Below are positions 1-64,000 of a DNA stretch of 64,000 nucleotides, in pieces. Within the stretch, counting starts at the first letter, position 1, and each line of letters begins with the position of its first letter. This DNA is from Candidatus Tectimicrobiota bacterium. GTDB lineage: Bacteria > JACPUC01. The stretch lies in contig JACPUC010000029.1 in assembly GCA_016192455.1 (NCBI GenBank), forward strand, positions 1 to 64,000, written 5' to 3'. The position numbers and the translations under genes are program-made. The notes beneath the pieces are model-generated. The model was not told the origin of the DNA. It was given only the letters and a program-made list of their open reading frames with translations, and did not search any database.

Positions 1-266
1 GCGCAGGTTCCGCCGGGACGTCCGGGTCGCCGCCGCGCCCTGCCCGCCGAGCTCACGCGAGCACCCGCCCAGTGTGCTGTTTCACACATTCTATCGCAAG
101 AATTTGCGAGGGAGCCTCGCCCCCTCGCGCACCCCGGCTACGCGAGATGTTGCGCAGCTAGCTGGGATTGGGGGTGTGGGGAAGCAAGGGGTCCCGCGCA
201 AAAACTCCCCCACCACATGGCCCGAAGACGGCGTCCGATTAAGGATGGAATTTGGGTGACGTAACA
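1..266. other. Gene-free stretch downstream of atpD
   Basis: No convincing gene is seen here. The epsilon subunit gene atpC, which usually follows atpD within tens of bases, does not begin here on the minus strand. Bases about 95-140 read on the minus strand resemble the middle of the dispersed hairpin repeat found at 24.3, 31.3 and 49.0 kb (GTGCGCGAGGGG, then a TCCCTCGCA segment), so this looks like repeat-derived intergenic DNA. Confidence 0.5.
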
Positions 267-2640
<2,374 letters not shown>

Positions 2641-2736
2641 GGTCTAACCTGCACACAAAGTTCGTAGGAAAATATCTGCGCCCGTTCGACCGACGTGGAT
2701 TCGTGGGTCAGAGCACTCTCATCCGTCGAAGGAATT

Positions 2737-3075
2737 CTACGTACTCAGGTCTTTGAGAACCTTGTCGAGAACCTGATCTACTTTGAGGGATTTCTTCCTT
2801 ACATTTTCAAATATCTCTTTTAGTTCCCGTTGTATTACCTCGGGATCTTCTCGGCTATCTATAGAAGCGACAATTCTGCCCTCGTCATTTAAAAGAATTA
2901 GTGTATAAACATCGGGACCAACTGCCGTTTCTTCTCGCTGAATAATCAAAGAGTAATCTGGAAATGAAATCTGATAAGAATCAGACCTCCCCCCTATTTC
3001 CTCCCATCCGAGTTCACCTTTCAGCGTACGGTCATGGAGTTTCTTCATTATTTTAATTAATCTTGGATCGCTCAT
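2737..3075 (-). CDS. Hypothetical protein in ATP synthase operon
   Basis: A 112-residue soluble protein starting MSDPRLIKIMKKLHD. The ATG at 3075 follows the stop of the upstream gene by one base, suggesting translational coupling; a TTG four codons earlier is an alternative. The middle (GELGWEEIGGRSDSYQISFP, then YSLIIQRE and LLNDEGRIVASI) reads like a small mixed alpha/beta domain seen in many uncharacterised proteins, and the tail is helical and lysine-rich. No function can be assigned. Base composition is clearly more AT-rich than the flanking atp genes, which with its position inside a conserved operon points to acquisition by transfer together with its upstream neighbour. Confidence 0.75.
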   Translation of the reverse strand: MSDPRLIKIMKKLHDRTLKGELGWEEIGGRSDSYQISFPDYSLIIQREETAVGPDVYTLILLNDEGRIVASIDSREDPEVIQRELKEIFENVRKKSLKVDQVLDKVLKDLST

Positions 3076-3076
3076 C

Positions 3077-3580
3077 TTAGGTTCCAATCCTCAACTGCAG
3101 TTCACCAATCACCTCATCAAGGATCGTCTGCACGGTAAATAATATCCCATTAAACCTTAGCGGATCATGCGGTTCTTGGTTCTTAGATATTGCTTCTGAT
3201 ACTTCCTGGTCAATTTTTGCTATAGCCGTGATTGCGCTTTGGATGTCTGTCCTCTGTTGGGTGCTCATACTTGGGTAAAGGCTACGGAGGTTGACCAACC
3301 CGTTCCTAATGTCTCCGTAACGCTCGTGCGCTCTTACCCAATCTTTGTTCAAATGGTGAAGCTTAACCGCGTCGATCAACCTCTTGGTATTGATAAAGTC
3401 CGCGATGCCAAGGTTCTTTTGTATCTCAGCCTGTGCTCCGCGCGCTGCTTTAGCCGCCTCTGTGGCCTCTTGTTTGGCGCGCCAGGCTTGGTAAATGGCC
3501 CAGCAGAAACCGACGACTGTCACGAGAAGTGCAAGAAGGCTGACCGCGTCTCTACTGGATGCACTTAGCCAGCCATCCAA
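3077..3580 (-). CDS. Hypothetical membrane-anchored coiled-coil protein
   Basis: A 167-residue protein with one N-terminal membrane helix (about residues 13-31, AVSLLALLVTVVGFCWAIYQ), then a charged Ala/Lys/Glu-rich helical stretch (AKQEATEAAKAARGAQAEI) and a helical cytoplasmic domain. The only in-frame start giving the membrane helix is TTG at 3580, so the exact start is uncertain. Composition is AT-rich like the downstream small gene, with which it forms a two-gene cassette between atpA and atpG. Similar single-helix plus coiled-coil proteins are common in accessory DNA, but no family function is recognised. Confidence 0.7.
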   Translation of the reverse strand: MDGWLSASSRDAVSLLALLVTVVGFCWAIYQAWRAKQEATEAAKAARGAQAEIQKNLGIADFINTKRLIDAVKLHHLNKDWVRAHERYGDIRNGLVNLRSLYPSMSTQQRTDIQSAITAIAKIDQEVSEAISKNQEPHDPLRFNGILFTVQTILDEVIGELQLRIGT

Positions 3581-3628
3581 CCCTCGTCTCCATTATAGTT
3601 TCTAATCTGAGCCTTCGCGTGTCAATGG

Positions 3629-5167
<1,539 letters not shown>

Positions 5168-5716
5168 TTAGCTCGCGCTCCTCACCAGCTCATCACGAAT
5201 GGCGCGCAGGTGGCCTCGCACGCTCCCATCCAGCACGATGCCGCCGATCTCCGTCAGCACCCCGCCCAGCATCCGCTCGTCGATCTCGGTCCGCAGGATG
5301 ACCGACTTGCCGGTCACCTCGGAGAGGCGGCGGCGCATCTCCTCGGCGCTTTTCTCCGCCAAGGGGTAGCGCGTCGTGACCTTGGCGTAGATGCGGTTGA
5401 GACGCTCGTTCACCAGTTGGTCGTAAAGGAAGACGATGGTTCCGAGGTAGCGCAGGCGGTTCTTTTCCAGCAGCAGGTCGAGGAACTGCCGCGCCAGCGG
5501 CGGCGGTTGCAGGCGGTCGAGCAGCTCGCGCTGGATGTTGCGCTTCACCACCATGGCGATGCTCGGGTTCAGGAGGATGGCCCGCAACTCGGAGCTGGCC
5601 TCCAGGAGCTCGTGGAAGGCGCGCAGGTAGCGCCCCACCGTCTCCAGCTCGTCTTCGCGCTGCAGGAGCTTCACCAGGGCCTTCGCGTAGCGGCGCGATA
5701 CCGTGATGCCGATCAC
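5168..5716 (-). CDS. atpH: F-type ATP synthase subunit delta
   Basis: Peripheral-stalk delta subunit (OSCP-like) joining the b dimer to the top of F1. At 182 residues it has the usual length, with the N-terminal helical bundle (VSRRYAKALVKLLQ) and the conserved C-terminal region LSEVTGKSVILRTEIDERM followed by LGGVLTEIGGIVLDGSVRGHL. It starts with GTG whose last bases overlap the atpF stop (GTGA overlap, 5713-5716), so it is translationally coupled to atpF. Confidence 0.95.
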   Translation of the reverse strand: MIGITVSRRYAKALVKLLQREDELETVGRYLRAFHELLEASSELRAILLNPSIAMVVKRNIQRELLDRLQPPPLARQFLDLLLEKNRLRYLGTIVFLYDQLVNERLNRIYAKVTTRYPLAEKSAEEMRRRLSEVTGKSVILRTEIDERMLGGVLTEIGGIVLDGSVRGHLRAIRDELVRSAS

Positions 5717-6600
5717 CAGGCTTCTCCAACGTGGCGCACGTACTCATCGACGAGGCGCTGCTGGTCCTCGGCGGTGAGGTGGCGCGCCAACTGCTCCGAG
5801 GCGTACTCCAGGGCCAGGGCGGCGGCTTCGCTGCGCAGGCTGTCAATGGCGCGCTGCCGTTCGATCTCAATGCCGCGCCGCGCCTGTTCAAGCAGGCGCC
5901 GCGCCAGGGCGTCGGCCTCCGCCTCCGCCTGCCGCCGCTGGGCCTCCGCCTGCCGCTGGGCCTCGGCGCGGATGCTCTGGATTTCCCCCTCCAGCGTCGC
6001 CAGCTTGGCCTCGTACTCCCGCTGTTTCGCCAAGGCTTGCTGCCGCGCCTCCTCGGCCTCGCGCAGCTTCGCCGCGATGGCCTCGGAACGACCCGCCAGG
6101 GCGCTGCGCAGCGGCTTGCGCAGGGCGATGACGAGCACCGCGACGAGGACGAGGAAGTTGATGAAGCGCATGATCTCCTTGCCGAAGCTGAAGTGGAGCG
6201 CTCCCTCGCCATGCGCTTCGCCGGCGGGCTCCTTCCCGGCCCCTTGCGTGGCCTGGGTCGGCGCGTCCTTCGGGCCGGTCTTCGGCGCCGCGCTCGCTCC
6301 ATGCTCTTGCGCGGCGGCAAGCGCGGGACCCGGGAGGAATCTCACGGGGAAGCCGGCGAGGGCCTCCACCATGGCGCGGCCGAGCCCGCCGCCGTGCGCC
6401 GCGCCGCCGCCCGCGAGGGGACCCTGCCGCAGCCCCACGAGGACCACGACGAGCAGCGCCGCTGCTGCCCAGAACCAGGCGGAGCCCCGGCGTGGTCGAG
6501 CTTCGCGGCGGCAACGCACGCCCTCGTCCGCCCGTGAACCGGCGAGGCGCGGCGCCCGCGGCTTGAGACCCCCGCTCCCGCCCGGCCGCAGCTCCTTCAT
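5713..6600 (-). CDS. atpF: F-type ATP synthase subunit b, long N-terminal extension
   Basis: Membrane-anchored stator b subunit. The canonical part starts around residue 135: a membrane helix in EIMRFINFLVLVAVLVIAL, then a long Ala/Glu/Arg/Gln-rich helix that pairs with b' and binds delta. Before it lie about 130 extra residues with another hydrophobic segment (WFWAAAALLVVVLVGL, about residues 42-57) and an Ala-rich stretch ending AAAQEHG. Deltaproteobacterial b subunits can carry a signal-peptide-like N-terminus before an EHG/EGG-rich linker, which this resembles in exaggerated form. The start at 6600 is supported by an ATGA overlap with the b' stop; an internal ATG near residue 77 is an alternative. 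Confidence 0.88.
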   Translation of the reverse strand: MKELRPGGSGGLKPRAPRLAGSRADEGVRCRREARPRRGSAWFWAAAALLVVVLVGLRQGPLAGGGAAHGGGLGRAMVEALAGFPVRFLPGPALAAAQEHGASAAPKTGPKDAPTQATQGAGKEPAGEAHGEGALHFSFGKEIMRFINFLVLVAVLVIALRKPLRSALAGRSEAIAAKLREAEEARQQALAKQREYEAKLATLEGEIQSIRAEAQRQAEAQRRQAEAEADALARRLLEQARRGIEIERQRAIDSLRSEAAALALEYASEQLARHLTAEDQQRLVDEYVRHVGEAW

Positions 6601-7025
6601 GCCAGCCTCCTGCCGAGGAACTTCTCGGCGATCGGCACGGAGAGCCGCTGCGCTTCCGCGCCGAGTTGCTGCTGCACGATCTCTTTCTCGGTGGCGATGC
6701 TGGCGCGCGCCTGGGTGAGCTGCGCGGCGGCCTGCTCGCGGGCCTGCTCGAGCCGCTGGCGCTGCATCTCCGTCGCGTCGCGCAGCGCCCCGCTGAGCAG
6801 CTCGCTGCCGTCGCGTCGCGCCGCCTGGAGCGTCTGCTGGTACTCCCGCGCCGCGGCATGCACCGACTGATCACGGCGCTCCGCCTCCTGGAGCTTGCCG
6901 TCGATCTCCGCGCGGCGGGCGCGAAGCCGCTGCAGGAGCGGTTTGAACAGGAGGAAGTAGAGGACGGCGATGATGAGCCAGAAGTTGATGAGCTGGTAAA
7001 AGAAGGTGCGATTAAGCTCGAGCAC
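6597..7025 (-). CDS. atpX: F-type ATP synthase subunit b' (second stator subunit)
   Basis: A 142-residue b-type stator subunit: one N-terminal membrane helix (residues about 8-26, FFYQLINFWLIIAVLYFLLF) followed by KPLLQRLRARRAEIDGKLQEA, the classic b/b' entry into the long polar helix, and ending in KFLGRRLA. It starts with GTG. As the first gene of the operon, directly upstream of atpF with a 4-nt overlap, it forms a heterodimeric b'/b stalk, as in photosynthetic bacteria and many deltaproteobacteria. A likely promoter lies 136 bp upstream. Confidence 0.92.
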   Translation of the reverse strand: MLELNRTFFYQLINFWLIIAVLYFLLFKPLLQRLRARRAEIDGKLQEAERRDQSVHAAAREYQQTLQAARRDGSELLSGALRDATEMQRQRLEQAREQAAAQLTQARASIATEKEIVQQQLGAEAQRLSVPIAEKFLGRRLA

Positions 7026-7160
7026 GGCGTCAGGTCCTCTGCACCGGAAACTGTCGCGTTCCTGATCGTGGCGGGGTCGAATTCTCAGGGCATTCCAGCC
7101 GCAGGCGCAACAAGCGCGGCGCTCGAGGCGCAGGCGCCGCGCATCATCCCAAACCCTCTT

Positions 7161-7189
7161 TTTCTACCATGCCGCGCCCTGGTTGTCAA
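7161..7189 (-). promoter_or_regulatory. Predicted sigma70-type promoter of the ATP synthase operon
   Basis: On the minus strand a perfect -35 box TTGACA (7189-7184) is followed after 17 bp by TAGAAA (7166-7161). It faces the atpX start at 7025 with a leader of about 130 nt. This is read from consensus only. Confidence 0.5.
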
Positions 7190-7262
7190 CCTCCGGCGAA
7201 GCGTCGGAGGAGGGGAGGCGTCCGCCTCTTGTCGCCCGCGGCCCCCCCGCCGCGCAGCCTCG

Positions 7263-7691
7263 TCAGGTCCGAGCGCCGCCTTCTCCGCCGGTTTCTTCGT
7301 CAATATCCAGGTGGCCGCCCGGCGCCGGTTCGAGGGGCGGCGGCGTATTGGTCATCTTGCAACTGCCTTCGAAGATGGCCCCTTCCTCGACGAAGAGCAC
7401 CGGTGTCATGATGTTGCCCAGGAGGCGGCTCTTGCCGCGGATCTCGATGCGGTCTTGGGCGGTGACGTTGCCGCTGATGTGGCCCTCGGTGATCAGGGTG
7501 CCCACCGAAATCTCGGCCTTGAGCTCGGCGCCGGGGCCCACCACCAGGGTATCTTGGGTCAGCACCTCTCCTTCAAGGTAGCCATCGATGCGCACCACGC
7601 CCTGGAAACTTAACACCCCCTTGAACTCGGTGCCGGCACCAAGGAATGCCTTCACATCATCTCGACGCGCGACATTCTCCCCCTTCGCCAT
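7263..7691 (-). CDS. Bactofilin (polymer-forming cytoskeletal protein)
   Basis: A 142-residue protein with the bactofilin (DUF583) beta-helix core: a short disordered N-terminus, then repeating hydrophobic/glycine turns such as FKGVLSFQGVVRIDGYLEGE, VVGPGAELKAEI, ITEGHISGNVTAQDRIEI and SRLLGNIMTPVLFVEEGAIFEG, ending in an acidic Pro/Gly-rich tail. Bactofilins assemble without nucleotide into filaments under the inner membrane that localise cell-wall enzymes. It starts at an ATG preceded by a GGAGGAGAGG ribosome-binding site. It stands alone, about 240 bp upstream of the ATP synthase operon on the same strand. Confidence 0.95.
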   Translation of the reverse strand: MAKGENVARRDDVKAFLGAGTEFKGVLSFQGVVRIDGYLEGEVLTQDTLVVGPGAELKAEISVGTLITEGHISGNVTAQDRIEIRGKSRLLGNIMTPVLFVEEGAIFEGSCKMTNTPPPLEPAPGGHLDIDEETGGEGGART

Positions 7692-8400
7692 GATCGCCTC
7701 TCCTCCGCATGGTGCAGAAAGCGTTCACCACTGGAACCTGGGCATTCCCCTTGCACGCCGCCGGACGTTGCAGCCGCTCCACCGACGCGGCGCCGATGCG
7801 AGCCCGCCATCTCGACTTCCGCTGGCCGCCGCGGCCGGAGACGGGGCTGAGCGCCGCCGCGCGGCACGCTGATCCCTGCCTCCTCGAGCTGCACGCGGCG
7901 CGGTGCTCCGCTCAGCATGCATTCATACCATCATTCCAGGGAAAGAGCCAGTCATCCGCGCTCTGTTCGGAGAGCAAGGAGAGCCCCCTCGTTCCTCCCG
8001 CCGGGGTGTCGCGGGTGACGCCACGCTGAGCGCACCGGCGCGCCCGAAGAAACTTGATCCCCATCATTGATCCAGCACCCTTGGGCTGGCATTTAGGGCA
8101 GCATGGGGTATGATAGAAAGAGTTTCCGCGCTGTGAGCACGATGCGTCCAGGCGTGCCTCGCCCGGAGGCTGGGCGAAACGGCGCGAGCAGGCGGGCTGG
8201 TTCGCCGGGCCTGAGGGAGGGGCCGTCGGGCGGCGCCGCCGTGGCCCACATCGAGGGGCGCCCCTGCCGGCGTCATGCCAGGAAGGGACGCGACCGGCAG
8301 CCTGTCCCTTCGGTACGGCCTGGCGTTCTTGCCTCCGCAGGGGCCTGGAGCCGCGCACGTGACGGAGTTATCATGGCGGAGACCGGAAAGGGAGCCTCGA
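7692..8400. other. Gene-free stretch between bactofilin and GNAT genes
   Basis: About 700 bases between divergent genes. Several short frames are open because of high GC, but none shows a start, ribosome-binding site and protein-like sequence together. A TATGAT box near 8113 could be a -10 element for the plus-strand acetyltransferase, without a good -35. Confidence 0.4.
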
Positions 8401-8834
8401 TGAATGACATTACGATCCGACCGCTGGTATGGCGTGATCTCGACGCGATTGTGAAGATCGATCAAAAGGTGACGGGCAAGCAGCGGGACGTCTTCTGGCA
8501 GAACAAGATCACCTCCTACTCCGGGCTGGACCCCGGCGCCTGCCTCGTGGCGGAGCTGGACGGCGAGGTCGTGGGGTTCATGTTCGGGGAGCGCAAGTAC
8601 TTCGAGTACGGCGCCCCGCAAAGCGGCTGGATCGAGATCATCGGCATTCGCCCCGACCTGCAGCACAAAGGCATCGGCAGGCTGCTGGCGGAGGCTCTGC
8701 TGGGGCATTTCCGCCGCTCCCACATCGGCGCCGTGCAAACGATGGTGAACCCGGAGGACAAGAACATCATGGCCTTCTTCGAGGCCATGGGTTTCGAGCG
8801 CGGCCCGCTGGTGAACATGCAGCGCAAGCTCTGA
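8401..8834 (+). CDS. GNAT-family N-acetyltransferase
   Basis: A 144-residue single-domain GNAT protein beginning MNDITIRPLVWRDLDAIVKI. The acetyl-CoA pyrophosphate loop is visible as IRPDLQHKGIGRLLAEAL (Q/R-x-x-G-x-G/A motif A), preceded by the beta4 strand WIEIIGI and followed by ENPEDKN-like VNPEDKNIMAFFEAMGF, the RimI-type C-terminal motif. It would transfer an acetyl group from acetyl-CoA to an amine; the substrate is unknown. The start is chosen at the ATG after GAAAGGGAGCC, a good ribosome-binding site. It sits alone upstream of a sugar isomerase-like gene. Confidence 0.9.
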
Positions 8835-9047
8835 GGGACGCCGCGGAGACCGGCGCCGCCCGGGGGGGGCCGCGAGGAGGGCGACAGAGGCCGCGCCGCG
8901 GAGCTTGCCGCGACCGCCGAAAGGCGGTGGGCGCGGCGGCGGAGCCAGGTCGGCCACTCCCTTCGGAGCGTGTCGGCGAAAGCGGCCGGGCGACGGGATT
9001 GAGAACCAGGAGGCTGGCGGGAAATCTTCAAACGTGAGGAGAAATGA

Positions 9048-9878
9048 ATGTTCAGGGTGACCCTTGGCGTGCAGCTCAGTAGTTGGTCCGAGGAGCAGGG
9101 GGGCGGCATGCCTCCATTGCGCACACTTCTTCGGCAGGTGCAGGCTGGCGGGTTCAAGGCCTTCGAGGTGTACTACAACGATCTGCAGGCGTGGGGCCTG
9201 GGGGTCGCCGAGCTGAAAGAGATGCTCAGCGACGGCTGGATGACGATGAGCTCGGCGCGCTGCTTCGTCAGCATGTCGGACCCCACCTATCGCACCGCGG
9301 AGCTCGAGGAGCTGGGGCGGATGGCGCGCTTCCTCAACAAGATGGGCTGCGAGTTCCTGGTGCTGGCGGCCGGCCAGGAGCGCGGCGGCCAGGCGCTCGC
9401 CTACCTTGCCGAAACCCTCGACGAGGCGGGGGCCATCTGCCTGGCCGAGGGAGTGAAGCTCGCCTTTCACTCCAAGTACGGCTCAACCGTGCAGACCGCC
9501 GACGAGCTCGCCCGGCTGGTGGAGAGCACGCAGCCGCAGCACGTCTGGCTGGCGCCGGACACCGGCCAGTGGTTCCGGGGCGGGATCAACGTGGGAAAGG
9601 CGTTCGCGGACTACGCCTCGCGCATCGGCTACGTGCATGCCAGCGATGTCGACCCCCAGGGACGGCCGCGCCCCCTCGGCGCCGGCAAGGTGGATTTCCA
9701 CACCCTGCGCAACGTGCTGGATGAAACCAACTACACCGGCTGGGTGATCGCCGAGGACCGCTCCGAGGAGGTCAAGATGACCGGCGCGGCGGAATCGGCC
9801 CGCGGCAGCAGTCTTTTCCTGCAGCGCGTCCTGGCGGCGGCGGCGGATGGACGCTGCGTCGCCACCCTCAACTTCTGA
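9048..9878 (+). CDS. Sugar phosphate isomerase/epimerase-like TIM-barrel protein
   Basis: A 276-residue AP-endonuclease-2-fold (IolE/xylose isomerase-like) protein. Successive barrel strands are visible: FRVTLGVQLSSW, FKAFEVYYNDL, CEFLVLAAG, VKLAFHSKYG, HVWLAPDTGQW, IGYVHASDVD and YTGWVIAEDRS. The acidic/His residues at strand ends (E in FEVYY, H in FHSKYG, D in APDTGQW, H in VHASD, E in VIAEDRS) match the metal-binding set of the family, so a metal-dependent isomerase, epimerase or dehydratase is likely. The substrate cannot be told. The start follows GTGAGGAGAA. Confidence 0.85.
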   Translation: MFRVTLGVQLSSWSEEQGGGMPPLRTLLRQVQAGGFKAFEVYYNDLQAWGLGVAELKEMLSDGWMTMSSARCFVSMSDPTYRTAELEELGRMARFLNKMGCEFLVLAAGQERGGQALAYLAETLDEAGAICLAEGVKLAFHSKYGSTVQTADELARLVESTQPQHVWLAPDTGQWFRGGINVGKAFADYASRIGYVHASDVDPQGRPRPLGAGKVDFHTLRNVLDETNYTGWVIAEDRSEEVKMTGAAESARGSSLFLQRVLAAAADGRCVATLNF

Positions 9879-9988
9879 GACCAGTTCCGCAACCGGCGGA
9901 CGCCGCGGCGCGCCGGTAACCTCCCGACTTGACGGCGGGGCGGTAGAGTCGGCGCGCGGAGCGACCGCCCCCCTCGGTGATTTCCCTT

Positions 9989-10008
9989 TTGTCAATTATT
10001 CTTGACAA
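9989..10008 (+). promoter_or_regulatory. Inverted repeat and -35-like box at edge of the accessory island
   Basis: TTGTCAA, six bases, TTGACAA forms a perfect 7-bp inverted repeat in an AT-rich patch immediately left of the 100-bp direct repeat. TTGACA at 10002 with TTAAAT at 10024 (spacer 16) could also be a promoter reading right, but no gene starts just downstream on that strand. Confidence 0.3.
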
Positions 10009-10036
10009 TACGGCTCGAGTAGTTTAAATTTTTAAG

Positions 10037-10136
10037 TGGAGGCTCGGCCTAGGGGCTGCTCTCGGGTGGCTCCAAAGGCGTTGCCTCCTTTTTCATGTTC
10101 TCACCTCGCCGTGTACGGATCCGGCACGAAGACGAT
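10037..10136 (+). repeat. 100-bp direct repeat, left copy
   Basis: Identical to 11927-12026 except one base (C here, T there, five to seven bases in). Copies are 1890 bp apart and in the same orientation. Read on the minus strand, both carry the last codons of a DUF3800-type gene (IVFVPDPYTAR then stop) followed by a short reading frame MKKEATPLEPPESSP or its equivalent. The two copies bracket the AT-rich 508-residue gene. Confidence 0.95.
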
Positions 10137-10310
10137 GCCGTGAGCAACAGATGCACGAGTCCGACGCTGAGTTTCGCATCGAAGGGGAGGGTTCCCCGCA
10201 GGAGGAGCCCCCTTCGCCTTAAGCTTGCTTCAGCGGGAACCCCGCCGGCTTCAGCCGGAATCGCCGACTTTAGTCGTACCCCGAAGCCACCGCCTTCAGG
10301 CGGTGGAGTA
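10137..10310 (+). mobile_element. IS200/IS605-like element end, no transposase left
   Basis: Three successive small hairpins share a CT-T-YAG centre: CCGGCTTCAGCCGG (10243-10256), CGACTTTAGTCG (10263-10274) and a 9-bp stem from CCACCGCCT to AGGCGGTGG (10285-10304), followed by AGTATTCAC. Right ends of IS200/IS605 tnpB elements commonly show this kind of short palindrome followed by a TTCAC-type cleavage region. No tnpA or tnpB gene is present; a short frame ending at about 10222 could be a residual C-terminal tail. The assignment rests on structure, not on a database match. Confidence 0.5.
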
Positions 10311-10357
10311 TTCACTATAGGAACAGATATTTCTGATAAATAAGCGAACGATTCTGC

Positions 10358-11884
10358 TTAATTGCTTAAGAAAGAGTACAGCTTCTCAACGATCGCTGTC
10401 CAATTTACCTTCACTCCAAGCGAAGTGTAAGCCATCAGCAATGTCAGAATAACTACAATCCATGTGAGACAACCTAGCTTCTTCTGAAGTTTTATGTTTT
10501 GATATGCACTTAGACCTGTCCCTTGTTGAATCAATAGGTCTCTTATGGAGCGATCAGCAATTTGAAGCCTCTTTACACGCTTTTCAACTTCTTGCCGAAG
10601 ACTTTCAGCTAATGTAATTTCCGGATCGTTATAGAATTTTTTGTTTGATGGTTTAAAGGTGCTCATCTCTAACCTGAACTGTGATTCTCTCTTGGTATAC
10701 TCGTGTAGCTCAGTTGCAATTATTTCTATATTGGCGCTCTCTGAAACTAGAATCCCAATCTCTTCAAGCAACCTAAGGGGACTTCTCGTATAGCTGCCCC
10801 TAGGTAAGGTTGAATCGCGAAGGCTGTTTAGTCGTCTTTCGAATCCTGTCAGTAAAGCCAACAGCGCCCAGTGGTTAAGTAAGCTCATTAAATTGGAATT
10901 CAGAAAAGAGACATAAGCTGTTCTATTGTGACCCCTGAAGGCGGTTAGGTCTGTAATGGCGTGAAAGTCCCCTTTATTCACCGCCAAGATTGCATGATGC
11001 CGCTGTTCCTCCCTAAGGACAGGCCAAGCAAACTTAAGACCAGGGATGTCCTCGGAAATCCATGCAGCTAAATCGTGGTGCATATTAAGAAGTGACAAAT
11101 ACTCTTCACGGTTGTGTTCACGAGCTCCGATGGTTGGAAATGGAAGGGCCTTCTTGAACATAACAAACTCACAAGTTGGGAACTCACCTCCAAGTATATT
11201 GGCGGAAAACAGTCCAGCTATGTTCTCACGAAACCAATTCCCCACAGCGGACCTTGCATGGTTACGGAGAGAACGAATCTCTTCGTGTTTTTGCAAACGA
11301 GGTTCGTAGATACGATAGCCGCGTTTAATGCGCTGGATATATGTTTTGTAATCTTGTCTAATAAATCGATCAAAACATGAAGAATATGTGTCATTAAAGA
11401 CAAGGGATACTATTACAGACGTGAGAGCTGATGTAATATTGTAAATTGCACCAAACGCATATTCAACGTGCTCAGGAAGTGGTGCAGTGCGGCAACGGGA
11501 GGGGAAACGTGTATCGCCAGGCCGTACGATTGGACCTAACTCTAGGCATCCACCAGGAACCGAAGTCTCGCGCCAACGCTGGACCTCTGAAATGGGATTT
11601 GGAAGGCCATAGACATCTTCGCGATCCCAGCCCAAGGAGGCGAGCGATGAGAGGAATTTGTCAACATGTGACGGTGTATAAAATTCGACCGCCCATAGGC
11701 AATGCAGCTCGATCTGCTCATCGTCTGGCGGTTTAGTCTGCGCATTATCTTTCTCATCTCTGCTTTGGCACCATTGCAACATACGTGAGTAGTCGGGACC
11801 TGGAAACAGAGATGGAAATTTCCTGTACCCATATTCTCGAAGCCGATAAGTTAGTTTCCTGCGATTCACTTTAGTCATTGGCAT
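10358..11884 (-). CDS. Hypothetical membrane-tethered protein, AT-rich, accessory
   Basis: An up to 508-residue protein (ATG at 11884, or the second ATG at 11878, MTKVNRRK). The N-terminal ~60 residues are basic; the middle is a mixed globular region with no motif I recognise. The last ~110 residues are a long charged helix (LRQEVEKRVKRLQIADRSI), then NIKLQKKLGCLTWIVVILTLLMAYTSLG, a coiled coil running into one membrane helix, reminiscent of the CorA-type C-terminus but with only one clear membrane segment and no GMN motif. Base composition is far more AT-rich than the surroundings and the gene is framed by 100-bp direct repeats, so it was probably acquired. Function unknown; a defence or surface role is possible but unproven. 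Confidence 0.8.
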   Translation of the reverse strand: MPMTKVNRRKLTYRLREYGYRKFPSLFPGPDYSRMLQWCQSRDEKDNAQTKPPDDEQIELHCLWAVEFYTPSHVDKFLSSLASLGWDREDVYGLPNPISEVQRWRETSVPGGCLELGPIVRPGDTRFPSRCRTAPLPEHVEYAFGAIYNITSALTSVIVSLVFNDTYSSCFDRFIRQDYKTYIQRIKRGYRIYEPRLQKHEEIRSLRNHARSAVGNWFRENIAGLFSANILGGEFPTCEFVMFKKALPFPTIGAREHNREEYLSLLNMHHDLAAWISEDIPGLKFAWPVLREEQRHHAILAVNKGDFHAITDLTAFRGHNRTAYVSFLNSNLMSLLNHWALLALLTGFERRLNSLRDSTLPRGSYTRSPLRLLEEIGILVSESANIEIIATELHEYTKRESQFRLEMSTFKPSNKKFYNDPEITLAESLRQEVEKRVKRLQIADRSIRDLLIQQGTGLSAYQNIKLQKKLGCLTWIVVILTLLMAYTSLGVKVNWTAIVEKLYSFLSN

Positions 11885-11896
11885 TGCTTCACATTA

Positions 11897-11926
11897 ATAG
11901 TAATGCTTTGGGTCTACTTTATTCAA
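11897..11926 (-). promoter_or_regulatory. Possible promoter of the 508-residue gene
   Basis: On the minus strand TTGAAT (11926-11921) and TACTAT (11902-11897) are separated by 18 bp, placing the start site only a few bases before the ATG, so the transcript would be nearly leaderless. The -35 box ends exactly at the border of the right 100-bp repeat. Confidence 0.3.
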
Positions 11927-12026
11927 TGGAGGTTCGGCCTAGGGGCTGCTCTCGGGTGGCTCCAAAGGCGTTGCCTCCTTTTTCATGTTCTCACCTCGCC
12001 GTGTACGGATCCGGCACGAAGACGAT
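11927..12026 (+). repeat. 100-bp direct repeat, right copy
   Basis: Partner of 10037-10136, 99 of 100 bases identical. Here the repeat is continuous with the N-terminal remnant of a DUF3800-type gene on the minus strand, which suggests that this is the original locus and that the left copy arose by duplication or recombination. Confidence 0.95.
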
Positions 12027-12116
12027 CCTGTCCTTTAACGCGATCCCACCCCGCACCTCGTAAGGCGTCACCCGGTGGTCGTGCCCGCTCTCGTCGAGAA
12101 ACAGTAACCAGCTCAT
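11991..12116 (-). pseudogene. Collapsed DUF3800 gene (N-terminus joined to C-terminus)
   Basis: Read on the minus strand from the ATG at 12116, the 41-codon frame gives MSWLLFLDESGHDHR, then TPYEVRGGIAL, and ends RIVFVPDPYTAR. The start matches the conserved opening of DUF3800 proteins (FLDESG), normally 200-300 residues with RNase H-like architecture. The end looks like such a protein's C-terminus, so the middle appears deleted in frame. DUF3800 genes frequently occur in mobile and defence regions. The recognition is from memory of the family motif. Confidence 0.55.
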
Positions 12117-12259
12117 CTCAACACGTCTCCCCGTTGCGTCTGCCGGGGCGCAACGGCGAGGCGGGCGCGCTTGGTTGGCGCCGGCCGAGGTGGTCTGCCG
12201 GCGCGCCGCCCGTCAAGCGAGGATCGCGGCAGCGCCCGTGGGCGTCTTCCGCCTCCGTT

Positions 12260-12604
12260 TTAGTCCACGTAGCCCCATTTCTCCTTGTTCGCCTTCACCT
12301 CTTCCGCCGTGGGGCGGGGTTTATCGGGCTTCTCCGGCACCGTGCGCTCCGCGCCGACAATCTGCTTGTTCAGCTCGATGTCCTCCTTGAACACCTTCGG
12401 GACGGCTTCCTCCTCGAAGATGGCTTCCCAGGGACACTCCGGCTCGCAGACGCCGCAATCAATGCACTCCTCGGGATCAATGAAGAGCTGGTTCGGCAGG
12501 GCGTCGTCTCCCCCGGTGTACTCGTAGATGCAATCCACCGGACAGACTTCCACACATGCCATATCAAGGCAGTCACGACAGAGTCTCGTAATCACCCACG
12601 GCAT
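12260..12604 (-). CDS. fdxA: Seven-iron ferredoxin
   Basis: A 114-residue ferredoxin starting [20 protein letters not shown]. The N-terminal cysteines [17 protein letters not shown] and the second set [13 protein letters not shown] match the 7Fe pattern, one [3Fe-4S] plus one [4Fe-4S] cluster, with the C-terminal extension of FdxA-type proteins. It is a soluble low-potential electron carrier. The start is at the ATG after AAAGGAGGGAGCGCT, a strong ribosome-binding site. It is divergent from the ubiD-family gene; an electron-transfer partner is not evident, though iron-sulfur and flavin oxidoreductases lie nearby. Confidence 0.95.
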
Positions 12605-12824
12605 AGCGCTCCCTCCTTTGACGCGCGCGGCGCGCAACCCTCCCCCCACGCGGCTCCTGCTCCAAACCTAGGCAGAGACGCGGGCCATTGCAAGGCGCGC
12701 GCGGCGGCGCTGGGCAGGAGAACGCCGGGCGCCGCGGCGCCAGCCATTGACAATCCTGCCGCGGGCTTGCGAAGCTGAAGACTTCGTGGCGGATCACGGC
12801 TCCCCTTTCTTCTCTCTCCCTTGG

Positions 12825-12856
12825 GTCGCCTCCCGCGCGGAGGCGTGGATTGAAAC
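12825..12856 (+). CRISPR. Orphan type I-C CRISPR repeat unit
   Basis: The 32 bases GTCGCCTCCCGC..GCGGAGGCGTGGATTGAAAC have the length, internal palindrome (GCCTCCCGCGCGGAGGC) and 3' end GTGGATTGAAAC of type I-C repeats. Only one clean copy is present. A poorly matching 34-nt segment at 12899-12932 (GTTGCG at its start, ACTGAAC at its end) might be a degenerate second copy after a 42-nt interval. No cas genes are in the window. Confidence 0.55.
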
Positions 12857-12999
12857 ATGCCTCTCGCCGAACCACTGCCGCCAGAGATGGACGCCTACGT
12901 TGCGCCCGGGTTTGGGCATTGAGGCACTGAACCAGAGCGCTCCACGCCTCCGCGGCGGCGCGTCTCTCCCGCTCCACCCTTCATGGAAGGATAGGTTGC

Positions 13000-14604
13000 A
13001 TGGCTTCATCTCAAACTCGACGTGGCGGGCCCCGCGACCTGCGCGAGCACGTCGCCGAGCTGGAGCGACGCGGCAAGCTCGTGCGTTTCGACATGCCCAT
13101 CAACAAGGACACCGAGCTGATGCCCCTGGTGCGGCTGCAATTCCGCGGCCTCGCCGAGGAGGAGCGCAAGGCGTTCCTGTTTGAGCACGTCACCGATGTC
13201 CATGGCCGGACGTTTGCGATGCCGGTGCTCGTCGGCGCCCTGGCCGGCTCGCGCGACATCTACTGCATCGGCATGCGGTGCGAGCCGGGGGAGGTGCTGG
13301 AGCGATGGTCCGCGGCCCAGCAGCACCCCATCCCGCCCCGCCTCGTCGAGGGCGGCCCGGTGCACGAGGTAGTCCTGCAAGGGAAGGAGCTGCGCGGCGA
13401 GGGGAATGGCCTGGACCGCATCCCGATCCCCATCTCCACGCCGGGGTTCGATTGCGCCCCCTTCACCACGATGTCGCACTGGGTGACGAAAGACCCCGAC
13501 AGCGGCCGCCGCAACCTCGGCAATTACCGCGGCCACCTGAAGGCGCGCGACCGCCTGGGCATCCTCGTCGTGCCCACGTCGGACTTCGGCGTGCAGTGGG
13601 CGAAGTACCGCCGTCAAGGCCGCCGCATGGAGGCGGCCCTCATCCTCGGCTGCGCGCCGCACATCTCCTTCACGGCGGCGGCCAAGCTGCCGGGGTTTGA
13701 CGAATTCGCGGTGGCGGGCGGCCTGGCGGGCGAGCCGGTGGAGCTGGTGCGCTGCAAGACCGTCGACCTCGAGGCGCCGGCGCGCGCCGAGATCGTCGTC
13801 GAGGGGGTGATCAGCACCGAGGAGCTGGAGCCGGAAGCCCCCTTCGGGGAGTTCATCGGCTTCATGGGCGAGCGCCACCTCAACCCCTTCTTCAGCGTCA
13901 CCTGCATCACCCATCGGCGCGACGCCATCTACGGCGCCATCATCAGCCAGTTCCCGCCCAGCGAGAGCACGAAGCTGCGCCAGATGGCCTTCGAGCCGGT
14001 GCTCTACCGCCACCTGAAGGTGCATGCCAACCTGCCGGTGACCGACGTGGCCTTCCATGAGTCCGGCGGAAGCTGGCACTACATCGTCATCCAGCTCAAG
14101 AAGAGCAACCCCAGCCAGGCGATGCAGGCGCTGCACACGGCGGTGGGATTCGATCCGACGATCGGCAAGATTTTCGTGGCGGTGGATGACAACGTCGATC
14201 CGCACGACGCCGACGCCGTGAACTGGGCGCTCTGCTACTGCATGCAGCCGCACCGCGACATGCTGGTCGTGCGGGGCCGCACCGGCTACCTTGACCCCTC
14301 CGCCTCGCCCCTGGGCGAGAAGGATATCTTCCCGCCGCCGTCCGGCAACTCCGCCCTCCTCATCGACGCCACCCGCAAGTGGGAGTATCCGCCGCTGTCG
14401 CTGCCGAAGCGGGAGTACATGGAGCGGGCGCGGAAGCTCTGGGAGGCGGCGGGCCTGCCGCGCCTGAAGCTCAAGGCGCCGTGGTACGGCGAGAACCTCG
14501 GCAAGTGGGATGCCGAGCTGGAGGAGGACGCCGAGCGCGCCGTGCGCGGCGAGTACTACGAGACCGGCGAAAAGCTGGCGCGGCAGCGGCGGAAGATGGA
14601 GTGA
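13000..14604 (+). CDS. UbiD-family prenylated-FMN decarboxylase
   Basis: A 534-residue UbiD-family (de)carboxylase, which uses prenylated FMN, Mn2+ and K+ for reversible non-oxidative decarboxylation of aromatic or alpha,beta-unsaturated acids. It opens DLREHVAELERRGKLVRFDMP, contains the core NLGNYRGHLKARDRLGI, the acidic motif EAPFGEFIGFMGERH near residues 283-297 and the ISQFPPSEST loop. Length is at the upper end for the family. No ubiX flavin prenyltransferase is adjacent, so the cofactor must be supplied from elsewhere. The start follows GGAAGGATAGGTTGC. The neighbourhood of oxidoreductases and a solute-binding protein suggests a catabolic role rather than ubiquinone synthesis. Confidence 0.9.
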   Translation: MASSQTRRGGPRDLREHVAELERRGKLVRFDMPINKDTELMPLVRLQFRGLAEEERKAFLFEHVTDVHGRTFAMPVLVGALAGSRDIYCIGMRCEPGEVLERWSAAQQHPIPPRLVEGGPVHEVVLQGKELRGEGNGLDRIPIPISTPGFDCAPFTTMSHWVTKDPDSGRRNLGNYRGHLKARDRLGILVVPTSDFGVQWAKYRRQGRRMEAALILGCAPHISFTAAAKLPGFDEFAVAGGLAGEPVELVRCKTVDLEAPARAEIVVEGVISTEELEPEAPFGEFIGFMGERHLNPFFSVTCITHRRDAIYGAIISQFPPSESTKLRQMAFEPVLYRHLKVHANLPVTDVAFHESGGSWHYIVIQLKKSNPSQAMQALHTAVGFDPTIGKIFVAVDDNVDPHDADAVNWALCYCMQPHRDMLVVRGRTGYLDPSASPLGEKDIFPPPSGNSALLIDATRKWEYPPLSLPKREYMERARKLWEAAGLPRLKLKAPWYGENLGKWDAELEEDAERAVRGEYYETGEKLARQRRKME

Positions 14605-15152
14605 GAGAGGCCGCGGCGCACCGAGCCGGCTCATGGCGAGGACCGACCGCGGAGACGCGGGGGACGCGGAGGAAGGCTGAACCACTGACGGACACGCTTG
14701 CAAGGGCCGGGGCGCCCACGGACTCCTGTTGTAGGGGCGGTTCGCGAACCGCCCTACGATGAAACGCTGGTTGGCGCGGATCGGTCTCCATCGGTGTTCA
14801 TGCGTGGGTTTGACTTCAATAAGCAGGATGTCCGTTTCACAAAAGCGATGATCCAGTGGGCGGAATGCCATGGTGACGGGCCGCGGAGAGCGGCAACACG
14901 GAGCGGAGGGTCGGAGCATTCGCAACGCCACAAGCCCCGACAACCGCGAAGGAATACCCGCGGCCTGCCTCTCGTTATCGCGGGCACAAGCGAAGCCAGG
15001 GCAGCAGGCGCCGGGGCGTGATGACCTGTCCGCCTCCGGCGCCGACCAGCCCGCGCGAGGGGACGGGTCCGCGGCAAGAGATGGGGTGGGGCCACAGGGG
15101 TTTCCGCCGGCGAGTTGAGGGAAGGCAGTTCACGAGGGAATCGGAGGGAGAC
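14605..15152. repeat. Intergenic stretch with dispersed repeats
   Basis: No gene is seen. Bases about 14646-14700 (GCGGAGACGCGG, CGCGGAGGAAG, AACCACTGA) match the repeat near 23.1 kb, and 14731-14757 is a truncated copy of the GTAGGGGCGGTTCGCGAACC hairpin found at 24.35, 31.38 and 48.99 kb. A good ribosome-binding site (GGAGGGAG) stands just before the downstream gene. Confidence 0.6.
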
Positions 15153-16523
15153 ATGCAGTACGACGCCATTGTGATCGGCTCGGGCCAGGCGGGGAAACCG
15201 CTGACCTTCAGCCTCGCCGACCGGGGCTGGAGCGTGGCGCTGATCGAGCGCGGCGAGCTGGGCGGCTCCTGCGTCAACAGCGGCTGAACGCCGACCAAGG
15301 CGATGGTCGCCTGTGCGCAGGTGGCGCACTACAGCCGCCAAGCGGCACGCTGGGGAGTGAAGACCGGAGAGGTTTCCGTTGATCTGCCGGCGGTGATGGC
15401 GATGAAGGAGCAGCTCGTGCAGCGCTTCCGCTCCGGCATCGCGGGACAGATCGAGCAGCGCGAGAACCTGCGGCTCTATCGCGGCCAGGCGCGCTTCAGC
15501 GCCGCGCACCGGGTGCGCGTGGGCGACGACGAACTCGAATCGGAGCACATCTTCATCAACACCGGCACCCGGCCGCTGATCCCCGCCATCCCCGGCTTGA
15601 ACAGCGTGGACTACCTGACGAACTGCGGCATCCTGAACCTCGCGGAGCTGCCGGAGCACCTGCTGATCATCGGCGGCGGCTACATCGGCCTCGAGTTCGG
15701 GCAGATGTTTCGGCGCTTCGGCAGCCGCGTCACCATCGTGCAGCGCCGCGGCCAGCTCGTGCCGCGCGAGGACCCGGAAGTGGCCGAGGTGCTCCAGGGG
15801 GCGCTCGAAGCGGAAGGCGTCCGCATCATCTGCAACGCCCAGGCGCGGCGCGTCGAGGGGCGCGGCGACGCCGTCAGCCTGGAGATCACGACGCCCACTG
15901 GCGAGGAGACGTTGACAGCCTCCCACCTCTTGGTGGCGGCCGGGCGGCAGCCGAACAGCGACGACCTGGGGCTCGAGGCCGCAGGGGTGGAGGTGACCGA
16001 GCGCGGCACGATTCGCGTCAACAGCCGCCTGGAGACCAACGTCCCCGGCATCTGGGCGCTCGGCGACGTGAACGGCGGGCCGAACTTTACGAACATCTCC
16101 GACAACGACTATCGCATCGTCTACGCGAACCTCATCGAAGGAGGCGAGCGCAGCACCAAGGGGCGCATCGTCCCCTACGCCATCTTCACCGACCCGCAGC
16201 TTGGGCGCGTCGGCCGCACCGAGCGGCAAGCGCGGGCGGCCGGCTATCGCCTGAAGATCGGCGGCATCCCGATGAGCTGGGTGGCGCGGGCGATGGAGCG
16301 CCAGGAGACCGCCGGGCTGATGAAGCTGGTCGTCAACGCCGAGGACGACCGCATCCTGGGCGCCGCCATCCTCGCCAGCGAGGGGGGAGAGCTGGTGCAG
16401 CTCCTGCACGCCCTCATGCTGGCCGACGCCCCGTACACCCTCCTCAAGGGCGCCATCTACATCCATCCGACGCTCGCCGAGGGCTTCTTCACCCTGATGG
16501 AGAACGTCAAGCCCGTGGACTAA
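15153..16523 (+). CDS. Candidate selenoprotein: MerA/Lpd-like flavin disulfide reductase with in-frame TGA
   Basis: A 456-codon pyridine nucleotide-disulfide oxidoreductase, group of mercuric and lipoamide reductases. The FAD-binding [11 protein letters not shown] is near the N-terminus, the NAD(P)-binding [15 protein letters not shown] in the middle, the second FAD motif [15 protein letters not shown] after it, and the dimer-interface HPTLAE at the end. The redox pair reads C40-VNSG-stop-TPTK: codon 45 (15285-15287) is TGA exactly where the family has its second cysteine, the thiol that contacts FAD. There is no other disruption, and a stem-loop follows the TGA (15298-15312). The best reading is selenocysteine insertion; alternatives are a nonsense mutation or an error changing TGC to TGA. 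The C-terminal CxxC-type extra domains of MerA are absent. The ATG follows GGAGGGAGAC. Confidence 0.8.
15298..15312 (+). promoter_or_regulatory. Putative bacterial SECIS stem-loop
   Basis: A-GGCGA-TGG-TCGCC-T forms a 6-bp stem with a small loop holding GG (15305-15306), followed by U. The stem starts 10-11 nt after the in-frame TGA and the GG lies 18-19 nt after it, close to the spacing known for the E. coli fdhF element, where a GGU in the loop contacts SelB. An alternative 6-bp hairpin (CGACCA/TGGTCG, 15292-15309) overlaps it. In a GC-rich coding sequence chance pairing cannot be excluded. Confidence 0.5.
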
Positions 16524-16575
16524 GGCCCCCGGCCGGCCCCCGGCCGCCTCCCCCTTGCAGCATTCGCGGCGCTGC

Positions 16576-17568
16576 TCACTGAAACTTCACAAAGAGATCC
16601 TTGTCCGGCAGCTTGTCGAGCTGCTTGAGCTTGTAGGCCTGCTCGACCTGCCAGCGGCCCGCGGCAATGGCGGCGTCGTCCCAGTCGGACCTGTAGATGC
16701 GCTTCATCATGCGCTCCTTCAGCGCCGCCACGACGCGCGCATCCTTGCCGTAGGGGCCCAGCGCCTCCAATCCGTGCTTGATGGTGTCCGGATTCTCCCG
16801 CATGACGCGGCGCGTCTCGGCGATTGCCTGCGCCAGTTTGCGGGCCGTCTTCGGGTTGGCGTCAAGCCACTCCTTCGAGGCGCCGGCGGTCACGAAGAGG
16901 AGGGACCTGCCGGTGATCTGCCGCCAGAGGTCCTCGTAGGTGGCGATCTCCTTTGCTTCGCCCTTCACCGTCAGGGCGGTGCTGAACGGCTCGAAGTGCA
17001 TGATCCCGGCCACGTCGCGGCGCTCCAGGAAGGTCTGCAGCGCCGCGGGATTGCCGATGATGAGGTCGAACTCCTTCTCGACGTCAAGCCCCTTCTGCGC
17101 CATCAGGATGGCGAAGGTGGTGTAGAACGCCGAGGCCCGGGGGATGATCCCCAGGCGCTTGCCGCGCAGCTCCCAGAAATCCTTGATCGGCGACTCCGGC
17201 GGCACCATGAAGGAGATGTGGCTGTCGAAGAAGACTTCGAAGTTCTGCATGTGCCGCCCTTCGTTCGTCATGCGGGCGGCGACGATCGCCCCCAGGTTCG
17301 CCACCTGGACGCGCCCGGTCAGCAGCGCCTGCATGCCGCGCGGACCGGGGAAGTAGCTGTACGCGATGTCGAGGCCGTACTTCTTGTCGATCTTCAGCGC
17401 CTGCATGACATCGGTGTGGACGCGTTGACCGCCGGTGGCTCCCACCCCCAGGCTCAGCGCGCCGTCGTCCGCCGCCCGCGCGCCAGGCGCGAGGACCGGC
17501 GCCAGGGTCAAGCCGGCACAGGCGATGAGGAGAAACAGCAGACGCGCCTTCCTGCAATTCGCTTCCAT
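16576..17568 (-). CDS. ABC transporter substrate-binding protein (NrtA/SsuA/TauA type)
   Basis: A 330-residue periplasmic binding protein with an export signal (KARLLFLLIACAGLTLAPVL, cleaved near ARAADDG). The mature part has features of the NMT1/THI5-like family: KKYGLDIAYSYFPG, LLTGRVQVANLG, FWELRGKRLGIIPRASAFYTT and a second lobe with AAGASKEWLDANP-like helices (VTAGASKEWLDANPKTARKL). Such proteins deliver sulfonates, nitrate, thiamine precursors or aromatic acids to ABC permeases. The start is chosen at 17568, after a GGGGGGGAAG stretch. No permease or ATPase gene is adjacent; it lies 28 bp downstream of the iron-sulfur protein gene on the same strand, probably as an operon. Confidence 0.88.
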   Translation of the reverse strand: MEANCRKARLLFLLIACAGLTLAPVLAPGARAADDGALSLGVGATGGQRVHTDVMQALKIDKKYGLDIAYSYFPGPRGMQALLTGRVQVANLGAIVAARMTNEGRHMQNFEVFFDSHISFMVPPESPIKDFWELRGKRLGIIPRASAFYTTFAILMAQKGLDVEKEFDLIIGNPAALQTFLERRDVAGIMHFEPFSTALTVKGEAKEIATYEDLWRQITGRSLLFVTAGASKEWLDANPKTARKLAQAIAETRRVMRENPDTIKHGLEALGPYGKDARVVAALKERMMKRIYRSDWDDAAIAAGRWQVEQAYKLKQLDKLPDKDLFVKFQ

Positions 17569-17596
17569 CTTCCCCCCCTTTCTTCCTCCTCTCATG

Positions 17597-18643
17597 TCAG
17601 GACGGCTGGTTTCCGGCCGCGGCGCCGCGGCGATCCTCCGTCCCGTCGCTTCCGCCGCTCTCGGTTCCCATGGGGCGCGGCGTCGCCCGATCGTAGTACC
17701 CCGCCCAGTGCGGCGCGCTCGCCAACCCTTGCTCCTTCCAGCCGTCAACGAGCTCCCAGGCCTTGCGCCGCGACTTCGCCAGGTCCTTGGCGAGGCCGCG
17801 GAAGCTCTCCTTGTTCTCCGCCGAGAAACTGTTGAAGGGGCAGACCATGAGGCAGATCTTGCAGCCGTCGTACTTCACGAAGTAGGGGACGCAGGCGGGG
17901 GTATCGACGTGCCAGCGGCTGATGCCGTTCACGGTGCTCTTCCGCGGCACGATGGCGTCGCCGGGGCAGTGGTCGGTGCACAGGTTGCATTTCGTGCAGA
18001 AGTCATCCATGCCGAAGTCCTTGGGGCCTTCATCCACCTGCAACGGCAGGTCGGTGCTGACGGCGCCCAGGCGCAGGCTCGGCCCGAACTCCGGGGTGAT
18101 CAGCGAGCCGTGGCGGCCCAGCTCGCCGAGGCCGGCCTTCCAGGCATGGGGGATGAGGTTGAGGGCGTCGCTGTTCGTCTGCGACAGGGCGTCGTAGCCG
18201 AAACTGCGGATGTAGGCGGCCAGGCGCGTCGAGACGTCGGCCAGGCGGTAGTACACGTAGTGCACCTCGAGCTGCGAGGTCTCGCCGACGAACTTCATGG
18301 TCTCGAAGTCCATCTTGATGCCGTAGGCGATGACGTAGCGGTGCGGCGGCGGCTCGCTGTCGGTGAAGCAGTGGGCGGGGTCCATCTCGGTGATGCCCAC
18401 CACGTCGGCGCCCATGCTCTTCGCCATCGTCTTGACGTGGGCGCTCATGGCGGCGGCATCCGTGATCTCGCGCCGCGCGGGGTTCACCGGGCCCTGGCGG
18501 CGCCAGGCGGCGATGCCGTTCCAGAGCCACTGGTAGCGCTTCACCTCCTCGGTGCGATCGGCCCACTCGGGGTAGTCCTTCTCGAGCTCGTGGCTGACCC
18601 GGTTGCGCCGCGGTCGCCCGGTTGGTTTGATCTTGGTCTCCAT
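17597..18643 (-). CDS. QueG/reductive-dehalogenase-like iron-sulfur protein
   Basis: A 348-residue cytoplasmic protein related to epoxyqueuosine reductase and the catalytic core of reductive dehalogenases. It shows the family segment GLGELGRHGSLITPEFGPSL followed by RLGAVSTDLPL, then two [4Fe-4S] motifs, CTKCNLCTDHCP and a C near ACVPYF with CKICLMVCPF. It lacks the Tat signal of membrane-bound dehalogenases and the C-terminal HEAT part of QueG. A cobalamin-dependent reductase or dehalogenase-like role is suggested by fold only; the substrate is unknown. ATG at 18646 and 18643 are adjacent; the second is better spaced from GGGGGG. Confidence 0.82.
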   Translation of the reverse strand: METKIKPTGRPRRNRVSHELEKDYPEWADRTEEVKRYQWLWNGIAAWRRQGPVNPARREITDAAAMSAHVKTMAKSMGADVVGITEMDPAHCFTDSEPPPHRYVIAYGIKMDFETMKFVGETSQLEVHYVYYRLADVSTRLAAYIRSFGYDALSQTNSDALNLIPHAWKAGLGELGRHGSLITPEFGPSLRLGAVSTDLPLQVDEGPKDFGMDDFCTKCNLCTDHCPGDAIVPRKSTVNGISRWHVDTPACVPYFVKYDGCKICLMVCPFNSFSAENKESFRGLAKDLAKSRRKAWELVDGWKEQGLASAPHWAGYYDRATPRPMGTESGGSDGTEDRRGAAAGNQPS

Positions 18644-19044
18644 CATAAGCCCCCCAACGCCGGCAGTGTTCGTCATTCTCTTTTCGACGGCGCCGCGCCC
18701 CGCGTTCCCTGCCCCGCACGTCAGCCTTCCCGGCGCAAGAGCGCCGGATGAAAGACAAACGGGGTGCGCTTGACCCATGGTAGGCGTTTGGACTAGGGTT
18801 GCACGAGTCGCCCGGCATGTCAAAATACCGCGGACTGCGACGCTGCAGCCTTGTGGCCTGACACGCGGCACGACGGCAGCGGCTCCCGGAACCTCGCTGC
18901 CGGGCGGGACGGGCGGCGGCGCTCACCCTTGCATCGAGGCGGGAAGTTGCGGATGATCGTCGTGGCGCCGGAGGGGGCTGATGCTGGGGAGTGGCGGAAC
19001 GGCGGCGCCGGCGGCCCAGGGCCCAGGCTGGCGGAGGAGGCGTG
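18644..19044. other. Divergent intergenic region between QueG-like and molybdenum hydroxylase genes
   Basis: About 400 bases without a convincing gene. It must hold the promoters of two divergent operons; on the minus strand a TTGACA box lies at 18823-18818 without a clear -10 partner. Confidence 0.4.
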
Positions 19045-21387
19045 ATGGCGATGGAAGCGGGCAGCAGCGCGAAGGGGAGCTCAATCGGGCGCTCCATCCC
19101 GCGGCGCGACGGCGCCGGCAAGGTCAGCGGCAGCGCCATTTATGCCGCCAACATCGTGCGCCCGCGCATGCTGCACGCCAAGGTGCTGCGCAGCCCCCTG
19201 CCGCGGGCGCGCATCACGGCCATCGACACGTCGCGCGCCGCGAAGGTGCCCGGGGTGCGCGCCGTGGTGACGGCCCGCGACCTCCAGGCGCGCCTCGGCT
19301 GCGAGATCATCTTCGGGTCGGTGCTGATCGACCAGCCGATGCTGGCCATCGACGAGGTGCGCCACGTCGGCGAGCCGGTGGCGGCGGTGGCGGCGGAGGA
19401 GCCGGAAGCCGCGGAGGAGGCGCTGGGCCTGATTGACGTGCAGTACGAGGAGTTGCCGCCGGTGCTCAACGCGCGCGACGCCCTGGCGCCGGGGGCGCCG
19501 CTGGTGCACCAGGCCATGAACCTCTCCGGCCAATATAAGGTCTTCTTCGCCTTCAACCCCGTGGCGGGGACGAACATGTGCAACCACCACGTCATCACGG
19601 TGGGAGACCTGCAGGCGGGCTTTGCCGCCTCCGACCTCATCGTCGAAGGCGTCTACACCTCTCCCTCGACGCAGCACTGCTGCATGGAGCCGCACGCCAC
19701 GGTGGCCGAGTACGCCGGCGGCCGGCTGACGGTCTGGACCTCGTCCCAGGCCCCCTACGCGGTGCAGACGCGCCTCGGCCCCCTCTTCCACTTGCGGCCG
19801 GAGCAAGTGCGCGTCGTCGTGCACAACGTCGGCGGCGGCTTCGGCGGCAAGTCGAACCTGAAGCTCGAGCCCCTCGCCTCGGCCCTGGCGATGCTCCTCG
19901 GCCGGCCGGTGAAGCACGTCACGACCCGCCGCGAGGAGTTCTACATCACCAGCAAGCACGCCGTCGAGTACCGGGTGAAGACCGGCGTCTCAAAGGACGG
20001 CAAGCTCCTGGCGCGCCGCTGCGAGGTTCTCTACGACACCGGCGCCTACGCCGAGACCGGTCCCATCGTGTCGATGAAGTCCGGCTACACCGCCGCCGGC
20101 CCGTACGCCATTCCCAACGTGCTCATCGACATCAAGTGCATCTATACGAACAAGGTCCCCGCCGGCTCGCTGCGCGGCCTCGGCGTGCCGCAGGTGGCGT
20201 GGGGCCACGAGTCGCAGATGGACGAGATCGCCACGTGCCTGGGGATCGATCCCTTCGACCTGCGGCGGCGCAACGTCTATCCCGATGGCGGCCTCTTCGT
20301 CAGCGGCGAAAACCTGCGGCACTTCCACCTCGACACGCTGCTCGACGAGGTGGCGGCGGCCAGCGGTTGGAAGACGCGGCGGCGCGCGGCCGCCGACGGC
20401 GCGCGCCTGGCCCGCGGTTTCGGCATGGCCTGCACGATGAAGAACTCCGCCAGCCCCACCCGCAGCCAGGCGCGCATCTGGCTGAGCCCGGAGGGCGTGG
20501 CGGAGGTGCGCTCGGCCACCGTGGAGATCGGCCAGGGGGCGGGCACCGTCCTCGTGCAGCTCGCCGCCGAGAGCCTCGGCATGCCGGTGGAGCGCGTGCG
20601 GCTCGCCCTCCTCGATACCGACGTGGTGCCGTTCGACGTCGGCACCATCAGCGACCGCTCGACCTTCCACATGGGCAACGCCATCGTGGCGGCGGCGGCG
20701 GACCTGCGGCGCCAGCTCCTGGAGCACGCCTCGCGCCTGCTCGAGGTGCCGAAGGAGAACCTGGTGCTGCGGGGGGAGGCGGTCTGCGTGCTGGAGGCGC
20801 CGGAGCGCAAGGTGAGCTTCGCGGAGATCGTCAGCGCTGCGGCGCCTGAAGCGGGGCTGTTAGGGGAGGGGGAGTTCGCCACCACGTCGCGCCTCTCCAG
20901 CATCGCCGAGCAGTGCGGCGAGTGGACGACGCCGTTCTGGGACGTGGCGGCGGCGGTCGCCGAGGTGGAGGTGGACCGCGCCACCGGCAAGATCAAGGTG
21001 CTGCGCTACGTCTGCGCCGCCGACGCCGGCCGGGCGATCAACCCCGCCCTCTGCCGCCAGCAGCTTGCCGGCGAGATTCTCATGGGCATCGGCATGACCT
21101 TCCACGAGGAGATGCGCTACGAGAACGGCCAATTGATCAACCCAAGCTTCGTCGATTACAAGATGCCCTCCCTGCGGGATACGCCCCTGAGCGTGGAGAT
21201 CGTGCTCGCCGAGTCAGGACACCCCGATGGGCCGTTCGGCGCCAAGGGCATCGGCGAGGTGGCGGTGCCGCAGGTGTCGCCGGCGATCTCGAACGCCGTC
21301 TTCGACGCGGTCGGCATCCGCCTCACCGAGCTGCCGCTGACGCCGGAGCGCGTGCTGCGCGCCCTGCGGGCCGGCGCCAAGGGGTAG
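19045..21387 (+). CDS. Xanthine dehydrogenase-family molybdopterin-binding large subunit
   Basis: A 780-residue molybdenum hydroxylase large subunit. The N-terminal aldehyde-oxidase a/b hammerhead region (IPRRDGAGKVSGSAIYAANI) is followed by two molybdopterin-binding domains with VHNVGGGFGGKSNLKLEPL, a GSLRGLGVPQVAWG loop, EIGQGAGTVLVQLAAESLG and, at the end, FGAKGIGEVAVPQVSPAI, which contains the conserved active-site Glu. The GSLRG loop differs from the AYRC loop of CO dehydrogenase, so it is not CoxL. It would hydroxylate an N-heterocycle, aldehyde or aromatic substrate. It is first in a three-gene operon (large, FAD, [2Fe-2S]). The start is at the ATG after GGAGGAGGCGTG. Confidence 0.93.
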   Translation: MAMEAGSSAKGSSIGRSIPRRDGAGKVSGSAIYAANIVRPRMLHAKVLRSPLPRARITAIDTSRAAKVPGVRAVVTARDLQARLGCEIIFGSVLIDQPMLAIDEVRHVGEPVAAVAAEEPEAAEEALGLIDVQYEELPPVLNARDALAPGAPLVHQAMNLSGQYKVFFAFNPVAGTNMCNHHVITVGDLQAGFAASDLIVEGVYTSPSTQHCCMEPHATVAEYAGGRLTVWTSSQAPYAVQTRLGPLFHLRPEQVRVVVHNVGGGFGGKSNLKLEPLASALAMLLGRPVKHVTTRREEFYITSKHAVEYRVKTGVSKDGKLLARRCEVLYDTGAYAETGPIVSMKSGYTAAGPYAIPNVLIDIKCIYTNKVPAGSLRGLGVPQVAWGHESQMDEIATCLGIDPFDLRRRNVYPDGGLFVSGENLRHFHLDTLLDEVAAASGWKTRRRAAADGARLARGFGMACTMKNSASPTRSQARIWLSPEGVAEVRSATVEIGQGAGTVLVQLAAESLGMPVERVRLALLDTDVVPFDVGTISDRSTFHMGNAIVAAAADLRRQLLEHASRLLEVPKENLVLRGEAVCVLEAPERKVSFAEIVSAAAPEAGLLGEGEFATTSRLSSIAEQCGEWTTPFWDVAAAVAEVEVDRATGKIKVLRYVCAADAGRAINPALCRQQLAGEILMGIGMTFHEEMRYENGQLINPSFVDYKMPSLRDTPLSVEIVLAESGHPDGPFGAKGIGEVAVPQVSPAISNAVFDAVGIRLTELPLTPERVLRALRAGAKG

Positions 21388-21479
21388 CGCGACCGTGGGC
21401 GCGCCCCGCCGCCGCACCTCACCGCCCGCGGCGCGTGTCTCTCCCCGCGGCGCGAGTCCCCGCGAAGCGAGGACGTGTG

Positions 21480-22358
21480 ATGCGTGATTTCGAGCTCCTC
21501 TACCCCGCGACCATCGCCGAGGCGTGCCAGGCGCTGCGGCGGCACGGCGAGGGGGCGCGCCTGCTGGCGGGCGGCACCTCCCTGGTGCAGTTCCTGAAGG
21601 AGGGGATGTACGTCCCCGAGGTGCTCGTGGCGCTGCAGCGGATTCCGGCGCTCGACGCCGTCGTCGCGGCGGACGGCGGCCTGCGCATCGGCGCCATGGC
21701 GCGCCTGACCGACCTCGAGCGCCACGCCGCGCTGCGCCAGGCGGCGCCCCTGCTGCGCGCGGCCCTCCATCTCGTCGGCAACGTGCGCGTCCGCAACGTC
21801 GCCACCCTGGGCGGCAACCTCTGCCACGCCGACCCGCACGCCGACCCGCCGACGGCGCTCGTCGCCTTGCGGGCCGAGGTGGTGCTGGGGGATGGCGCGC
21901 AGTCCCGCCAACTGCCGGTGGCGGAGTTCCTCCTCGACTACTACGAGACCGCCCTGCGCCCCGGCGAGCTGCTGCAGGGCATCATCGTGCCGCGGCAGGA
22001 GCGCGGTCAGGTGAGCGTCTATCGGCGTTTCACGGCGGTCTCCGAGGAGGACTGGCCGTGCGTCACCCTGGCGGCGGTGGGAAGCGTGCGGGGGCGCGCG
22101 CCGAACCTCGCCTGCGCCGCGCTGCGCCTCGTGGTCGGCGCGCTGGAGCCGCGCCCGCGCCTCATCGCCGGGATTGACGAGCTGCTGCCCCTCGAGGCGG
22201 GCGACGCGGCGCGCCGGGAGACCCTGGCGGAGACCGTCATGGCGCAGCTCGCGCCGGTGGATGACCTGCTCGGTTCCGCCTGGTACAAGCGGCAGATCGC
22301 CGGGGTCCTCGCCCGCGAAGCGCTGGCGGACCTGTTCCAGCAGGGCGCCGCGCCGTGA
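21480..22358 (+). CDS. Xanthine dehydrogenase-family FAD-binding subunit
   Basis: A 292-residue medium subunit of the molybdenum hydroxylase. It opens DFELLYPATIAEACQALR, has the FAD motifs LLAGGTSLVQFLKEG and NVATLGGNLCHADPHADPPT, and the C-terminal CO-dehydrogenase-flavoprotein domain (VSVYRRFTAVSEEDWPCVTL). It passes electrons from the [2Fe-2S] subunit to an acceptor. It sits 92 bp after the large subunit and 82 bp before the scrap that precedes the small subunit, consistent with one transcript. Gene order large-medium-small is less usual than the CoxMSL order. Confidence 0.93.
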   Translation: MRDFELLYPATIAEACQALRRHGEGARLLAGGTSLVQFLKEGMYVPEVLVALQRIPALDAVVAADGGLRIGAMARLTDLERHAALRQAAPLLRAALHLVGNVRVRNVATLGGNLCHADPHADPPTALVALRAEVVLGDGAQSRQLPVAEFLLDYYETALRPGELLQGIIVPRQERGQVSVYRRFTAVSEEDWPCVTLAAVGSVRGRAPNLACAALRLVVGALEPRPRLIAGIDELLPLEAGDAARRETLAETVMAQLAPVDDLLGSAWYKRQIAGVLAREALADLFQQGAAP

Positions 22359-22440
22359 GGCGCGCCGTCGGCGTGGGTGAGGGTTGGCGCGGGCGCACTC
22401 CTCCCTTGTTCCACGCCGCGGCAGGTCCTCGGAAGCCACG

Positions 22441-22527
22441 ATGAGCACAGCACAGTTCGATCCGGCGCGCTACAAGGCGGAACAGCGCCAAAGCTGGAAC
22501 GCCGCCTCCCAGCATGAAAGGGATCGC
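22441..22527 (+). other. Methyltransferase-like N-terminal scrap fused in frame to the [2Fe-2S] gene
   Basis: An ATG at 22441 opens a frame continuous with the small subunit and encodes MSTAQFDPARYKAEQRQSWN. The pattern FDPARYKxxQRQxW resembles the start of class I SAM-dependent methyltransferases, not of [2Fe-2S] proteins. The authentic start of the small subunit at 22528 has its own ribosome-binding site (GAAAGGGATCGC), so this is probably a leftover from a rearrangement. Confidence 0.4.
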
Positions 22528-23040
22528 ATGCCAGAGATTCGCCTGACGGTGAACGGCCGGCAAGAGCGCCTGACGGTGAAGAACTCGACGCTGCTGGTCA
22601 ACGCGCTGCGCGACCAGCTCGGCCTCACCGGCGCCCGCGAGGCGTGCGGCGTGGGCATCTGCGGCGCCTGCACGGTGATCGTCAATCGCCGCACCGTCAG
22701 CTCCTGCCTCTCCCTCGCCGTGCTGGCGGATGGGGCGGAGGTGCTCACGGTGGAGGGGCTGAGCGACGGCGACCGCCTGCACCCGCTGCAGCAGGCGTTC
22801 CTGGAGGCCGGCGCCTTCCAGTGCGGCTACTGCACGCCGGGGTTCCTCATGAGCGGCGTGGCGCTCCTGGCCACTGCCGAGGACCCGAGCGAGGAGGAGG
22901 TGCGCCATTTCCTGGTCGGCAACCTCTGCCGCTGCACGAGCTACCAGGAAATCCTCAGCGCCGTCATGAAGATGAAGGAGCAGGCAAGCCCCGATTGGCT
23001 GCAGCCGCGGGGAGGTTTGTCCGCGCGCCCGCCGGCGTAG
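22528..23040 (+). CDS. Xanthine dehydrogenase-family [2Fe-2S] small subunit
   Basis: A 170-residue iron-sulfur subunit beginning MPEIRLTVNGRQERLTV. The plant-ferredoxin-like N-terminal domain has CGVGICGACTVIVNRRTVSSC and the C-terminal helical domain has QCGYCTPGFLMS and NLCRCTSYQEIL, giving the two [2Fe-2S] clusters that carry electrons from the molybdenum centre to the FAD subunit. The start at 22528 fits the family; a start at 22441 would add 29 residues resembling a methyltransferase N-terminus. It is the last gene of the molybdenum hydroxylase operon, 288 bp before an alpha/beta hydrolase gene. Confidence 0.93.
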   Translation: MPEIRLTVNGRQERLTVKNSTLLVNALRDQLGLTGAREACGVGICGACTVIVNRRTVSSCLSLAVLADGAEVLTVEGLSDGDRLHPLQQAFLEAGAFQCGYCTPGFLMSGVALLATAEDPSEEEVRHFLVGNLCRCTSYQEILSAVMKMKEQASPDWLQPRGGLSARPPA

Positions 23041-23089
23041 GGATGGGCGCCGGGCGCGACAGCCGGGAGGCCCGTCTCACGTCTCTGCG

Positions 23090-23312
23090 CTCTCTGTGCC
23101 TCCGCGGTTCAATCAATCGCACCGCGGAGACGCGGAGGAAGTTAAGGGAAACCACTGATAGACACAGATGAACACTGAATATCCGTGTCCATCTGTGTCC
23201 ATCCGTGGTTCTCTTCAACAGCCGGGAAGCCTGTCCTACGCCTCTGCGCTCTCCGCGCCTCCGCGGTGTAATCAATCGCGCTGCCGAGACGCGGAGGACG
23301 CGGAGCAGGTAA
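23090..23312 (+). repeat. Dispersed inverted-repeat cluster (CGCGGAG and GTCCATCTGTGTCC types)
   Basis: CTCTGTGCCTCCGCGGTTCAATCAATCG followed by CCGCGGAGACGCGGAGG, and again at 23250-23305 CTCCGCGCCTCCGCGGTGTAATCAATCG with GAGACGCGGAGGACGCGGAGC, form two inverted-repeat units flanking a GATAGACACAGATG / TCCATCTGTGTCCATCC segment. A related fragment lies near 14646-14700 and another at 49720-49790. Repeats of this look are widespread in environmental bacterial genomes. Confidence 0.65.
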
Positions 23313-23328
23313 TAGGGGAGAGAGGCCC

Positions 23329-24126
23329 ATGCCAACGGCGTTGGGAGACGGTGTCCGCATCCACTACCTGGAGCAGGGGAACGGTCCGCTCGTGCTCTTC
23401 CTGCACGGGGTGGGGTCGGGATCGCAGCACTGGCGGGCGCAGCTCGAGGCCCTCGGCGACGCCTTCCACGTGGCGGCGTGGGACGCCCGCGGCTACGGCG
23501 GCTCGGACAACCCGCCGCGGCCGATCACGCAGCGCGACTTCGCCGCCGACGTCAACGCCCTCCTCGATCACTTCGGCGCGGCGCGGGCGCACCTCTGCGG
23601 CTTGTCGATGGGCGGCATGATCGCGCAGATGGTCTACCGCGCCTATCCCCGGCGGGTGCGCAGCCTCATCCTCGCCGACACGCTGCCGGGGTTCGGCAGC
23701 CTGCCGAACAAGGAGGCGGCCCTCGCCGAGCGCCTGCAGGCCATCGACAGCCTGTCGCTCACCGAGGGGGCGCGGCAGCGCACGCCCATGCTCCTCAGGG
23801 ACAATCCCGATCCGCGCATCGTCGAGCTCATGGTCGAGCACATGGCGACCCTGCGGCCACAGCCCTACCGGCAGGCCTGGGTCTCCATGTTCGAGGTGGA
23901 CTACACCGACCTGCTCCCCCAGGTCCGCGTCCCCAGCCTCATCATCTGCGGTCGCGAGGACAAGGTGACGCCGCTGGCCGAGTCGGAGAAGATGCACCGT
24001 CTCATCCCCGGCTCGCGGCTCGTCATCCTCGAGAACGCCGGGCACCTGACGAACCTGGAGCAGCCCGCCGAGTTCAACCGCGTGGTGCGGGAGTTTCTGC
24101 TGGGGGTCGAGGCGAACGCCGGGTAG
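23329..24126 (+). CDS. Alpha/beta hydrolase (enol-lactonase-like)
   Basis: A 265-residue alpha/beta-hydrolase. It has the oxyanion-side motif LFLHGVGSGSQHW, the nucleophile elbow LCGLSMGGMIAQ (Ser near residue 92), the acidic residue in ICGREDKVTP and the catalytic His in ENAGHLTNLEQP, so the triad is complete. Overall it resembles 3-oxoadipate enol-lactonases and related ester or C-C bond hydrolases. Its place directly after the molybdenum hydroxylase operon suggests that it hydrolyses a product of that pathway. The start is at the ATG after GGGGAGAGAGGCCC. Confidence 0.9.
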   Translation: MPTALGDGVRIHYLEQGNGPLVLFLHGVGSGSQHWRAQLEALGDAFHVAAWDARGYGGSDNPPRPITQRDFAADVNALLDHFGAARAHLCGLSMGGMIAQMVYRAYPRRVRSLILADTLPGFGSLPNKEAALAERLQAIDSLSLTEGARQRTPMLLRDNPDPRIVELMVEHMATLRPQPYRQAWVSMFEVDYTDLLPQVRVPSLIICGREDKVTPLAESEKMHRLIPGSRLVILENAGHLTNLEQPAEFNRVVREFLLGVEANAG

Positions 24127-24197
24127 GGAGTGGCCTCGCGCTTACCGACGATCAGGAGGGGAGGAAATTGCGAGGAGCACGGTCTCTCTCTCGCGCC

Positions 24198-24246
24198 CCT
24201 CACCCCGGGCCCCTCTCCCAATGGGAGAGGGAACGGGTGAGGGAGG
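24198..24246 (+). repeat. Nested hairpin (CCCTCACCC ... GGGTGAGGG)
   Basis: CCCTCACCC pairs with GGGTGAGGG and, inside it, CCCTCTCCC pairs with GGGAGAGGG around AAT. It lies just after the hydrolase gene and may act as a terminator-like structure, although no T-run follows; it is also a type of sequence repeated in many GC-rich genomes. Confidence 0.6.
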
Positions 24247-24251
24247 GGTAG

Positions 24252-24418
24252 GGGAGCACGGGTCCTCCGCAAGCGGCTCCCCATGGGGCGTTGCTCGCTG
24301 TATTGGCAAGGGGCTTATGAGTGACCCATGCTCCCCCATAGCCCCATCCCGTAGGGGCGGTTCGCGAACCGCCCCTACAAGGCGGGGTGCGAGAGGGGAC
24401 AAGGTTCCCTCGCAGACC
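24252..24418 (+). repeat. Dispersed repeat family, copy A
   Basis: Starts with GGGAGCACGGGTCC and has the inverted partner GACCCATGCTCCC at 24323-24335 (terminal inverted repeats of an ~85-bp unit containing GGGGCGTTGCTCGCTG). This is followed by the perfect hairpin GTAGGGGCGGTTCGCGAACC (its first 20 bases; full stem 24351-24378) and a GGCGGGGTGCGAGAGGGGAC tail. Nearly the same order is found at 31281 and 48925. Confidence 0.85.
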
Positions 24419-24505
24419 TAGGCGCCGGGCGTCGTGCCTTGGACTGTGAGAGGGGCAGGGGTGTGATTCGTCTTACGCCTCCCCGCCCGTGATGCAGCTC
24501 GCGCC

Positions 24506-24610
24506 TCAGCCCGTCTCGACGACGTTATCTTCCATCCATTGGCGCACATCCGCAAGGCGGTAGCGCACCGGCAGGGCAGGTGGGAGAGGAAGCAACCGAT
24601 GGAGTGCTCC
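24506..24610 (-). pseudogene. Possible excisionase/HTH remnant
   Basis: On the minus strand an open frame ends LPVRYRLADVRQWMEDNV just before a TGA at 24508-24506, a pattern like the end of MerR-type excisionase (HTH_17) proteins (YRLADVRxW). No start or upstream HTH is recognisable. The rest of 24420-24873 shows no gene. Confidence 0.25.
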
Positions 24611-24873
24611 TTGGCCACTCATGCGGATGCGTTGCCGCAAGGCGGACAGTGGTGTGGCTTGTGTCCCCTCATTCGTCAGCAGTATAGTGGGGACCGGAAT
24701 TCACCATGCATCTTGTCTTGGCGATCCGGGGCGTGGCCGTGGCGGGGAACCCGGGAGAGCGGACGGTTGTGTTACTGTGCCTGAGCGTCGGCTCGTCCCC
24801 ATGTAAACCTGGAGGGATTGTGAGTAGCCGTTGATTCGTTGCGACGTCTCACCTGTCGAGGACGTGCTGTCCC

Positions 24874-25878
24874 ATGTACGTCTATATCGCCAAGCGCGTC
24901 GTGCAGATGATACCGGTGTTGTTCGGGGTCACCTTTATCATCTTTTTCCTCCTCCACCTGCTGCCTGGTAATCCCGCCGAAGTGCTCCTTGGTCCGGATG
25001 CGACGGACGAACAGGTGCGTGAGATGGAGCATGCCCTCGGCCTCGACCAGCCCCTCTACGCGCAATACGGGAAGTTCATCGGCAGACTTCTGCGGGGAAA
25101 TCTCGGCGAATCGATCCGTTTCAGGCGTCCGGTCACGGAACTCCTCAGAGAGAAGTTCCCGGTCACGATTGAGCTGACCGCGGCGGCGATGATGGTCATC
25201 ATCGTGATCTCGCTGCCGGTCGGCATTGCCTGCGCGGTGCGCCGCGACTCGATCTTCGATCATCTCGGCATGGCGGCGTCGATCGCCGGCGTTTCGATCG
25301 CCAATTTTTGGCTGGGGATCATGGCCATCCTGCTCTTTGCGGGGGCGCTGGGCGTCCTTCCCTCGGGCGGCCGCATCAGCAGTGACGTCGCCATCTACGG
25401 CCTGACCGGGTTCTATTTCCTTGACTACGTCATGAAGGGGGATTGGTATGGCCTCGTCGATGCCTTCAAGCACATCCTCATGCCGGCCTTGACGCTGGGG
25501 ATCGGCTTTTCCGCCATTTCGGTGCGCATCGTCCGCGCCAGCATGCTGGAGGTACTGGCGCGCGAGTACATTGTGACCGCGCGCTCCAAGGGACTGGCCG
25601 AGAAGGTGGTGGTCTACATCCACGCACTGAAGAACGCCATGATTCCCATCATCACGGTCATCGGGCTGCAGCTCGGCATCCTGCTCGGCGGGGTCATCGT
25701 CGTCGAGACCGTGTTCTCGTGGCCGGGAATCGGCAGCCTGTTGATTACCGGCATCACCTCCAGGGATTACGTCCTCGTGCAGGGCGCGGTGTTATTCTTC
25801 GCGTTTCTGCGCATCGGCATCAATCTGCTGACGGACCTCAGCTACGCCCTGCTGGATCCTCGCATCAAGTATCATTGA
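24874..25878 (+). CDS. Peptide/nickel-type ABC transporter permease (DppB family)
   Basis: A 334-residue inner-membrane permease of the DppB/OppB group. It starts MYVYIAKRVVQMIPVLFGVT with the first membrane helix, followed by the periplasmic LLPGNPAEVLLGPDAT region typical of the family, then five further hydrophobic segments. The EAA-loop (EYIVTARSKGLAEKVVVYIH, then ALKNAMIPIITVIG) contacts the ATPase. It pairs with the DppC-type gene 15 bp downstream. No ATPase genes follow in this operon, which instead holds two nitrilases and a binding protein. Confidence 0.92.
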   Translation: MYVYIAKRVVQMIPVLFGVTFIIFFLLHLLPGNPAEVLLGPDATDEQVREMEHALGLDQPLYAQYGKFIGRLLRGNLGESIRFRRPVTELLREKFPVTIELTAAAMMVIIVISLPVGIACAVRRDSIFDHLGMAASIAGVSIANFWLGIMAILLFAGALGVLPSGGRISSDVAIYGLTGFYFLDYVMKGDWYGLVDAFKHILMPALTLGIGFSAISVRIVRASMLEVLAREYIVTARSKGLAEKVVVYIHALKNAMIPIITVIGLQLGILLGGVIVVETVFSWPGIGSLLITGITSRDYVLVQGAVLFFAFLRIGINLLTDLSYALLDPRIKYH

Positions 25879-25893
25879 CGGGCCGGACTATGG

Positions 25894-26763
25894 ATGCGCC
25901 GCATGAAGACCGACAGCCTTGAACTGCTCCGCCGCATCGTCGCAAATCTGAAATGCCTGTTCGGAGGCTCAGCCTTCCTGCTCATCTTCCTGATCGCCGT
26001 TTGTGCGCCCTTCATTTCTCCCTTCGATCCCCTCGAGCAACACCTGCTCGATACCCTGCGGCCGCCGGGATTCACCAACGCGGCGGCTTCGACCTACCTT
26101 TTGGGAACCGATAACTTGGGCCGAGATGTCTTGAGTCGGCTGATCCATGGATCGCGGATTTCGATTCTGATCGGGGTTGCGACCGTTGGCGTGGCCGGCA
26201 GCGTTGGGGTGCTCCTGGGGATCATCTCCGGGTACTACCGCCGCATCGTGGACGAACTCATCATGCGCCTCGTGGACGTGACGCTGTCCTTCCCGACGAT
26301 TCTCCTGGCGCTGGCGATCATGGCGTTCCTGGGCTTCGGCCTCGTGAACCTCATCATCTCCCTCACGGTGACGCGCTGGCTGACCTTCTGCCGCGTCGTG
26401 CGCGCCACCACCTTGTCGCTGATGGGGCACGACTTCATCGAAGCCGCCAGGGCCATGGGGGCCACCGACCTGCGCATCATGCTGCGGGAAATCCTGCCGA
26501 ACTGCTTGGCGCCGATCCTGGTCATCGCCACGTTCGAGATGGCGTTGGTGATCATTTTCGAAGCCTCCTTGAGTTTCCTCGGCATCGGCGTCGAGCCCGG
26601 CACGCCGAGCTGGGGCGGCATGCTCAACGAGGGCCGCAACTACATGATGCAGAACTGGTGGCTCGCCACCTTTCCGGGCGCCGCCATCTTTGTCTGCGTG
26701 CTCTCCATCAACCTGTTGGGAGACGGGCTGCGCGATACGCTCGATCCGAGACTGAAGCGGTAG
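25894..26763 (+). CDS. Peptide/nickel-type ABC transporter permease (DppC family)
   Basis: A 289-residue partner permease. The N-terminal membrane helix (FLLIFLIAVCAPFISPFDPL) is the DppC/OppC_N signature, followed by YLLGTDNLGRDVLSRLIHGS, a hallmark of the family, and the EAA-loop DFIEAARAMGATDLRIMLRE followed by ILPNCLAPI. It ends NLLGDGLRDTLDPRLK as in DppC. It forms the transmembrane heterodimer with the preceding gene; the substrate is unknown, but linked amidases suggest an amide, nitrile or small peptide. Confidence 0.92.
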   Translation: MRRMKTDSLELLRRIVANLKCLFGGSAFLLIFLIAVCAPFISPFDPLEQHLLDTLRPPGFTNAAASTYLLGTDNLGRDVLSRLIHGSRISILIGVATVGVAGSVGVLLGIISGYYRRIVDELIMRLVDVTLSFPTILLALAIMAFLGFGLVNLIISLTVTRWLTFCRVVRATTLSLMGHDFIEAARAMGATDLRIMLREILPNCLAPILVIATFEMALVIIFEASLSFLGIGVEPGTPSWGGMLNEGRNYMMQNWWLATFPGAAIFVCVLSINLLGDGLRDTLDPRLKR

Positions 26764-26798
26764 GCTGTAGGTTGGGACTCTGCAGAAGGAGAACGAAC

Positions 26799-27842
26799 AT
26801 GGCCGATTCCGTCATGGCGATCGCGATCCAGAGTAACGTCACGATGGTGGATTCCACGGCTTCGAAGGAGACCATCAAGAAAACCATCCGCGACAACTTG
26901 AAGCGCGCCTGTCAGCTCGTTGACTGGGCGGCGCGGTTCCGCTACCCCGGCCTGGTGGACATGCCGAAGCTGGTGGTGCTGCCGGAATCCTTCCTGCACG
27001 CCTTCCCGCGCTCGGAGGGGGCGCAGGTCACGAACATGATGAAGGTCGGCATCTCGATTCCCGGCGAGGAGACCGAGGTGCTGGCGAAAACGGCGCGCGA
27101 CAACAACGCCTACCTCTGCGCCACCTCGTACGAGGTCGATGAGGAGTGGCCCGGCCGCTACTTCAATTGCTCCTTCATCCTCGATCCCCAGGGGCAGATC
27201 ATCGTGAAGTACCGGAAGATCATGTGCGGCATGATCGAGACCGGCTGCAGCCCGCACGACATCCTGGACGCCTACGTCGAGCGCTACGGCTACGACGCGC
27301 TGTTCCCCGTGGTGGACACGCCGATCGGCAAGCTGGGCACCTTCATCTGCGCCGATGGCCTCTTCGGGCCCGAGGTGGCGCGCTGCCTGGCGATGAACGG
27401 CGCCGAGATTCTCTGCTACCCGATCAGCACCACCAGCTCCGACCACCACCTCTACCACCTGGTGGCGCGTATGCGGGCCCTCGATACCACCTGCTACCTG
27501 GTGTCGGCCAACCTCGGCTCCACCTTCGCCAAGGAGCGCGCCGAGCAGACCGGCGGCGAGTCCCTCATCGTCGATTTCGAGGGACGGGTTCTGACGCAGG
27601 CGACGGCGCTGGGCGAGACCACAATCAGCACCACCCTCCACCTCGACGCGCTGCGCCGCAGCCGGCGGGCCATCGCCTGCCTGCGGGCCGAAGCCTACGC
27701 CCCCATGTATCAGCGCACCTTCTTCAAGGCCAACCGCTTCCTGCACACGCCCGAGCAGGAGTTGGACGATGAGGTGCGCGCCACCCGCGAGACCCTGGAG
27801 GACCTCTACGAGCGCGGCCTCCTGGTGCGGCCCCGCTCCTGA
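26799..27842 (+). CDS. Nitrilase-superfamily amidohydrolase 1
   Basis: A 347-residue carbon-nitrogen hydrolase with all three catalytic residues: Glu63 in VVLPESF, Lys140 in KYRKIMCG and Cys184 in TFICADGLFGPE. The sandwich-fold strands and the substrate-side NCSFILDPQGQII segment match aliphatic amidases and N-carbamoyl amidases rather than classical plant nitrilases. The start follows AGAAGGAGAACGAAC. It is the third gene of the transporter operon, 36 bp after dppC-like. It would cleave an imported amide or nitrile to an acid and ammonia; the specific substrate cannot be read. Confidence 0.9.
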   Translation: MADSVMAIAIQSNVTMVDSTASKETIKKTIRDNLKRACQLVDWAARFRYPGLVDMPKLVVLPESFLHAFPRSEGAQVTNMMKVGISIPGEETEVLAKTARDNNAYLCATSYEVDEEWPGRYFNCSFILDPQGQIIVKYRKIMCGMIETGCSPHDILDAYVERYGYDALFPVVDTPIGKLGTFICADGLFGPEVARCLAMNGAEILCYPISTTSSDHHLYHLVARMRALDTTCYLVSANLGSTFAKERAEQTGGESLIVDFEGRVLTQATALGETTISTTLHLDALRRSRRAIACLRAEAYAPMYQRTFFKANRFLHTPEQELDDEVRATRETLEDLYERGLLVRPRS

Positions 27843-27921
27843 GGAGGCGGCCGGCGCGGCGCCACGGCCGCGCCGGCGGCGTCAACAACCGCTCACGGGC
27901 GCAGTGACGAAGGAGTCTCCC

Positions 27922-29037
27922 ATGGGCACCGGTATCGAACCGTATCAAGTGTTCGCCTGTCAGCACGAGATCCTCCCCGCCAGAGTCGGCGGCCGCTTCA
28001 AGGAGAACATCAAGAAGAATCTCGAGCACTACTGTGATCTCATCGACTACTGCCACGGCACGTTCTTCTCCGTGCTGGGTCCCGTTCGGCTCATCACCTT
28101 CGGAGAGTTTTCGCTGACCGGCATTTATTGGGCCTGTAATCGCGGCGAAAAAACCCTCAACAATGCCGAAGTCATCCAACATCTCGCCATCAGGATTCCC
28201 GGCGAAGAAACCGAGGTCTTGGCGGCGAAGGCGAAAGAGCACCACTGCTACATCGCCGCCGCCAACCTCGAGTACGACCCAGCCTGGCCCGACTTCCATT
28301 TCAACTGCGGCTTCCTGATCAACCCGAAAGGGAAGATCATCCTGAAGTATCGCAAGGTCACCACCTCCAACCAGCCGGTGGAGTTCGGGTGCAGTCCGCA
28401 CGATATCCTCGATGTCTACAAGAATCCGCTCACCGGGGTATTCGATCCCTTCCCCGTGGTCGACACCGAAATCGGCAGACTCGGCATGATGATCTGCGGC
28501 GATCTCAGGGCTCCGGAAATCCCGCGCATTTACTCCCTCAAGGGCGTCGATCTGCTCATCCGTTCAACCTCTGGATACAGCGACGCCATGTCGGGGTTCT
28601 TTCCCGAAGGGTTGGTGGAAGATACGCTTCGGGTTCGAGCGTACGACAATGCCCTCTACTTCGTGAACTGCAACCGTGGCCCGGAGGTGGAGAGTATCGT
28701 TCCCAGGGGGCGCTGCGGTGGCGGTACGATGATCGTCGATTACCTGGGAAACGTTCTGGTGCGAACGAAGGATGCGAATGAAGTCGCCGTTCGCGCCGGC
28801 GTCGACATCGAGGCCTGCAGGAGGTTCAGGCAGACCTACTTTGCCAATCCCGTCACCATGGTGCGGTCGGAGCTCTTCGCCCCGTACTATGCCAAACCAA
28901 TCTATCCAGCGAACACCTTCAGCACCGGCGGGCCGATTGAGGATCTCCTGGATGAGCGGCATCTGCAGATCTACGCTCAGGCCGTAGCGAATATGCAAAA
29001 GGGGTACGACTTCTATAGCGAGGAATCGGTGGCGTGA
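27922..29037 (+). CDS. Nitrilase-superfamily amidohydrolase 2
   Basis: A 371-residue paralogue of the preceding gene, with Glu62 in ITFGEFSL, Lys145 in LKYRKVTT and Cys192 in MMICGDLRAPEI, so the triad is intact. Sequence between the motifs is clearly divergent from the first copy, though RIPGEETEVLAAKAK and GCSPHDILDVY are shared almost word for word with IPGEETEVLAKTA and GCSPHDILDAY there. The pair probably acts on related substrates or forms one enzyme complex. It lies 79 bp downstream of the first nitrilase, and its codon use is somewhat less GC-biased. Confidence 0.9.
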   Translation: MGTGIEPYQVFACQHEILPARVGGRFKENIKKNLEHYCDLIDYCHGTFFSVLGPVRLITFGEFSLTGIYWACNRGEKTLNNAEVIQHLAIRIPGEETEVLAAKAKEHHCYIAAANLEYDPAWPDFHFNCGFLINPKGKIILKYRKVTTSNQPVEFGCSPHDILDVYKNPLTGVFDPFPVVDTEIGRLGMMICGDLRAPEIPRIYSLKGVDLLIRSTSGYSDAMSGFFPEGLVEDTLRVRAYDNALYFVNCNRGPEVESIVPRGRCGGGTMIVDYLGNVLVRTKDANEVAVRAGVDIEACRRFRQTYFANPVTMVRSELFAPYYAKPIYPANTFSTGGPIEDLLDERHLQIYAQAVANMQKGYDFYSEESVA

Positions 29038-29306
29038 GAGGAGCGCCGCCCGCCGCTGGCCGGCATCGACCGGCGGCAGGGATCGCCTCCCGCGTGCTGC
29101 TCGGCGCCTCGGGGAAGCCCCGTCCGCGACGCAGCGGCGCGGACGCCGGGGGAGTCCCTCGAGGCCAGGGGTGAACGACGCCGCGGTGGGCGGTAATGGG
29201 ATGGCGGGGAGGGGAGCATCGGGTTAGGCTGAGTTCCGCACCCCAGCGCTTGTTGCCGCTGGGTGATGACGATGACCACGGGCGCGCGTTGAAGGGAGGA
29301 GAAGCG

Positions 29307-30917
29307 ATGCACGGAGAAACCACCTTCGCAATCAAAGGAAGCGGGCTGAAGCGGCGGGAGTTCCTGAAATTCAGCGTGGCGGCCGGAGCCGCCCTCGGCG
29401 CCGGCGCGCTGCTAGGCCATCCGCTGGTCACCGAGGTGTTGGCTCAGAAGAAGCGCGAGATCACCATCGCCATCAGCGAAGAGATCGAGTCCCTGTGGCC
29501 GAACGCCCATATCCCAACCAGCCCTGTTCCCATCGTGCTGGACTCCATCTTTGACAACCTCGTTTACATCGGCTCGTGTGCCCAAGGCGCCCCCAAGCTC
29601 GCCGCGGGACTGGCTGAATCGTGGCAGTTCAAGGGTCAGGAATGGCTCATCAAGATCAGGCGGGGTGTGAAGTTTCACGACGGAGAGGAGCTTGCCGCCG
29701 CCGCGGTCGTCCAGAGCCTCAATGAGGCCCGGGACAAGAAATCGCGCATGAGTGGTTCCCTGGTGCTGATCGACACCGTGGAGGCGGTGGACGATGTTAC
29801 CGTGCGCCTTGTCACCAAGCGTCCCCTTGCCCAGCAGATCTGGGGGTTGACCTGGATCTGCATGATAAGTCCGGCGGCGCTGCAACGCTACGGAGCGGAG
29901 ATCAGCAAGCACGCGGTGGGGACCGGGCTGTTCCGTCAGGTGGAGTGGATTCCCGGCGAACGGTTGGTCGTTGAACGAGTGCCGGATTGGTGGGGGTTCA
30001 AGGTTGCGGGCGATCTTCCCTTTAACAAGAAAAACAATATCGAGCGCATCACCTGGCGCACCATCAAAGAACCCGTGGCGCTGCTTACGGCGCTGGAGGC
30101 CGGGGAGATCGACGTCGCTCAGTATGTCCTGCCGCACGAGGTCGATCGGCTGCGCAAGAAAAAGGACATTCAGGTTGCGGAGGTCAAGCATACCCGCACC
30201 GGTCTGTTGATCATGAACCAGCGCATCAAGCCCTTCGACGATGTGCGTGTGCGACAAGCCATCAATTACGGCGTGAACTGGGACTTGATCAACAAACAAC
30301 TGCTGCAAGGCAAGGTGGATAACTCCTTTGGGCCGCTGCTGCCGGGGCAGGTTGGCTACGATGGGACGTTGCAACCCTATCCCTATGATCCGACGAAGGC
30401 CAAGGCGCTGTTGGCCGCCGCGGGCTACGCGCAGAAGGAGCTCGAGCTTGAAATCTTCGCCACCCGCAGTGCGGTCGAGTTAAAACGTGTGGAAATTTGC
30501 CAAGCGATTTCCCAGCAACTCAAGAAGATCGGCATCAATCTCAAGGTGCGCGAGGTGGAGTACGGCTTCTTCCTGCGTGGCTATTTCCGCAACACCCTGC
30601 CGTTCTACATCTTCGCTTACACAACCTACCCTGATCCCTGGCAGTACTTCCTGCAGTTTATCTACAGCAAAGGCGAGGGGAGGACCGGCTACAACAACCC
30701 CAAGGTGGATGCGCTCTTCGAGCAAGCCATGGGCGCCCTCGACGCTGAGGCGCGGGGCAAGCTGTACAAGGAAGCCCTCGCAATCGCCCGGGAAGACGCG
30801 GTGCTGGTCTGGCGCTCGGCCCTCAACGATTTTCGCGGCACCCGCAGCAACCTCGAGTATGCGCCGCGCTGCCTGGACAACTACCTGCGTTCCCACTTGC
30901 TGGCAATGCGGACGTAA
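29307..30917 (+). CDS. Tat-exported peptide-type ABC substrate-binding protein
   Basis: A 536-residue family 5 (DppA/OppA-type) solute-binding protein. The N-terminus has a twin-arginine signal (LKRREFLKFSVAAGAALGAG, cleaved near VLAQ), then LWPNAHIPTSP, the family motif LAESWQFKGQEWLIKIRRGV followed by KFHDGEELAA, and QAINYGVNWDLINKQLLQGK in the second lobe. It captures the substrate for the two permeases upstream. Its gene is the last of the apparent operon, 269 bp after nitrilase 2. The start follows GGGAGGAGAAGCG. Confidence 0.93.
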   Translation: MHGETTFAIKGSGLKRREFLKFSVAAGAALGAGALLGHPLVTEVLAQKKREITIAISEEIESLWPNAHIPTSPVPIVLDSIFDNLVYIGSCAQGAPKLAAGLAESWQFKGQEWLIKIRRGVKFHDGEELAAAAVVQSLNEARDKKSRMSGSLVLIDTVEAVDDVTVRLVTKRPLAQQIWGLTWICMISPAALQRYGAEISKHAVGTGLFRQVEWIPGERLVVERVPDWWGFKVAGDLPFNKKNNIERITWRTIKEPVALLTALEAGEIDVAQYVLPHEVDRLRKKKDIQVAEVKHTRTGLLIMNQRIKPFDDVRVRQAINYGVNWDLINKQLLQGKVDNSFGPLLPGQVGYDGTLQPYPYDPTKAKALLAAAGYAQKELELEIFATRSAVELKRVEICQAISQQLKKIGINLKVREVEYGFFLRGYFRNTLPFYIFAYTTYPDPWQYFLQFIYSKGEGRTGYNNPKVDALFEQAMGALDAEARGKLYKEALAIAREDAVLVWRSALNDFRGTRSNLEYAPRCLDNYLRSHLLAMRT

Positions 30918-31280
30918 GGTCGAAGCATCTCCACGAGGAGGGAGAGGAACAGGTGCGCGAGGTGCCTTGTTTCTCTCCCGCGTGCGCCAAAACGCGCCGC
31001 GGTGGGCAGGCTCCTTCTCTCCGAGAGTGGCCGCGCTCCCATCTTTCACTGGCACAGATTCGCGCGAGCAGTCCCATTTTTTCCCAACGTGTGCAAGATT
31101 CTGTGCCAGTTCTTTCCGCCGCCTGGTGGTCTCCGCATCTCCAATCATCTCCCTCCAGCGTCGGCTCTTGAACAACCCCGCTTAGCCCTTCTCCTAACGA
31201 AACAAGGGGATACCTGCGTATCCCCCTGCCACGTCGAGACTTATGAGCTAAGGTCGAGCTGGTTCTTCGTCTATCTACGT
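30918..31280. other. Gene-free stretch after the binding-protein gene
   Basis: About 360 bases, slightly less GC-rich than average. Short open frames exist on both strands but none with a start, ribosome-binding site and protein-like composition. AGGGGATACCTGCGTATCCCC at about 31205-31226 makes a small hairpin. It runs into repeat copy B. Confidence 0.4.
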
Positions 31281-31560
31281 GGGAGCATGGGTCCGCCACA
31301 CGCCGCTCCCCATGCGGCGTTGCTCGCTGGATTGGCAAGGGGCTTATGAGGGACCCATGCTCCCCCACACCCCCCATCCCGTAGGGGCGGTTCGCGAACC
31401 GCCCCTACAAGGCGGGGTGCGCGAGGGGACACGGTTCCCTCGCAGACGTAGGTGCCGGGCGGGGCAAGCCCCGCCCCTACGATCCGCTCCTACGGAGTGC
31501 GCGGAGGAGACAACGTCCCCTGTCAGAATTACGTGTTGGAACTTATGGGACACGGTACTA
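31281..31560 (+). repeat. Dispersed repeat family, copy B (fullest copy)
   Basis: GGGAGCATGGGTCC (31281-31294) and its perfect inverse GGACCCATGCTCCC (31351-31364) bound the first unit. The perfect hairpin GTAGGGGCGGTTCGCGAACC.. (31381-31408), a GGCGGGGTGCGCGAGGGGAC stretch, a second hairpin (GGGCGGGGCAAGCCCCGCCC, about 31457-31476) and a tail GTCCCCTGTCAGAATTACGT follow, the tail recurring at 49.12 kb. Confidence 0.85.
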
Positions 31561-31881
31561 GGCCGGCGGTTTGAACTGGGAGAAGAGCTGTCGATTCACG
31601 TAGACCAGGGTGTTCACTCCTTCGCGCAGGATTTCCACCTCGCATGCCCTGCCGCGCGGCTCCTGGAGTTTGAGGTAGACATACGCGTCGCTCACCTCCA
31701 GTTCGCGGAGCTGCGCTTCGGCCAAGCGAAACGGCGGCGGCTCGAGCTGGACGAGGGGCAGTCCCTGCACGAGGTGCTGGCCGCTGATGGTGACCTCCTC
31801 GACCTTGCCGCGCAGCTCCATGCTGAGGCGCAGGGCATCGCCCGCGGCGAAGGAGTAGCGGATGGTCACATTGTCGCGCAT
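31558..31881 (-). CDS. Small hypothetical protein
   Basis: A 107-residue soluble protein starting MRDNVTIRYSFAAGDALRLS, with alternating polar/hydrophobic strands and a C-terminus LVYVNRQLFSQFKPPA. No motif is recognised. Its stop codon falls at the end of repeat copy B. It could be a small beta-rich domain; it is 170 bp downstream of the large secreted repeat protein on the same strand and may share its transcript. The protein-like composition and a plausible start support a real gene, but the function is unknown. Confidence 0.55.
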   Translation of the reverse strand: MRDNVTIRYSFAAGDALRLSMELRGKVEEVTISGQHLVQGLPLVQLEPPPFRLAEAQLRELEVSDAYVYLKLQEPRGRACEVEILREGVNTLVYVNRQLFSQFKPPA

Positions 31882-32051
31882 CGGTGCCGACTCGCTCTGC
31901 GTGCTGGTCGCCGCGCGGCGCTACCGGGGGGGTCCGGGTAGCTCTTCTCGCCCCGCCACGGGGTGCGGCCTCGTGCGCGAGAAAGGGGGCGGGGCACCCT
32001 CGCCCCACCCCTGGCGCGTTCGGCGGAACCCTCGGCTCCGCCGGGTGGCGC

Positions 32052-35000
32052 TCACCGCTGCCCCAGCTCCCCTGCCGCCATGCCGAGGGTGTCACTCGAG
32101 ATGAGCGCGGCAAGCCCGACGTCGACGCTGGAGCTGACCTCCAGGTAGGAGGTGAGCAGGCCGAGCTGCAACGAGGCCGGGAAGACCTCGTTCACGCTGA
32201 GCACCATGCGGCTGCGCGGCGCCAGCGTAAGACTCTCCGTGGTGCCCTTCGCGCCTCCGGCTTCGTAGGCGGTAACGCTCACGGACGCCTCTGTTTCGCT
32301 CGTGTTGATCAGGAACAGGGTGGTGTCAAAGTCGGTCCCTGCCACGTTGGCGACGGAGAACGGCAGCACCTGGGTGGACGCCGGGGCAACGGCGTGCAGC
32401 ACGTCCAGGCTCCTGAAGCGCTCATCCATGTTCGCCATGGTCACCTGCACCCGGGTGTCCGACTCGACGAGGATGAAGCCGCTGCTGGCGCCGGGGAAAA
32501 ATCCCTGCACGGAGTTGAAGACGACCGAGCGCGGCTCGATGGTGTTGAACGCGGAGACGATCTCGCGGCCGCTATCCTCGATGGCGGTCAGACGAATCTT
32601 CGCCTCCTCCGAGGTGTTGTTAACGATGGAGAGGACCGAGAAGAAGCCGCCCTCGAGGTAGGCCGGGATAACGGCGGTGAAGCTCACCGCCTCCTGGGGC
32701 AGCGGTTGTCCCTGCTCAACCACGACGACCTGCGCCGTGGCCGAGGTGCCGGAGACCGGGTCGCTGGCGGTGATGACCACCGCGCCGGCGATCACGCCGG
32801 TCACCGCGCCCGCGTTGTTCACCGTGGCGGTATTCGGATCGCTTGACGTGACCGTCACCGAGAAGCCGCCGGTGATGGTGAGCTGGCGGGTCTCGCCGAT
32901 CTCGACGACGAGCCGCGGCGGAGTGATCTCCACAGGAGTCGCCTCCACGATGGAGGCGGTGGCGGTGAGGCGCTGCGGCGTATACGGGAACTGCGCCCCC
33001 GCCGGCGTCGTATCCGTCACCGCCACCTGGATTTGCCCGCCCGCCGCCACCTGGATGCTCAGCCCTTGACGAGTGGAGCCGCCGGTCAACGCGATGGACC
33101 CCTGGAAGATGCCGGTGTCAAGGCCGGTTTCGACGAGCTCGAAAGGCGTCCCCGCAACGTCGCTCGCCGAGGTGATCTGCGCCGTGACGCGGTCGATGCG
33201 GGAGCTGTCCTCGTTCGCTTCGCGGTCCCCGTAGCGCACGGTGAGGGACTCGCCGACGATGAAGCTGGAGCGCGCCGACCCCGTCGACGAGAGGAGCTGC
33301 AGCGTGCCGGTGGTAAACTCGACCATGGCGGGAGCGAGGATCGTCTCCGCCTGACCAGCGGCGTTGCGGGCGTCCTGGTAGACCACCTGCACCCCATCGC
33401 CGTTCGCCGCCGCGATGAGGTCCTGGCTGTCCGAGCTGTCGGCCGCGTTGATGCGCCCCTGCGAGGTCCCCGTGTCGTCGCGGTTGCCCGCGGTGCCGAA
33501 GAAGCCGCTGAAAATGCCGCTGTCGTTGCCGGTCTCGACGAGGGTCACCGAGATGCCGGTGTCGGGGTCACTCGAGCTCACCACGCGCACCGTCGCCGTC
33601 TGCACCGAGGTGGCCGAGGTGTTGAGGTCGGCATCCGTCAGCGTCACGGGAATCCGCGATTGGCCTGCGACCGGCCCGGACGTCAGGCGCGAGGGCAGCG
33701 TCACCACCCCGGTGTGCGAGGCGATGGTCGCCGTGGCGGTGCTGAACGTCCCGGCGGGGTTCGCGTCCTGGTAGCGCACCGTGATCGTATCCCCAGGGGT
33801 GACCTCCAGGACCGCCGGCGTACTGGCGACGCCGTCGCGGTTGAAGTCACTCGTGGTGAAGGTGAGGGAGCCGGTGAACACCCCGGTGTTGGGGCCGGTT
33901 TCGGTGAGGAAGAGGTTCGGGTCGTTGTCGCTCGAAGCGGCCCCTGAATCCACGTTCGTGCTCGGATCAGTCGAGTTCGGGTTGGTGGAGCTGAAGGCGA
34001 AGAGGTTGTCCCCTACGACGGTCTGCACGGTGGTGGTGTCGGTGTTCAGGTCGGGATCGGTGAGGGTGATGAGGGCGCGCTGCGTGAGGGTGTAGCGCGA
34101 CGCATCCAGGGCCACCTGGCCGTTCACCTCGCCGACCTCCGCCGTGGCGCGCGCGGCCTGGTCCGCCTGGCCGGTGGCCGTGACGCTGTCGGTGTAGGTC
34201 ACGGTGATGGTGCCGCCCGCGGGGACGTTGATCGTGCCGTCGCCGTTGTTCGGCACCTCCGTGCCGATGGCGACCCTGAAGGCGCCGGTGAAGCGCCCCG
34301 TATCGACGCCGGTCTCGCGCAGCACGATGTTCGGCTCGCTGTCGTTGCTGGAGCTGGTGACATCAGGCGCCGCCGCCCCTTGCAGAGTCTGGATGGTCGT
34401 CGCATCGGTGTTGAGGTCCTGGTCGTCCACCGTGATCGTCACCACCGAGCCATTGCGCACGATGCGCGGCTCCAGGCTCACGGTGCCGGAGAAGGTGGTG
34501 AACTGCGCCGCCGCCGTCACCGTCTGCGCCTCGGCCTGGCCGCTGTTGGCATCGCGGTACTCGACGCGGTAGGAGACGTTGAAGCCGGCATCGAGCTGGT
34601 TGTCGGTGCTGCTCGTATCCGAGAAGTTGAAGGGCAGGCTGGCGGTGAACTCACCGGTGTTCAGACCGGTCTCGGTCAGCTCGATCTCCTCGGTGTTGCC
34701 GTTCCCCCCCAGGACGACGACGTTCACCTCCCCTGGGTCGGTGGTGGTGTTGCCGTTGCCCCGCCGGATGGTGTCGATGTCATTCGGCTTCACGTTGAGG
34801 TCGGGATCGGTGATGGTGATGACCATGCGTTCGCCAAGGCGGAAGCTGGTGGCGTTCAGGGTGATCCTGCCGAGGGCGCCGAGGCTGTAGGCGATCTCCC
34901 GCGAGGTCTGCTGGGTGGTGCCGCTCTCGATGACATCGGGCGCGCCGCTCGTGTAGCGCACCACCAGGGTATCGCCCGTCGCCGTGGCGCCAAGCAGGAA

Positions 35001-35846
35001 GGAAGTCGGCGGGGAGGTCGTGGCGTCGCCGGCGGCAGGCGTGGCGAAGGCAGCCGCGCTGGCGTTCCCCACCACGCCGCCGCCCAGGAAGAGCCCGGTG
35101 TTGTTGCCGGTTTCCCGCAGCACCATCGTGGCGCTCTGCCCCGACAGCGGCGCGCGCACCTCGACGCTCACCGTCTGGCGGCTGAAGGCATCGGTGTTCA
35201 AATCGGGGTCGCGCAGGGCGATGAGGATGTTGTTGTCATCGCCGTTCGTCTCGTTCGGCGTGCCGTCGCCGTCGCGGTTGACGGCGTCAGCCGCCAGGAC
35301 GCTGGCCGTCGAGAGGGAGAAGTCGCCGGTGGTGGTGCCGATGCGCACCGTCTTCGAGCCGGTGTTGCCGGCGGCGTTCGTAAAGCTGACGATGATCGTA
35401 TCGGCCGGCACACTCACGACGAGGACGGCATCGCTTCCCGCCGCGCCGTTGCTGCCGGCAAAGGTGTCGCTGGTGAAGCGCGCGCCGACGCGGTTGTTGT
35501 TGGCCGAGCCGTCGCCTGCCTCGGCATTCACGGCGTCAATCTCGCCGAAACTGTTCGCCAGGGCGCCGGCTGTCTCGCTCAGCACCTTGGTAACCGACGC
35601 CCCTGTCCCCATGGAGGTGAGGGTGACGGTAATCGTCTCGTTGGCGGTGGCGGTGTTCGAGGACAGGTCCACGACCTGGATGAACATCCGGTCCGCGGTC
35701 ACGTTCGGCGGCAGGTAGCTCGGACGATCCAATGAGATGACCGGTGTGGATTGAGCCATCGCCGGAAGGGTTGCGGCCAGCAGCAGCCCGAGCGCCAGCG
35801 CGACGAGGGCGGTCGTTTGGAAGCTTCGATGGTGCCAGAAACTCAC
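32052..35846 (-). CDS. Large secreted multi-repeat surface protein
   Basis: A 1264-residue exported protein. Residues 1-31 are a signal peptide (LVALALGLLLAATLPAMAQS). Residues about 45-970 hold six to seven copies of a ~130-residue beta-sandwich-like repeat, each with an early acidic motif (DPDLNTDAFS, DPDLNVKPND, DQDLNTDATT, DPDLNTDTTT, DADLNTSATS) and a late motif ETGxxTGxF (for example ETGPNTGVFTGSL). About 973-1052 is an Ig-like Big_2 domain (LVVEIGETRQLTITGG), and 1053-1264 is a duplicated beta domain (VIPAYLEGGFFSVLSIVNNT, then LPFSVANVAGTDFDTTLFLI). The Asp/Asn-rich loops could bind calcium. GTG start after AAGGAGTGAGATC. A cell-surface or S-layer-like role is inferred; there is no visible anchoring motif. 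Confidence 0.85.
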   Translation of the reverse strand: MSFWHHRSFQTTALVALALGLLLAATLPAMAQSTPVISLDRPSYLPPNVTADRMFIQVVDLSSNTATANETITVTLTSMGTGASVTKVLSETAGALANSFGEIDAVNAEAGDGSANNNRVGARFTSDTFAGSNGAAGSDAVLVVSVPADTIIVSFTNAAGNTGSKTVRIGTTTGDFSLSTASVLAADAVNRDGDGTPNETNGDDNNILIALRDPDLNTDAFSRQTVSVEVRAPLSGQSATMVLRETGNNTGLFLGGGVVGNASAAAFATPAAGDATTSPPTSFLLGATATGDTLVVRYTSGAPDVIESGTTQQTSREIAYSLGALGRITLNATSFRLGERMVITITDPDLNVKPNDIDTIRRGNGNTTTDPGEVNVVVLGGNGNTEEIELTETGLNTGEFTASLPFNFSDTSSTDNQLDAGFNVSYRVEYRDANSGQAEAQTVTAAAQFTTFSGTVSLEPRIVRNGSVVTITVDDQDLNTDATTIQTLQGAAAPDVTSSSNDSEPNIVLRETGVDTGRFTGAFRVAIGTEVPNNGDGTINVPAGGTITVTYTDSVTATGQADQAARATAEVGEVNGQVALDASRYTLTQRALITLTDPDLNTDTTTVQTVVGDNLFAFSSTNPNSTDPSTNVDSGAASSDNDPNLFLTETGPNTGVFTGSLTFTTSDFNRDGVASTPAVLEVTPGDTITVRYQDANPAGTFSTATATIASHTGVVTLPSRLTSGPVAGQSRIPVTLTDADLNTSATSVQTATVRVVSSSDPDTGISVTLVETGNDSGIFSGFFGTAGNRDDTGTSQGRINAADSSDSQDLIAAANGDGVQVVYQDARNAAGQAETILAPAMVEFTTGTLQLLSSTGSARSSFIVGESLTVRYGDREANEDSSRIDRVTAQITSASDVAGTPFELVETGLDTGIFQGSIALTGGSTRQGLSIQVAAGGQIQVAVTDTTPAGAQFPYTPQRLTATASIVEATPVEITPPRLVVEIGETRQLTITGGFSVTVTSSDPNTATVNNAGAVTGVIAGAVVITASDPVSGTSATAQVVVVEQGQPLPQEAVSFTAVIPAYLEGGFFSVLSIVNNTSEEAKIRLTAIEDSGREIVSAFNTIEPRSVVFNSVQGFFPGASSGFILVESDTRVQVTMANMDERFRSLDVLHAVAPASTQVLPFSVANVAGTDFDTTLFLINTSETEASVSVTAYEAGGAKGTTESLTLAPRSRMVLSVNEVFPASLQLGLLTSYLEVSSSVDVGLAALISSDTLGMAAGELGQR

Positions 35847-36005
35847 GATCTCACTCCTTCCGATCCCATGCTCAGGTTCTTCGCCGATACCAGGCCGCCG
35901 GCAGCCGACCCGCAGCCTGGGGGGAGCCAGCCATCCTCGATGCCCCCTCCCCCTGACGCTCGTGGAAGTAATATCGCCTCCCCTTCTTCCCTTGTCGTGA
36001 GGAAG

Positions 36006-36035
36006 TTTTACCGGAGTCCCTGGTAAATTTTACCA
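36006..36035 (+). promoter_or_regulatory. TTTTACC palindrome, possible operator
   Basis: TGGTAAA-T-TTTACCA (36021-36035) is a perfect 7-bp inverted repeat, with another half-site TTTTACC at 36006-36012, in an otherwise GC-rich intergenic region (35847-36342) upstream of the secreted repeat protein. It could bind a dimeric regulator. No other feature is seen in this 500-bp stretch. Confidence 0.35.
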
Positions 36036-36342
36036 AGCGAGCCCGGCGCCCCACCTCGCCCGCCCCCCTCGCAGGGCCAGCGCCGGAACGCCGCCGCGCT
36101 CCCCGCGGCTGCGGGCAACCTCGCGGCCCCTCGAGCCAATCCCGCCCTCCCACCTTCCCAGCCATTGCAACCGGCGGGCCAAACTCCGCCCGTTGCTGCG
36201 ATCTCTGCGAAGACCTGGCGCGGCAAAACCCTGCGTCTCGGTGCGAGCAGAGGTCCAGGAGTGGGCATGCGATGCTCGCGGCTTCGTTGCCCGCCTGCTT
36301 CAGGCACGCAGGGTGGTCGAGAAGTCCTGTCCTCCTTTACAA

Positions 36343-37413
36343 TCACGGGCCTTCCCCAGGGTCTCTCAACGGGCGTCGCAAGATCTCCTCCAGGTTCACC
36401 CCTTGCCGATCCAGCTCCGTGATGGCCTGCTTCAGGTTCATCCCTTCCCGCCGCAACTGCCTGGCGATCTCCTCCACGCTGAACCCGTACCGCCTCATAT
36501 CCAAGGCGCGGTCCACGGGCACTCCAGCCTTCTCAAGCGTCTCCCGAAGACCCTCGACGCCGCGCGGGGGAGCGCCCCGTTCCGTTCCAGACGGTTGGAC
36601 CTGCCGAGGTGGCTGCGATATTTCCAGCGGGTACTCGCCGCCGTACCCTGGGGGAAGAATGCCGGTGCCCTGCCAGCGGATGGAGGGTTGGGGTTGGGGC
36701 CGCCCGTCGCCGGCCCCGCCAGGGGGTTGAGGAGAGGCGACTCTCTGCCCAGCCGAGGTGGTCTCCTGTTCGGCGCCGAGGAGGTCCATCAGGTCGACCT
36801 CGGGAAAGTAGCCCAGCTTGGCCGCCGCGACGGCGATGATCCCAAACCCCACCAGGGCGTACGTGACGTAGCGGGTGGCGCCGCTGAACAAGCCCACCCC
36901 CAGGGCTCGGGCGGCTCGCGGCAGCAGGCCCTCCCGCGCGTCCCGCCGATGGGGAACGAGCTGGACGCGCACCCGGGGGTCGGCGGCGAGCTTGCGCGCC
37001 AGCTTGAACTCGGCCTGGCCGCGGGTCACCACGATGACGCGAACCTTCGCCTGCTTCAGGCAGGAGCGCCAGCGGCGCGGGGTCGCGGCGTCGCGCAGGG
37101 TGGAGGCGGTCTCGAAGAAGTAGGCCCGCCAGCGCCCGCGGCGTTTCACCAGCAGGTCGGGTTTCACCGCCTGCCACTCCCCAGGGACATCCTCATACTC
37201 CTCCAGGTGAGGCGTGTAGACCATGTAGTGTCGCCGCTCATAGGACTCAGCCAGGGAGGCGAGGAGGTTGAGCTGCAGCCAGCGCTCCACCTCCTGCACC
37301 GGCGCCTGCGCCTGCTGCGCCACCGCCTCCAGCGCCTCGCCGCGCGCCACGCGCCGCACCACCTCGCGCTTCCGCGCAGTGCTCCATCTTGGCACGCCCG
37401 GTTGCCCTTCCAT
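36343..37413 (-). CDS. Hypothetical HTH and membrane-segment protein
   Basis: A 356-residue protein of unusual layout. Residues about 10-50 look like a helix-turn-helix (TARKREVVRRVARGEALEAV). Residues 60-150 form an alpha/beta domain with VKPDLLVKRRGRWRAYFFE, reminiscent of the PD..E core of nuclease-like folds but without the final lysine, and KVRVIVVTRGQAEFKLARKL. A single hydrophobic segment covers about 183-203, followed by a Pro/Gly/Gln-rich linker and a C-terminal helical repeat (YGFSVEEIARQLRREGMNLK). I do not recognise the family. ATG after GGAGATCTCTG. It could be a membrane-tethered DNA-binding or nuclease-like protein. Confidence 0.7.
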   Translation of the reverse strand: MEGQPGVPRWSTARKREVVRRVARGEALEAVAQQAQAPVQEVERWLQLNLLASLAESYERRHYMVYTPHLEEYEDVPGEWQAVKPDLLVKRRGRWRAYFFETASTLRDAATPRRWRSCLKQAKVRVIVVTRGQAEFKLARKLAADPRVRVQLVPHRRDAREGLLPRAARALGVGLFSGATRYVTYALVGFGIIAVAAAKLGYFPEVDLMDLLGAEQETTSAGQRVASPQPPGGAGDGRPQPQPSIRWQGTGILPPGYGGEYPLEISQPPRQVQPSGTERGAPPRGVEGLRETLEKAGVPVDRALDMRRYGFSVEEIARQLRREGMNLKQAITELDRQGVNLEEILRRPLRDPGEGP

Positions 37414-37994
37414 CAGAGATCTCCGCGCTCTCCGAACCCGCCAGGCAATCCGCTGTCAAAAGTAGGTATGGGTAACAGCGGATGTTTTTCTTGGGCTTGG
37501 GGTACTCTCCTTCCGTCTTTCTCGGGGAAAGCATCGCCTGCGCAGACAAATCGTGCCCTCCGCGCCCAGCTCGACGGGCAACGATCTCTCTCCACGGCCA
37601 TGCGGGAGGACGAGTGGGCCTGCCGGCGCCGACCGTTCGCGAACGTTGCGAGCCGCGTGGCGCCTCTGCAGCCCGGCAGCGGAAGTATCTTTCTTCATGC
37701 TCTCTATCTTTGCAGACATCCGCCTCGCAGCGAAGTTCCACGCCTCGGCCGTCGGCGTCCCGCTCCTCGATGGACCAAGGTCGTCGTCGATCTCCTGTGG
37801 CGGGAGCGCCCGGTGGGATCGTAAAATAAGAAGAGGAGGGGACTCTTGCCGAGGCCGGTGAAGGTGCGGAGAGGCCTACGCAACACTCGCATCCTGGCGC
37901 CGTGGCGGATGTTCCTCCGCCTGGATGCGCAGGTTCAGGGAGGCGCCGGTCGCCCTCGGCGGCTCCAGGGAACAGCCGCGGAAAGGAGACGCGC
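37414..37994. other. Gene-free stretch upstream of the MacA-like gene
   Basis: About 580 bases with mixed composition. Open frames on both strands lack convincing starts and protein-like sequence. It may hold promoters of the divergent flanking genes. Confidence 0.35.
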
Positions 37995-39413
37995 GTGAAG
38001 CGGAGACTCGTCTGGCTCCTCATTCTGATCGCGGCGCTCCTCGGGGCGGGGTACGGGTACACCGCGTACCGGTCCAGCGCCGCCACACCCACCCAAGAAT
38101 CCCGCTTCCGCTTCGCCAAGGTGGTGCGCGGCGACCTCCGGGCCACGGTCACGGCAACCGGCGAGCTGCAACCGGTCACCCTCGTGCAGGTTGGCAGCCA
38201 AGTCTCCGGAACCATCAAGGCGCTGTCTGCCGACTTCAACACGAAGGTGACGAAGGGCATGGTCCTGGCGCAGCTCGATCCCGCCCCGCGGCAGGCCCAG
38301 GCCGATCAATCGCGCGCCCGCCTGGCAGGGGCGCAGGCCACGCTCATCAAACGCGAGGCGGAGATCACCGTCATCGAGGCGAACCTGGAGAACGCGCGCG
38401 CCGATGCACGGGGGGCGCGCGCCAGCCTGGCGAAGGTGAAGATCGATCTGGAGGACACCCAGCGCGAAGCCAGGCGGTACGAGCAGCTCTACCGCGACGG
38501 CATCATCTCGGCCAGCCAGCGCGACTCCAAGATCGTCGCCAGCGACAGCGCCAAGGTGCAGGACGAGGGTGAGGCGGCGAAGCTCGCCGGCGCCGACGCC
38601 CGGGCCAAGAGCCTGCAGAACCAGCTTCAGGTGGCGCGGGCGGAGCGCAGCCTGGTTCTGGCGGACATTAAGGCGGCCCAGGCCGAGCTGCGTCTCAACG
38701 AGACGAACCTCTCCTACACCACGATCGCCTCGCCGATCGACGGCATCGTCATCTCGCGCAACGTGGATGTCGGCCAGACCGTGGCGGCGACGTTCCAGGC
38801 GCCGGTCCTGTTCACGATCGCGCAGGACCTCACCACGATGCAGGTGCGGGCGCGGGTCGATGAGGCGGATGTCGGGGTCATCAAGGTGGGGAACCAGGCC
38901 ACCTTCAAGGTGGACGCCTTCCCCAACGAGGTCTTCTCCGGGCGCGTGCATGAAATCCGCAATGCCGCGGCCATTGTCCAGAACGTCGTCACCTATGAGA
39001 CGATCATCGATGTAGCGAACCGGGAAGGGAAATTGCGCCCCGGCATGACGGCCACGGTCACCGTTGTCGTGGCGGACCAGCAGGGCGTCCTGAAGGTGCC
39101 GACCGAAGCCCTCGCCTTCATCCCCCCCGTCCTGCGCCGCGGCGGTCCCGCCGCCGAGCGCTTCAAGGAGGCGATGGCGCGGTTTCCCGAGCGCTTCCGA
39201 GACCCCAAGGTTTGGGTCTACGATGGGGTCCGGCAGCGTCCCAGCCCGATGCCGATCACGACCGGCTTCGCCGACGAGACGATGACCGAGCTGCGCGGCG
39301 ATGGGCTCAAGGAGGGCGCCGAGGTCATTGTCGGGGTGGAGGCGCCGGCGGGCGCGGCGCCGTTCGGGCAGAACCGCTTAAACCAGTTCGGCCGTCGCTT
39401 GGGGAGCAGGTAA
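37995..39413 (+). CDS. macA: MacA-like periplasmic adaptor (membrane fusion protein)
   Basis: A 472-residue HlyD/MacA-family adaptor. One N-terminal membrane anchor (RLVWLLILIAALLGAGYGY), then a lipoyl half-domain TVTATGELQPVTLVQVGSQV, a long coiled-coil hairpin (about residues 90-230), the second lipoyl half LSYTTIASPIDGIVISRNVD with VGQTVAA, a beta-barrel (IAQDLTTMQVRARVDEADVG) and a membrane-proximal domain. It links an inner-membrane ABC exporter to an outer-membrane TolC-type channel. GTG start preceded by AAAGGAGACGCGC. It is first of three genes with the split MacB ATPase and permease; no tolC is in the window. Confidence 0.93.
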   Translation: MKRRLVWLLILIAALLGAGYGYTAYRSSAATPTQESRFRFAKVVRGDLRATVTATGELQPVTLVQVGSQVSGTIKALSADFNTKVTKGMVLAQLDPAPRQAQADQSRARLAGAQATLIKREAEITVIEANLENARADARGARASLAKVKIDLEDTQREARRYEQLYRDGIISASQRDSKIVASDSAKVQDEGEAAKLAGADARAKSLQNQLQVARAERSLVLADIKAAQAELRLNETNLSYTTIASPIDGIVISRNVDVGQTVAATFQAPVLFTIAQDLTTMQVRARVDEADVGVIKVGNQATFKVDAFPNEVFSGRVHEIRNAAAIVQNVVTYETIIDVANREGKLRPGMTATVTVVVADQQGVLKVPTEALAFIPPVLRRGGPAAERFKEAMARFPERFRDPKVWVYDGVRQRPSPMPITTGFADETMTELRGDGLKEGAEVIVGVEAPAGAAPFGQNRLNQFGRRLGSR

Positions 39414-39423
39414 GGGGCGCGGG

Positions 39424-40322
<899 letters not shown>

Positions 40323-40326
<4 letters not shown>

Positions 40327-41540
40327 ACGTCTGGATCGCCCTGCGCGTTGCTCTGCGGTCGCTCAGCAAGAACACCCTGCGGACCGCCCTGACGGCCCTC
40401 GGCGTGATCATCGGCGTGGGGGCGGTGATCGCCATGGTGAGCATCGGCGAGGGGGCCAAGGTCTCGGTGCAGGCTTCTATCGACCGTCTGGGGACGAACG
40501 TGATTATGGCGTTCGCGGGGAGCACGATGCGCGGCGGCGCCCACGGAGGTGTCGGCAGCACGTCCACGCTCACCGATGAGGATGCCGCGGCGATCGCGCG
40601 CGAGTGCCCAGCCGTGCAGTACGTCAGCCCCGGCGTGCGGCGCCCCGCCCAGGTGGTCTACGGCAACCGCAACTGGTCCACCAACGTGAACGGCAATGGA
40701 CATGCCTACCAGTACATCCGCGACTGGCCCATGGCGCGCGGCTCCTTCTACACCCAGCGGCACGAGGCCACGGCGGCGAAAGTGGCGGTGGTCGGGGCGA
40801 CAGTGGTGAAGAACCTCTTCCCCGATGTCGATCCCGTCGGCGTCACCCTGCGCATCAGCAACATTCCCTTCCGGGTCATCGGCGTGCTTTCGGAGAAGGG
40901 CTCGAACGCCTTCGGGCAGGATCAGGACGATGTCGTCATGATCCCGTACACGACAGCCCAGAAACGCCTCATGGGGATCACCAACATCAGCGCCATCCTC
41001 GTCTCCGCCAAGTCCAGCGGCCAGGTGCAGGAGGCGGTGCGCCAGATCACCTCCGTGCTGCGCCGGCGTCACCGCCTGCAGCCTGGCGCCCCGAATGACT
41101 TCTTTGTGCGCACGCAGCTCGAGTTCTCGGAGACCGCCAGCGAGTCGAACCGCATCATGACCCTCCTGCTTGGCAGCATCGCCGCCATCTCGCTCCTCGT
41201 GGGCGGCATCGGCATCATGAACATCATGCTCGTCTCGGTGACGGAGCGCACCCGCGAGATCGGCATCCGCATGGCGGTGGGCGCGAAACGCGGCGACATC
41301 CTCCTGCAGTTCCTCATCGAGGCGGTGGTCCTCAGCCTCCTGGGGGGTATCATCGGGGTGGCGACCGGCATCGCCACGGCCAAGGTCATCACCTGGCTTG
41401 CCGGCTGGCCGACCCTGGTGGGCGTGCAGGCCATCCTCCTGGCCTTCGGCTTCGCCGTGCTCATCGGCCTCTTCTTCGGCTACTACCCCGCCCGCGCCGC
41501 CTCCGCCCTCAACCCCATCGACGCGCTGCGGTATGAGTAG
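40323..41540 (+). CDS. MacB-type ABC transporter permease
   Basis: A 405-residue FtsX/MacB permease. An N-terminal membrane helix (residues about 22-44, LTALGVIIGVGAVIAMVSIG) is followed by a large periplasmic domain (MacB_PCD) and three C-terminal membrane helices around SIAAISLLVGGIGIMNIMLV, LIEAVVLSLLGGIIGVATGI and ILLAFGFAVLIGLFFGYYP. It ends with the family signature PARAASALNPIDALRYE. With the ATPase and MacA it would drive export of a macrolide, lipopeptide or signalling molecule by mechanotransmission. Confidence 0.95.
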
Positions 41541-41744
41541 GGACGATGGTTTGGCGCGACCGCGGGGTTTTGGCGCCGCCGCCGTCGCGGGAGTATGGTA
41601 GAGGATGGCGCCTCGTCCGGTCAGGATGTCAGTGGTGATCCGCACGTCGTTGAGGCGCTGCTATTCAGACTTGCGGCGGGAGGCTATTCGTGCCATGCTC
41701 AAGCCTCACACATGATGTTGAGACGATGAGATTGGAGTCACTTG

Positions 41745-42968
41745 ATGCCCAAGGATTACAGCCCGTTCACCCCAGGCCAACCGGTACCGATTGAGTTTTT
41801 TATTGGCCGTCTAGCAGAAGTCTCTCGACTGACGGATCACGCGGCGAGGGCCGCGGCTGGAAGGCTTCAGGTCGCATTCCTAAGTGGTGAGCGCGGAATC
41901 GGCAAGAGTTCGCTTGCTTCTTTTGTACGAATCATTACTGAACGGGATCATGGCGCCCTGGGCCTTCACGCTTTTCTTGGAGGCGTTTCCTCGATGGAGG
42001 AAATGGCGCGCCGGGTCTTTGACCGGCTTCTCAAAGAGAGTCTTGGGAAAAGCTGGGAGGGCAGAGTCACAGATTTCTTTGGCAACCACATTAAACGGGT
42101 CGGGCTGTTCGGTGTCAGCGTCGAGTTCGGAGCGCCAGAGAAAGATCTTCGGCGAATGGTCCACGATTTCGCGCCTGCCCTTCGGAACCTCATGGAACGG
42201 CTCAAAGACGTGAAGAAAGCTGTGTTTCTTGTATTGGATGACATCAATGGGCTTGCCTCCTCTTTGGAGTTTGCCAACTGGATCAAGAGCTTGGTGGACG
42301 AGATTGCAACGGCCCGTGAACCGCTTCCGCTTTGCCTCGTTCTGGTGGGTTTAGAAGAGCGTCGGCAGTCCCTTGTCCAACTTCAGCCATCCTTGGCCCG
42401 TGTCTTCGACCTCATAGAAATCAAGGCATGGTCAAACAGTGAGACCCGAGACTTCTTTCGCAGCGCCTTCTCGACCGTCAACGTTGCGGTGGACGATGAG
42501 AATCTGACATTTCTGGCTCGATTCGCTGGTGGCCTTCCTGTCCTGGCGCACGAGATTGGCGACGCAACGTTCAAATTTGTCCGTGACAATCGGATTGACG
42601 ATGATGTTGCTCTCAAGGGTGTGATTACAGCGGCGGAAATCATTGGGCGGAAGCATCTGGAACCACAAGTGTTTCAGGAGATTCGTAGTGACCGTTACCG
42701 CACCATCCTCCGCAAGATCGCAAAGAAGCCCTTCCAAATCCGTTTTAAGAGGGCCGAACTGCGCGAACATTTGACCTCGGACGAGCAAGATGTACTTCAT
42801 AATTTTCTGCGCCGCATGGTGAAATTGGATGTGATCCACTCCGATCCCGAGGGTGGGCGTGGAGCCTATAGGTTTACGAATGAATTGCATTACCTCTATT
42901 TCCTGCTCGAAGGGGACGCGCGCGGAGACGCGGACGTGGAGCCGGAGCGGATGAGTGAGGGGGATTGA
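41745..42968 (+). CDS. AAA/STAND-type ATPase of unknown role
   Basis: A 407-residue P-loop ATPase of the archaeal/Orc-like kind: IGRLAEVSRLTDHAAR precedes Walker A SGERGIGKSS (Lys53), Walker B is AVFLVLDDING, the sensor region is LCLVLVGLEERR, and the C-terminal ~100 residues form a winged-helix-like domain (IAKKPFQIRFKRAELREHLT). Composition is visibly lower in GC than its neighbours, and it stands alone without an effector gene. Similar ATPases act as scaffolds or switches in DNA handling and defence; none is identifiable here. Start at ATG after TTGGAGTCACTTG. Confidence 0.82.
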   Translation: MPKDYSPFTPGQPVPIEFFIGRLAEVSRLTDHAARAAAGRLQVAFLSGERGIGKSSLASFVRIITERDHGALGLHAFLGGVSSMEEMARRVFDRLLKESLGKSWEGRVTDFFGNHIKRVGLFGVSVEFGAPEKDLRRMVHDFAPALRNLMERLKDVKKAVFLVLDDINGLASSLEFANWIKSLVDEIATAREPLPLCLVLVGLEERRQSLVQLQPSLARVFDLIEIKAWSNSETRDFFRSAFSTVNVAVDDENLTFLARFAGGLPVLAHEIGDATFKFVRDNRIDDDVALKGVITAAEIIGRKHLEPQVFQEIRSDRYRTILRKIAKKPFQIRFKRAELREHLTSDEQDVLHNFLRRMVKLDVIHSDPEGGRGAYRFTNELHYLYFLLEGDARGDADVEPERMSEGD

Positions 42969-43022
42969 CGCATTGAATAGAAAATCCAGAGACTAGCCCA
43001 GGTGCTGAAAGGGGGATTACGT

Positions 43023-43056
43023 TTGACAAAATTCCTTGTTTTTTCTACGGTATCCT
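43023..43056 (+). promoter_or_regulatory. Predicted promoter of threonine dehydratase gene
   Basis: TTGACA (43023-43028) is followed after 17 bp by TACGGT (43046-43051), with TATCCT just beyond (43051-43056). It lies in an AT-rich patch about 150 bp upstream of the gene. Consensus match only. Confidence 0.45.
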
Positions 43057-43205
43057 ATATGGCCTGGATGCTCTTGTGAAATCGCTGTAGTGACCCCGAA
43101 AAGTTGGCGGAGCGACGGCGCGTCGAGGTAGAGACCGGCACTGCCAGCCGCGTCGCCTCGGGCCGCTAGAGCACGGCGCCAACGAACCACTCCCTGCTTC
43201 TCCGC

Positions 43206-44438
43206 ATGCAGCCTCTCCCACATCCCGAACTCGACTTCGCAGCCATTGAACGGGCCGCGGCTTTGCTGGGGGGCGTCGTCCGCACCACGCCCCTCGTCCA
43301 CGCTCCGCACACCTCGTCGCTGCTGCGCCGCGACATCCGCTTCAAACTCGAGAACCTCCAGGAGACCGGCTCCTTCAAGTTGCGCGGCGCCTACGTCAAG
43401 CTGCATGGGCTGAGCGCGGCGGAGCGGCGGCGGGGCGTGGTGGCGGCTTCGGCGGGGAACCATGCGCAAGGGGTGGCCTGGTCGGCGCGCGCCCTGGGCA
43501 TTCCCTGCACCATCGTCATGCCGCGCACCTGCCCGTTGAGCAAGCTCGAAGCAACGCGACGGCTTGGCGCCCGCATCATCCTGGAGGGGACCGTCTTCGA
43601 TGAGGCCCTCGCCCTCGCCGGCAAGCTTGAAGCCGCCTCGGGGGCCGTCTTCATCCCCGCTTTCGACGATCCCTTGATCATGGCGGGGCAGGGGACGGTG
43701 GCGCTCGAGGTGGTGGAGGCCTGGCCGCAGGTGGAGACGCTGGTCGTGCCGGTGGGCGGCGGCGGCCTCATCGGCGGGGTGGCGCTGGCGGCCAAGACGC
43801 TGCGGCCCGAGGTGCGCGTCATCGGCGTGCAGGCGCAGCAGTTCCCCTCGATGCACGCGGCGCTGCGGGCGGGGGCGCCGCTCGAGGTGCCGGCAGCCCA
43901 GACGATCGCCGATGGCCTCGCCGTGCGCACCGCCGGGCGCCTCACCTTCGGCCTGGCGCGGCGCTTCGTGGATGATCTGCTCCTGGTGAGCGAGGAGGAG
44001 ATCGCCGCGGCCATCCTGACGCTCCTGGAGAATGAGAAGCTCGTCGTCGAGGGGGCCGGGGCCGTGGGGCAGGCCGCCTTGCTCTACCACCAGGAACGCA
44101 TTCCCGGAGAACGCATCGCCGTCATCCTGTCGGGCGGCAACATCGACGTGACGCTGTTGGAGCGGATCATCGAGAAGGGACTGATGAAGACCGGGCGCTT
44201 GCTGCGGCTGACGATCGATCTCCCCGATGTGCCCGGCGAGCTCGGCCGCCTCAGCCAGTTCCTTGGCGAGCTGGACGCGAATATCGTGCAGATCGCTCAC
44301 GACCGCCAGTCGAAGCGCCTTCCCCTCGGCGTGGCGGAGGTGGAGATGACCCTCGAGACGCGCGGTCCCGACCACCTCGAGGAGATCATGCGTCGCCTCC
44401 ATGAGCAGGGCTGGAGAAGCGCTCAGGTGGAGGACTGA
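43206..44438 (+). CDS. ilvA: Threonine ammonia-lyase with C-terminal ACT domain
   Basis: A 410-residue PLP-dependent threonine dehydratase, converting threonine to 2-oxobutanoate and ammonia. The PLP lysine is Lys58 in ETGSFKLRGAY; the phosphate-binding loop is VPVGGGGLIGGVAL, and SAGNHAQGVAWSA is the substrate loop. Residues about 335-410 form one ACT domain (LTIDLPDVPGELGRLSQFLG), as in the shorter allosteric TdcB/IlvA type rather than the biosynthetic IlvA with two ACT-like subdomains. It stands alone and has its own predicted promoter upstream. No ilv cluster is adjacent. Confidence 0.93.
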   Translation: MQPLPHPELDFAAIERAAALLGGVVRTTPLVHAPHTSSLLRRDIRFKLENLQETGSFKLRGAYVKLHGLSAAERRRGVVAASAGNHAQGVAWSARALGIPCTIVMPRTCPLSKLEATRRLGARIILEGTVFDEALALAGKLEAASGAVFIPAFDDPLIMAGQGTVALEVVEAWPQVETLVVPVGGGGLIGGVALAAKTLRPEVRVIGVQAQQFPSMHAALRAGAPLEVPAAQTIADGLAVRTAGRLTFGLARRFVDDLLLVSEEEIAAAILTLLENEKLVVEGAGAVGQAALLYHQERIPGERIAVILSGGNIDVTLLERIIEKGLMKTGRLLRLTIDLPDVPGELGRLSQFLGELDANIVQIAHDRQSKRLPLGVAEVEMTLETRGPDHLEEIMRRLHEQGWRSAQVED

Positions 44439-44578
44439 CGGAGAGGAGTGACGGCGGGCGAAGGAACCTCGGCGCACCTCGGCTTAGGCGCCGGCGGACG
44501 AGGAGCGATGAGTGCGAGGAATGCCTTGAGCTTCAGGCGCCCGGCGACTCGAGGCGGCCGCTTCCAAGGCGGGAGACC

Positions 44579-45262
44579 CTAGAGCGGGGTCCGGGAAGGG
44601 GCCACGCCTTTTGGAGCCTGTGACAACGCGGCTTCTCCCGAAGCTTCTCCAGGAAGGCCCGACACCGGTGCGGGTTCCGCCGGCTCGTCAATGAGCCGGC
44701 CGATCATCGCCATGGTCTGCGGGTGGGACCATTCGCGGGGACCAATCTCAATGTGGCGGAGGATGCCGCGCTTGTCCACGATGAACGTTTCCGGAACGCC
44801 GGTGGTTCGGTAGATGCGCTTGATCGTTCCCTTCGGGTCCAGGAGCACCGGGAAGGTGAGGCGATGCTTCTCCATGAAGGGGAGGACGACCTCCTTGCCG
44901 AGGATGTCGAGATCCACCGCAAGCATGACGAAGTCGCGCTTCTTGTACTCCTGGTGCACCAGCTCCATCGAGGGCATTTCCCAGACGCAGGTGGGGCACC
45001 AGGTGGCCCAGATGTTGATGAACACCACCTTGCCGCGCAGATCACGCAGCCGCACCGTCTTGCCGTCGAGATCAGGGAAGCTGAAGTCAGGCGCCTCTGA
45101 TCCCGTCGTCAACGGCCCGCTGACCTTGGCGATCTTGTCCTGCAGCCGGGCCTTCGCGCCTTCGTAAAGGAGCACCAGAAGCACCAGCGCGAGCGGCACG
45201 CCGACGAGATAGGCGATGATCCGCTTAACGCGGCGTTCATCCGATCTCACCGCTTCCGCCAT
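44579..45262 (-). CDS. TlpA/ResA-like membrane-anchored thioredoxin-fold protein
   Basis: A 227-residue redoxin. One N-terminal membrane helix (VGVPLALVLLVLLYEG) leads to an extracytoplasmic thioredoxin fold with APDFSFPDLDGKTVRLRDL followed by the active-site loop WATWCPTCVWEMPSM (CPTC), the usual TlpA arrangement, and GVPETFIVDKRGILRHI with the cis-proline. It would reduce apocytochrome c or other periplasmic disulfides. A GTG at 45319 would add 19 residues; the ATG at 45262 fits the membrane helix better. It directly follows the ccmH-like gene, supporting a cytochrome c maturation role. Confidence 0.9.
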   Translation of the reverse strand: MAEAVRSDERRVKRIIAYLVGVPLALVLLVLLYEGAKARLQDKIAKVSGPLTTGSEAPDFSFPDLDGKTVRLRDLRGKVVFINIWATWCPTCVWEMPSMELVHQEYKKRDFVMLAVDLDILGKEVVLPFMEKHRLTFPVLLDPKGTIKRIYRTTGVPETFIVDKRGILRHIEIGPREWSHPQTMAMIGRLIDEPAEPAPVSGLPGEASGEAALSQAPKGVAPSRTPL

Positions 45263-45319
45263 CGTTGCCAGCTCCCCTTCAGACTCCCGCTTGGTTCTTC
45301 CCCCGCCGTTACCCGCCAC

Positions 45320-45853
45320 CTAGAACTCATAGTCCTTAAGCTCCCGCTCCAGCTTGCGCTTGAGGGCTGCGTGGGCTTGGTCGGAGCTGTTGGAGGCTTC
45401 TCTTCCCAGCTCGTGGGCCGCTGCCGCCGGCTCCGCGCCGGCGCTCTGCGCCAGGCGCTGGCGACGCGTCCAGAGGAGGGTGATGAGGACGATCGCGACG
45501 CCGCCGATGACGATGGCAAGGAACGGCAGGCTCCAGACCAGGAGGTTGAACCCTTCCTTCGGTGGTTCCGCCAGGATTGAGGCGCCGTAGACGCCGACGA
45601 GGTAGCCTAGGACCTGCTGCTCCGACTCTCCTGCCGCCACCTTGCGGTGGATCAGCTCGCGCAACTGCCTCGCCTCGGCGGAGGGGCAGTCAGGCAAGAG
45701 GTAGCCCGGGCAGAACGGGCTCATGATCTTGCCCTCGATTGCCTTGGCTGCGGCGGTGATCTCCTGCTGCGCCGGCGAGGAGCCGGCGACCAGCGCCACT
45801 CCCAGCAGCAGCGCCGCCACTCCGCCCCGCAACCAGCCGCCGCGTACCTGCAT
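45320..45853 (-). CDS. ccmH: CcmH-like cytochrome c biogenesis protein with variant cysteine spacing
   Basis: A 177-residue exported protein: signal sequence (GVAALLLGVALVAGSSPAQQ), the CcmH domain (AIEGKIMSPFCPGYLLPDCP then EARQLRELIHRKVAAGES and QVLGYLVGVYG), a membrane helix (LPFLAIVIGGVAIVLITLLW) and a short cytoplasmic tail. CcmH normally presents apocytochrome c with an LRCxxC motif; here the two cysteines are seven residues apart. Start at the ATG at 45853. It is followed 57 bases downstream by the TlpA-like reductase, forming a maturation pair; the rest of the ccm system is not in the window. Confidence 0.85.
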   Translation of the reverse strand: MQVRGGWLRGGVAALLLGVALVAGSSPAQQEITAAAKAIEGKIMSPFCPGYLLPDCPSAEARQLRELIHRKVAAGESEQQVLGYLVGVYGASILAEPPKEGFNLLVWSLPFLAIVIGGVAIVLITLLWTRRQRLAQSAGAEPAAAAHELGREASNSSDQAHAALKRKLERELKDYEF

Positions 45854-46016
45854 CGTTCTCCCGCCCTCCGTTCGGCTGCGCCATGCAGCCTTGGATTTGG
45901 ACCTCAATGCACTGAAGTATAGGGCCACCCCTGGCGCCCCGCAAGGACGCAGCCACTCCTTCGGGGAGGGTACGTTTCGGGGGGGTGAGGTAAGGGCGCG
46001 AGACCAGCCGGTCGCC

Positions 46017-47213
46017 TCAGTGGGAGGCCGCCACGATCTGCCGCAGGAGCGACTCCCAGCTCGCCTGCGGCGGCTCGAGCACGAAGCTCGCCTGGCTCAT
46101 GGAGGGACCGTGCGTGGAGCTGCTGGTGAGACGATAGCGGTCGTTCAGGAAGCGGCGGCTGAAGAGGTCGAGAAGCATCTCGGCATCCTCCTGCACCGCC
46201 CCGACCTCCGCCGGGCGCGCCGCGAAGAGCTCCAGGCTCCCCTCGACCGCCCCCGGCTGGCCGGGCTTCAAAGTGAGCCCTAGCATGTCGAGGGCCTCCT
46301 TGTGCAGGAAGAGACTCATCCCCCAACGTTGTTCCAGGAGTTCCAGATGGCGCCGCAGGAGCCGCCCACGATTCACCGCCAGAAGGCGCAGGGGGTGATC
46401 GCGCACGGCGGGACGGAGGGATTGCAGGAAGGTTCGCAGGGGGAGCAAGGGATCGGAGCCCGCGCCCTCGAGCACCTGCGTGAGGAGCGAGGCGGAGGAG
46501 GCGAGAAGGAGCCGCGAACCCTGCTGCGCATAGGCCAGCGGCAACGTCCGCCGCGCGCCCCCCCGGTCGCCGCCGCGCGAGCTGACGTAGATCGTCACCT
46601 CGCCGACCGGTCGTGCTTCAACGCCGCCGCTGAAGCGCTTTACGAGTTGCTCGAGGGCAAGTGCCGCCACCCCGGCCAGCACCCGGCCGCTCAGCGTCTG
46701 CCGGGTTGCCGCCCGCACCTCGCTGCCGCCGACCGGCAGCCGCAACTGGATGGGCGCCGGGTCGAACTCCACCGCCAGAAGCGCCTCGCCGCCGGGCGCC
46801 CTGAAGAGCCGCCGGGCGGCGCCGGTGCGCCCTGCGTCAGCGGCGTTCGCGCCGCCTTCACCTTGCCCCGCGCCGACGGCTGGCTGCGCCACCTCCTCCT
46901 CGGCGGGGCCTTCCCCCTCGTAGTAGGCCAGCCAAATCTGCTCCCCGACGTAGCGCAGGAGCTGCGACAGGAGGTACGGCTCGAGCCTATGCTCCAGCAT
47001 CTCCTGCAGCACCGCCATGGCTGCGCCGAAGAGTGGCTGCAGCTTGGCCGGCTGGATGGCGACCACGGCGGCAAGGTGCGGCGCCTCGGCGGCCTCCGCC
47101 ACGCCGACGGGCAAGATGAGCGGCGCCAGCAGGAGAAAAGGAAGGCTGAGCGCCAGCAGGCGGGGTAGCCGGAAGACCGCGCCAGCACGCCGGAACATTG
47201 GAGTACGAACCAT
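46017..47213 (-). CDS. Exported hypothetical protein
   Basis: A 398-residue protein with an N-terminal signal or anchor (LLALSLPFLLLAPLILPVGV, cleaved near AEAAEAP). The mature part alternates hydrophobic strands and helices (LAAVVAIQPAKLQPLF, LLLASSASLLTQVLEG, HPLRLLAVNRGRLL), with an acidic/Gly-rich insert around residue 110. Start taken at 47213; another ATG lies five codons later. No family is recognised. It has an even protein-like composition and no cysteine motif. It lies between a deacetylase and the ccmH pair on the same strand. Confidence 0.7.
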   Translation of the reverse strand: MVRTPMFRRAGAVFRLPRLLALSLPFLLLAPLILPVGVAEAAEAPHLAAVVAIQPAKLQPLFGAAMAVLQEMLEHRLEPYLLSQLLRYVGEQIWLAYYEGEGPAEEEVAQPAVGAGQGEGGANAADAGRTGAARRLFRAPGGEALLAVEFDPAPIQLRLPVGGSEVRAATRQTLSGRVLAGVAALALEQLVKRFSGGVEARPVGEVTIYVSSRGGDRGGARRTLPLAYAQQGSRLLLASSASLLTQVLEGAGSDPLLPLRTFLQSLRPAVRDHPLRLLAVNRGRLLRRHLELLEQRWGMSLFLHKEALDMLGLTLKPGQPGAVEGSLELFAARPAEVGAVQEDAEMLLDLFSRRFLNDRYRLTSSSTHGPSMSQASFVLEPPQASWESLLRQIVAASH

Positions 47214-47427
47214 TGGGGTACCGGAGCGCGCGGCGCCGGGCGGACGGGGCCGCGCCTGGCAGCCGCGCCCCCGCGCGCGGCCCAGCCGCGCGGCTGCTGC
47301 GTCATGGCGCTGATCGGAGGCGTGAGGGGTCACCGATGCGCCCAACGAGAAGCCCTCCGCCCCGTCGTTTCGTCTTCCCTGCTTTCCACGCCCGCTACTC
47401 GTTCGGTTCCACTTTCGAGCCGCGCCC

Positions 47428-48303
47428 TTACGCAGGCGGCTTGTAGTACTTCGCGTAGTACCAGTCGGCGATCTCATTGGCGGTGGTGAGCCACACCCCT
47501 TCGTGGCGGCAGATGTAGGCGAGGGCTTGGTCGAGGTACTTGATGCGGTGCGGCGCGCCGATCAGGAAAGGATGCAGAGCGATGGCCATGATGCGGGCAT
47601 TCGCGGCGCCCTCGGCATAGAGGGTGTCGAATTGGTCGGCGATCATGCGCACGAACTGTTCCGGCATGCGGTTCTGCCCGATGAACACCGGGATGTCGTT
47701 CAGCTCCACCGAGTAGGGGACGGTGATGAGCCGCTTGCTGCGCACCCGCATGGGGATGGGTTGATCATCGTGGACCCAGTCGCACAGGTACTCGATGCCC
47801 TCCTCGGCGAGGAGGTCGGGGGTGTGGGCCGTTTCGGCCAGCCCCGGTCCCAGCCAGCCCTTGGGGAGGAAGCCGGTGTGCGTGGCGATGATGTCGAGCG
47901 TCTGGCGGATATGGGCGCGCTGCTCCTCGTCGCCGCCGAGGGTGTGCAGGTACTGCGAGTTCGTCAGCCCGTGTCCCATGAACACCCAGTTGCGCTTCAT
48001 GGCCTCCTCGATGAACACCGGGTACTCCGCGCAGACCTCGGCGTTCAGGGCCACGCTGCCGCGCGCCCCGTGCTTGTCGAAGACGTCCATCAGGCGCCAG
48101 ATGCCGATGCGCATGCCGTACTCGCGCCAGCTATGGTTGAGCACGTCGGGGATGCCGGGGCCGGGACGATAGGACGTGCCGGGGCGGTCGAAGTGGAAGT
48201 ACTCGACGTTGGGGATGAGCCAGAGCGCCACGCGCGCCTTGTTCGGCAGAGTGAGGGGCTGACGGCGGATGATGGGTGAGTACGCATAGCGGTCATGGTG
48301 CAT
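47428..48303 (-). CDS. Polysaccharide deacetylase / PuuE-like amidohydrolase
   Basis: A 291-residue NodB-homology TIM-barrel protein. It starts MHHDRYAYSPIIRRQPLTLP, and the core has VALWLIPNVEYFHFDRPG, WREYGMRIGIWRLMDVFDKH, ARGSVALNAEVC, NWVFMGHGLTNSQYL and a C-terminal MAIALHPFLIGAPHRIKYL. This arrangement matches the PuuE-type allantoinase and related deacetylase group more than peptidoglycan deacetylases, and there is no signal peptide, so it is likely a cytoplasmic C-N hydrolase. The start is at the ATG after GGAGGGGACGTTTC. Confidence 0.87.
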   Translation of the reverse strand: MHHDRYAYSPIIRRQPLTLPNKARVALWLIPNVEYFHFDRPGTSYRPGPGIPDVLNHSWREYGMRIGIWRLMDVFDKHGARGSVALNAEVCAEYPVFIEEAMKRNWVFMGHGLTNSQYLHTLGGDEEQRAHIRQTLDIIATHTGFLPKGWLGPGLAETAHTPDLLAEEGIEYLCDWVHDDQPIPMRVRSKRLITVPYSVELNDIPVFIGQNRMPEQFVRMIADQFDTLYAEGAANARIMAIALHPFLIGAPHRIKYLDQALAYICRHEGVWLTTANEIADWYYAKYYKPPA

Positions 48304-48673
48304 GAAACGTCCCCTCCAGAAACGCCGCAGTACCGGCAGGCACGCCACCCTTGCGCACGTGGCGCGCGATGTGGCGCACGCTCGCCCCCCTTCGTCCTGG
48401 GGGGCTTTGCGGAGAATGCCATGCTGGCGCCGCAAGCGCAAGGCGCGCCGCGTCGAGCGGCAACCGCCAGCCTTGCCGCGCCCGCGGCTGGCGGTGGAAC
48501 CCGCGCTGGGGGACGGGCTTCGCCAGCCTGGCCGGGCGAAGATCGTTGGGCTGGCCTTGGGAAGGGAGAAGCTGAGCCGCCGTCGGCCTGGCGCGGCCGG
48601 CAGGCAAGCGCATGCCTCACCACGGCTCGCCTGCCGCGCCTCTCCAGAGACCTGGCGGAAACCTGCGGGGAGC

Positions 48674-48749
48674 TGGAGCGGGCAACGGGATTCGAACCCG
48701 CGACACCAAGCTTGGGAAGCTTGTACTCTACCAACTGAGCTATGCCCGC
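48674..48749 (-). tRNA. tRNA-Gly, anticodon CCC
   Basis: On the minus strand a full cloverleaf is visible: acceptor GCGGGCA paired with TGCCCGC, D-arm AGCTCAGTTGGTAGAGT, anticodon stem CAAGC/GCTTG with loop TTCCCAA (anticodon CCC), T-arm CGGGTTCGAATCCCG, discriminator T and an encoded CCA (48676-48674). It reads the GGG glycine codon. It has its own promoter upstream. Confidence 0.97.
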
Positions 48750-48833
48750 CCCGGCAGCCTTTCGGGGAAAAATACGCAGCGGCCACGCCTCCTGGGCGCC
48801 GTGGCGCTTGGCGCCGCGTACCTCGCTACTTTT

Positions 48834-48861
48834 ATTGTACCGCTCCCTTCCGACCTGTCAA
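48834..48861 (-). promoter_or_regulatory. Predicted promoter of tRNA-Gly
   Basis: TTGACA (48861-48856), 16-bp spacer, TACAAT (48839-48834) on the minus strand, about 85 bp before the mature tRNA end. A near-perfect sigma70 consensus. Confidence 0.65.
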
Positions 48862-48924
48862 GGTGCGGCGGAACGTCCGCGCCATGGGGCCAGTGTTGCG
48901 CCTCACCAGTTCGCTCACCTACTT

Positions 48925-49166
48925 GCGGCGTTGCTCGCTGCATTGGCCAGGGGCTTGTGAGGAACCCATGCTCCCCCATGCCCCCATCCCGTAGGGGCGG
49001 TTCGCGAACCGCCCCTACAAGGCGGGGTGCGGGAGGGGACAAAGTCTCCTCGCAGACGTCGGTTCCGGGCGGGGCTAGCCCCGCCCCTACAATCAGCCCC
49101 CGCGGCTGCGCCAGGGGACAAGGTCCCCTGGCAGAATTAGGTGATGGAACTTGGGCGACACGATAC
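48925..49166 (+). repeat. Dispersed repeat family, copy C
   Basis: Lacks the left terminal inverted repeat of copies A and B but keeps GCGTTGCTCGCTG, the right end ACCCATGCTCCC, the perfect hairpin GTAGGGGCGGTTCGCGAACC.. (48991-49018), a second hairpin GGGCGGGGCTAGCCCCGCCC (about 49068-49087) and the tail GGCAGAATTAGGTGATGGAA. Confidence 0.85.
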
Positions 49167-49663
49167 TATCCGAACGACTCCACCTCGATCTTCGCAAAGG
49201 TGCGCAGGGTGTCGTCCCAATGGTAGGCGTTCACTTCTTTCACGTTTCCGTTCCACACCGACACGACGATGTGGTAAACGCCGGGATAGGTTGGCTCGCC
49301 CATCGCCGTGGCGGCGCGCACGTCGGTCTCGGAGAAGTAGGCATCGGCGTCGCAGTGGGAGTGGTAGATCGCCTTCAGCGCGCGCCCGTTCGCCTCCGCC
49401 TCCTTGAAGGTGGTGTAGAGAACGCGGTCGTCGATGGCGAAGGCGGTGCGGCTGTCGCGCTCATACTGATCGGGGAAGCGCTCGTGGAGCTTGTCTTGAG
49501 CGTTCTCGCAGGGGATGACCTGCCAGCGCTCGCCGGGCGCCGGGTCCGCGCCACCCTCGCTCTGGGCCTCGGGACCGATGATGAGGCCGCAGCATTCACG
49601 CGGGAAGGCCTCGCTGGCCTGGCGATAGATCGGCGTGAAATCAATGACGTCTCGGAGGTCCAT
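49166..49663 (-). CDS. JAMM (Mov34/MPN/PAD-1) metalloprotease
   Basis: A 165-residue zinc isopeptidase-type protein. The JAMM site is complete: Glu23 in FPRECCGLIIG, His101 and His103 in YHSHCDADAYF, Ser111 and Asp114 in SETD. Bacterial members usually trim C-termini of ubiquitin-like sulfur carriers (MoaD/ThiS type) in cysteine, thiamine or siderophore pathways, or belong to small ubiquitin-like modification systems. No MoaD/ThiS, E1 or sulfurtransferase gene is adjacent. Start at ATG 49663. The 477-bp interval to the next gene holds only repeat fragments and a promoter. Confidence 0.92.
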   Translation of the reverse strand: MDLRDVIDFTPIYRQASEAFPRECCGLIIGPEAQSEGGADPAPGERWQVIPCENAQDKLHERFPDQYERDSRTAFAIDDRVLYTTFKEAEANGRALKAIYHSHCDADAYFSETDVRAATAMGEPTYPGVYHIVVSVWNGNVKEVNAYHWDDTLRTFAKIEVESFG

Positions 49664-49966
49664 TGCTGGGGTCCTCGCGGGAAAGGGGGCGGGGGAAGAG
49701 AGGCTATCCGCTTGCTCTGCGCTCTCTGCGTCTCCGCGCGAGTTGGCGTTCTTGCGCAGAGGCGCCGAGGACGCGGAGAATCCTACTGAAGCAAAAGATG
49801 ACGCCGATGTGAAAGGGAGCGGGCCCGCCGGCGCCGGCGAGCCGGCAGATCAGGCCGAGGCGGGAACGGCGCGGCGTCGCAGGCGCGCGCCGCCCTTCTC
49901 CTGCGCCTGTCCTGATAGACGGAATGCTAGGTCAAAGCGCCGCACCCCTGCAAGTCACAATTCACC

Positions 49967-49995
49967 TTGACGGTCAGGGCGGTCCCTGTTACAGT
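49967..49995 (+). promoter_or_regulatory. Predicted promoter of the branched-chain-type ABC operon
   Basis: TTGACG (49967-49972), 17-bp spacer, TACAGT (49990-49995), about 145 bp before the binding-protein gene. A good sigma70 match. Confidence 0.55.
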
Positions 49996-50140
49996 CTGTT
50001 CCCACGATTGCCACGTGGAATATGGGTCCATGCGCTCTCCCGGCTGACGAGGGGGCCTGCCGCGGCAGGTTCTCCGGCAAAGAAGCGGAGGAGGAGAGCA
50101 GGGACCGGTAACCTGGGGTACGCTTGGAGGAGGAAGAACC

Positions 50141-51385
50141 ATGAGGTTGAGAGGAATGCTGTTTGCGGCGGCGATGCTGCTGGTGGCGTCGGCGCTGGTG
50201 TTCGTGGCGATGCCGCAGCCGGCGCTGGCGCAGACCGAAATCCACCTGGGGAGCACGATGGCCGAGTCGGGACCCTTCGCGCCCGACGTGGGACCGTTCC
50301 GCAGGCTCTTCGACGCCTGGGTGGCGGACGTCAACGGTCGGGGCGGCTTGATGGTGAAGTCGGCGGGCAAGAAGCTGCCGCTGCGCTTCACGATGTACGA
50401 TGACAAGAGCGACCAGAAAACGGCCGTGAAGTTCTACGAGAAGCTGATCACGGATGACAAGGTCGACTTCGTGCTGGGGCCGTTCAGCAGCCCCATCACC
50501 TTCGCCGCCTCCACGGTGGCGGAGAAGCACAAGGTGCCGATGCCCCTGGGCTGCGCCAACGATCCGCGGATTTTCGCGCGCAACTACGAGTACATCTTCG
50601 CCACCCTGGAGACGGCCCTGAAGTGGGCTGATCCGTATCTCGACATGATCAAGGAAGAGGGTAAGGCGAAGACCATCGCCTTCGTCACCATGGACATCCT
50701 GAACAGCAAGGGCATCACCCAGGGCGCCGTGCCCGCCGCCAAGGATCGCGGCCTGACGGTGGTGGCCGAGGAGCTGGCGCCGCCGGCGACCACTGACTTC
50801 TCGCCCATCATCGCCAAGCTGAAGGCCTTGAACCCGGACATCGTTTGGGTCAGCTCGTTTGGCGCCTTCGCCAGCGCCTTCATTAAGCAGGCCAAGGAGC
50901 TGAACCTCAACCCGCGCGAGTTCCACGTCACCCATCCCACGGCGGGCTTCTACAAATCGCTCGGCAAGGATGCCAACTACGTCACGGGAGACGTCATCTG
51001 GACCGACGTGATGACCTTCCCGGGGCAGGATTACTTCAAGCGGTTGCTGAAGGCCGCCAAGATCGATCCGGTCGAGTACCCGTGGGCGGCCTGTCACATG
51101 TGGATGTTCCAAATGGCCGAGTACGCCATCGAGAAGGCCGGCAGCCTGGACCGCGAGGCCATCAAGAATGCCCTTGCCAAGGCCGACTTCATGACGGTCA
51201 GCGGGCCGGTGAAGGTGCGCGACCTCGATTTCCGCGGCTTCAAGATGCACAACATCGGCAGCGTGCCGATGTTCCCGATGCAGTTCATCGATGCGGTGAA
51301 CAACAAGGTGCACCTGCTGATGCCGAAGGAGTTCCGCACCGGTCCGCACCTCTACCCCACGGCGCCGTGGAGCGACCGGAAGTAG
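50141..51385 (+). CDS. Branched-chain amino acid-type ABC substrate-binding protein
   Basis: A 414-residue periplasmic binding protein (LivJ/LivK family, Peripla_BP_6). The signal peptide is residues 1-27 (FAAAMLLVASALVFVAMPQ, cleaved near ALAQT). The mature part starts IHLGSTMAESGPFAPDVG, has LPLRFTMYDDKSDQKTAV, FVLGPFSSPITFAASTVAEK and VVAEELAPPATTDFSPIIAK, the standard two-lobe signatures. Such proteins in this lineage often bind aromatic or short carboxylic compounds rather than leucine. Start preceded by GGAGGAGGAAGAACC. It heads the plus-strand half of a complete five-component transporter. Confidence 0.93.
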   Translation: MRLRGMLFAAAMLLVASALVFVAMPQPALAQTEIHLGSTMAESGPFAPDVGPFRRLFDAWVADVNGRGGLMVKSAGKKLPLRFTMYDDKSDQKTAVKFYEKLITDDKVDFVLGPFSSPITFAASTVAEKHKVPMPLGCANDPRIFARNYEYIFATLETALKWADPYLDMIKEEGKAKTIAFVTMDILNSKGITQGAVPAAKDRGLTVVAEELAPPATTDFSPIIAKLKALNPDIVWVSSFGAFASAFIKQAKELNLNPREFHVTHPTAGFYKSLGKDANYVTGDVIWTDVMTFPGQDYFKRLLKAAKIDPVEYPWAACHMWMFQMAEYAIEKAGSLDREAIKNALAKADFMTVSGPVKVRDLDFRGFKMHNIGSVPMFPMQFIDAVNNKVHLLMPKEFRTGPHLYPTAPWSDRK

Positions 51386-51436
51386 CGCGGGCGACCGGCA
51401 AGAGCGGCGAAACGTTGCTTCGAGGCTGAGCTGAGC

Positions 51437-52312
51437 ATGGGCGCCTACCTGACGCAGTTGGCCATTCTAGGAGTGCTCCTGGGCGGGTTGTACGCCTTGG
51501 CGGCCTTTGGGCTCTCCATCATCTTCGGCGTGTCACGGGTGCTCAACGTCGCCCATGGCGATCTGCTGCTGTTAGGCGCCCTGCTCAGCTACGCCCTCTT
51601 CTACGGCCTGGGGATGCATCCCTTCCTCATCATGCTGGCGATCATCCCCATCTTTCTCTTGGTGGGGTTTGCCTTCGAGCGCTTCCTCATCCGTCCGATC
51701 AGCAACCGCTCCCCGCATGAGCTCCTCATCGCCTCCATCCTCCTGACCCTCGGCGTGTCGATGGCGGTGTCGGACCTCTCCGCCTGGCTGGGCGGCGCCA
51801 GCGCCAAGGGGATCGCCTACTCCCTGCCGTCGATTTCAATCGGCAGCCTGGTCTTTCCGTCCATCCGCCTGCTCATCATGGCGCTCATCCTGGCGATGAC
51901 GCTGGTGCTGAGCTACTACCTGAAGAGCAGTTACGTCGGACGGGCCATGCGCGCCATCACCCAGGATCGGGAAGGGGCGATGATCGTCGGCGTCAACATC
52001 CCCCGCGTCTCAATGATCACCTTCGGCATCGGCGCGGCGACCGCCGCGGTCGCCGGCAGCTTCTACATCATCCTCTTCCCCACCAATCCCTACCTGGGCA
52101 TCCCGTTGACGGTGAAGTACCTCGCCATCATCGTGCTGGGGGGGTTGGGGAGCCTGTCGGGAGCGCTCCTCGGCGGCATCATCCTGGGGCTGGCCGAGCA
52201 GTTTTCGGGTTTCTACTTCGGCGGCATCTGGCAGCAGCCGGTCGCCTTCATCCTCTTGATCCTCATTCTCCTCATTCGCCCGCAAGGCATTTTTGGCCGC
52301 AGCATCACGTAA
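51437..52312 (+). CDS. livH: Branched-chain amino acid-type ABC permease (LivH)
   Basis: A 291-residue inner-membrane permease with about eight hydrophobic segments, starting LAILGVLLGGLYALAAFGLS followed by IIFGVSRVLNVAHGDLLLLG, the LivH hallmark, and ending in the C-terminal GGLGSLSGALLGGIILGLAE and RPQGIFGRS. It forms the transmembrane heterodimer with LivM, whose gene starts 39 bp downstream. It lies 51 bp after the binding-protein gene. Confidence 0.95.
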   Translation: MGAYLTQLAILGVLLGGLYALAAFGLSIIFGVSRVLNVAHGDLLLLGALLSYALFYGLGMHPFLIMLAIIPIFLLVGFAFERFLIRPISNRSPHELLIASILLTLGVSMAVSDLSAWLGGASAKGIAYSLPSISIGSLVFPSIRLLIMALILAMTLVLSYYLKSSYVGRAMRAITQDREGAMIVGVNIPRVSMITFGIGAATAAVAGSFYIILFPTNPYLGIPLTVKYLAIIVLGGLGSLSGALLGGIILGLAEQFSGFYFGGIWQQPVAFILLILILLIRPQGIFGRSIT

Positions 52313-52350
52313 CCGTTCGCGCTTCCTTGCCGCCAGGGAGGCACGGCTGG

Positions 52351-53334
52351 ATGGATGGACGCATGAAGAAGCTGACTCTCGTGGGCGCGATCCTGATCGT
52401 GCTCTACTTCGCCATGGTGCCGATCATCTCCGACAGCACGTACAGCATGTCGGCGCTGTTGATCTTTTTCCTATACATTGTCTTGGCCCAGAGCTACGAT
52501 CTCGTCGGCGGCCACCTCGGCTACATGAACCTGGGGCATTCCTCGTTCTTCGGCTTGGGGGCCTACGTCTTCAGCATCCTGAGCCTGCGGGCGGCGCCGG
52601 GCAGCGTGAGTGTCCTCGCCGCGGTGGCGGCGGTGGTGATCTTCTCCCTGCTCATCTCCTACCCCTTCTTCCGACTGCGCGGCGCTTACTTCGCGCTGGC
52701 AATGTTCGGCGTCATCCTCCTCTTCGAGCGCCTAGCCTTCAACCTCGAGGGGCTCACCCAGGGAACCGCCGGCATCAGCCTGCCGTTGCCCCCCGCCGGC
52801 AGCAGCGCCTTCTCCATGAACTACCTCGTCTCCTCCTACTACCTCGGCCTGCTCCTCACTGTGGGAACGCTGGTCGCCTGGGCCATCCTAACCAACTCGA
52901 AGTTCGGCCTGGCGCTGCATTCGATCCGGGAGGACGAGGAGGTCGCCGAGACCTTCGGCATCAACAGCTACCGTTACAAGACCGCGGCCCTGGCGCTCAG
53001 CGGCATTCCGGCGGCGCTCATGGGGTGCATCTTCGCCTGGTCGCAGAAGTACATCCATCCGGAGTCGGTGTTCGGGCTCGAGATCACGCTCTTCCCGATC
53101 GCCATGGCGATGCTGGGGGGAACCGGCGCCATCTTCGGCCCCTTGGTGGGCGCTATCTTCCTGACGGGGGTGGAGGATATCATTTGGACGAACGTGCAGG
53201 CTGAGTATGGCAAGCTGACGGCCTACGGCATCGTCCTCATCATCGTGGCCATCGCCATGCCGCACGGCATGATCCGCACCCGGCTTCTGCAGCGACCGCT
53301 GCGCTTCCTCGGCTTGGGTTGGCTGGCAACGTGA
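52351..53334 (+). CDS. livM: Branched-chain amino acid-type ABC permease (LivM)
   Basis: A 327-residue permease, partner of LivH. Membrane segments include LTLVGAILIVLYFAMVPIIS and LLIFFLYIVLAQSYDLVGGH; the LivM signatures GHLGYMNLGHSSFFGLGAY and RLRGAYFALAMFGVIL are clear, as is the EAA-like FGINSYRYKTAALALSGIPA. Start at ATG 52351 after GGGAGG; 52363 is possible. It is the last plus-strand gene of the transporter and converges on the ATPase genes. Confidence 0.93.
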   Translation: MDGRMKKLTLVGAILIVLYFAMVPIISDSTYSMSALLIFFLYIVLAQSYDLVGGHLGYMNLGHSSFFGLGAYVFSILSLRAAPGSVSVLAAVAAVVIFSLLISYPFFRLRGAYFALAMFGVILLFERLAFNLEGLTQGTAGISLPLPPAGSSAFSMNYLVSSYYLGLLLTVGTLVAWAILTNSKFGLALHSIREDEEVAETFGINSYRYKTAALALSGIPAALMGCIFAWSQKYIHPESVFGLEITLFPIAMAMLGGTGAIFGPLVGAIFLTGVEDIIWTNVQAEYGKLTAYGIVLIIVAIAMPHGMIRTRLLQRPLRFLGLGWLAT

Positions 53335-53452
53335 GGAGGAGGAGGAAGGATGGCGAAAGGCCCGGCAAGCTGAGGTGTGAGCCTGCCGGCAAGGGAGGCG
53401 GCTGGGAGCGGGCCCGGCTTGCAGGTGGCGGGAAGAAGACCAGCCGTCGGCG

Positions 53453-54157
53453 CTAAAGGCCCAGGTAGGCCCGGCGCACGTCATCATCCTCGAGCATCTC
53501 TTTGCTCGGACCGACCCGCGTGATACGCCCCGTCTCCATGATGTAGGCCCGCTGGGCAATCTCCAGGGCGGAGCGCACATTCTGCTCGACGAGCAGGACG
53601 GTCACCCCATTCCCCTGAATCTCCTTGATCACCCGGAAAATCTCCGTCACGAGCTTGGGCGCCAGGCCGAAACTCGGCTCGTCGATGAGGAGCAGCTTCG
53701 GCCGCGCCATCAGCCCTCGGCCGATCGCCACCATCTGCTGCTCACCGCCGCTCATGCTCCCCACCATCTGCTGCCGCCGATCCGCCAGCCGCGGGAAGAG
53801 CTCGTAGATCCACCTCAGGGTCTGGCGCCGGAAGGGGCGCGCCGCGGCGGGGTACGACCCCATCTCCAGGTTCTCGATCACCGTCATGTCGGGAAACAGT
53901 CTGCGTCCCTCGGGGATGTGGGCGATCCCTAGCTCGACGTTGCGGTGCGGCAGATTTCCCCGCAGGGGCTCCCCTTCGAACGTCACCTCGCCATCGAGGG
54001 GCCGCAGGATGCCGGAAATCGTCCGCAGCGTCGTCGTCTTGCCGGCGCCATTCGAGCCGACGAGGGTGACGATCTCCCCCTTCTTCACCTCGAGCGAGAT
54101 GCCCCAGAGGACCCGAATGTCACCGTACGCTATCGACAGGTTGCGGACCTCTAGCAT
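53453..54157 (-). CDS. livF: Branched-chain amino acid-type ABC ATP-binding protein (LivF)
   Basis: A 234-residue ATPase with Walker A VGSNGAGKTTTLRTIS, signature MSGGEQQMVAIGRGLM, Walker B LLLIDEPSFGLAP and VLLVEQNVRSALEIAQRAYI, typical of LivF. It overlaps the livG stop by 7 bp and forms a heterodimer with LivG to power the LivH-LivM channel. Its stop is 118 bp from the end of livM, so the transporter is encoded by two converging transcripts. Confidence 0.95.
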   Translation of the reverse strand: MLEVRNLSIAYGDIRVLWGISLEVKKGEIVTLVGSNGAGKTTTLRTISGILRPLDGEVTFEGEPLRGNLPHRNVELGIAHIPEGRRLFPDMTVIENLEMGSYPAAARPFRRQTLRWIYELFPRLADRRQQMVGSMSGGEQQMVAIGRGLMARPKLLLIDEPSFGLAPKLVTEIFRVIKEIQGNGVTVLLVEQNVRSALEIAQRAYIMETGRITRVGPSKEMLEDDDVRRAYLGL

Positions 54158-54903
54158 CGCCGATCCTCGGGTTCCGTTCTCTCGCCCAGGTAGGCCTCGA
54201 TGACCCGTTCATCGCTGGTGACTTGGGCCGGTGTCCCCACCGCGATCAGCTCGCCGTGGTGAATCACCATGACGCGATCCGACAGCCCCATGATCGCCCG
54301 CATGACGTGCTCGATCATGAAGATCGTGGTGCCGGTGCCGCGCAGGTTGCGGATGAGCTCCATCGTCTGCGCCGTTTCCGTGGGGTTGAGACCGCAGATG
54401 ACTTCATCGAGGAGCAGCACGAAAGGTTGCGTGGCGAGGGCGCGGGCGATCTCGAGGCGCTTGCGCTCCATCAACGTCAGGTGCTCGGCGTGCTCCTGAA
54501 TCTTGCCGGCCAGTCCCACCATGGCAAGGAGGCGCTCGCCCTCGTGGCGGGCGCCCCGCAGGCTCGGTATCCGGTCGCGGACGCGGCCGAAGTGGATGCC
54601 CACCAGCACGTTCTCCAGCACCGTCAGGTGGGGGAAGGCGCGCACGAGCTGGTAGGTCCGCGCGATGCCGCTGCGACAGATGGCGTAGGGCTTCAGGCGG
54701 CTGATGTCCCTCCCCATGAAGCTGATCTGGCCGCTCGACAGGCGGTGCACGCCGGTGATGAGGTTGAAGAGCGTCGTCTTGCCGGCGCCGTTCGGGCCGA
54801 TAAGACCGAGGATCTCGCCCTCCTGCAGCTCGAAAGTGATGCTGCTCAGGGCTCTCAGGCCACCGAAGTCTTTACTAACGTTGAAGCCTTCCAACAGCGC
54901 CAT
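54151..54903 (-). CDS. livG: Branched-chain amino acid-type ABC ATP-binding protein (LivG)
   Basis: A 250-residue ATPase with Walker A IGPNGAGKTTLFNLITG, signature LTLMERKRLEIARALA (the LivG variant of the ABC motif), Walker B VLLLDEVICGLNPTE and the LivG-type IFMIEHVMRAIMGLSDRVMV. The insertion containing PHLTVLENVLVGIHFGR is typical. It precedes livF in a minus-strand pair with a consensus promoter about 270 bp upstream. Confidence 0.95.
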   Translation of the reverse strand: MALLEGFNVSKDFGGLRALSSITFELQEGEILGLIGPNGAGKTTLFNLITGVHRLSSGQISFMGRDISRLKPYAICRSGIARTYQLVRAFPHLTVLENVLVGIHFGRVRDRIPSLRGARHEGERLLAMVGLAGKIQEHAEHLTLMERKRLEIARALATQPFVLLLDEVICGLNPTETAQTMELIRNLRGTGTTIFMIEHVMRAIMGLSDRVMVIHHGELIAVGTPAQVTSDERVIEAYLGERTEPEDRRC

Positions 54904-55172
54904 CGCTTGCCTTACGCTCTCCTCGCCCTGCGGGACGGATGCAGCGCCGTGCCCCCGGCCGCACCGCGCGCCGCGCCGCGCCCAACGCCTCCCTCAAGCC
55001 CACCTCGCGCATCGCGGCGTCGCAAGCGAAAGCCTCTCCTGCGGCTCGCCACCCGCGCGACGGACGAAGCGCCACGGTGAACAAAAAACAGCAGCTCTGG
55101 GGGAACTGCGGACCTCCGGCGTCGACGCTCCTCGCTGGGGGTGCGGGCTACGGGCCGGCTGAAGGCTGGCAC
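54904..55172 (-). other. Long leader of the livG-livF transcript
   Basis: If the promoter at 55173-55201 is used, this region is an untranslated leader of about 260 nt. It is very GC-rich, with no convincing reading frame or riboswitch that I recognise. The short interval 55202-55323 toward the next gene also shows nothing. Confidence 0.35.
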
Positions 55173-55201
55173 ACTATAGCCAGGCTCCGTGATGGTGTCA
55201 A
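55173..55201 (-). promoter_or_regulatory. Consensus promoter with overlapping inverted repeat upstream of livG
   Basis: TTGACA (55201-55196), 17-bp spacer, TATAGT (55178-55173) on the minus strand. The -10 box lies inside the inverted repeat CTGGC-N8-GCCAG (55166-55183), a possible operator. Confidence 0.7.
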
Positions 55202-55323
55202 CAAGCCTCACTCGACACCAGCGCCCTGGATCGCGCCGCGGCGACCGCGGCGGCCGGTAAAGGAAGCGAAGGGCGACAACCCAGCGCGAGCGGCCGCGGC
55301 TGCGTCGAGCTGCGCCCCTTCCC

Positions 55324-56190
55324 TCAGCAGCGCTCGGTCCAGGCATGGCTGCCGAAGCAGCGGAGCGCCAGGTCGCGCGCCGCCGCTTCTTCTTCGGGCA
55401 GGGGGGATTCCTCGCTGAAGGTCAGGTCGAGCTCCTCCCGCAGCCCGGCGATCAGAGCTTGCCGCACCTCCGCCGCCGACAGGGGCTGAGCCGCGAAGGC
55501 GTTCAGCCCGCGCGCGTAGTCCGCGGGGGAAGGCCCCTCCGTTGGGGCGAGGAGGCGCGCATAGGTCTCGGCCTCGCTGCGCAGGGGGATGCTCCCCTGC
55601 AGCAGAATGGCGCCGCGCAGGCGGCGCTGGGCGCTGCCGACCACCTTGAACCCCGCGAGCGACACGTCGGCGTTGCCCAGCATGGCGAAGCAGGCGGGGT
55701 GTGCCGGCGGCCTGCTCCTCCCCGCCGCCTGCGCCGTCGCCGTGGCGGCCAGCCCAAGGCGGCGCAGGCCGCGCGCGAAGGCGGCGTGCACGGCCTGGTA
55801 GAGGTCGAGGGGGCGGCTCCTCTCCTGTCGGGTGCGGGGGAGGACGACGGCGTAGGTGAGGTCGTTCCCGTGCAGGACCGCGCCGCCGCCGCTGGGACGC
55901 CGCACCACGGCGTAGCCGAGTCGGCCGCACGCCGCCAGGTCGAGCTGCGCCAGCGGCTGACGGTAGCCGATGGAGACCGCCGGCCGCGCCCAGCCATAGA
56001 AGCGCAGCGTGGGCCGCCCCCCGGCTCCCTCCGCGGCGCCGGGGCCGAGGCGTCGGCGGCCGGGCGCCGCGGCCCCGCCGGCCCGCACTCCGGCCAGAGC
56101 GGCATCGAGGGCCATGGTCAGGGCCGCCTCGTCACGGCGATAGGGCAGGAGGCGCCAGGGTGGAGCGGGCGCTACGTGCTGGGCAACCAT
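55324..56190 (-). CDS. Lipoate/octanoate protein ligase family (LipM-like)
   Basis: A 288-residue biotin/lipoate A/B ligase-fold protein. It shows VRRPSGGGAVLHGNDLTYAV (the RRxSGGGAVxHxxxL motif), PACFAMLGNADVSLAGFKVV with a cysteine in the position used by LipM octanoyltransferase, and KVVGSAQRRLRGAILLQGSI with the conserved lysine. LipM moves octanoate from acyl carrier protein to GcvH; LplA would instead attach free lipoate. It overlaps the gcvPB stop by 19 bp as the last gene of the glycine cleavage operon, supporting a role in lipoylating GcvH. An Ala/Gly-rich insert near residue 40 is unusual. Confidence 0.85.
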   Translation of the reverse strand: MVAQHVAPAPPWRLLPYRRDEAALTMALDAALAGVRAGGAAAPGRRRLGPGAAEGAGGRPTLRFYGWARPAVSIGYRQPLAQLDLAACGRLGYAVVRRPSGGGAVLHGNDLTYAVVLPRTRQERSRPLDLYQAVHAAFARGLRRLGLAATATAQAAGRSRPPAHPACFAMLGNADVSLAGFKVVGSAQRRLRGAILLQGSIPLRSEAETYARLLAPTEGPSPADYARGLNAFAAQPLSAAEVRQALIAGLREELDLTFSEESPLPEEEAAARDLALRCFGSHAWTERC

Positions 56191-57674
56191 CGAATCTGGG
56201 GCCGCCGCGCCGCCGCCGTCTCATCGAGACGTGACAGGCGCGTCAGGTGCGGCGCCTCATGGAGGAGCTGCGGCTGCTCCGCGCACTCCCGCGCGATGCG
56301 CAGCATGGCGTCGATGAAGCCGTCGAGGGTTTCCACCGTCTCGGTCTCCGTCGGCTCGATCATGAGGGCCGCCTTGACGATCAAGGGGAAGTAGACCGTG
56401 GGCGGGTGGTAGCCGTAGTCCATGAGCCGCTTGGCGATGTCGAGGGTGGTGACGCCGTGCGGCGCCTGGCGCGCGTCGGTGAAGACGCACTCGTGCAGGC
56501 AGGGCCGATCGTAGGGGAGCGCGTAGGCGCCGCGCAGCCGCGCCCGCACGTAGTTGGCGTTGAGCACGGCGTCGGCGCTCGCCTGCGCCAAGCCGCTCCC
56601 TCCCATGGCGCGGATGTACGCGTAGGCCCGCAGCAGCACCCCGACATTGCCGAAGAAGGCGCGCACCCTGCCGATGCTGTGGGGGACATCGTAGCGCAGC
56701 GCGTAGCGCTCGCCGACGCGCTCCACCAGCGGCGTGGGGAGGTAGTCCGCCAGCCGCGCGCTGACGCCCACCGGGCCGGCGCCGGGCCCGCCGCCGCCGT
56801 GCGGGGTGGAGAAGGTCTTGTGGAGGTTGAAGTGCAGCACGTCCACCCCCGTGTCGCCCGGACGCACCAGCCCCATGAGCGCGTTGAGGTTGGCGCCGTC
56901 GCAGTAGACGAAGCCGCCGCGCTCATGGACGAGGTCGCAGATCGCCGCGATCTCTGCCTCGAACAGCCCCAGGGTGTTCGGGTTGGTGATCATCAGCGCG
57001 GCGACCTCCTCCGACATCCGCCGCGCCACCTCCGCCGCCTCCAGGTAACCGCGCGGCCCGCAGGGCAGCTCGATGACCTCGTAGCCGCACAGCGCCGAGC
57101 TGGCCGAGTTGGTGCCGTGGGCCGAGGCGGGCAGGAGCACCGTGCGGCGAGGATTGCCCGCGCGCGTCAGGGCGGCCCGGATCATCAGCATGCCCACCAG
57201 CTCGCCGTGGGCGCCGGCGGCGGGCTGCAGGCTCACCTTGGCCATGCCGCTGATGGCGCACAGGTAGTCGGCGAGCTCGCTCAGGAGCTGCAGGGTTCCC
57301 TGCGCCTGCTCGTCGCGGCTGAGGGGATGGGCGCCGGCGAACCCCGGCAGGGCCGCGGCCGCTTCGTTGATCTTCGGGTTGAGCTTCATCGTGCAGGAGC
57401 CGAGGGGGTAGAAGCCGCTGTCCACCGAGAAGTTCCACTGCGACAGGCGGGTGAAGTGGCGCACCACCTCGATGGCGCTCACCTGCGGGAACCCCGGCAG
57501 CCCATCGCTGCGCAGCAGCCCGCCATAGGTTGCCGCGAGGTCCAGGGCGGGCACATCCGCCGCCGGCGGCACGAAGGCGGCGCGGCCCTCGCCGCCCTGC
57601 TCGAAGATGAGCGGCTCATTGAACGTCAGACCGCGGGCGGCGACGCCGCCGGGTGAGGTCTCTGCTGAGGACAT
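56172..57674 (-). CDS. gcvPB: Glycine dehydrogenase (decarboxylating) subunit 2
   Basis: A ~500-residue PLP-binding half of the split P-protein, which decarboxylates glycine and passes aminomethyl to GcvH. It has LTFNEPLIFEQG at the start, NFSVDSGFYPLGSCTMKLNP, and the PLP lysine segment LHFNLHKTFSTPHGGGGPG. It ends in the C-terminal domain with YGYHPPTVYFPLIVKAALM and EPTETE. Start taken at ATG 57674; a GTG at 57737 overlapping gcvPA is possible. It follows gcvPA and precedes the lipM-like gene in the operon. Confidence 0.95.
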   Translation of the reverse strand: MSSAETSPGGVAARGLTFNEPLIFEQGGEGRAAFVPPAADVPALDLAATYGGLLRSDGLPGFPQVSAIEVVRHFTRLSQWNFSVDSGFYPLGSCTMKLNPKINEAAAALPGFAGAHPLSRDEQAQGTLQLLSELADYLCAISGMAKVSLQPAAGAHGELVGMLMIRAALTRAGNPRRTVLLPASAHGTNSASSALCGYEVIELPCGPRGYLEAAEVARRMSEEVAALMITNPNTLGLFEAEIAAICDLVHERGGFVYCDGANLNALMGLVRPGDTGVDVLHFNLHKTFSTPHGGGGPGAGPVGVSARLADYLPTPLVERVGERYALRYDVPHSIGRVRAFFGNVGVLLRAYAYIRAMGGSGLAQASADAVLNANYVRARLRGAYALPYDRPCLHECVFTDARQAPHGVTTLDIAKRLMDYGYHPPTVYFPLIVKAALMIEPTETETVETLDGFIDAMLRIARECAEQPQLLHEAPHLTRLSRLDETAAARRPQIRWLPST

Positions 57675-57727
57675 CGCTCCGAGTTCCTGGGTGGCGAGAG
57701 GCGCAACCTCGTGGCCCGTTGCCAACC

Positions 57728-59071
57728 TCAGCGGCACTGCTTCGCCAGCAGCTCCGCGCAGCGCTCGATCTCGGCGCGGCTGCGCTTCTCGGTGACGCAG
57801 ACGAGGAGGTCGTTGGGCCGCCCGGCGTCATAGCGGCTGAGTGGCAGGCCCGGGGTGACGCCGCCGGCCTCGACGGCGGCGCAGATCGCGGCGGCGGACC
57901 GCTCGCAGGTGATGACGAACTCGTTGAAGTGCGGCGCGGCGTAGGTGCGCCGCACGCCGGGGACCTCTGTCAGCAGGTGACGCGCATAGGCCGCCTTCCG
58001 CGCGTTCAGCTCCGCCAGCCGTCGCAGGCCCTGCTTGCCGACGGTGCAAAGGTAAATGGTGGCCGCCAGGGCGCACAGCGAGTGGTTCGTGCAGATGTTC
58101 GAGGTGGCGCGCTGGCGGCGGATGTGCTGCTCGCGGGTCGCCAGCGTGAGGACGAAGCCGGGTTGGTCCCGGCGGTCGCGCGTGCGCCCGACGATGCGTC
58201 CCGGCATCTGCCGCAGATAGCGCTCCTTGGCGGCGAAGAAGCCGAGGTGCGGCCCGCCGTACTGCGGCGCCAGGCCGAAGCTCTGCCCTTCGCCGGCGAC
58301 GAGGTCCGCCGCCGCGGGGGGCCGGAAGAGCCCCAGCGACAGCGCCTCGGCGATCACCGCGATGCTCAGCGCGTCGCAGCGCCGGGCAGCTTCCGTAAAG
58401 GTCTCCCAGGGCTCGACGATGCCGTAGAAGTTGGGGCTCTGCCCGACGATGCAGCAGGTGTCGGGACCGCCGAGGGAGCGCGCCGCCTCCGCATCCGTGC
58501 GGCCGTCTTCCGTCAGCGGGATGGAGCTGAGCTTCAGGCCCAGGGGAGTCACATAGGTTTCCAGCACCTGGCGATACTCCGGGTGCAGGCCGGCGCTCGC
58601 CAGCACTTGGCCGCGGGGCTTCAGGCGGTGTGCCATAAGGACGGCCTCGGCGGTGGCCGAGGCGCCGTCGTACATGGAGGCGTTGGCCACCTCCATGCCG
58701 GTGAGCTGGCAGATGAGGGTCTGGAACTCGAAGATCGCCTGCAGGGTGCCCTGGCTGAGCTCCGGCTGATACGGGGTGTAGGCGGTGAGGAACTCGCCGC
58801 GAGAGGCGAGCTGCGGCACCACCGCCGGGATGAAATGGTCGTAGACGCCCGCTCCCAGGAAGGAGCAGTGCCCCTGCGCCACGGCATTGCGCCTGCTGAG
58901 GGCCTCGAGGTGGGCGAGCAGGGTCATCTCGTCCATCGCGTCCGGCACCTCCAGAGGCTTCCTGGAGCGCAGGACCTCGGGAATATCCCCGAGCAGCTCC
59001 TCGAGGGAGGCGACCCCGATCGCCTCAAGCATGCGCCGACGATCTGCGTCGGAATGTGGCAGGTAGGCCAT
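57728..59071 (-). CDS. gcvPA: Glycine dehydrogenase (decarboxylating) subunit 1
   Basis: A 447-residue N-terminal half of the split glycine decarboxylase. It begins MAYLPHSDADRRRMLEAIGV, with FLGAGVYDHFIPAVVPQL, TAYTPYQPELSQGTLQAIFE and GPHLGFFAAKERYLRQMPGR followed by IVGRTRD, all typical of GcvPA. The two-subunit form is found in many bacteria and archaea outside the Enterobacteria. It is separated from gcvH by about 440 bp of gene-free sequence. Confidence 0.96.
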   Translation of the reverse strand: MAYLPHSDADRRRMLEAIGVASLEELLGDIPEVLRSRKPLEVPDAMDEMTLLAHLEALSRRNAVAQGHCSFLGAGVYDHFIPAVVPQLASRGEFLTAYTPYQPELSQGTLQAIFEFQTLICQLTGMEVANASMYDGASATAEAVLMAHRLKPRGQVLASAGLHPEYRQVLETYVTPLGLKLSSIPLTEDGRTDAEAARSLGGPDTCCIVGQSPNFYGIVEPWETFTEAARRCDALSIAVIAEALSLGLFRPPAAADLVAGEGQSFGLAPQYGGPHLGFFAAKERYLRQMPGRIVGRTRDRRDQPGFVLTLATREQHIRRQRATSNICTNHSLCALAATIYLCTVGKQGLRRLAELNARKAAYARHLLTEVPGVRRTYAAPHFNEFVITCERSAAAICAAVEAGGVTPGLPLSRYDAGRPNDLLVCVTEKRSRAEIERCAELLAKQCR

Positions 59072-59510
59072 AGGTCATCCATACCAACAAAGCGTCAGCG
59101 CTGTGCAGTGACGACCCAGCAGTGAGGAGGGGACGAGAGCGGTTGGTCCGGCTATCTCGAAGGCGGCACGGCCGCGTCAACCTGCCCGGAAGCGTCGGGC
59201 TTGCCCGTGCAAGAAGCTCAGGTCCGCCCGCCGGACGGGCAGGCGGCAATCCGGCGAACGCCGCGCGGACAACGCTGCGCCGGCGCCTTCACCTACCCGG
59301 GAGTTCCTCCTCCGGAGGCCAGGCCACGGCGCCCTGGCGGCGCACGGAAGCTCCAGGAGAGAAGAGGCGCCGCCGCGCCCCTCGTCCTGCTTTGTCAGCG
59401 GCGTGGGCAGCAACCTCGCGCCGGAGGGAGCAGGGACAGGCGCAAGCGCGTCGTTCCAGGGGCGGCCGGGGTGAGCACCGTGCCTCGCCGGCTACACTCA
59501 GCGACCACCT
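59072..59510. other. Gene-free stretch between gcvH and gcvPA
   Basis: About 440 bases without a recognisable gene; several GC-driven open frames lack protein-like sequence. TACCAACAAAGCGTCAGCGC and an AGCTCAG-like stretch show no stable RNA. No promoter for gcvPA is recognised. Confidence 0.35.
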
Positions 59511-59900
59511 CTACCCCTCTTTGGCGCCGATCTGCTCCCGATACTCCTCCACGGAGAGGAGCTGCTCAAGCTCCTCGGGGCGCGACATCCGCACCACGAT
59601 CATCCAGCCCTCGCCATACGGGCTGGTGTTCACCAGCTCCGGCTTCTCCTGGAGGGCCTCGTTGATCCTCACCACCGTGCCGCTCACGGGTGCATAGAGG
59701 TCGGAGACCGCCTTCACCGATTCCACCACGCCGAAGGTGGCCTCTGCCGCCACCTCGCTGCCCACCGCCGGCAGCTCGACGTAGACGACATCGCCCAGCT
59801 CATCCTGGGCGAAGTCAGTGATGCCCACCGTTGCCTCGCCGTTCTGAACGCGGGCCCACTCATGCTCCGCGGAGTATTTCAGGTCCGCAGGGAATTCCAT
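59511..59900 (-). CDS. gcvH: Glycine cleavage system H protein
   Basis: A 129-residue lipoyl carrier shuttling the aminomethyl group between P and T proteins. It starts MEFPADLKYSAEHEWARVQN, has VGITDFAQDELGDVVYVELP and the lipoylation site in FGVVESVKAVSDLYAPVSG (Lys at about 65), and ends in VNTSPYGEGWMIVVRM. Length and motifs are standard. It lies 102 bp after gcvT. Confidence 0.97.
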   Translation of the reverse strand: MEFPADLKYSAEHEWARVQNGEATVGITDFAQDELGDVVYVELPAVGSEVAAEATFGVVESVKAVSDLYAPVSGTVVRINEALQEKPELVNTSPYGEGWMIVVRMSRPEELEQLLSVEEYREQIGAKEG

Positions 59901-60002
59901 CCTTGCTCCTCTCGTCGCCGGCTTGTCCCGAGCATCGTGTCGCCGCCGCAGCGCGCTGGAGGCGCGGAGCGTGCAGGGATGGCATACCCGTCGGCTGCGC
60001 CG

Positions 60003-61088
60003 TCATGCCCTCGGCGCGTGGTAGAAAGGTAGTGGGCGCGCCTGCGCGAGGATTGGTTTGCCGCGAATCTCCACCGCCAGCTCGTTGCCCGCCGCGGCAA
60101 CTCGACTCTCAACGTAGCCCATGGCGATGGAAGATTGCAAGGTCGGCGAGAAGGCGCCGCTCGTCACCTGGCCAACGGGGAGACCCTGGCGCAGGATCGC
60201 ATACCCGGTGCGCGCCACGGCGCGGCTGGCGAGCCGCAGGCCGATGCGCCGCCGCGGCGCTCCCTCCGCCGCCTGCCTGGCCAGCGCCGCGCGGCCGATG
60301 AACGGGCCGCAGTCGAAGGAGACGAAGCGCTTCAGTCCCGCCTCGATGGGGGAGGTGCGGGGATCGAGCTCATGCCCGTGCAGGGGAAAGCCCGCCTCGA
60401 TGCGCAGGGTGTCGCGCGCGCCCAAGCCGCACGGCCGCACCCCCGTTTCGAGGAGCGCATCCCAGACGAGCACGGCGGAGTCGGCGGGCAGGAAGAGCTC
60501 AAACCCGTCTTCGCCGGTGTACCCCGTGCGCGACAGCAGGGTGGCGATGCCGAGAGCGCCCGTCTCGAGGCAGTGGAACCGCCGCAGCCGCGTCAGATCG
60601 GCCGCCACGAGCGGCTGCAAAAGGGCCTCCGCCCGCGGCCCCTGCAGCGCCAGGAGCGCCGTCTCCTCGCTGGCGTCGCGCGCCGCCACGCCTTCCGGCA
60701 GGTGCTCGCGCAGCCAGGCCCAATCAACCGCCGTGTTCGCGGCGTTGACGCAGAGGAGGTAGGCCGAGTCCGCCGGGCGCAGGACCGTAAGGTCGTCGAT
60801 CGTGCCCCCCGCCTCGTTGCAGAGGAGCGTGTACTGCACGCCGCCCACCTGCAGCCGCCCGAGGTCGTTGGTGAGCAGACCCTGCAGGGCTGCCGCCGCG
60901 CCGGCGCCCTCCACCCACAACTCGCCCATGTGGCTGACGTCGAAGAGGCCGGCATCGCTGCGCACCGCCAGGTGCTCGGCGATGATGCCGCGGTACTGCA
61001 CCGGCAGCTCCCAGCCGTGAAAATCCATGAACCGGGCGTGGCACTGCTGCTGGGCGGCGTGGAGCGGGGTTCGGCGTGGCGTCGTCAT
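60003..61088 (-). CDS. gcvT: Glycine cleavage system T protein (aminomethyltransferase)
   Basis: A 361-residue tetrahydrofolate-dependent aminomethyltransferase, forming methylene-THF and ammonia. It begins RRTPLHAAQQQCHARFMDFH, has VRSDAGLFDVSHMGELWVEG, the folate-site LCNEAGGTIDDLTVLR, LSRTGYTGEDGFELFLPAD and RIEAGFPLHGHELDPRTSPI, and ends in GQVTSGAFSPTLQSSIAMGY. Length normal. It is first in the operon gcvT-gcvH-gcvPA-gcvPB-lipM. A 7-bp stem-loop lies 12 bp before its start. Confidence 0.97.
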   Translation of the reverse strand: MTTPRRTPLHAAQQQCHARFMDFHGWELPVQYRGIIAEHLAVRSDAGLFDVSHMGELWVEGAGAAAALQGLLTNDLGRLQVGGVQYTLLCNEAGGTIDDLTVLRPADSAYLLCVNAANTAVDWAWLREHLPEGVAARDASEETALLALQGPRAEALLQPLVAADLTRLRRFHCLETGALGIATLLSRTGYTGEDGFELFLPADSAVLVWDALLETGVRPCGLGARDTLRIEAGFPLHGHELDPRTSPIEAGLKRFVSFDCGPFIGRAALARQAAEGAPRRRIGLRLASRAVARTGYAILRQGLPVGQVTSGAFSPTLQSSIAMGYVESRVAAAGNELAVEIRGKPILAQARPLPFYHAPRA

Positions 61089-61099
61089 GCGAGGTCCTG

Positions 61100-61121
61100 C
61101 TTGGGGAAAAGACCCCCCAAG
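61100..61121 (-). promoter_or_regulatory. Stem-loop immediately upstream of gcvT
   Basis: CTTGGGG and CCCCAAG pair perfectly around eight bases just before the gcvT ribosome-binding site (AGGA). It could modulate translation. I looked for a glycine riboswitch (two aptamers with GGAGAG-type cores) in 61089-61403 and saw none; a second small hairpin GCAGG-N8-CCTGC lies at 61141-61158. Confidence 0.35.
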
Positions 61122-61187
61122 TGATTGATTTCACGACATTGCAGGTTTGCCACCCTGCCTCTTACAGCGGCCGGGAGGTTCAGAGTC

Positions 61188-61212
61188 GTAGGGGCGGGGC
61201 TTGCCCCGCCCT
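61188..61212 (+). repeat. Dispersed repeat family, hairpin fragment
   Basis: GTAGGGGCGGGGCTTGCCCC followed by GCCCTC repeats the second hairpin of copies B and C. The rest of 61213-61403 has no gene. Confidence 0.6.
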
Positions 61213-61403
61213 CCGAGTCGCCCCCTCTGAGCCTCCGCGCTGGGGCGCAGCAAGCGGCGCCCCTACACCGAGGATGCCGATCCCTTCGACATGAGAGACG
61301 GTCGCTCGCTGTAAACCGCATTTTCATCCCTTCGCGGGTGGGCCGAAGGCCCATGGGGAACTGCTCGGCAATCCCCGCCCGGAAGGATGGGCGGCGAGGG
61401 TGC

Positions 61404-62186
61404 TCAGGCGCGCCGGCGAGGAGGCCTCGGGACGACCTCGGTCCGCCGGTCGCCCGCCGCTTCGCCTCGCCGCCTGGAGCGCGGAGACGCGGGCGCGCCC
61501 GGCTTGCCGCGCGAGAGGTGCGGGTTGTCTGCCAGGTAGCAGCGCCAGAGGCGGTCAGCGCCGGCGCTGATGCCGATGCGGGGGCTCCAAAGAACATGCG
61601 GCGCGTCCGTGAGCGGCTGGGCGCCGCGGCCCCCCTGGCGACACACGTCTGGCGACGGCAAGCCATTCCCGGCAGAAGCCGACCCGGCGCACTCCACCTC
61701 GGCGCCGGACGGAATCCCCCGCGCCTGTTCGATTGTCAGCGGACCGGCGCACAGGTCGCTGCCAAGGAGGTGCCGCGCAATGCCCATGGCGCGGCAGAGC
61801 TTCGCGGGGCCGGAGCAGAGCTCGGTGAGCTGCCGCGCACCCCGCCGCTGGCGCATCAGCGCGAGCCCTTCCAGGGGCTCCACGGCACGGATCAGCACCG
61901 CCGCCGGAAAACCTTCCGCCTCCGTGACGATGTTGAACATGAAGTGCATGCCGTAGGTGAAGTAAACATAGGCATAGCCGGCAGGCCCGTACATGATGGC
62001 GTTGCGCGGTGTGCGGCCGCGGGCGGCGTGGCAGGCCGGATCGCTCTCGCCGATATACGCCTCGGCTTCGACGATGCGCCCGGCGGCGCGGCCCTCGGGA
62101 CTTTCCGAGATCAGGACCTTGCCGAGCAGCTCCCGCGCCACGGTGAGCGTTGGACGGGCGTAGAAATCGCGTCCCAAGGCTGCCAT
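61404..62186 (-). CDS. mpg: DNA-3-methyladenine glycosylase (AAG/MPG family)
   Basis: A 260-residue base-excision glycosylase that removes alkylated purines. It starts [20 protein letters not shown], has [20 protein letters not shown] with the active-site Glu, [20 protein letters not shown] followed by [20 protein letters not shown] and [20 protein letters not shown] near the end. It is longer than usual (about 200) because of a Gly/Ala-rich insert before the last strand and an Arg/Pro-rich tail. Start chosen at 62186 on homology; the ribosome-binding site is weak, and a GTG about 15 codons earlier is possible. Confidence 0.92.
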
Positions 62187-62940
62187 CGGCTCAGCCGAGT
62201 TCCAAGGGGGGAAGCTCACTGGAGGGTTGCCCGGCAACGACCGAAATAGACCATGAGGGCTGCTCGTTATCGTCGACAGGAGATCGGCGCGCCACGGCGG
62301 CAACACCACCGCCAGCCGGTCAAGCCGGAGCCGTGCCCCTGACGCGCACGCGCGACCAGGCGGCGCGCTCCCTCGACCTGATGCAGGATAGCATGCGGCG
62401 GCGCGGCGGGCAAATTCCGGACGTCCCAGCCGCGGTCGCAAACCCTTGGGCCGGCCGGGAGCAAGGCGGCCTCCCTGGCGGCGCATCCGGCGTGGCAAGA
62501 ATGGTCAATGCAGCAACCGCAGGTGGTAAGAATTGACCACTCCGGTGCGTCCCTTGCCCGACGCGCGCCCGCGGGTCAGCCGGGAGCATCAACCGAGAGG
62601 CGGCCTGATGCGGCGTTTCGGCACGCTCCATGGAGACTTCCGTCGAGGTGGGGAAAGGGAAGCGGGGACGGGGTGATCTCACCTGAAAACGGGCATAAAT
62701 CTTGCTGCTGAGCGCGGGTGTGCGGCCTTTCTGGCCCGGGCTTCCCGCGCTGAGTTCGTTCTCGGCGGCGGCCCGCAAGCTTCGCTTCTCGGGGGCGTCT
62801 ATTGGGAGTGGAGGGCGAGGGAACACCTCGTCCGTGCCGCAACCAGGGTCATGCGGAGTTCCCACGTCGAGAAGGGTGACGTACCGGAGAAAGAGCTGCC
62901 GATCCTCGCTGCGTGGTCGGCGGTGCGAGAGGGTGCGAGC
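62187..62940. other. Gene-free divergent region with an 8-bp inverted repeat
   Basis: About 750 bases between divergent genes with no supported reading frame. TGGTCAAT (62502-62509) and ATTGACCA (62532-62539) form a perfect 8-bp inverted repeat with a 22-bp spacer, a possible operator or terminator stem. Confidence 0.35.
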
Positions 62941-63135
62941 ATGCGGTTTCACAGCATCGCTGCGGCCCGGGAAGCCTATCTCTCGAAGAAGATTGATAAG
63001 TTCGAGTACGATGCGATCTTGCTGCGCAAGGCATTGGAGCAGATGTCCGCGGCGATGCAAGCGTCGCAGTCCACCGAACCAGCGGCAGCATCTTCTCCGC
63101 CGCCAGTGCCGGTTGCCGTCAAACGGGGTCGGTAG
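62941..63135 (+). CDS. Small hypothetical protein
   Basis: A 64-residue protein starting MRFHSIAAAREAYLSKKIDK, with a helical first half (KKIDKFEYDAILLRKALEQM) and a Ser/Pro/Ala-rich tail. The ATG at 62941 has GAGAGGG eight bases upstream; an ATG at 62851 would add 30 residues. No family is recognised. Composition looks protein-like, but the gene is short and isolated, so confidence is moderate. Confidence 0.45.
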   Translation: MRFHSIAAAREAYLSKKIDKFEYDAILLRKALEQMSAAMQASQSTEPAAASSPPPVPVAVKRGR

Positions 63136-63268
63136 CCAGACCGCGGAACGCTGCCAGACTCCGCCGTCGGTGTGCAAGTATCGTCGGCCCCACCTTCACC
63201 CCTATGAGCCCGCCAAGCGAAGGGATGTCCCGAAGACGCAGCATCCAGGAGAGCTGAGGAGCCTGCTC

Positions 63269-63706
63269 ATGTCCCGCCAGGGTGAGTTGGAGAGCAGTCG
63301 CCGAGCGCGGCGAGCCGGCAGCGCATCGCCGACGAACCTGCTCGTTGCCGCTCTGCTGAGCGTGCTGCTCCTGGCCGGCGCGGACGGTCGCGCCGCCGCG
63401 GCGATGGAGCCCCTGGGAGCCGGGGCGCGCAGGGCCGGTTCCATGACGCTGGCGCAGCGTGAGTTCGTGGCCCAGCTCAGCGGCTTCGTCGAGGGGCGCC
63501 TGCGCTTTCCCACCATCATCCTCTGGAGCAAGCCGGGCGGCTTTCCCGCCGGGGCGCACAAGGTGGCGGAGGTGCGCAGCGGCTCCCTCGTCAGGGTGGT
63601 GACGGTGCAGCGCGTGAACGCCATGCAGTGGGCGCTCGTCTCCTCGTTCGGGGTCAACGAGCACCCCAACGGCTGGGTTCCGGAAGTGCTCCTGCGGGCG
63701 CAGTAA
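63269..63706 (+). CDS. Exported hypothetical protein, SH3-like
   Basis: A 145-residue protein with a signal peptide or anchor (LLVAALLSVLLLAGADGRAA) and a C-terminal small beta domain: GFVEGRLRFPTIILWSKPGG, AHKVAEVRSGSLVRVVTVQR and NAMQWALVSSFG with EHPNGWVPEVLL, the strand pattern and final GWVPExxL of bacterial SH3-type domains. These bind cell-wall or other ligands outside the cytoplasm. The ATG follows GAGAGCTGAGGAGCCTGCTC. Function unknown. Confidence 0.7.
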   Translation: MSRQGELESSRRARRAGSASPTNLLVAALLSVLLLAGADGRAAAAMEPLGAGARRAGSMTLAQREFVAQLSGFVEGRLRFPTIILWSKPGGFPAGAHKVAEVRSGSLVRVVTVQRVNAMQWALVSSFGVNEHPNGWVPEVLLRAQ

Positions 63707-63798
63707 CTCCCTCCCAGCGCGACTGCCGCTGAGCGTGCCGCCGGGAGTACCGGCAGGGAGGGGAAGTCTTTGCCGGCCGCAGGGTCAAAGGGGTCGAC

Positions 63799-63999
63799 TC
63801 ACGAGCACCGGTGCGACGCCAGGAAGGCCCGCAACCAGCGGCTCCAGGCGGCCTCGATACGGGCATAGGCGGCATCCTGCGCCTGCTGCTCGGGAAGGGA
63901 GGGATCGACGGCGCTGACGATCTCGAAGCCCGCCAGCGACAGGTGGGGATCAGCCCAGTGGTAGTGGGACATGCAGACGGCGCCCTGCTCGCGCAGCGT
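63799..63999 (-). CDS. C-terminal part of a gene running off the window
   Basis: The last 66 codons of a minus-strand gene whose start is beyond the right edge. The readable end is QGAVCMSHYHWADPHLSLAG, then FEIVSAVDPSLPEQQAQDA and RIEAAWSRWLRAFLASHRCS before TGA. It looks like a real protein, not a shadow frame, but the family is not recognised. Confidence 0.55.
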   Translation of the reverse strand, partial: TLREQGAVCMSHYHWADPHLSLAGFEIVSAVDPSLPEQQAQDAAYARIEAAWSRWLRAFLASHRCS

Positions 64000-64000
64000 C

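Follow-up and report, generated by a model that had tools for sequence, protein, structure and literature searches.

Probable selenocysteine at the flavin-facing redox position of a flavoprotein disulfide reductase encoded by Candidatus Tectimicrobiota

The Gene and Its In-Frame TGA

The window described here is a stretch of 64,000 nucleotides (contig JACPUC010000029.1, positions 1 to 64,000) from a draft genome of Candidatus Tectimicrobiota (4.46 Mb, 31 contigs, 88% completeness), for which the genome collection searched contains no relative from the same phylum. A gene for a flavoprotein disulfide reductase extends from 15153 to 16523 on the forward strand, to which all features of this gene described below belong. 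Its ATG at 15153 is preceded by a Shine-Dalgarno-like GGAGG (15143–15147), recognized by direct reading of the sequence, and its frame comprises 457 codons, including the final TAA. The only internal stop, as an earlier sequence-only reading had claimed and as translation bears out, is TGA at 15285–15287 (codon 45), which falls exactly on the place of the second Cys in the redox motif CxxxxC; when it is read through as selenocysteine (Sec), the product comprises 456 residues. Since the GC content of third positions is 0.95 on the 5' side of the TGA and 0.93 on its 3' side, the frame appears to be coding on both sides.

The read-through protein is matched over its full length by the Pfam domains Pyr_redox_2 (residues 3–313) and Pyr_redox_dim (residues 340–445), so that the FAD and NAD domains, as well as the dimerisation domain, are all present. 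The redox site takes the form CxxxxU, with Cys40 encoded by TGC at 15270–15272 and the putative Sec45 in the FAD-facing, charge-transfer position, and the alignment places the motif HPTLAE close to the C terminus (residues 438–443, 16464–16481). The motifs of the family continue in frame on either side of the TGA as far as the C-terminal HPT, in agreement with the sequence-only reading. In flavoprotein disulfide reductases of the CxxxxC type, the first cysteine faces the substrate and the second one faces the flavin. We take Cys40 to be the substrate-facing interchange thiol, residue 45 to be the FAD-facing one, and the His and Glu of HPTLAE to be the active-site pair.

Comparison with Known Flavoprotein Disulfide Reductases

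A structure model calculated with Cys in place of Sec forms one well-folded unit (mean pLDDT 92.7, pTM 0.90), with a fold matching Thermus dihydrolipoyl dehydrogenase (Lpd), E. coli RclA, and Lysinibacillus MerA. The best NCBIfam match by far is NF004992 (PRK06370 FAD-containing oxidoreductase), at 559.5 bits and below the cut-off of 629 bits, which is passed by a sister Sec protein (L033, 767 bits). With members of this family, such as the protein encoded on pSymB of Sinorhizobium meliloti (UTG95439.1, L073), the window protein shares the fold, length, motifs, and HPTxxE end at ~50% identity, but they carry Cys at column 45, where the window protein would carry Sec.

The best PDB sequence match, 6kgy, belongs to the reductases of hypochlorous and hypothiocyanous acid (RclA, Har, and S. 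aureus MerA), a group which also ranks among the top three by fold and has in common with the window protein the mechanism based on CxxxxC and HxxxxE. Har combines this design with two conserved active-site lysines (PMC11107202), and its structure, together with knowledge of the family, underlies the role assigned above to HPTLAE. Only one of the two lysines is kept in the window protein (K15, the other place being occupied by Q12), which scores 400.8 bits against the RclA model, below its cut-off of 740, and differs from RclA in the predicted Sec at the second redox position. In turn, MerA (TIGR02053, 381.8 bits, below the cut-off of 454.45) shares the GGxCxNxGCxPxK site and the overall fold, but its C-terminal vicinal cysteine pair is absent in the window protein, which ends with MENVKPVD, whereas true MerA relatives (L024–L027) end with SCCA. 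Because this pair and one of the two lysines are missing, neither the name of MerA nor that of a hypothiocyanous acid reductase applies. The score for dihydrolipoyl dehydrogenase (TIGR01350) is also below the cut-off (373.8 versus 408.8 bits), and an Lpd of the Cys type is encoded separately in the genome (L047, 519.8 bits).

Among selenoproteins, mammalian thioredoxin reductase 1 is likewise a flavoprotein disulfide reductase with a Cys–Sec selenenylsulfide, as predicted for the window protein. Its Sec is the penultimate residue of the C-terminal tail, and its N-terminal flavin-facing pair is Cys–Cys, whereas in the window protein it is the N-terminal pair that would contain Sec. The CoA-disulfide reductase selenoprotein (TIGR03385) is also a pyridine-nucleotide flavoprotein in which Sec takes the place of an active-site cysteine (PMC13188914), but it belongs to another family, with the motif UGxP rather than CxxxxU, and the window protein reaches only 82 bits against its cut-off of 578.8. 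The entry NF041115 (putative mercuric reductase/metal-binding selenoprotein) resembles the window protein in name and metal context, but describes a metal-binding domain of 74 positions, which has the motif UxxU and lacks the flavoprotein redox site.

The Redox Column and Its Phylogenetic Distribution

Residue 45 is either Cys or TGA in 21 of 21 aligned proteins and residue 40 is Cys in all of them, which places the TGA at the second redox cysteine, as had been claimed. The catalytic residues are conserved on both sides of the TGA. The nearest relatives of the window protein are a Sec protein from Planctomycetota (L035, 52% identity) and a Cys protein (L021, 51–52%), and the named Cys relatives at ~50% identity come from Deinococcus, Sinorhizobium meliloti, and Skermanella. 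In the tree, Sec proteins are intermingled with Cys proteins, and well-supported branches require at least four changes; a single origin of Sec followed by several losses is possible. A contrast with the nearest Cys relative as the product of a genome devoid of Sec failed, since that genome (G072) has a very strong tRNA-Sec match (77.6 bits); no selA match was found in G072, and either selA is absent from the assembly or Sec-tRNA is made there by another route.

The same substitution was sought in 84,980 species genomes with the motif GG-[ST]-C-x-N-x-G-TGA-x-P-x-K, for which the expected number of chance matches was estimated to be well under one. Nineteen loci were found, 18 of them with a frame open on either side of the TGA, which is complete in 17 cases and cut off by the contig end in one. 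These 18 are distributed over Rokubacteria (5), Nitrospirota (6), SAR324 (2), Planctomycetota (2), Acidobacteria (1), and Ammoniphilus of the Bacillota (2), including the cultured Ammoniphilus resinae DSM 24738 (L046). A chance origin of the TGA at codon 45 is excluded, because 18 other intact frames have it at the same place. tRNA-Sec and selA are above their cut-offs in all 18 genomes with open loci; with selA present in 66 of 145 genomes of a broad sample, the probability of finding it in 18 of 18 by chance is ~7e-7 if the genomes are independent and ~0.01 if six groups are counted. Judged from these sequences, the same replacement of Cys by Sec almost certainly recurs in related enzymes of at least six other bacterial groups. 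The remaining locus, in a bin assigned to Nitrososphaerales (L030:4164–4202), has the motif with TGA, but its frame stops 39 codons later, and neither selA nor tRNA-Sec is above the cut-off in that genome; it represents either a pseudogene or a binning error.

The genome of Ammoniphilus sp. YIM 78166 (G156, L039) has two full selA and two tRNA-Sec genes, with the second tRNA-Sec located ~100 bases from the second selA. In three Nitrospirota proteins (L034, L042, and L044), the C terminus is a natural stretch of five or six consecutive histidines (as in EEKEHHHHHH), suggesting metal binding. Four Rokubacteria proteins (L028, L037, L040, and L043) have a single Cys at the third or fourth place from the C terminus (HEVCAPE, HELCEL, RDFCEP), possibly an extra redox residue.

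Selenocysteine Machinery and SECIS-Like Hairpins

The source genome encodes SelA, SelB, SelC, and SelD, all four of the genes by which the selenocysteine reading was to be checked. The selB gene (366 bits, C23:40655–42544) adjoins selA (596 bits, C23:42751–44103), tRNA-Sec has the anticodon UCA (75.5 bits), and selD (389 bits) contains a single in-frame TGA at the standard Sec position of UxxK, followed by a SECIS-like hairpin, GGGUCC-GGG-GGACCU. Since the best match to formate dehydrogenase in this genome is without an in-frame TGA, that enzyme, commonly a selenoprotein, is not what keeps the Sec trait here. Elsewhere TGA is a normal stop, used by selA and by roughly half of the long frames of the window.

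Hairpins were scored when G was within the first two bases of the loop and the loop 17–33 nt past the UGA, in comparison with 1000 synonymous recodings. The candidate SECIS hairpin of the window gene, GUCGCCUG-UGCG-CAGGUGGC (15306–15325), has an 8 bp stem, is present in the minimum-free-energy fold, and positions its loop 29 nt past the start of the UGA; taken alone, it is not significant against synonymous recoding (p 0.16) and is overlapped by a rival hairpin. Combined p values are 5e-11 for 19 Sec genes, 6e-7 for 11 representatives, and 0.007 for the clade of the window gene, and serve as guides only, as the rows are not independent. The Cys homologues show no enrichment in SECIS-like hairpins (combined p 0.96). 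The Nitrospirota Sec genes have a common hairpin, CUAUCC-GGC-GGAUAG, and another one, CCUU-GGU-AAGG, is common to several genes of Rokubacteria and to those of Ammoniphilus. In the SECIS check proposed with the sequence-only reading, such hairpins are enriched over the set of Sec genes, but the signal is weak for the window gene alone. Another hairpin, GGCGA-UGG-UCGCC (15299–15311), was first preferred as the SECIS of the window gene, its placing being that of the hairpins in selD and in Rokubacteria, and was demoted when a nearly identical sequence, due to the encoded amino acids, was seen in the Cys homologue L073.

Decoding of Codon 45

Based on the column, the Sec genes, and the recurrence, we infer that UGA codon 45 is very probably decoded as selenocysteine, which would make 15153–16523 a selenoprotein gene, in support of the central claim of the sequence-only reading. 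A decaying gene, in which the catalytic TGC or TGT has mutated to TGA, would need a single base change, and the archaeal locus L030 demonstrates that such fragments occur. This reading is nevertheless very improbable, since the TGA is followed by 411 more codons without a stop and with unchanged third-position GC, the catalytic residues are conserved on both sides, and all 18 of the other intact genes that share this codon belong to Sec-decoding genomes. Moreover, dN/dS on the 3' side of the TGA is ~0.15–0.43 in the less diverged pairs of Sec genes, indicating that these codons are under purifying selection in the Sec relatives; for the window gene itself the ratio is merely indicative, as synonymous sites are near saturation at its distance. 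Close relatives were free of other disrupting mutations, with the exception of the archaeal fragment, which is truncated and comes from a genome lacking Sec genes.

An error of sequencing or assembly, with TGC or TGT as the true codon of an ordinary Cys enzyme, would be in keeping with a draft genome in 31 contigs and with the many Cys homologues at ~50% identity, but it would have to hit precisely the codon that is TGA in 18 other genomes, and this in a genome with the complete Sec machinery, and we consider it to be just as improbable as decay of the gene. A variant code, in which the organism reads TGA throughout as an ordinary amino acid, would also leave this frame open, but it is refuted as a general reading by the TGA codons that end selA and many frames of the window, while the only in-frame TGA of selD is at the standard Sec position and the reductase frame has only one, at the redox cysteine; the chance that it applies is minimal. 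Equally negligible is a true stop followed by initiation of a shorter protein at ATG 15303, where an ORF of 406 codons begins, as its product would be devoid of both redox residues and of the entire N-terminal segment that binds FAD, parts that are conserved further upstream in this frame, behind the ribosome-binding site.

Proposed Mechanism and Gene Neighbourhood

With UGA codon 45 decoded as Sec by the genome's own SelA, SelB, SelC, and SelD, the product would be a homodimeric, NAD(P)H-dependent FAD disulfide reductase, in which a Cys40–Sec45 pair replaces the usual Cys–Cys. NAD(P)H would reduce FAD, and the flavin would then hand electrons to the Cys40–Sec45 selenenylsulfide, with Sec45 adjacent to the flavin. 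Cys40, aided by His438 and Glu443 of the other subunit, could then attack either a disulfide or an oxidant with electrophilic sulfur or halogen, and the mixed intermediate would be resolved by Sec45. It appears reasonably plausible that the enzyme serves in stress defence by reducing disulfides or electrophiles with NAD(P)H; defence against thiol or oxidant stress, as by reductases of the RclA/Har/MerA kind, is likely, and a link to metals is possible.

The neighbours in the window are a decarboxylase of the UbiD type, a substrate-binding protein resembling NMT1/SsuA, an Fe-S protein similar to reductive dehalogenases, and a subunit of the xanthine-dehydrogenase type; they have no tie to thiol chemistry, and no operon partner or neighbour indicative of the substrate was found within the window. 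The Fe-S protein (17600–18871, 130.8 bits, below the cut-off of 160.35) adjoins the xanthine-dehydrogenase-type molybdenum subunit (18991–21387). In the Planctomycetota relative (L035:85–4681), the Sec gene is followed on its own strand by genes for a MerR-like regulator, for a membrane protein of the DsbD type, and for a heavy-metal P-type ATPase that contains metal-binding domains; together they may form a metal-resistance operon. The Cys homologue of Skermanella precedes a peroxiredoxin-like gene. As pointers to function, these contexts are weak hints.

Relation to Known Selenoproteins and Significance

An inventory published in 2026 lists 119 prokaryotic selenoprotein families, with flavoprotein-like entries for CoA-disulfide reductase (UGxP), type III sulfide quinone reductase (HxxU), and HdrA (CxxU), as well as a UxxU metal-binding domain; a CxxxxU member of the glutathione/lipoamide/mercuric reductase group is absent among these families (PMC13188914), in agreement with the earlier impression that an N-terminal Cys–Sec pair was new. 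In the passages of PMC9312934, PMC2398784, PMC12013277, PMC5029168, PMC1088965, and PMC7539508 reached by term searches, no CxxxxU reductase appears. A literature search for 'CxxxxU' returned none, and papers beyond the literature searched, such as a 2026 groundwater study with a 63-selenoprotein Methylomirabilota genome, as cited in a 2026 review, could contain one. The window gene and its relatives probably represent an unrecognised recurrent class, in which the flavin-facing Cys has been replaced by Sec in several branches of CxxxxC enzymes (PRK06370-like, Nitrospirota Lpd-like, Rokubacteria, and Ammoniphilus), and which would provide the first N-terminal, flavin-proximal Cys–Sec pair.

In the textbook mechanism of glutathione, lipoamide, mercury, trypanothione, and thioredoxin reductases, two cysteines have fixed and distinct jobs. 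Natural enzymes with Sec only at the flavin-facing place would offer a direct test of its benefit there, which may lie in the strength of charge transfer, in its power as a leaving group, or in resistance to over-oxidation. The list of bacterial selenoproteins would also gain a widespread family, the genes of which would be cut at the TGA by ordinary gene calling.
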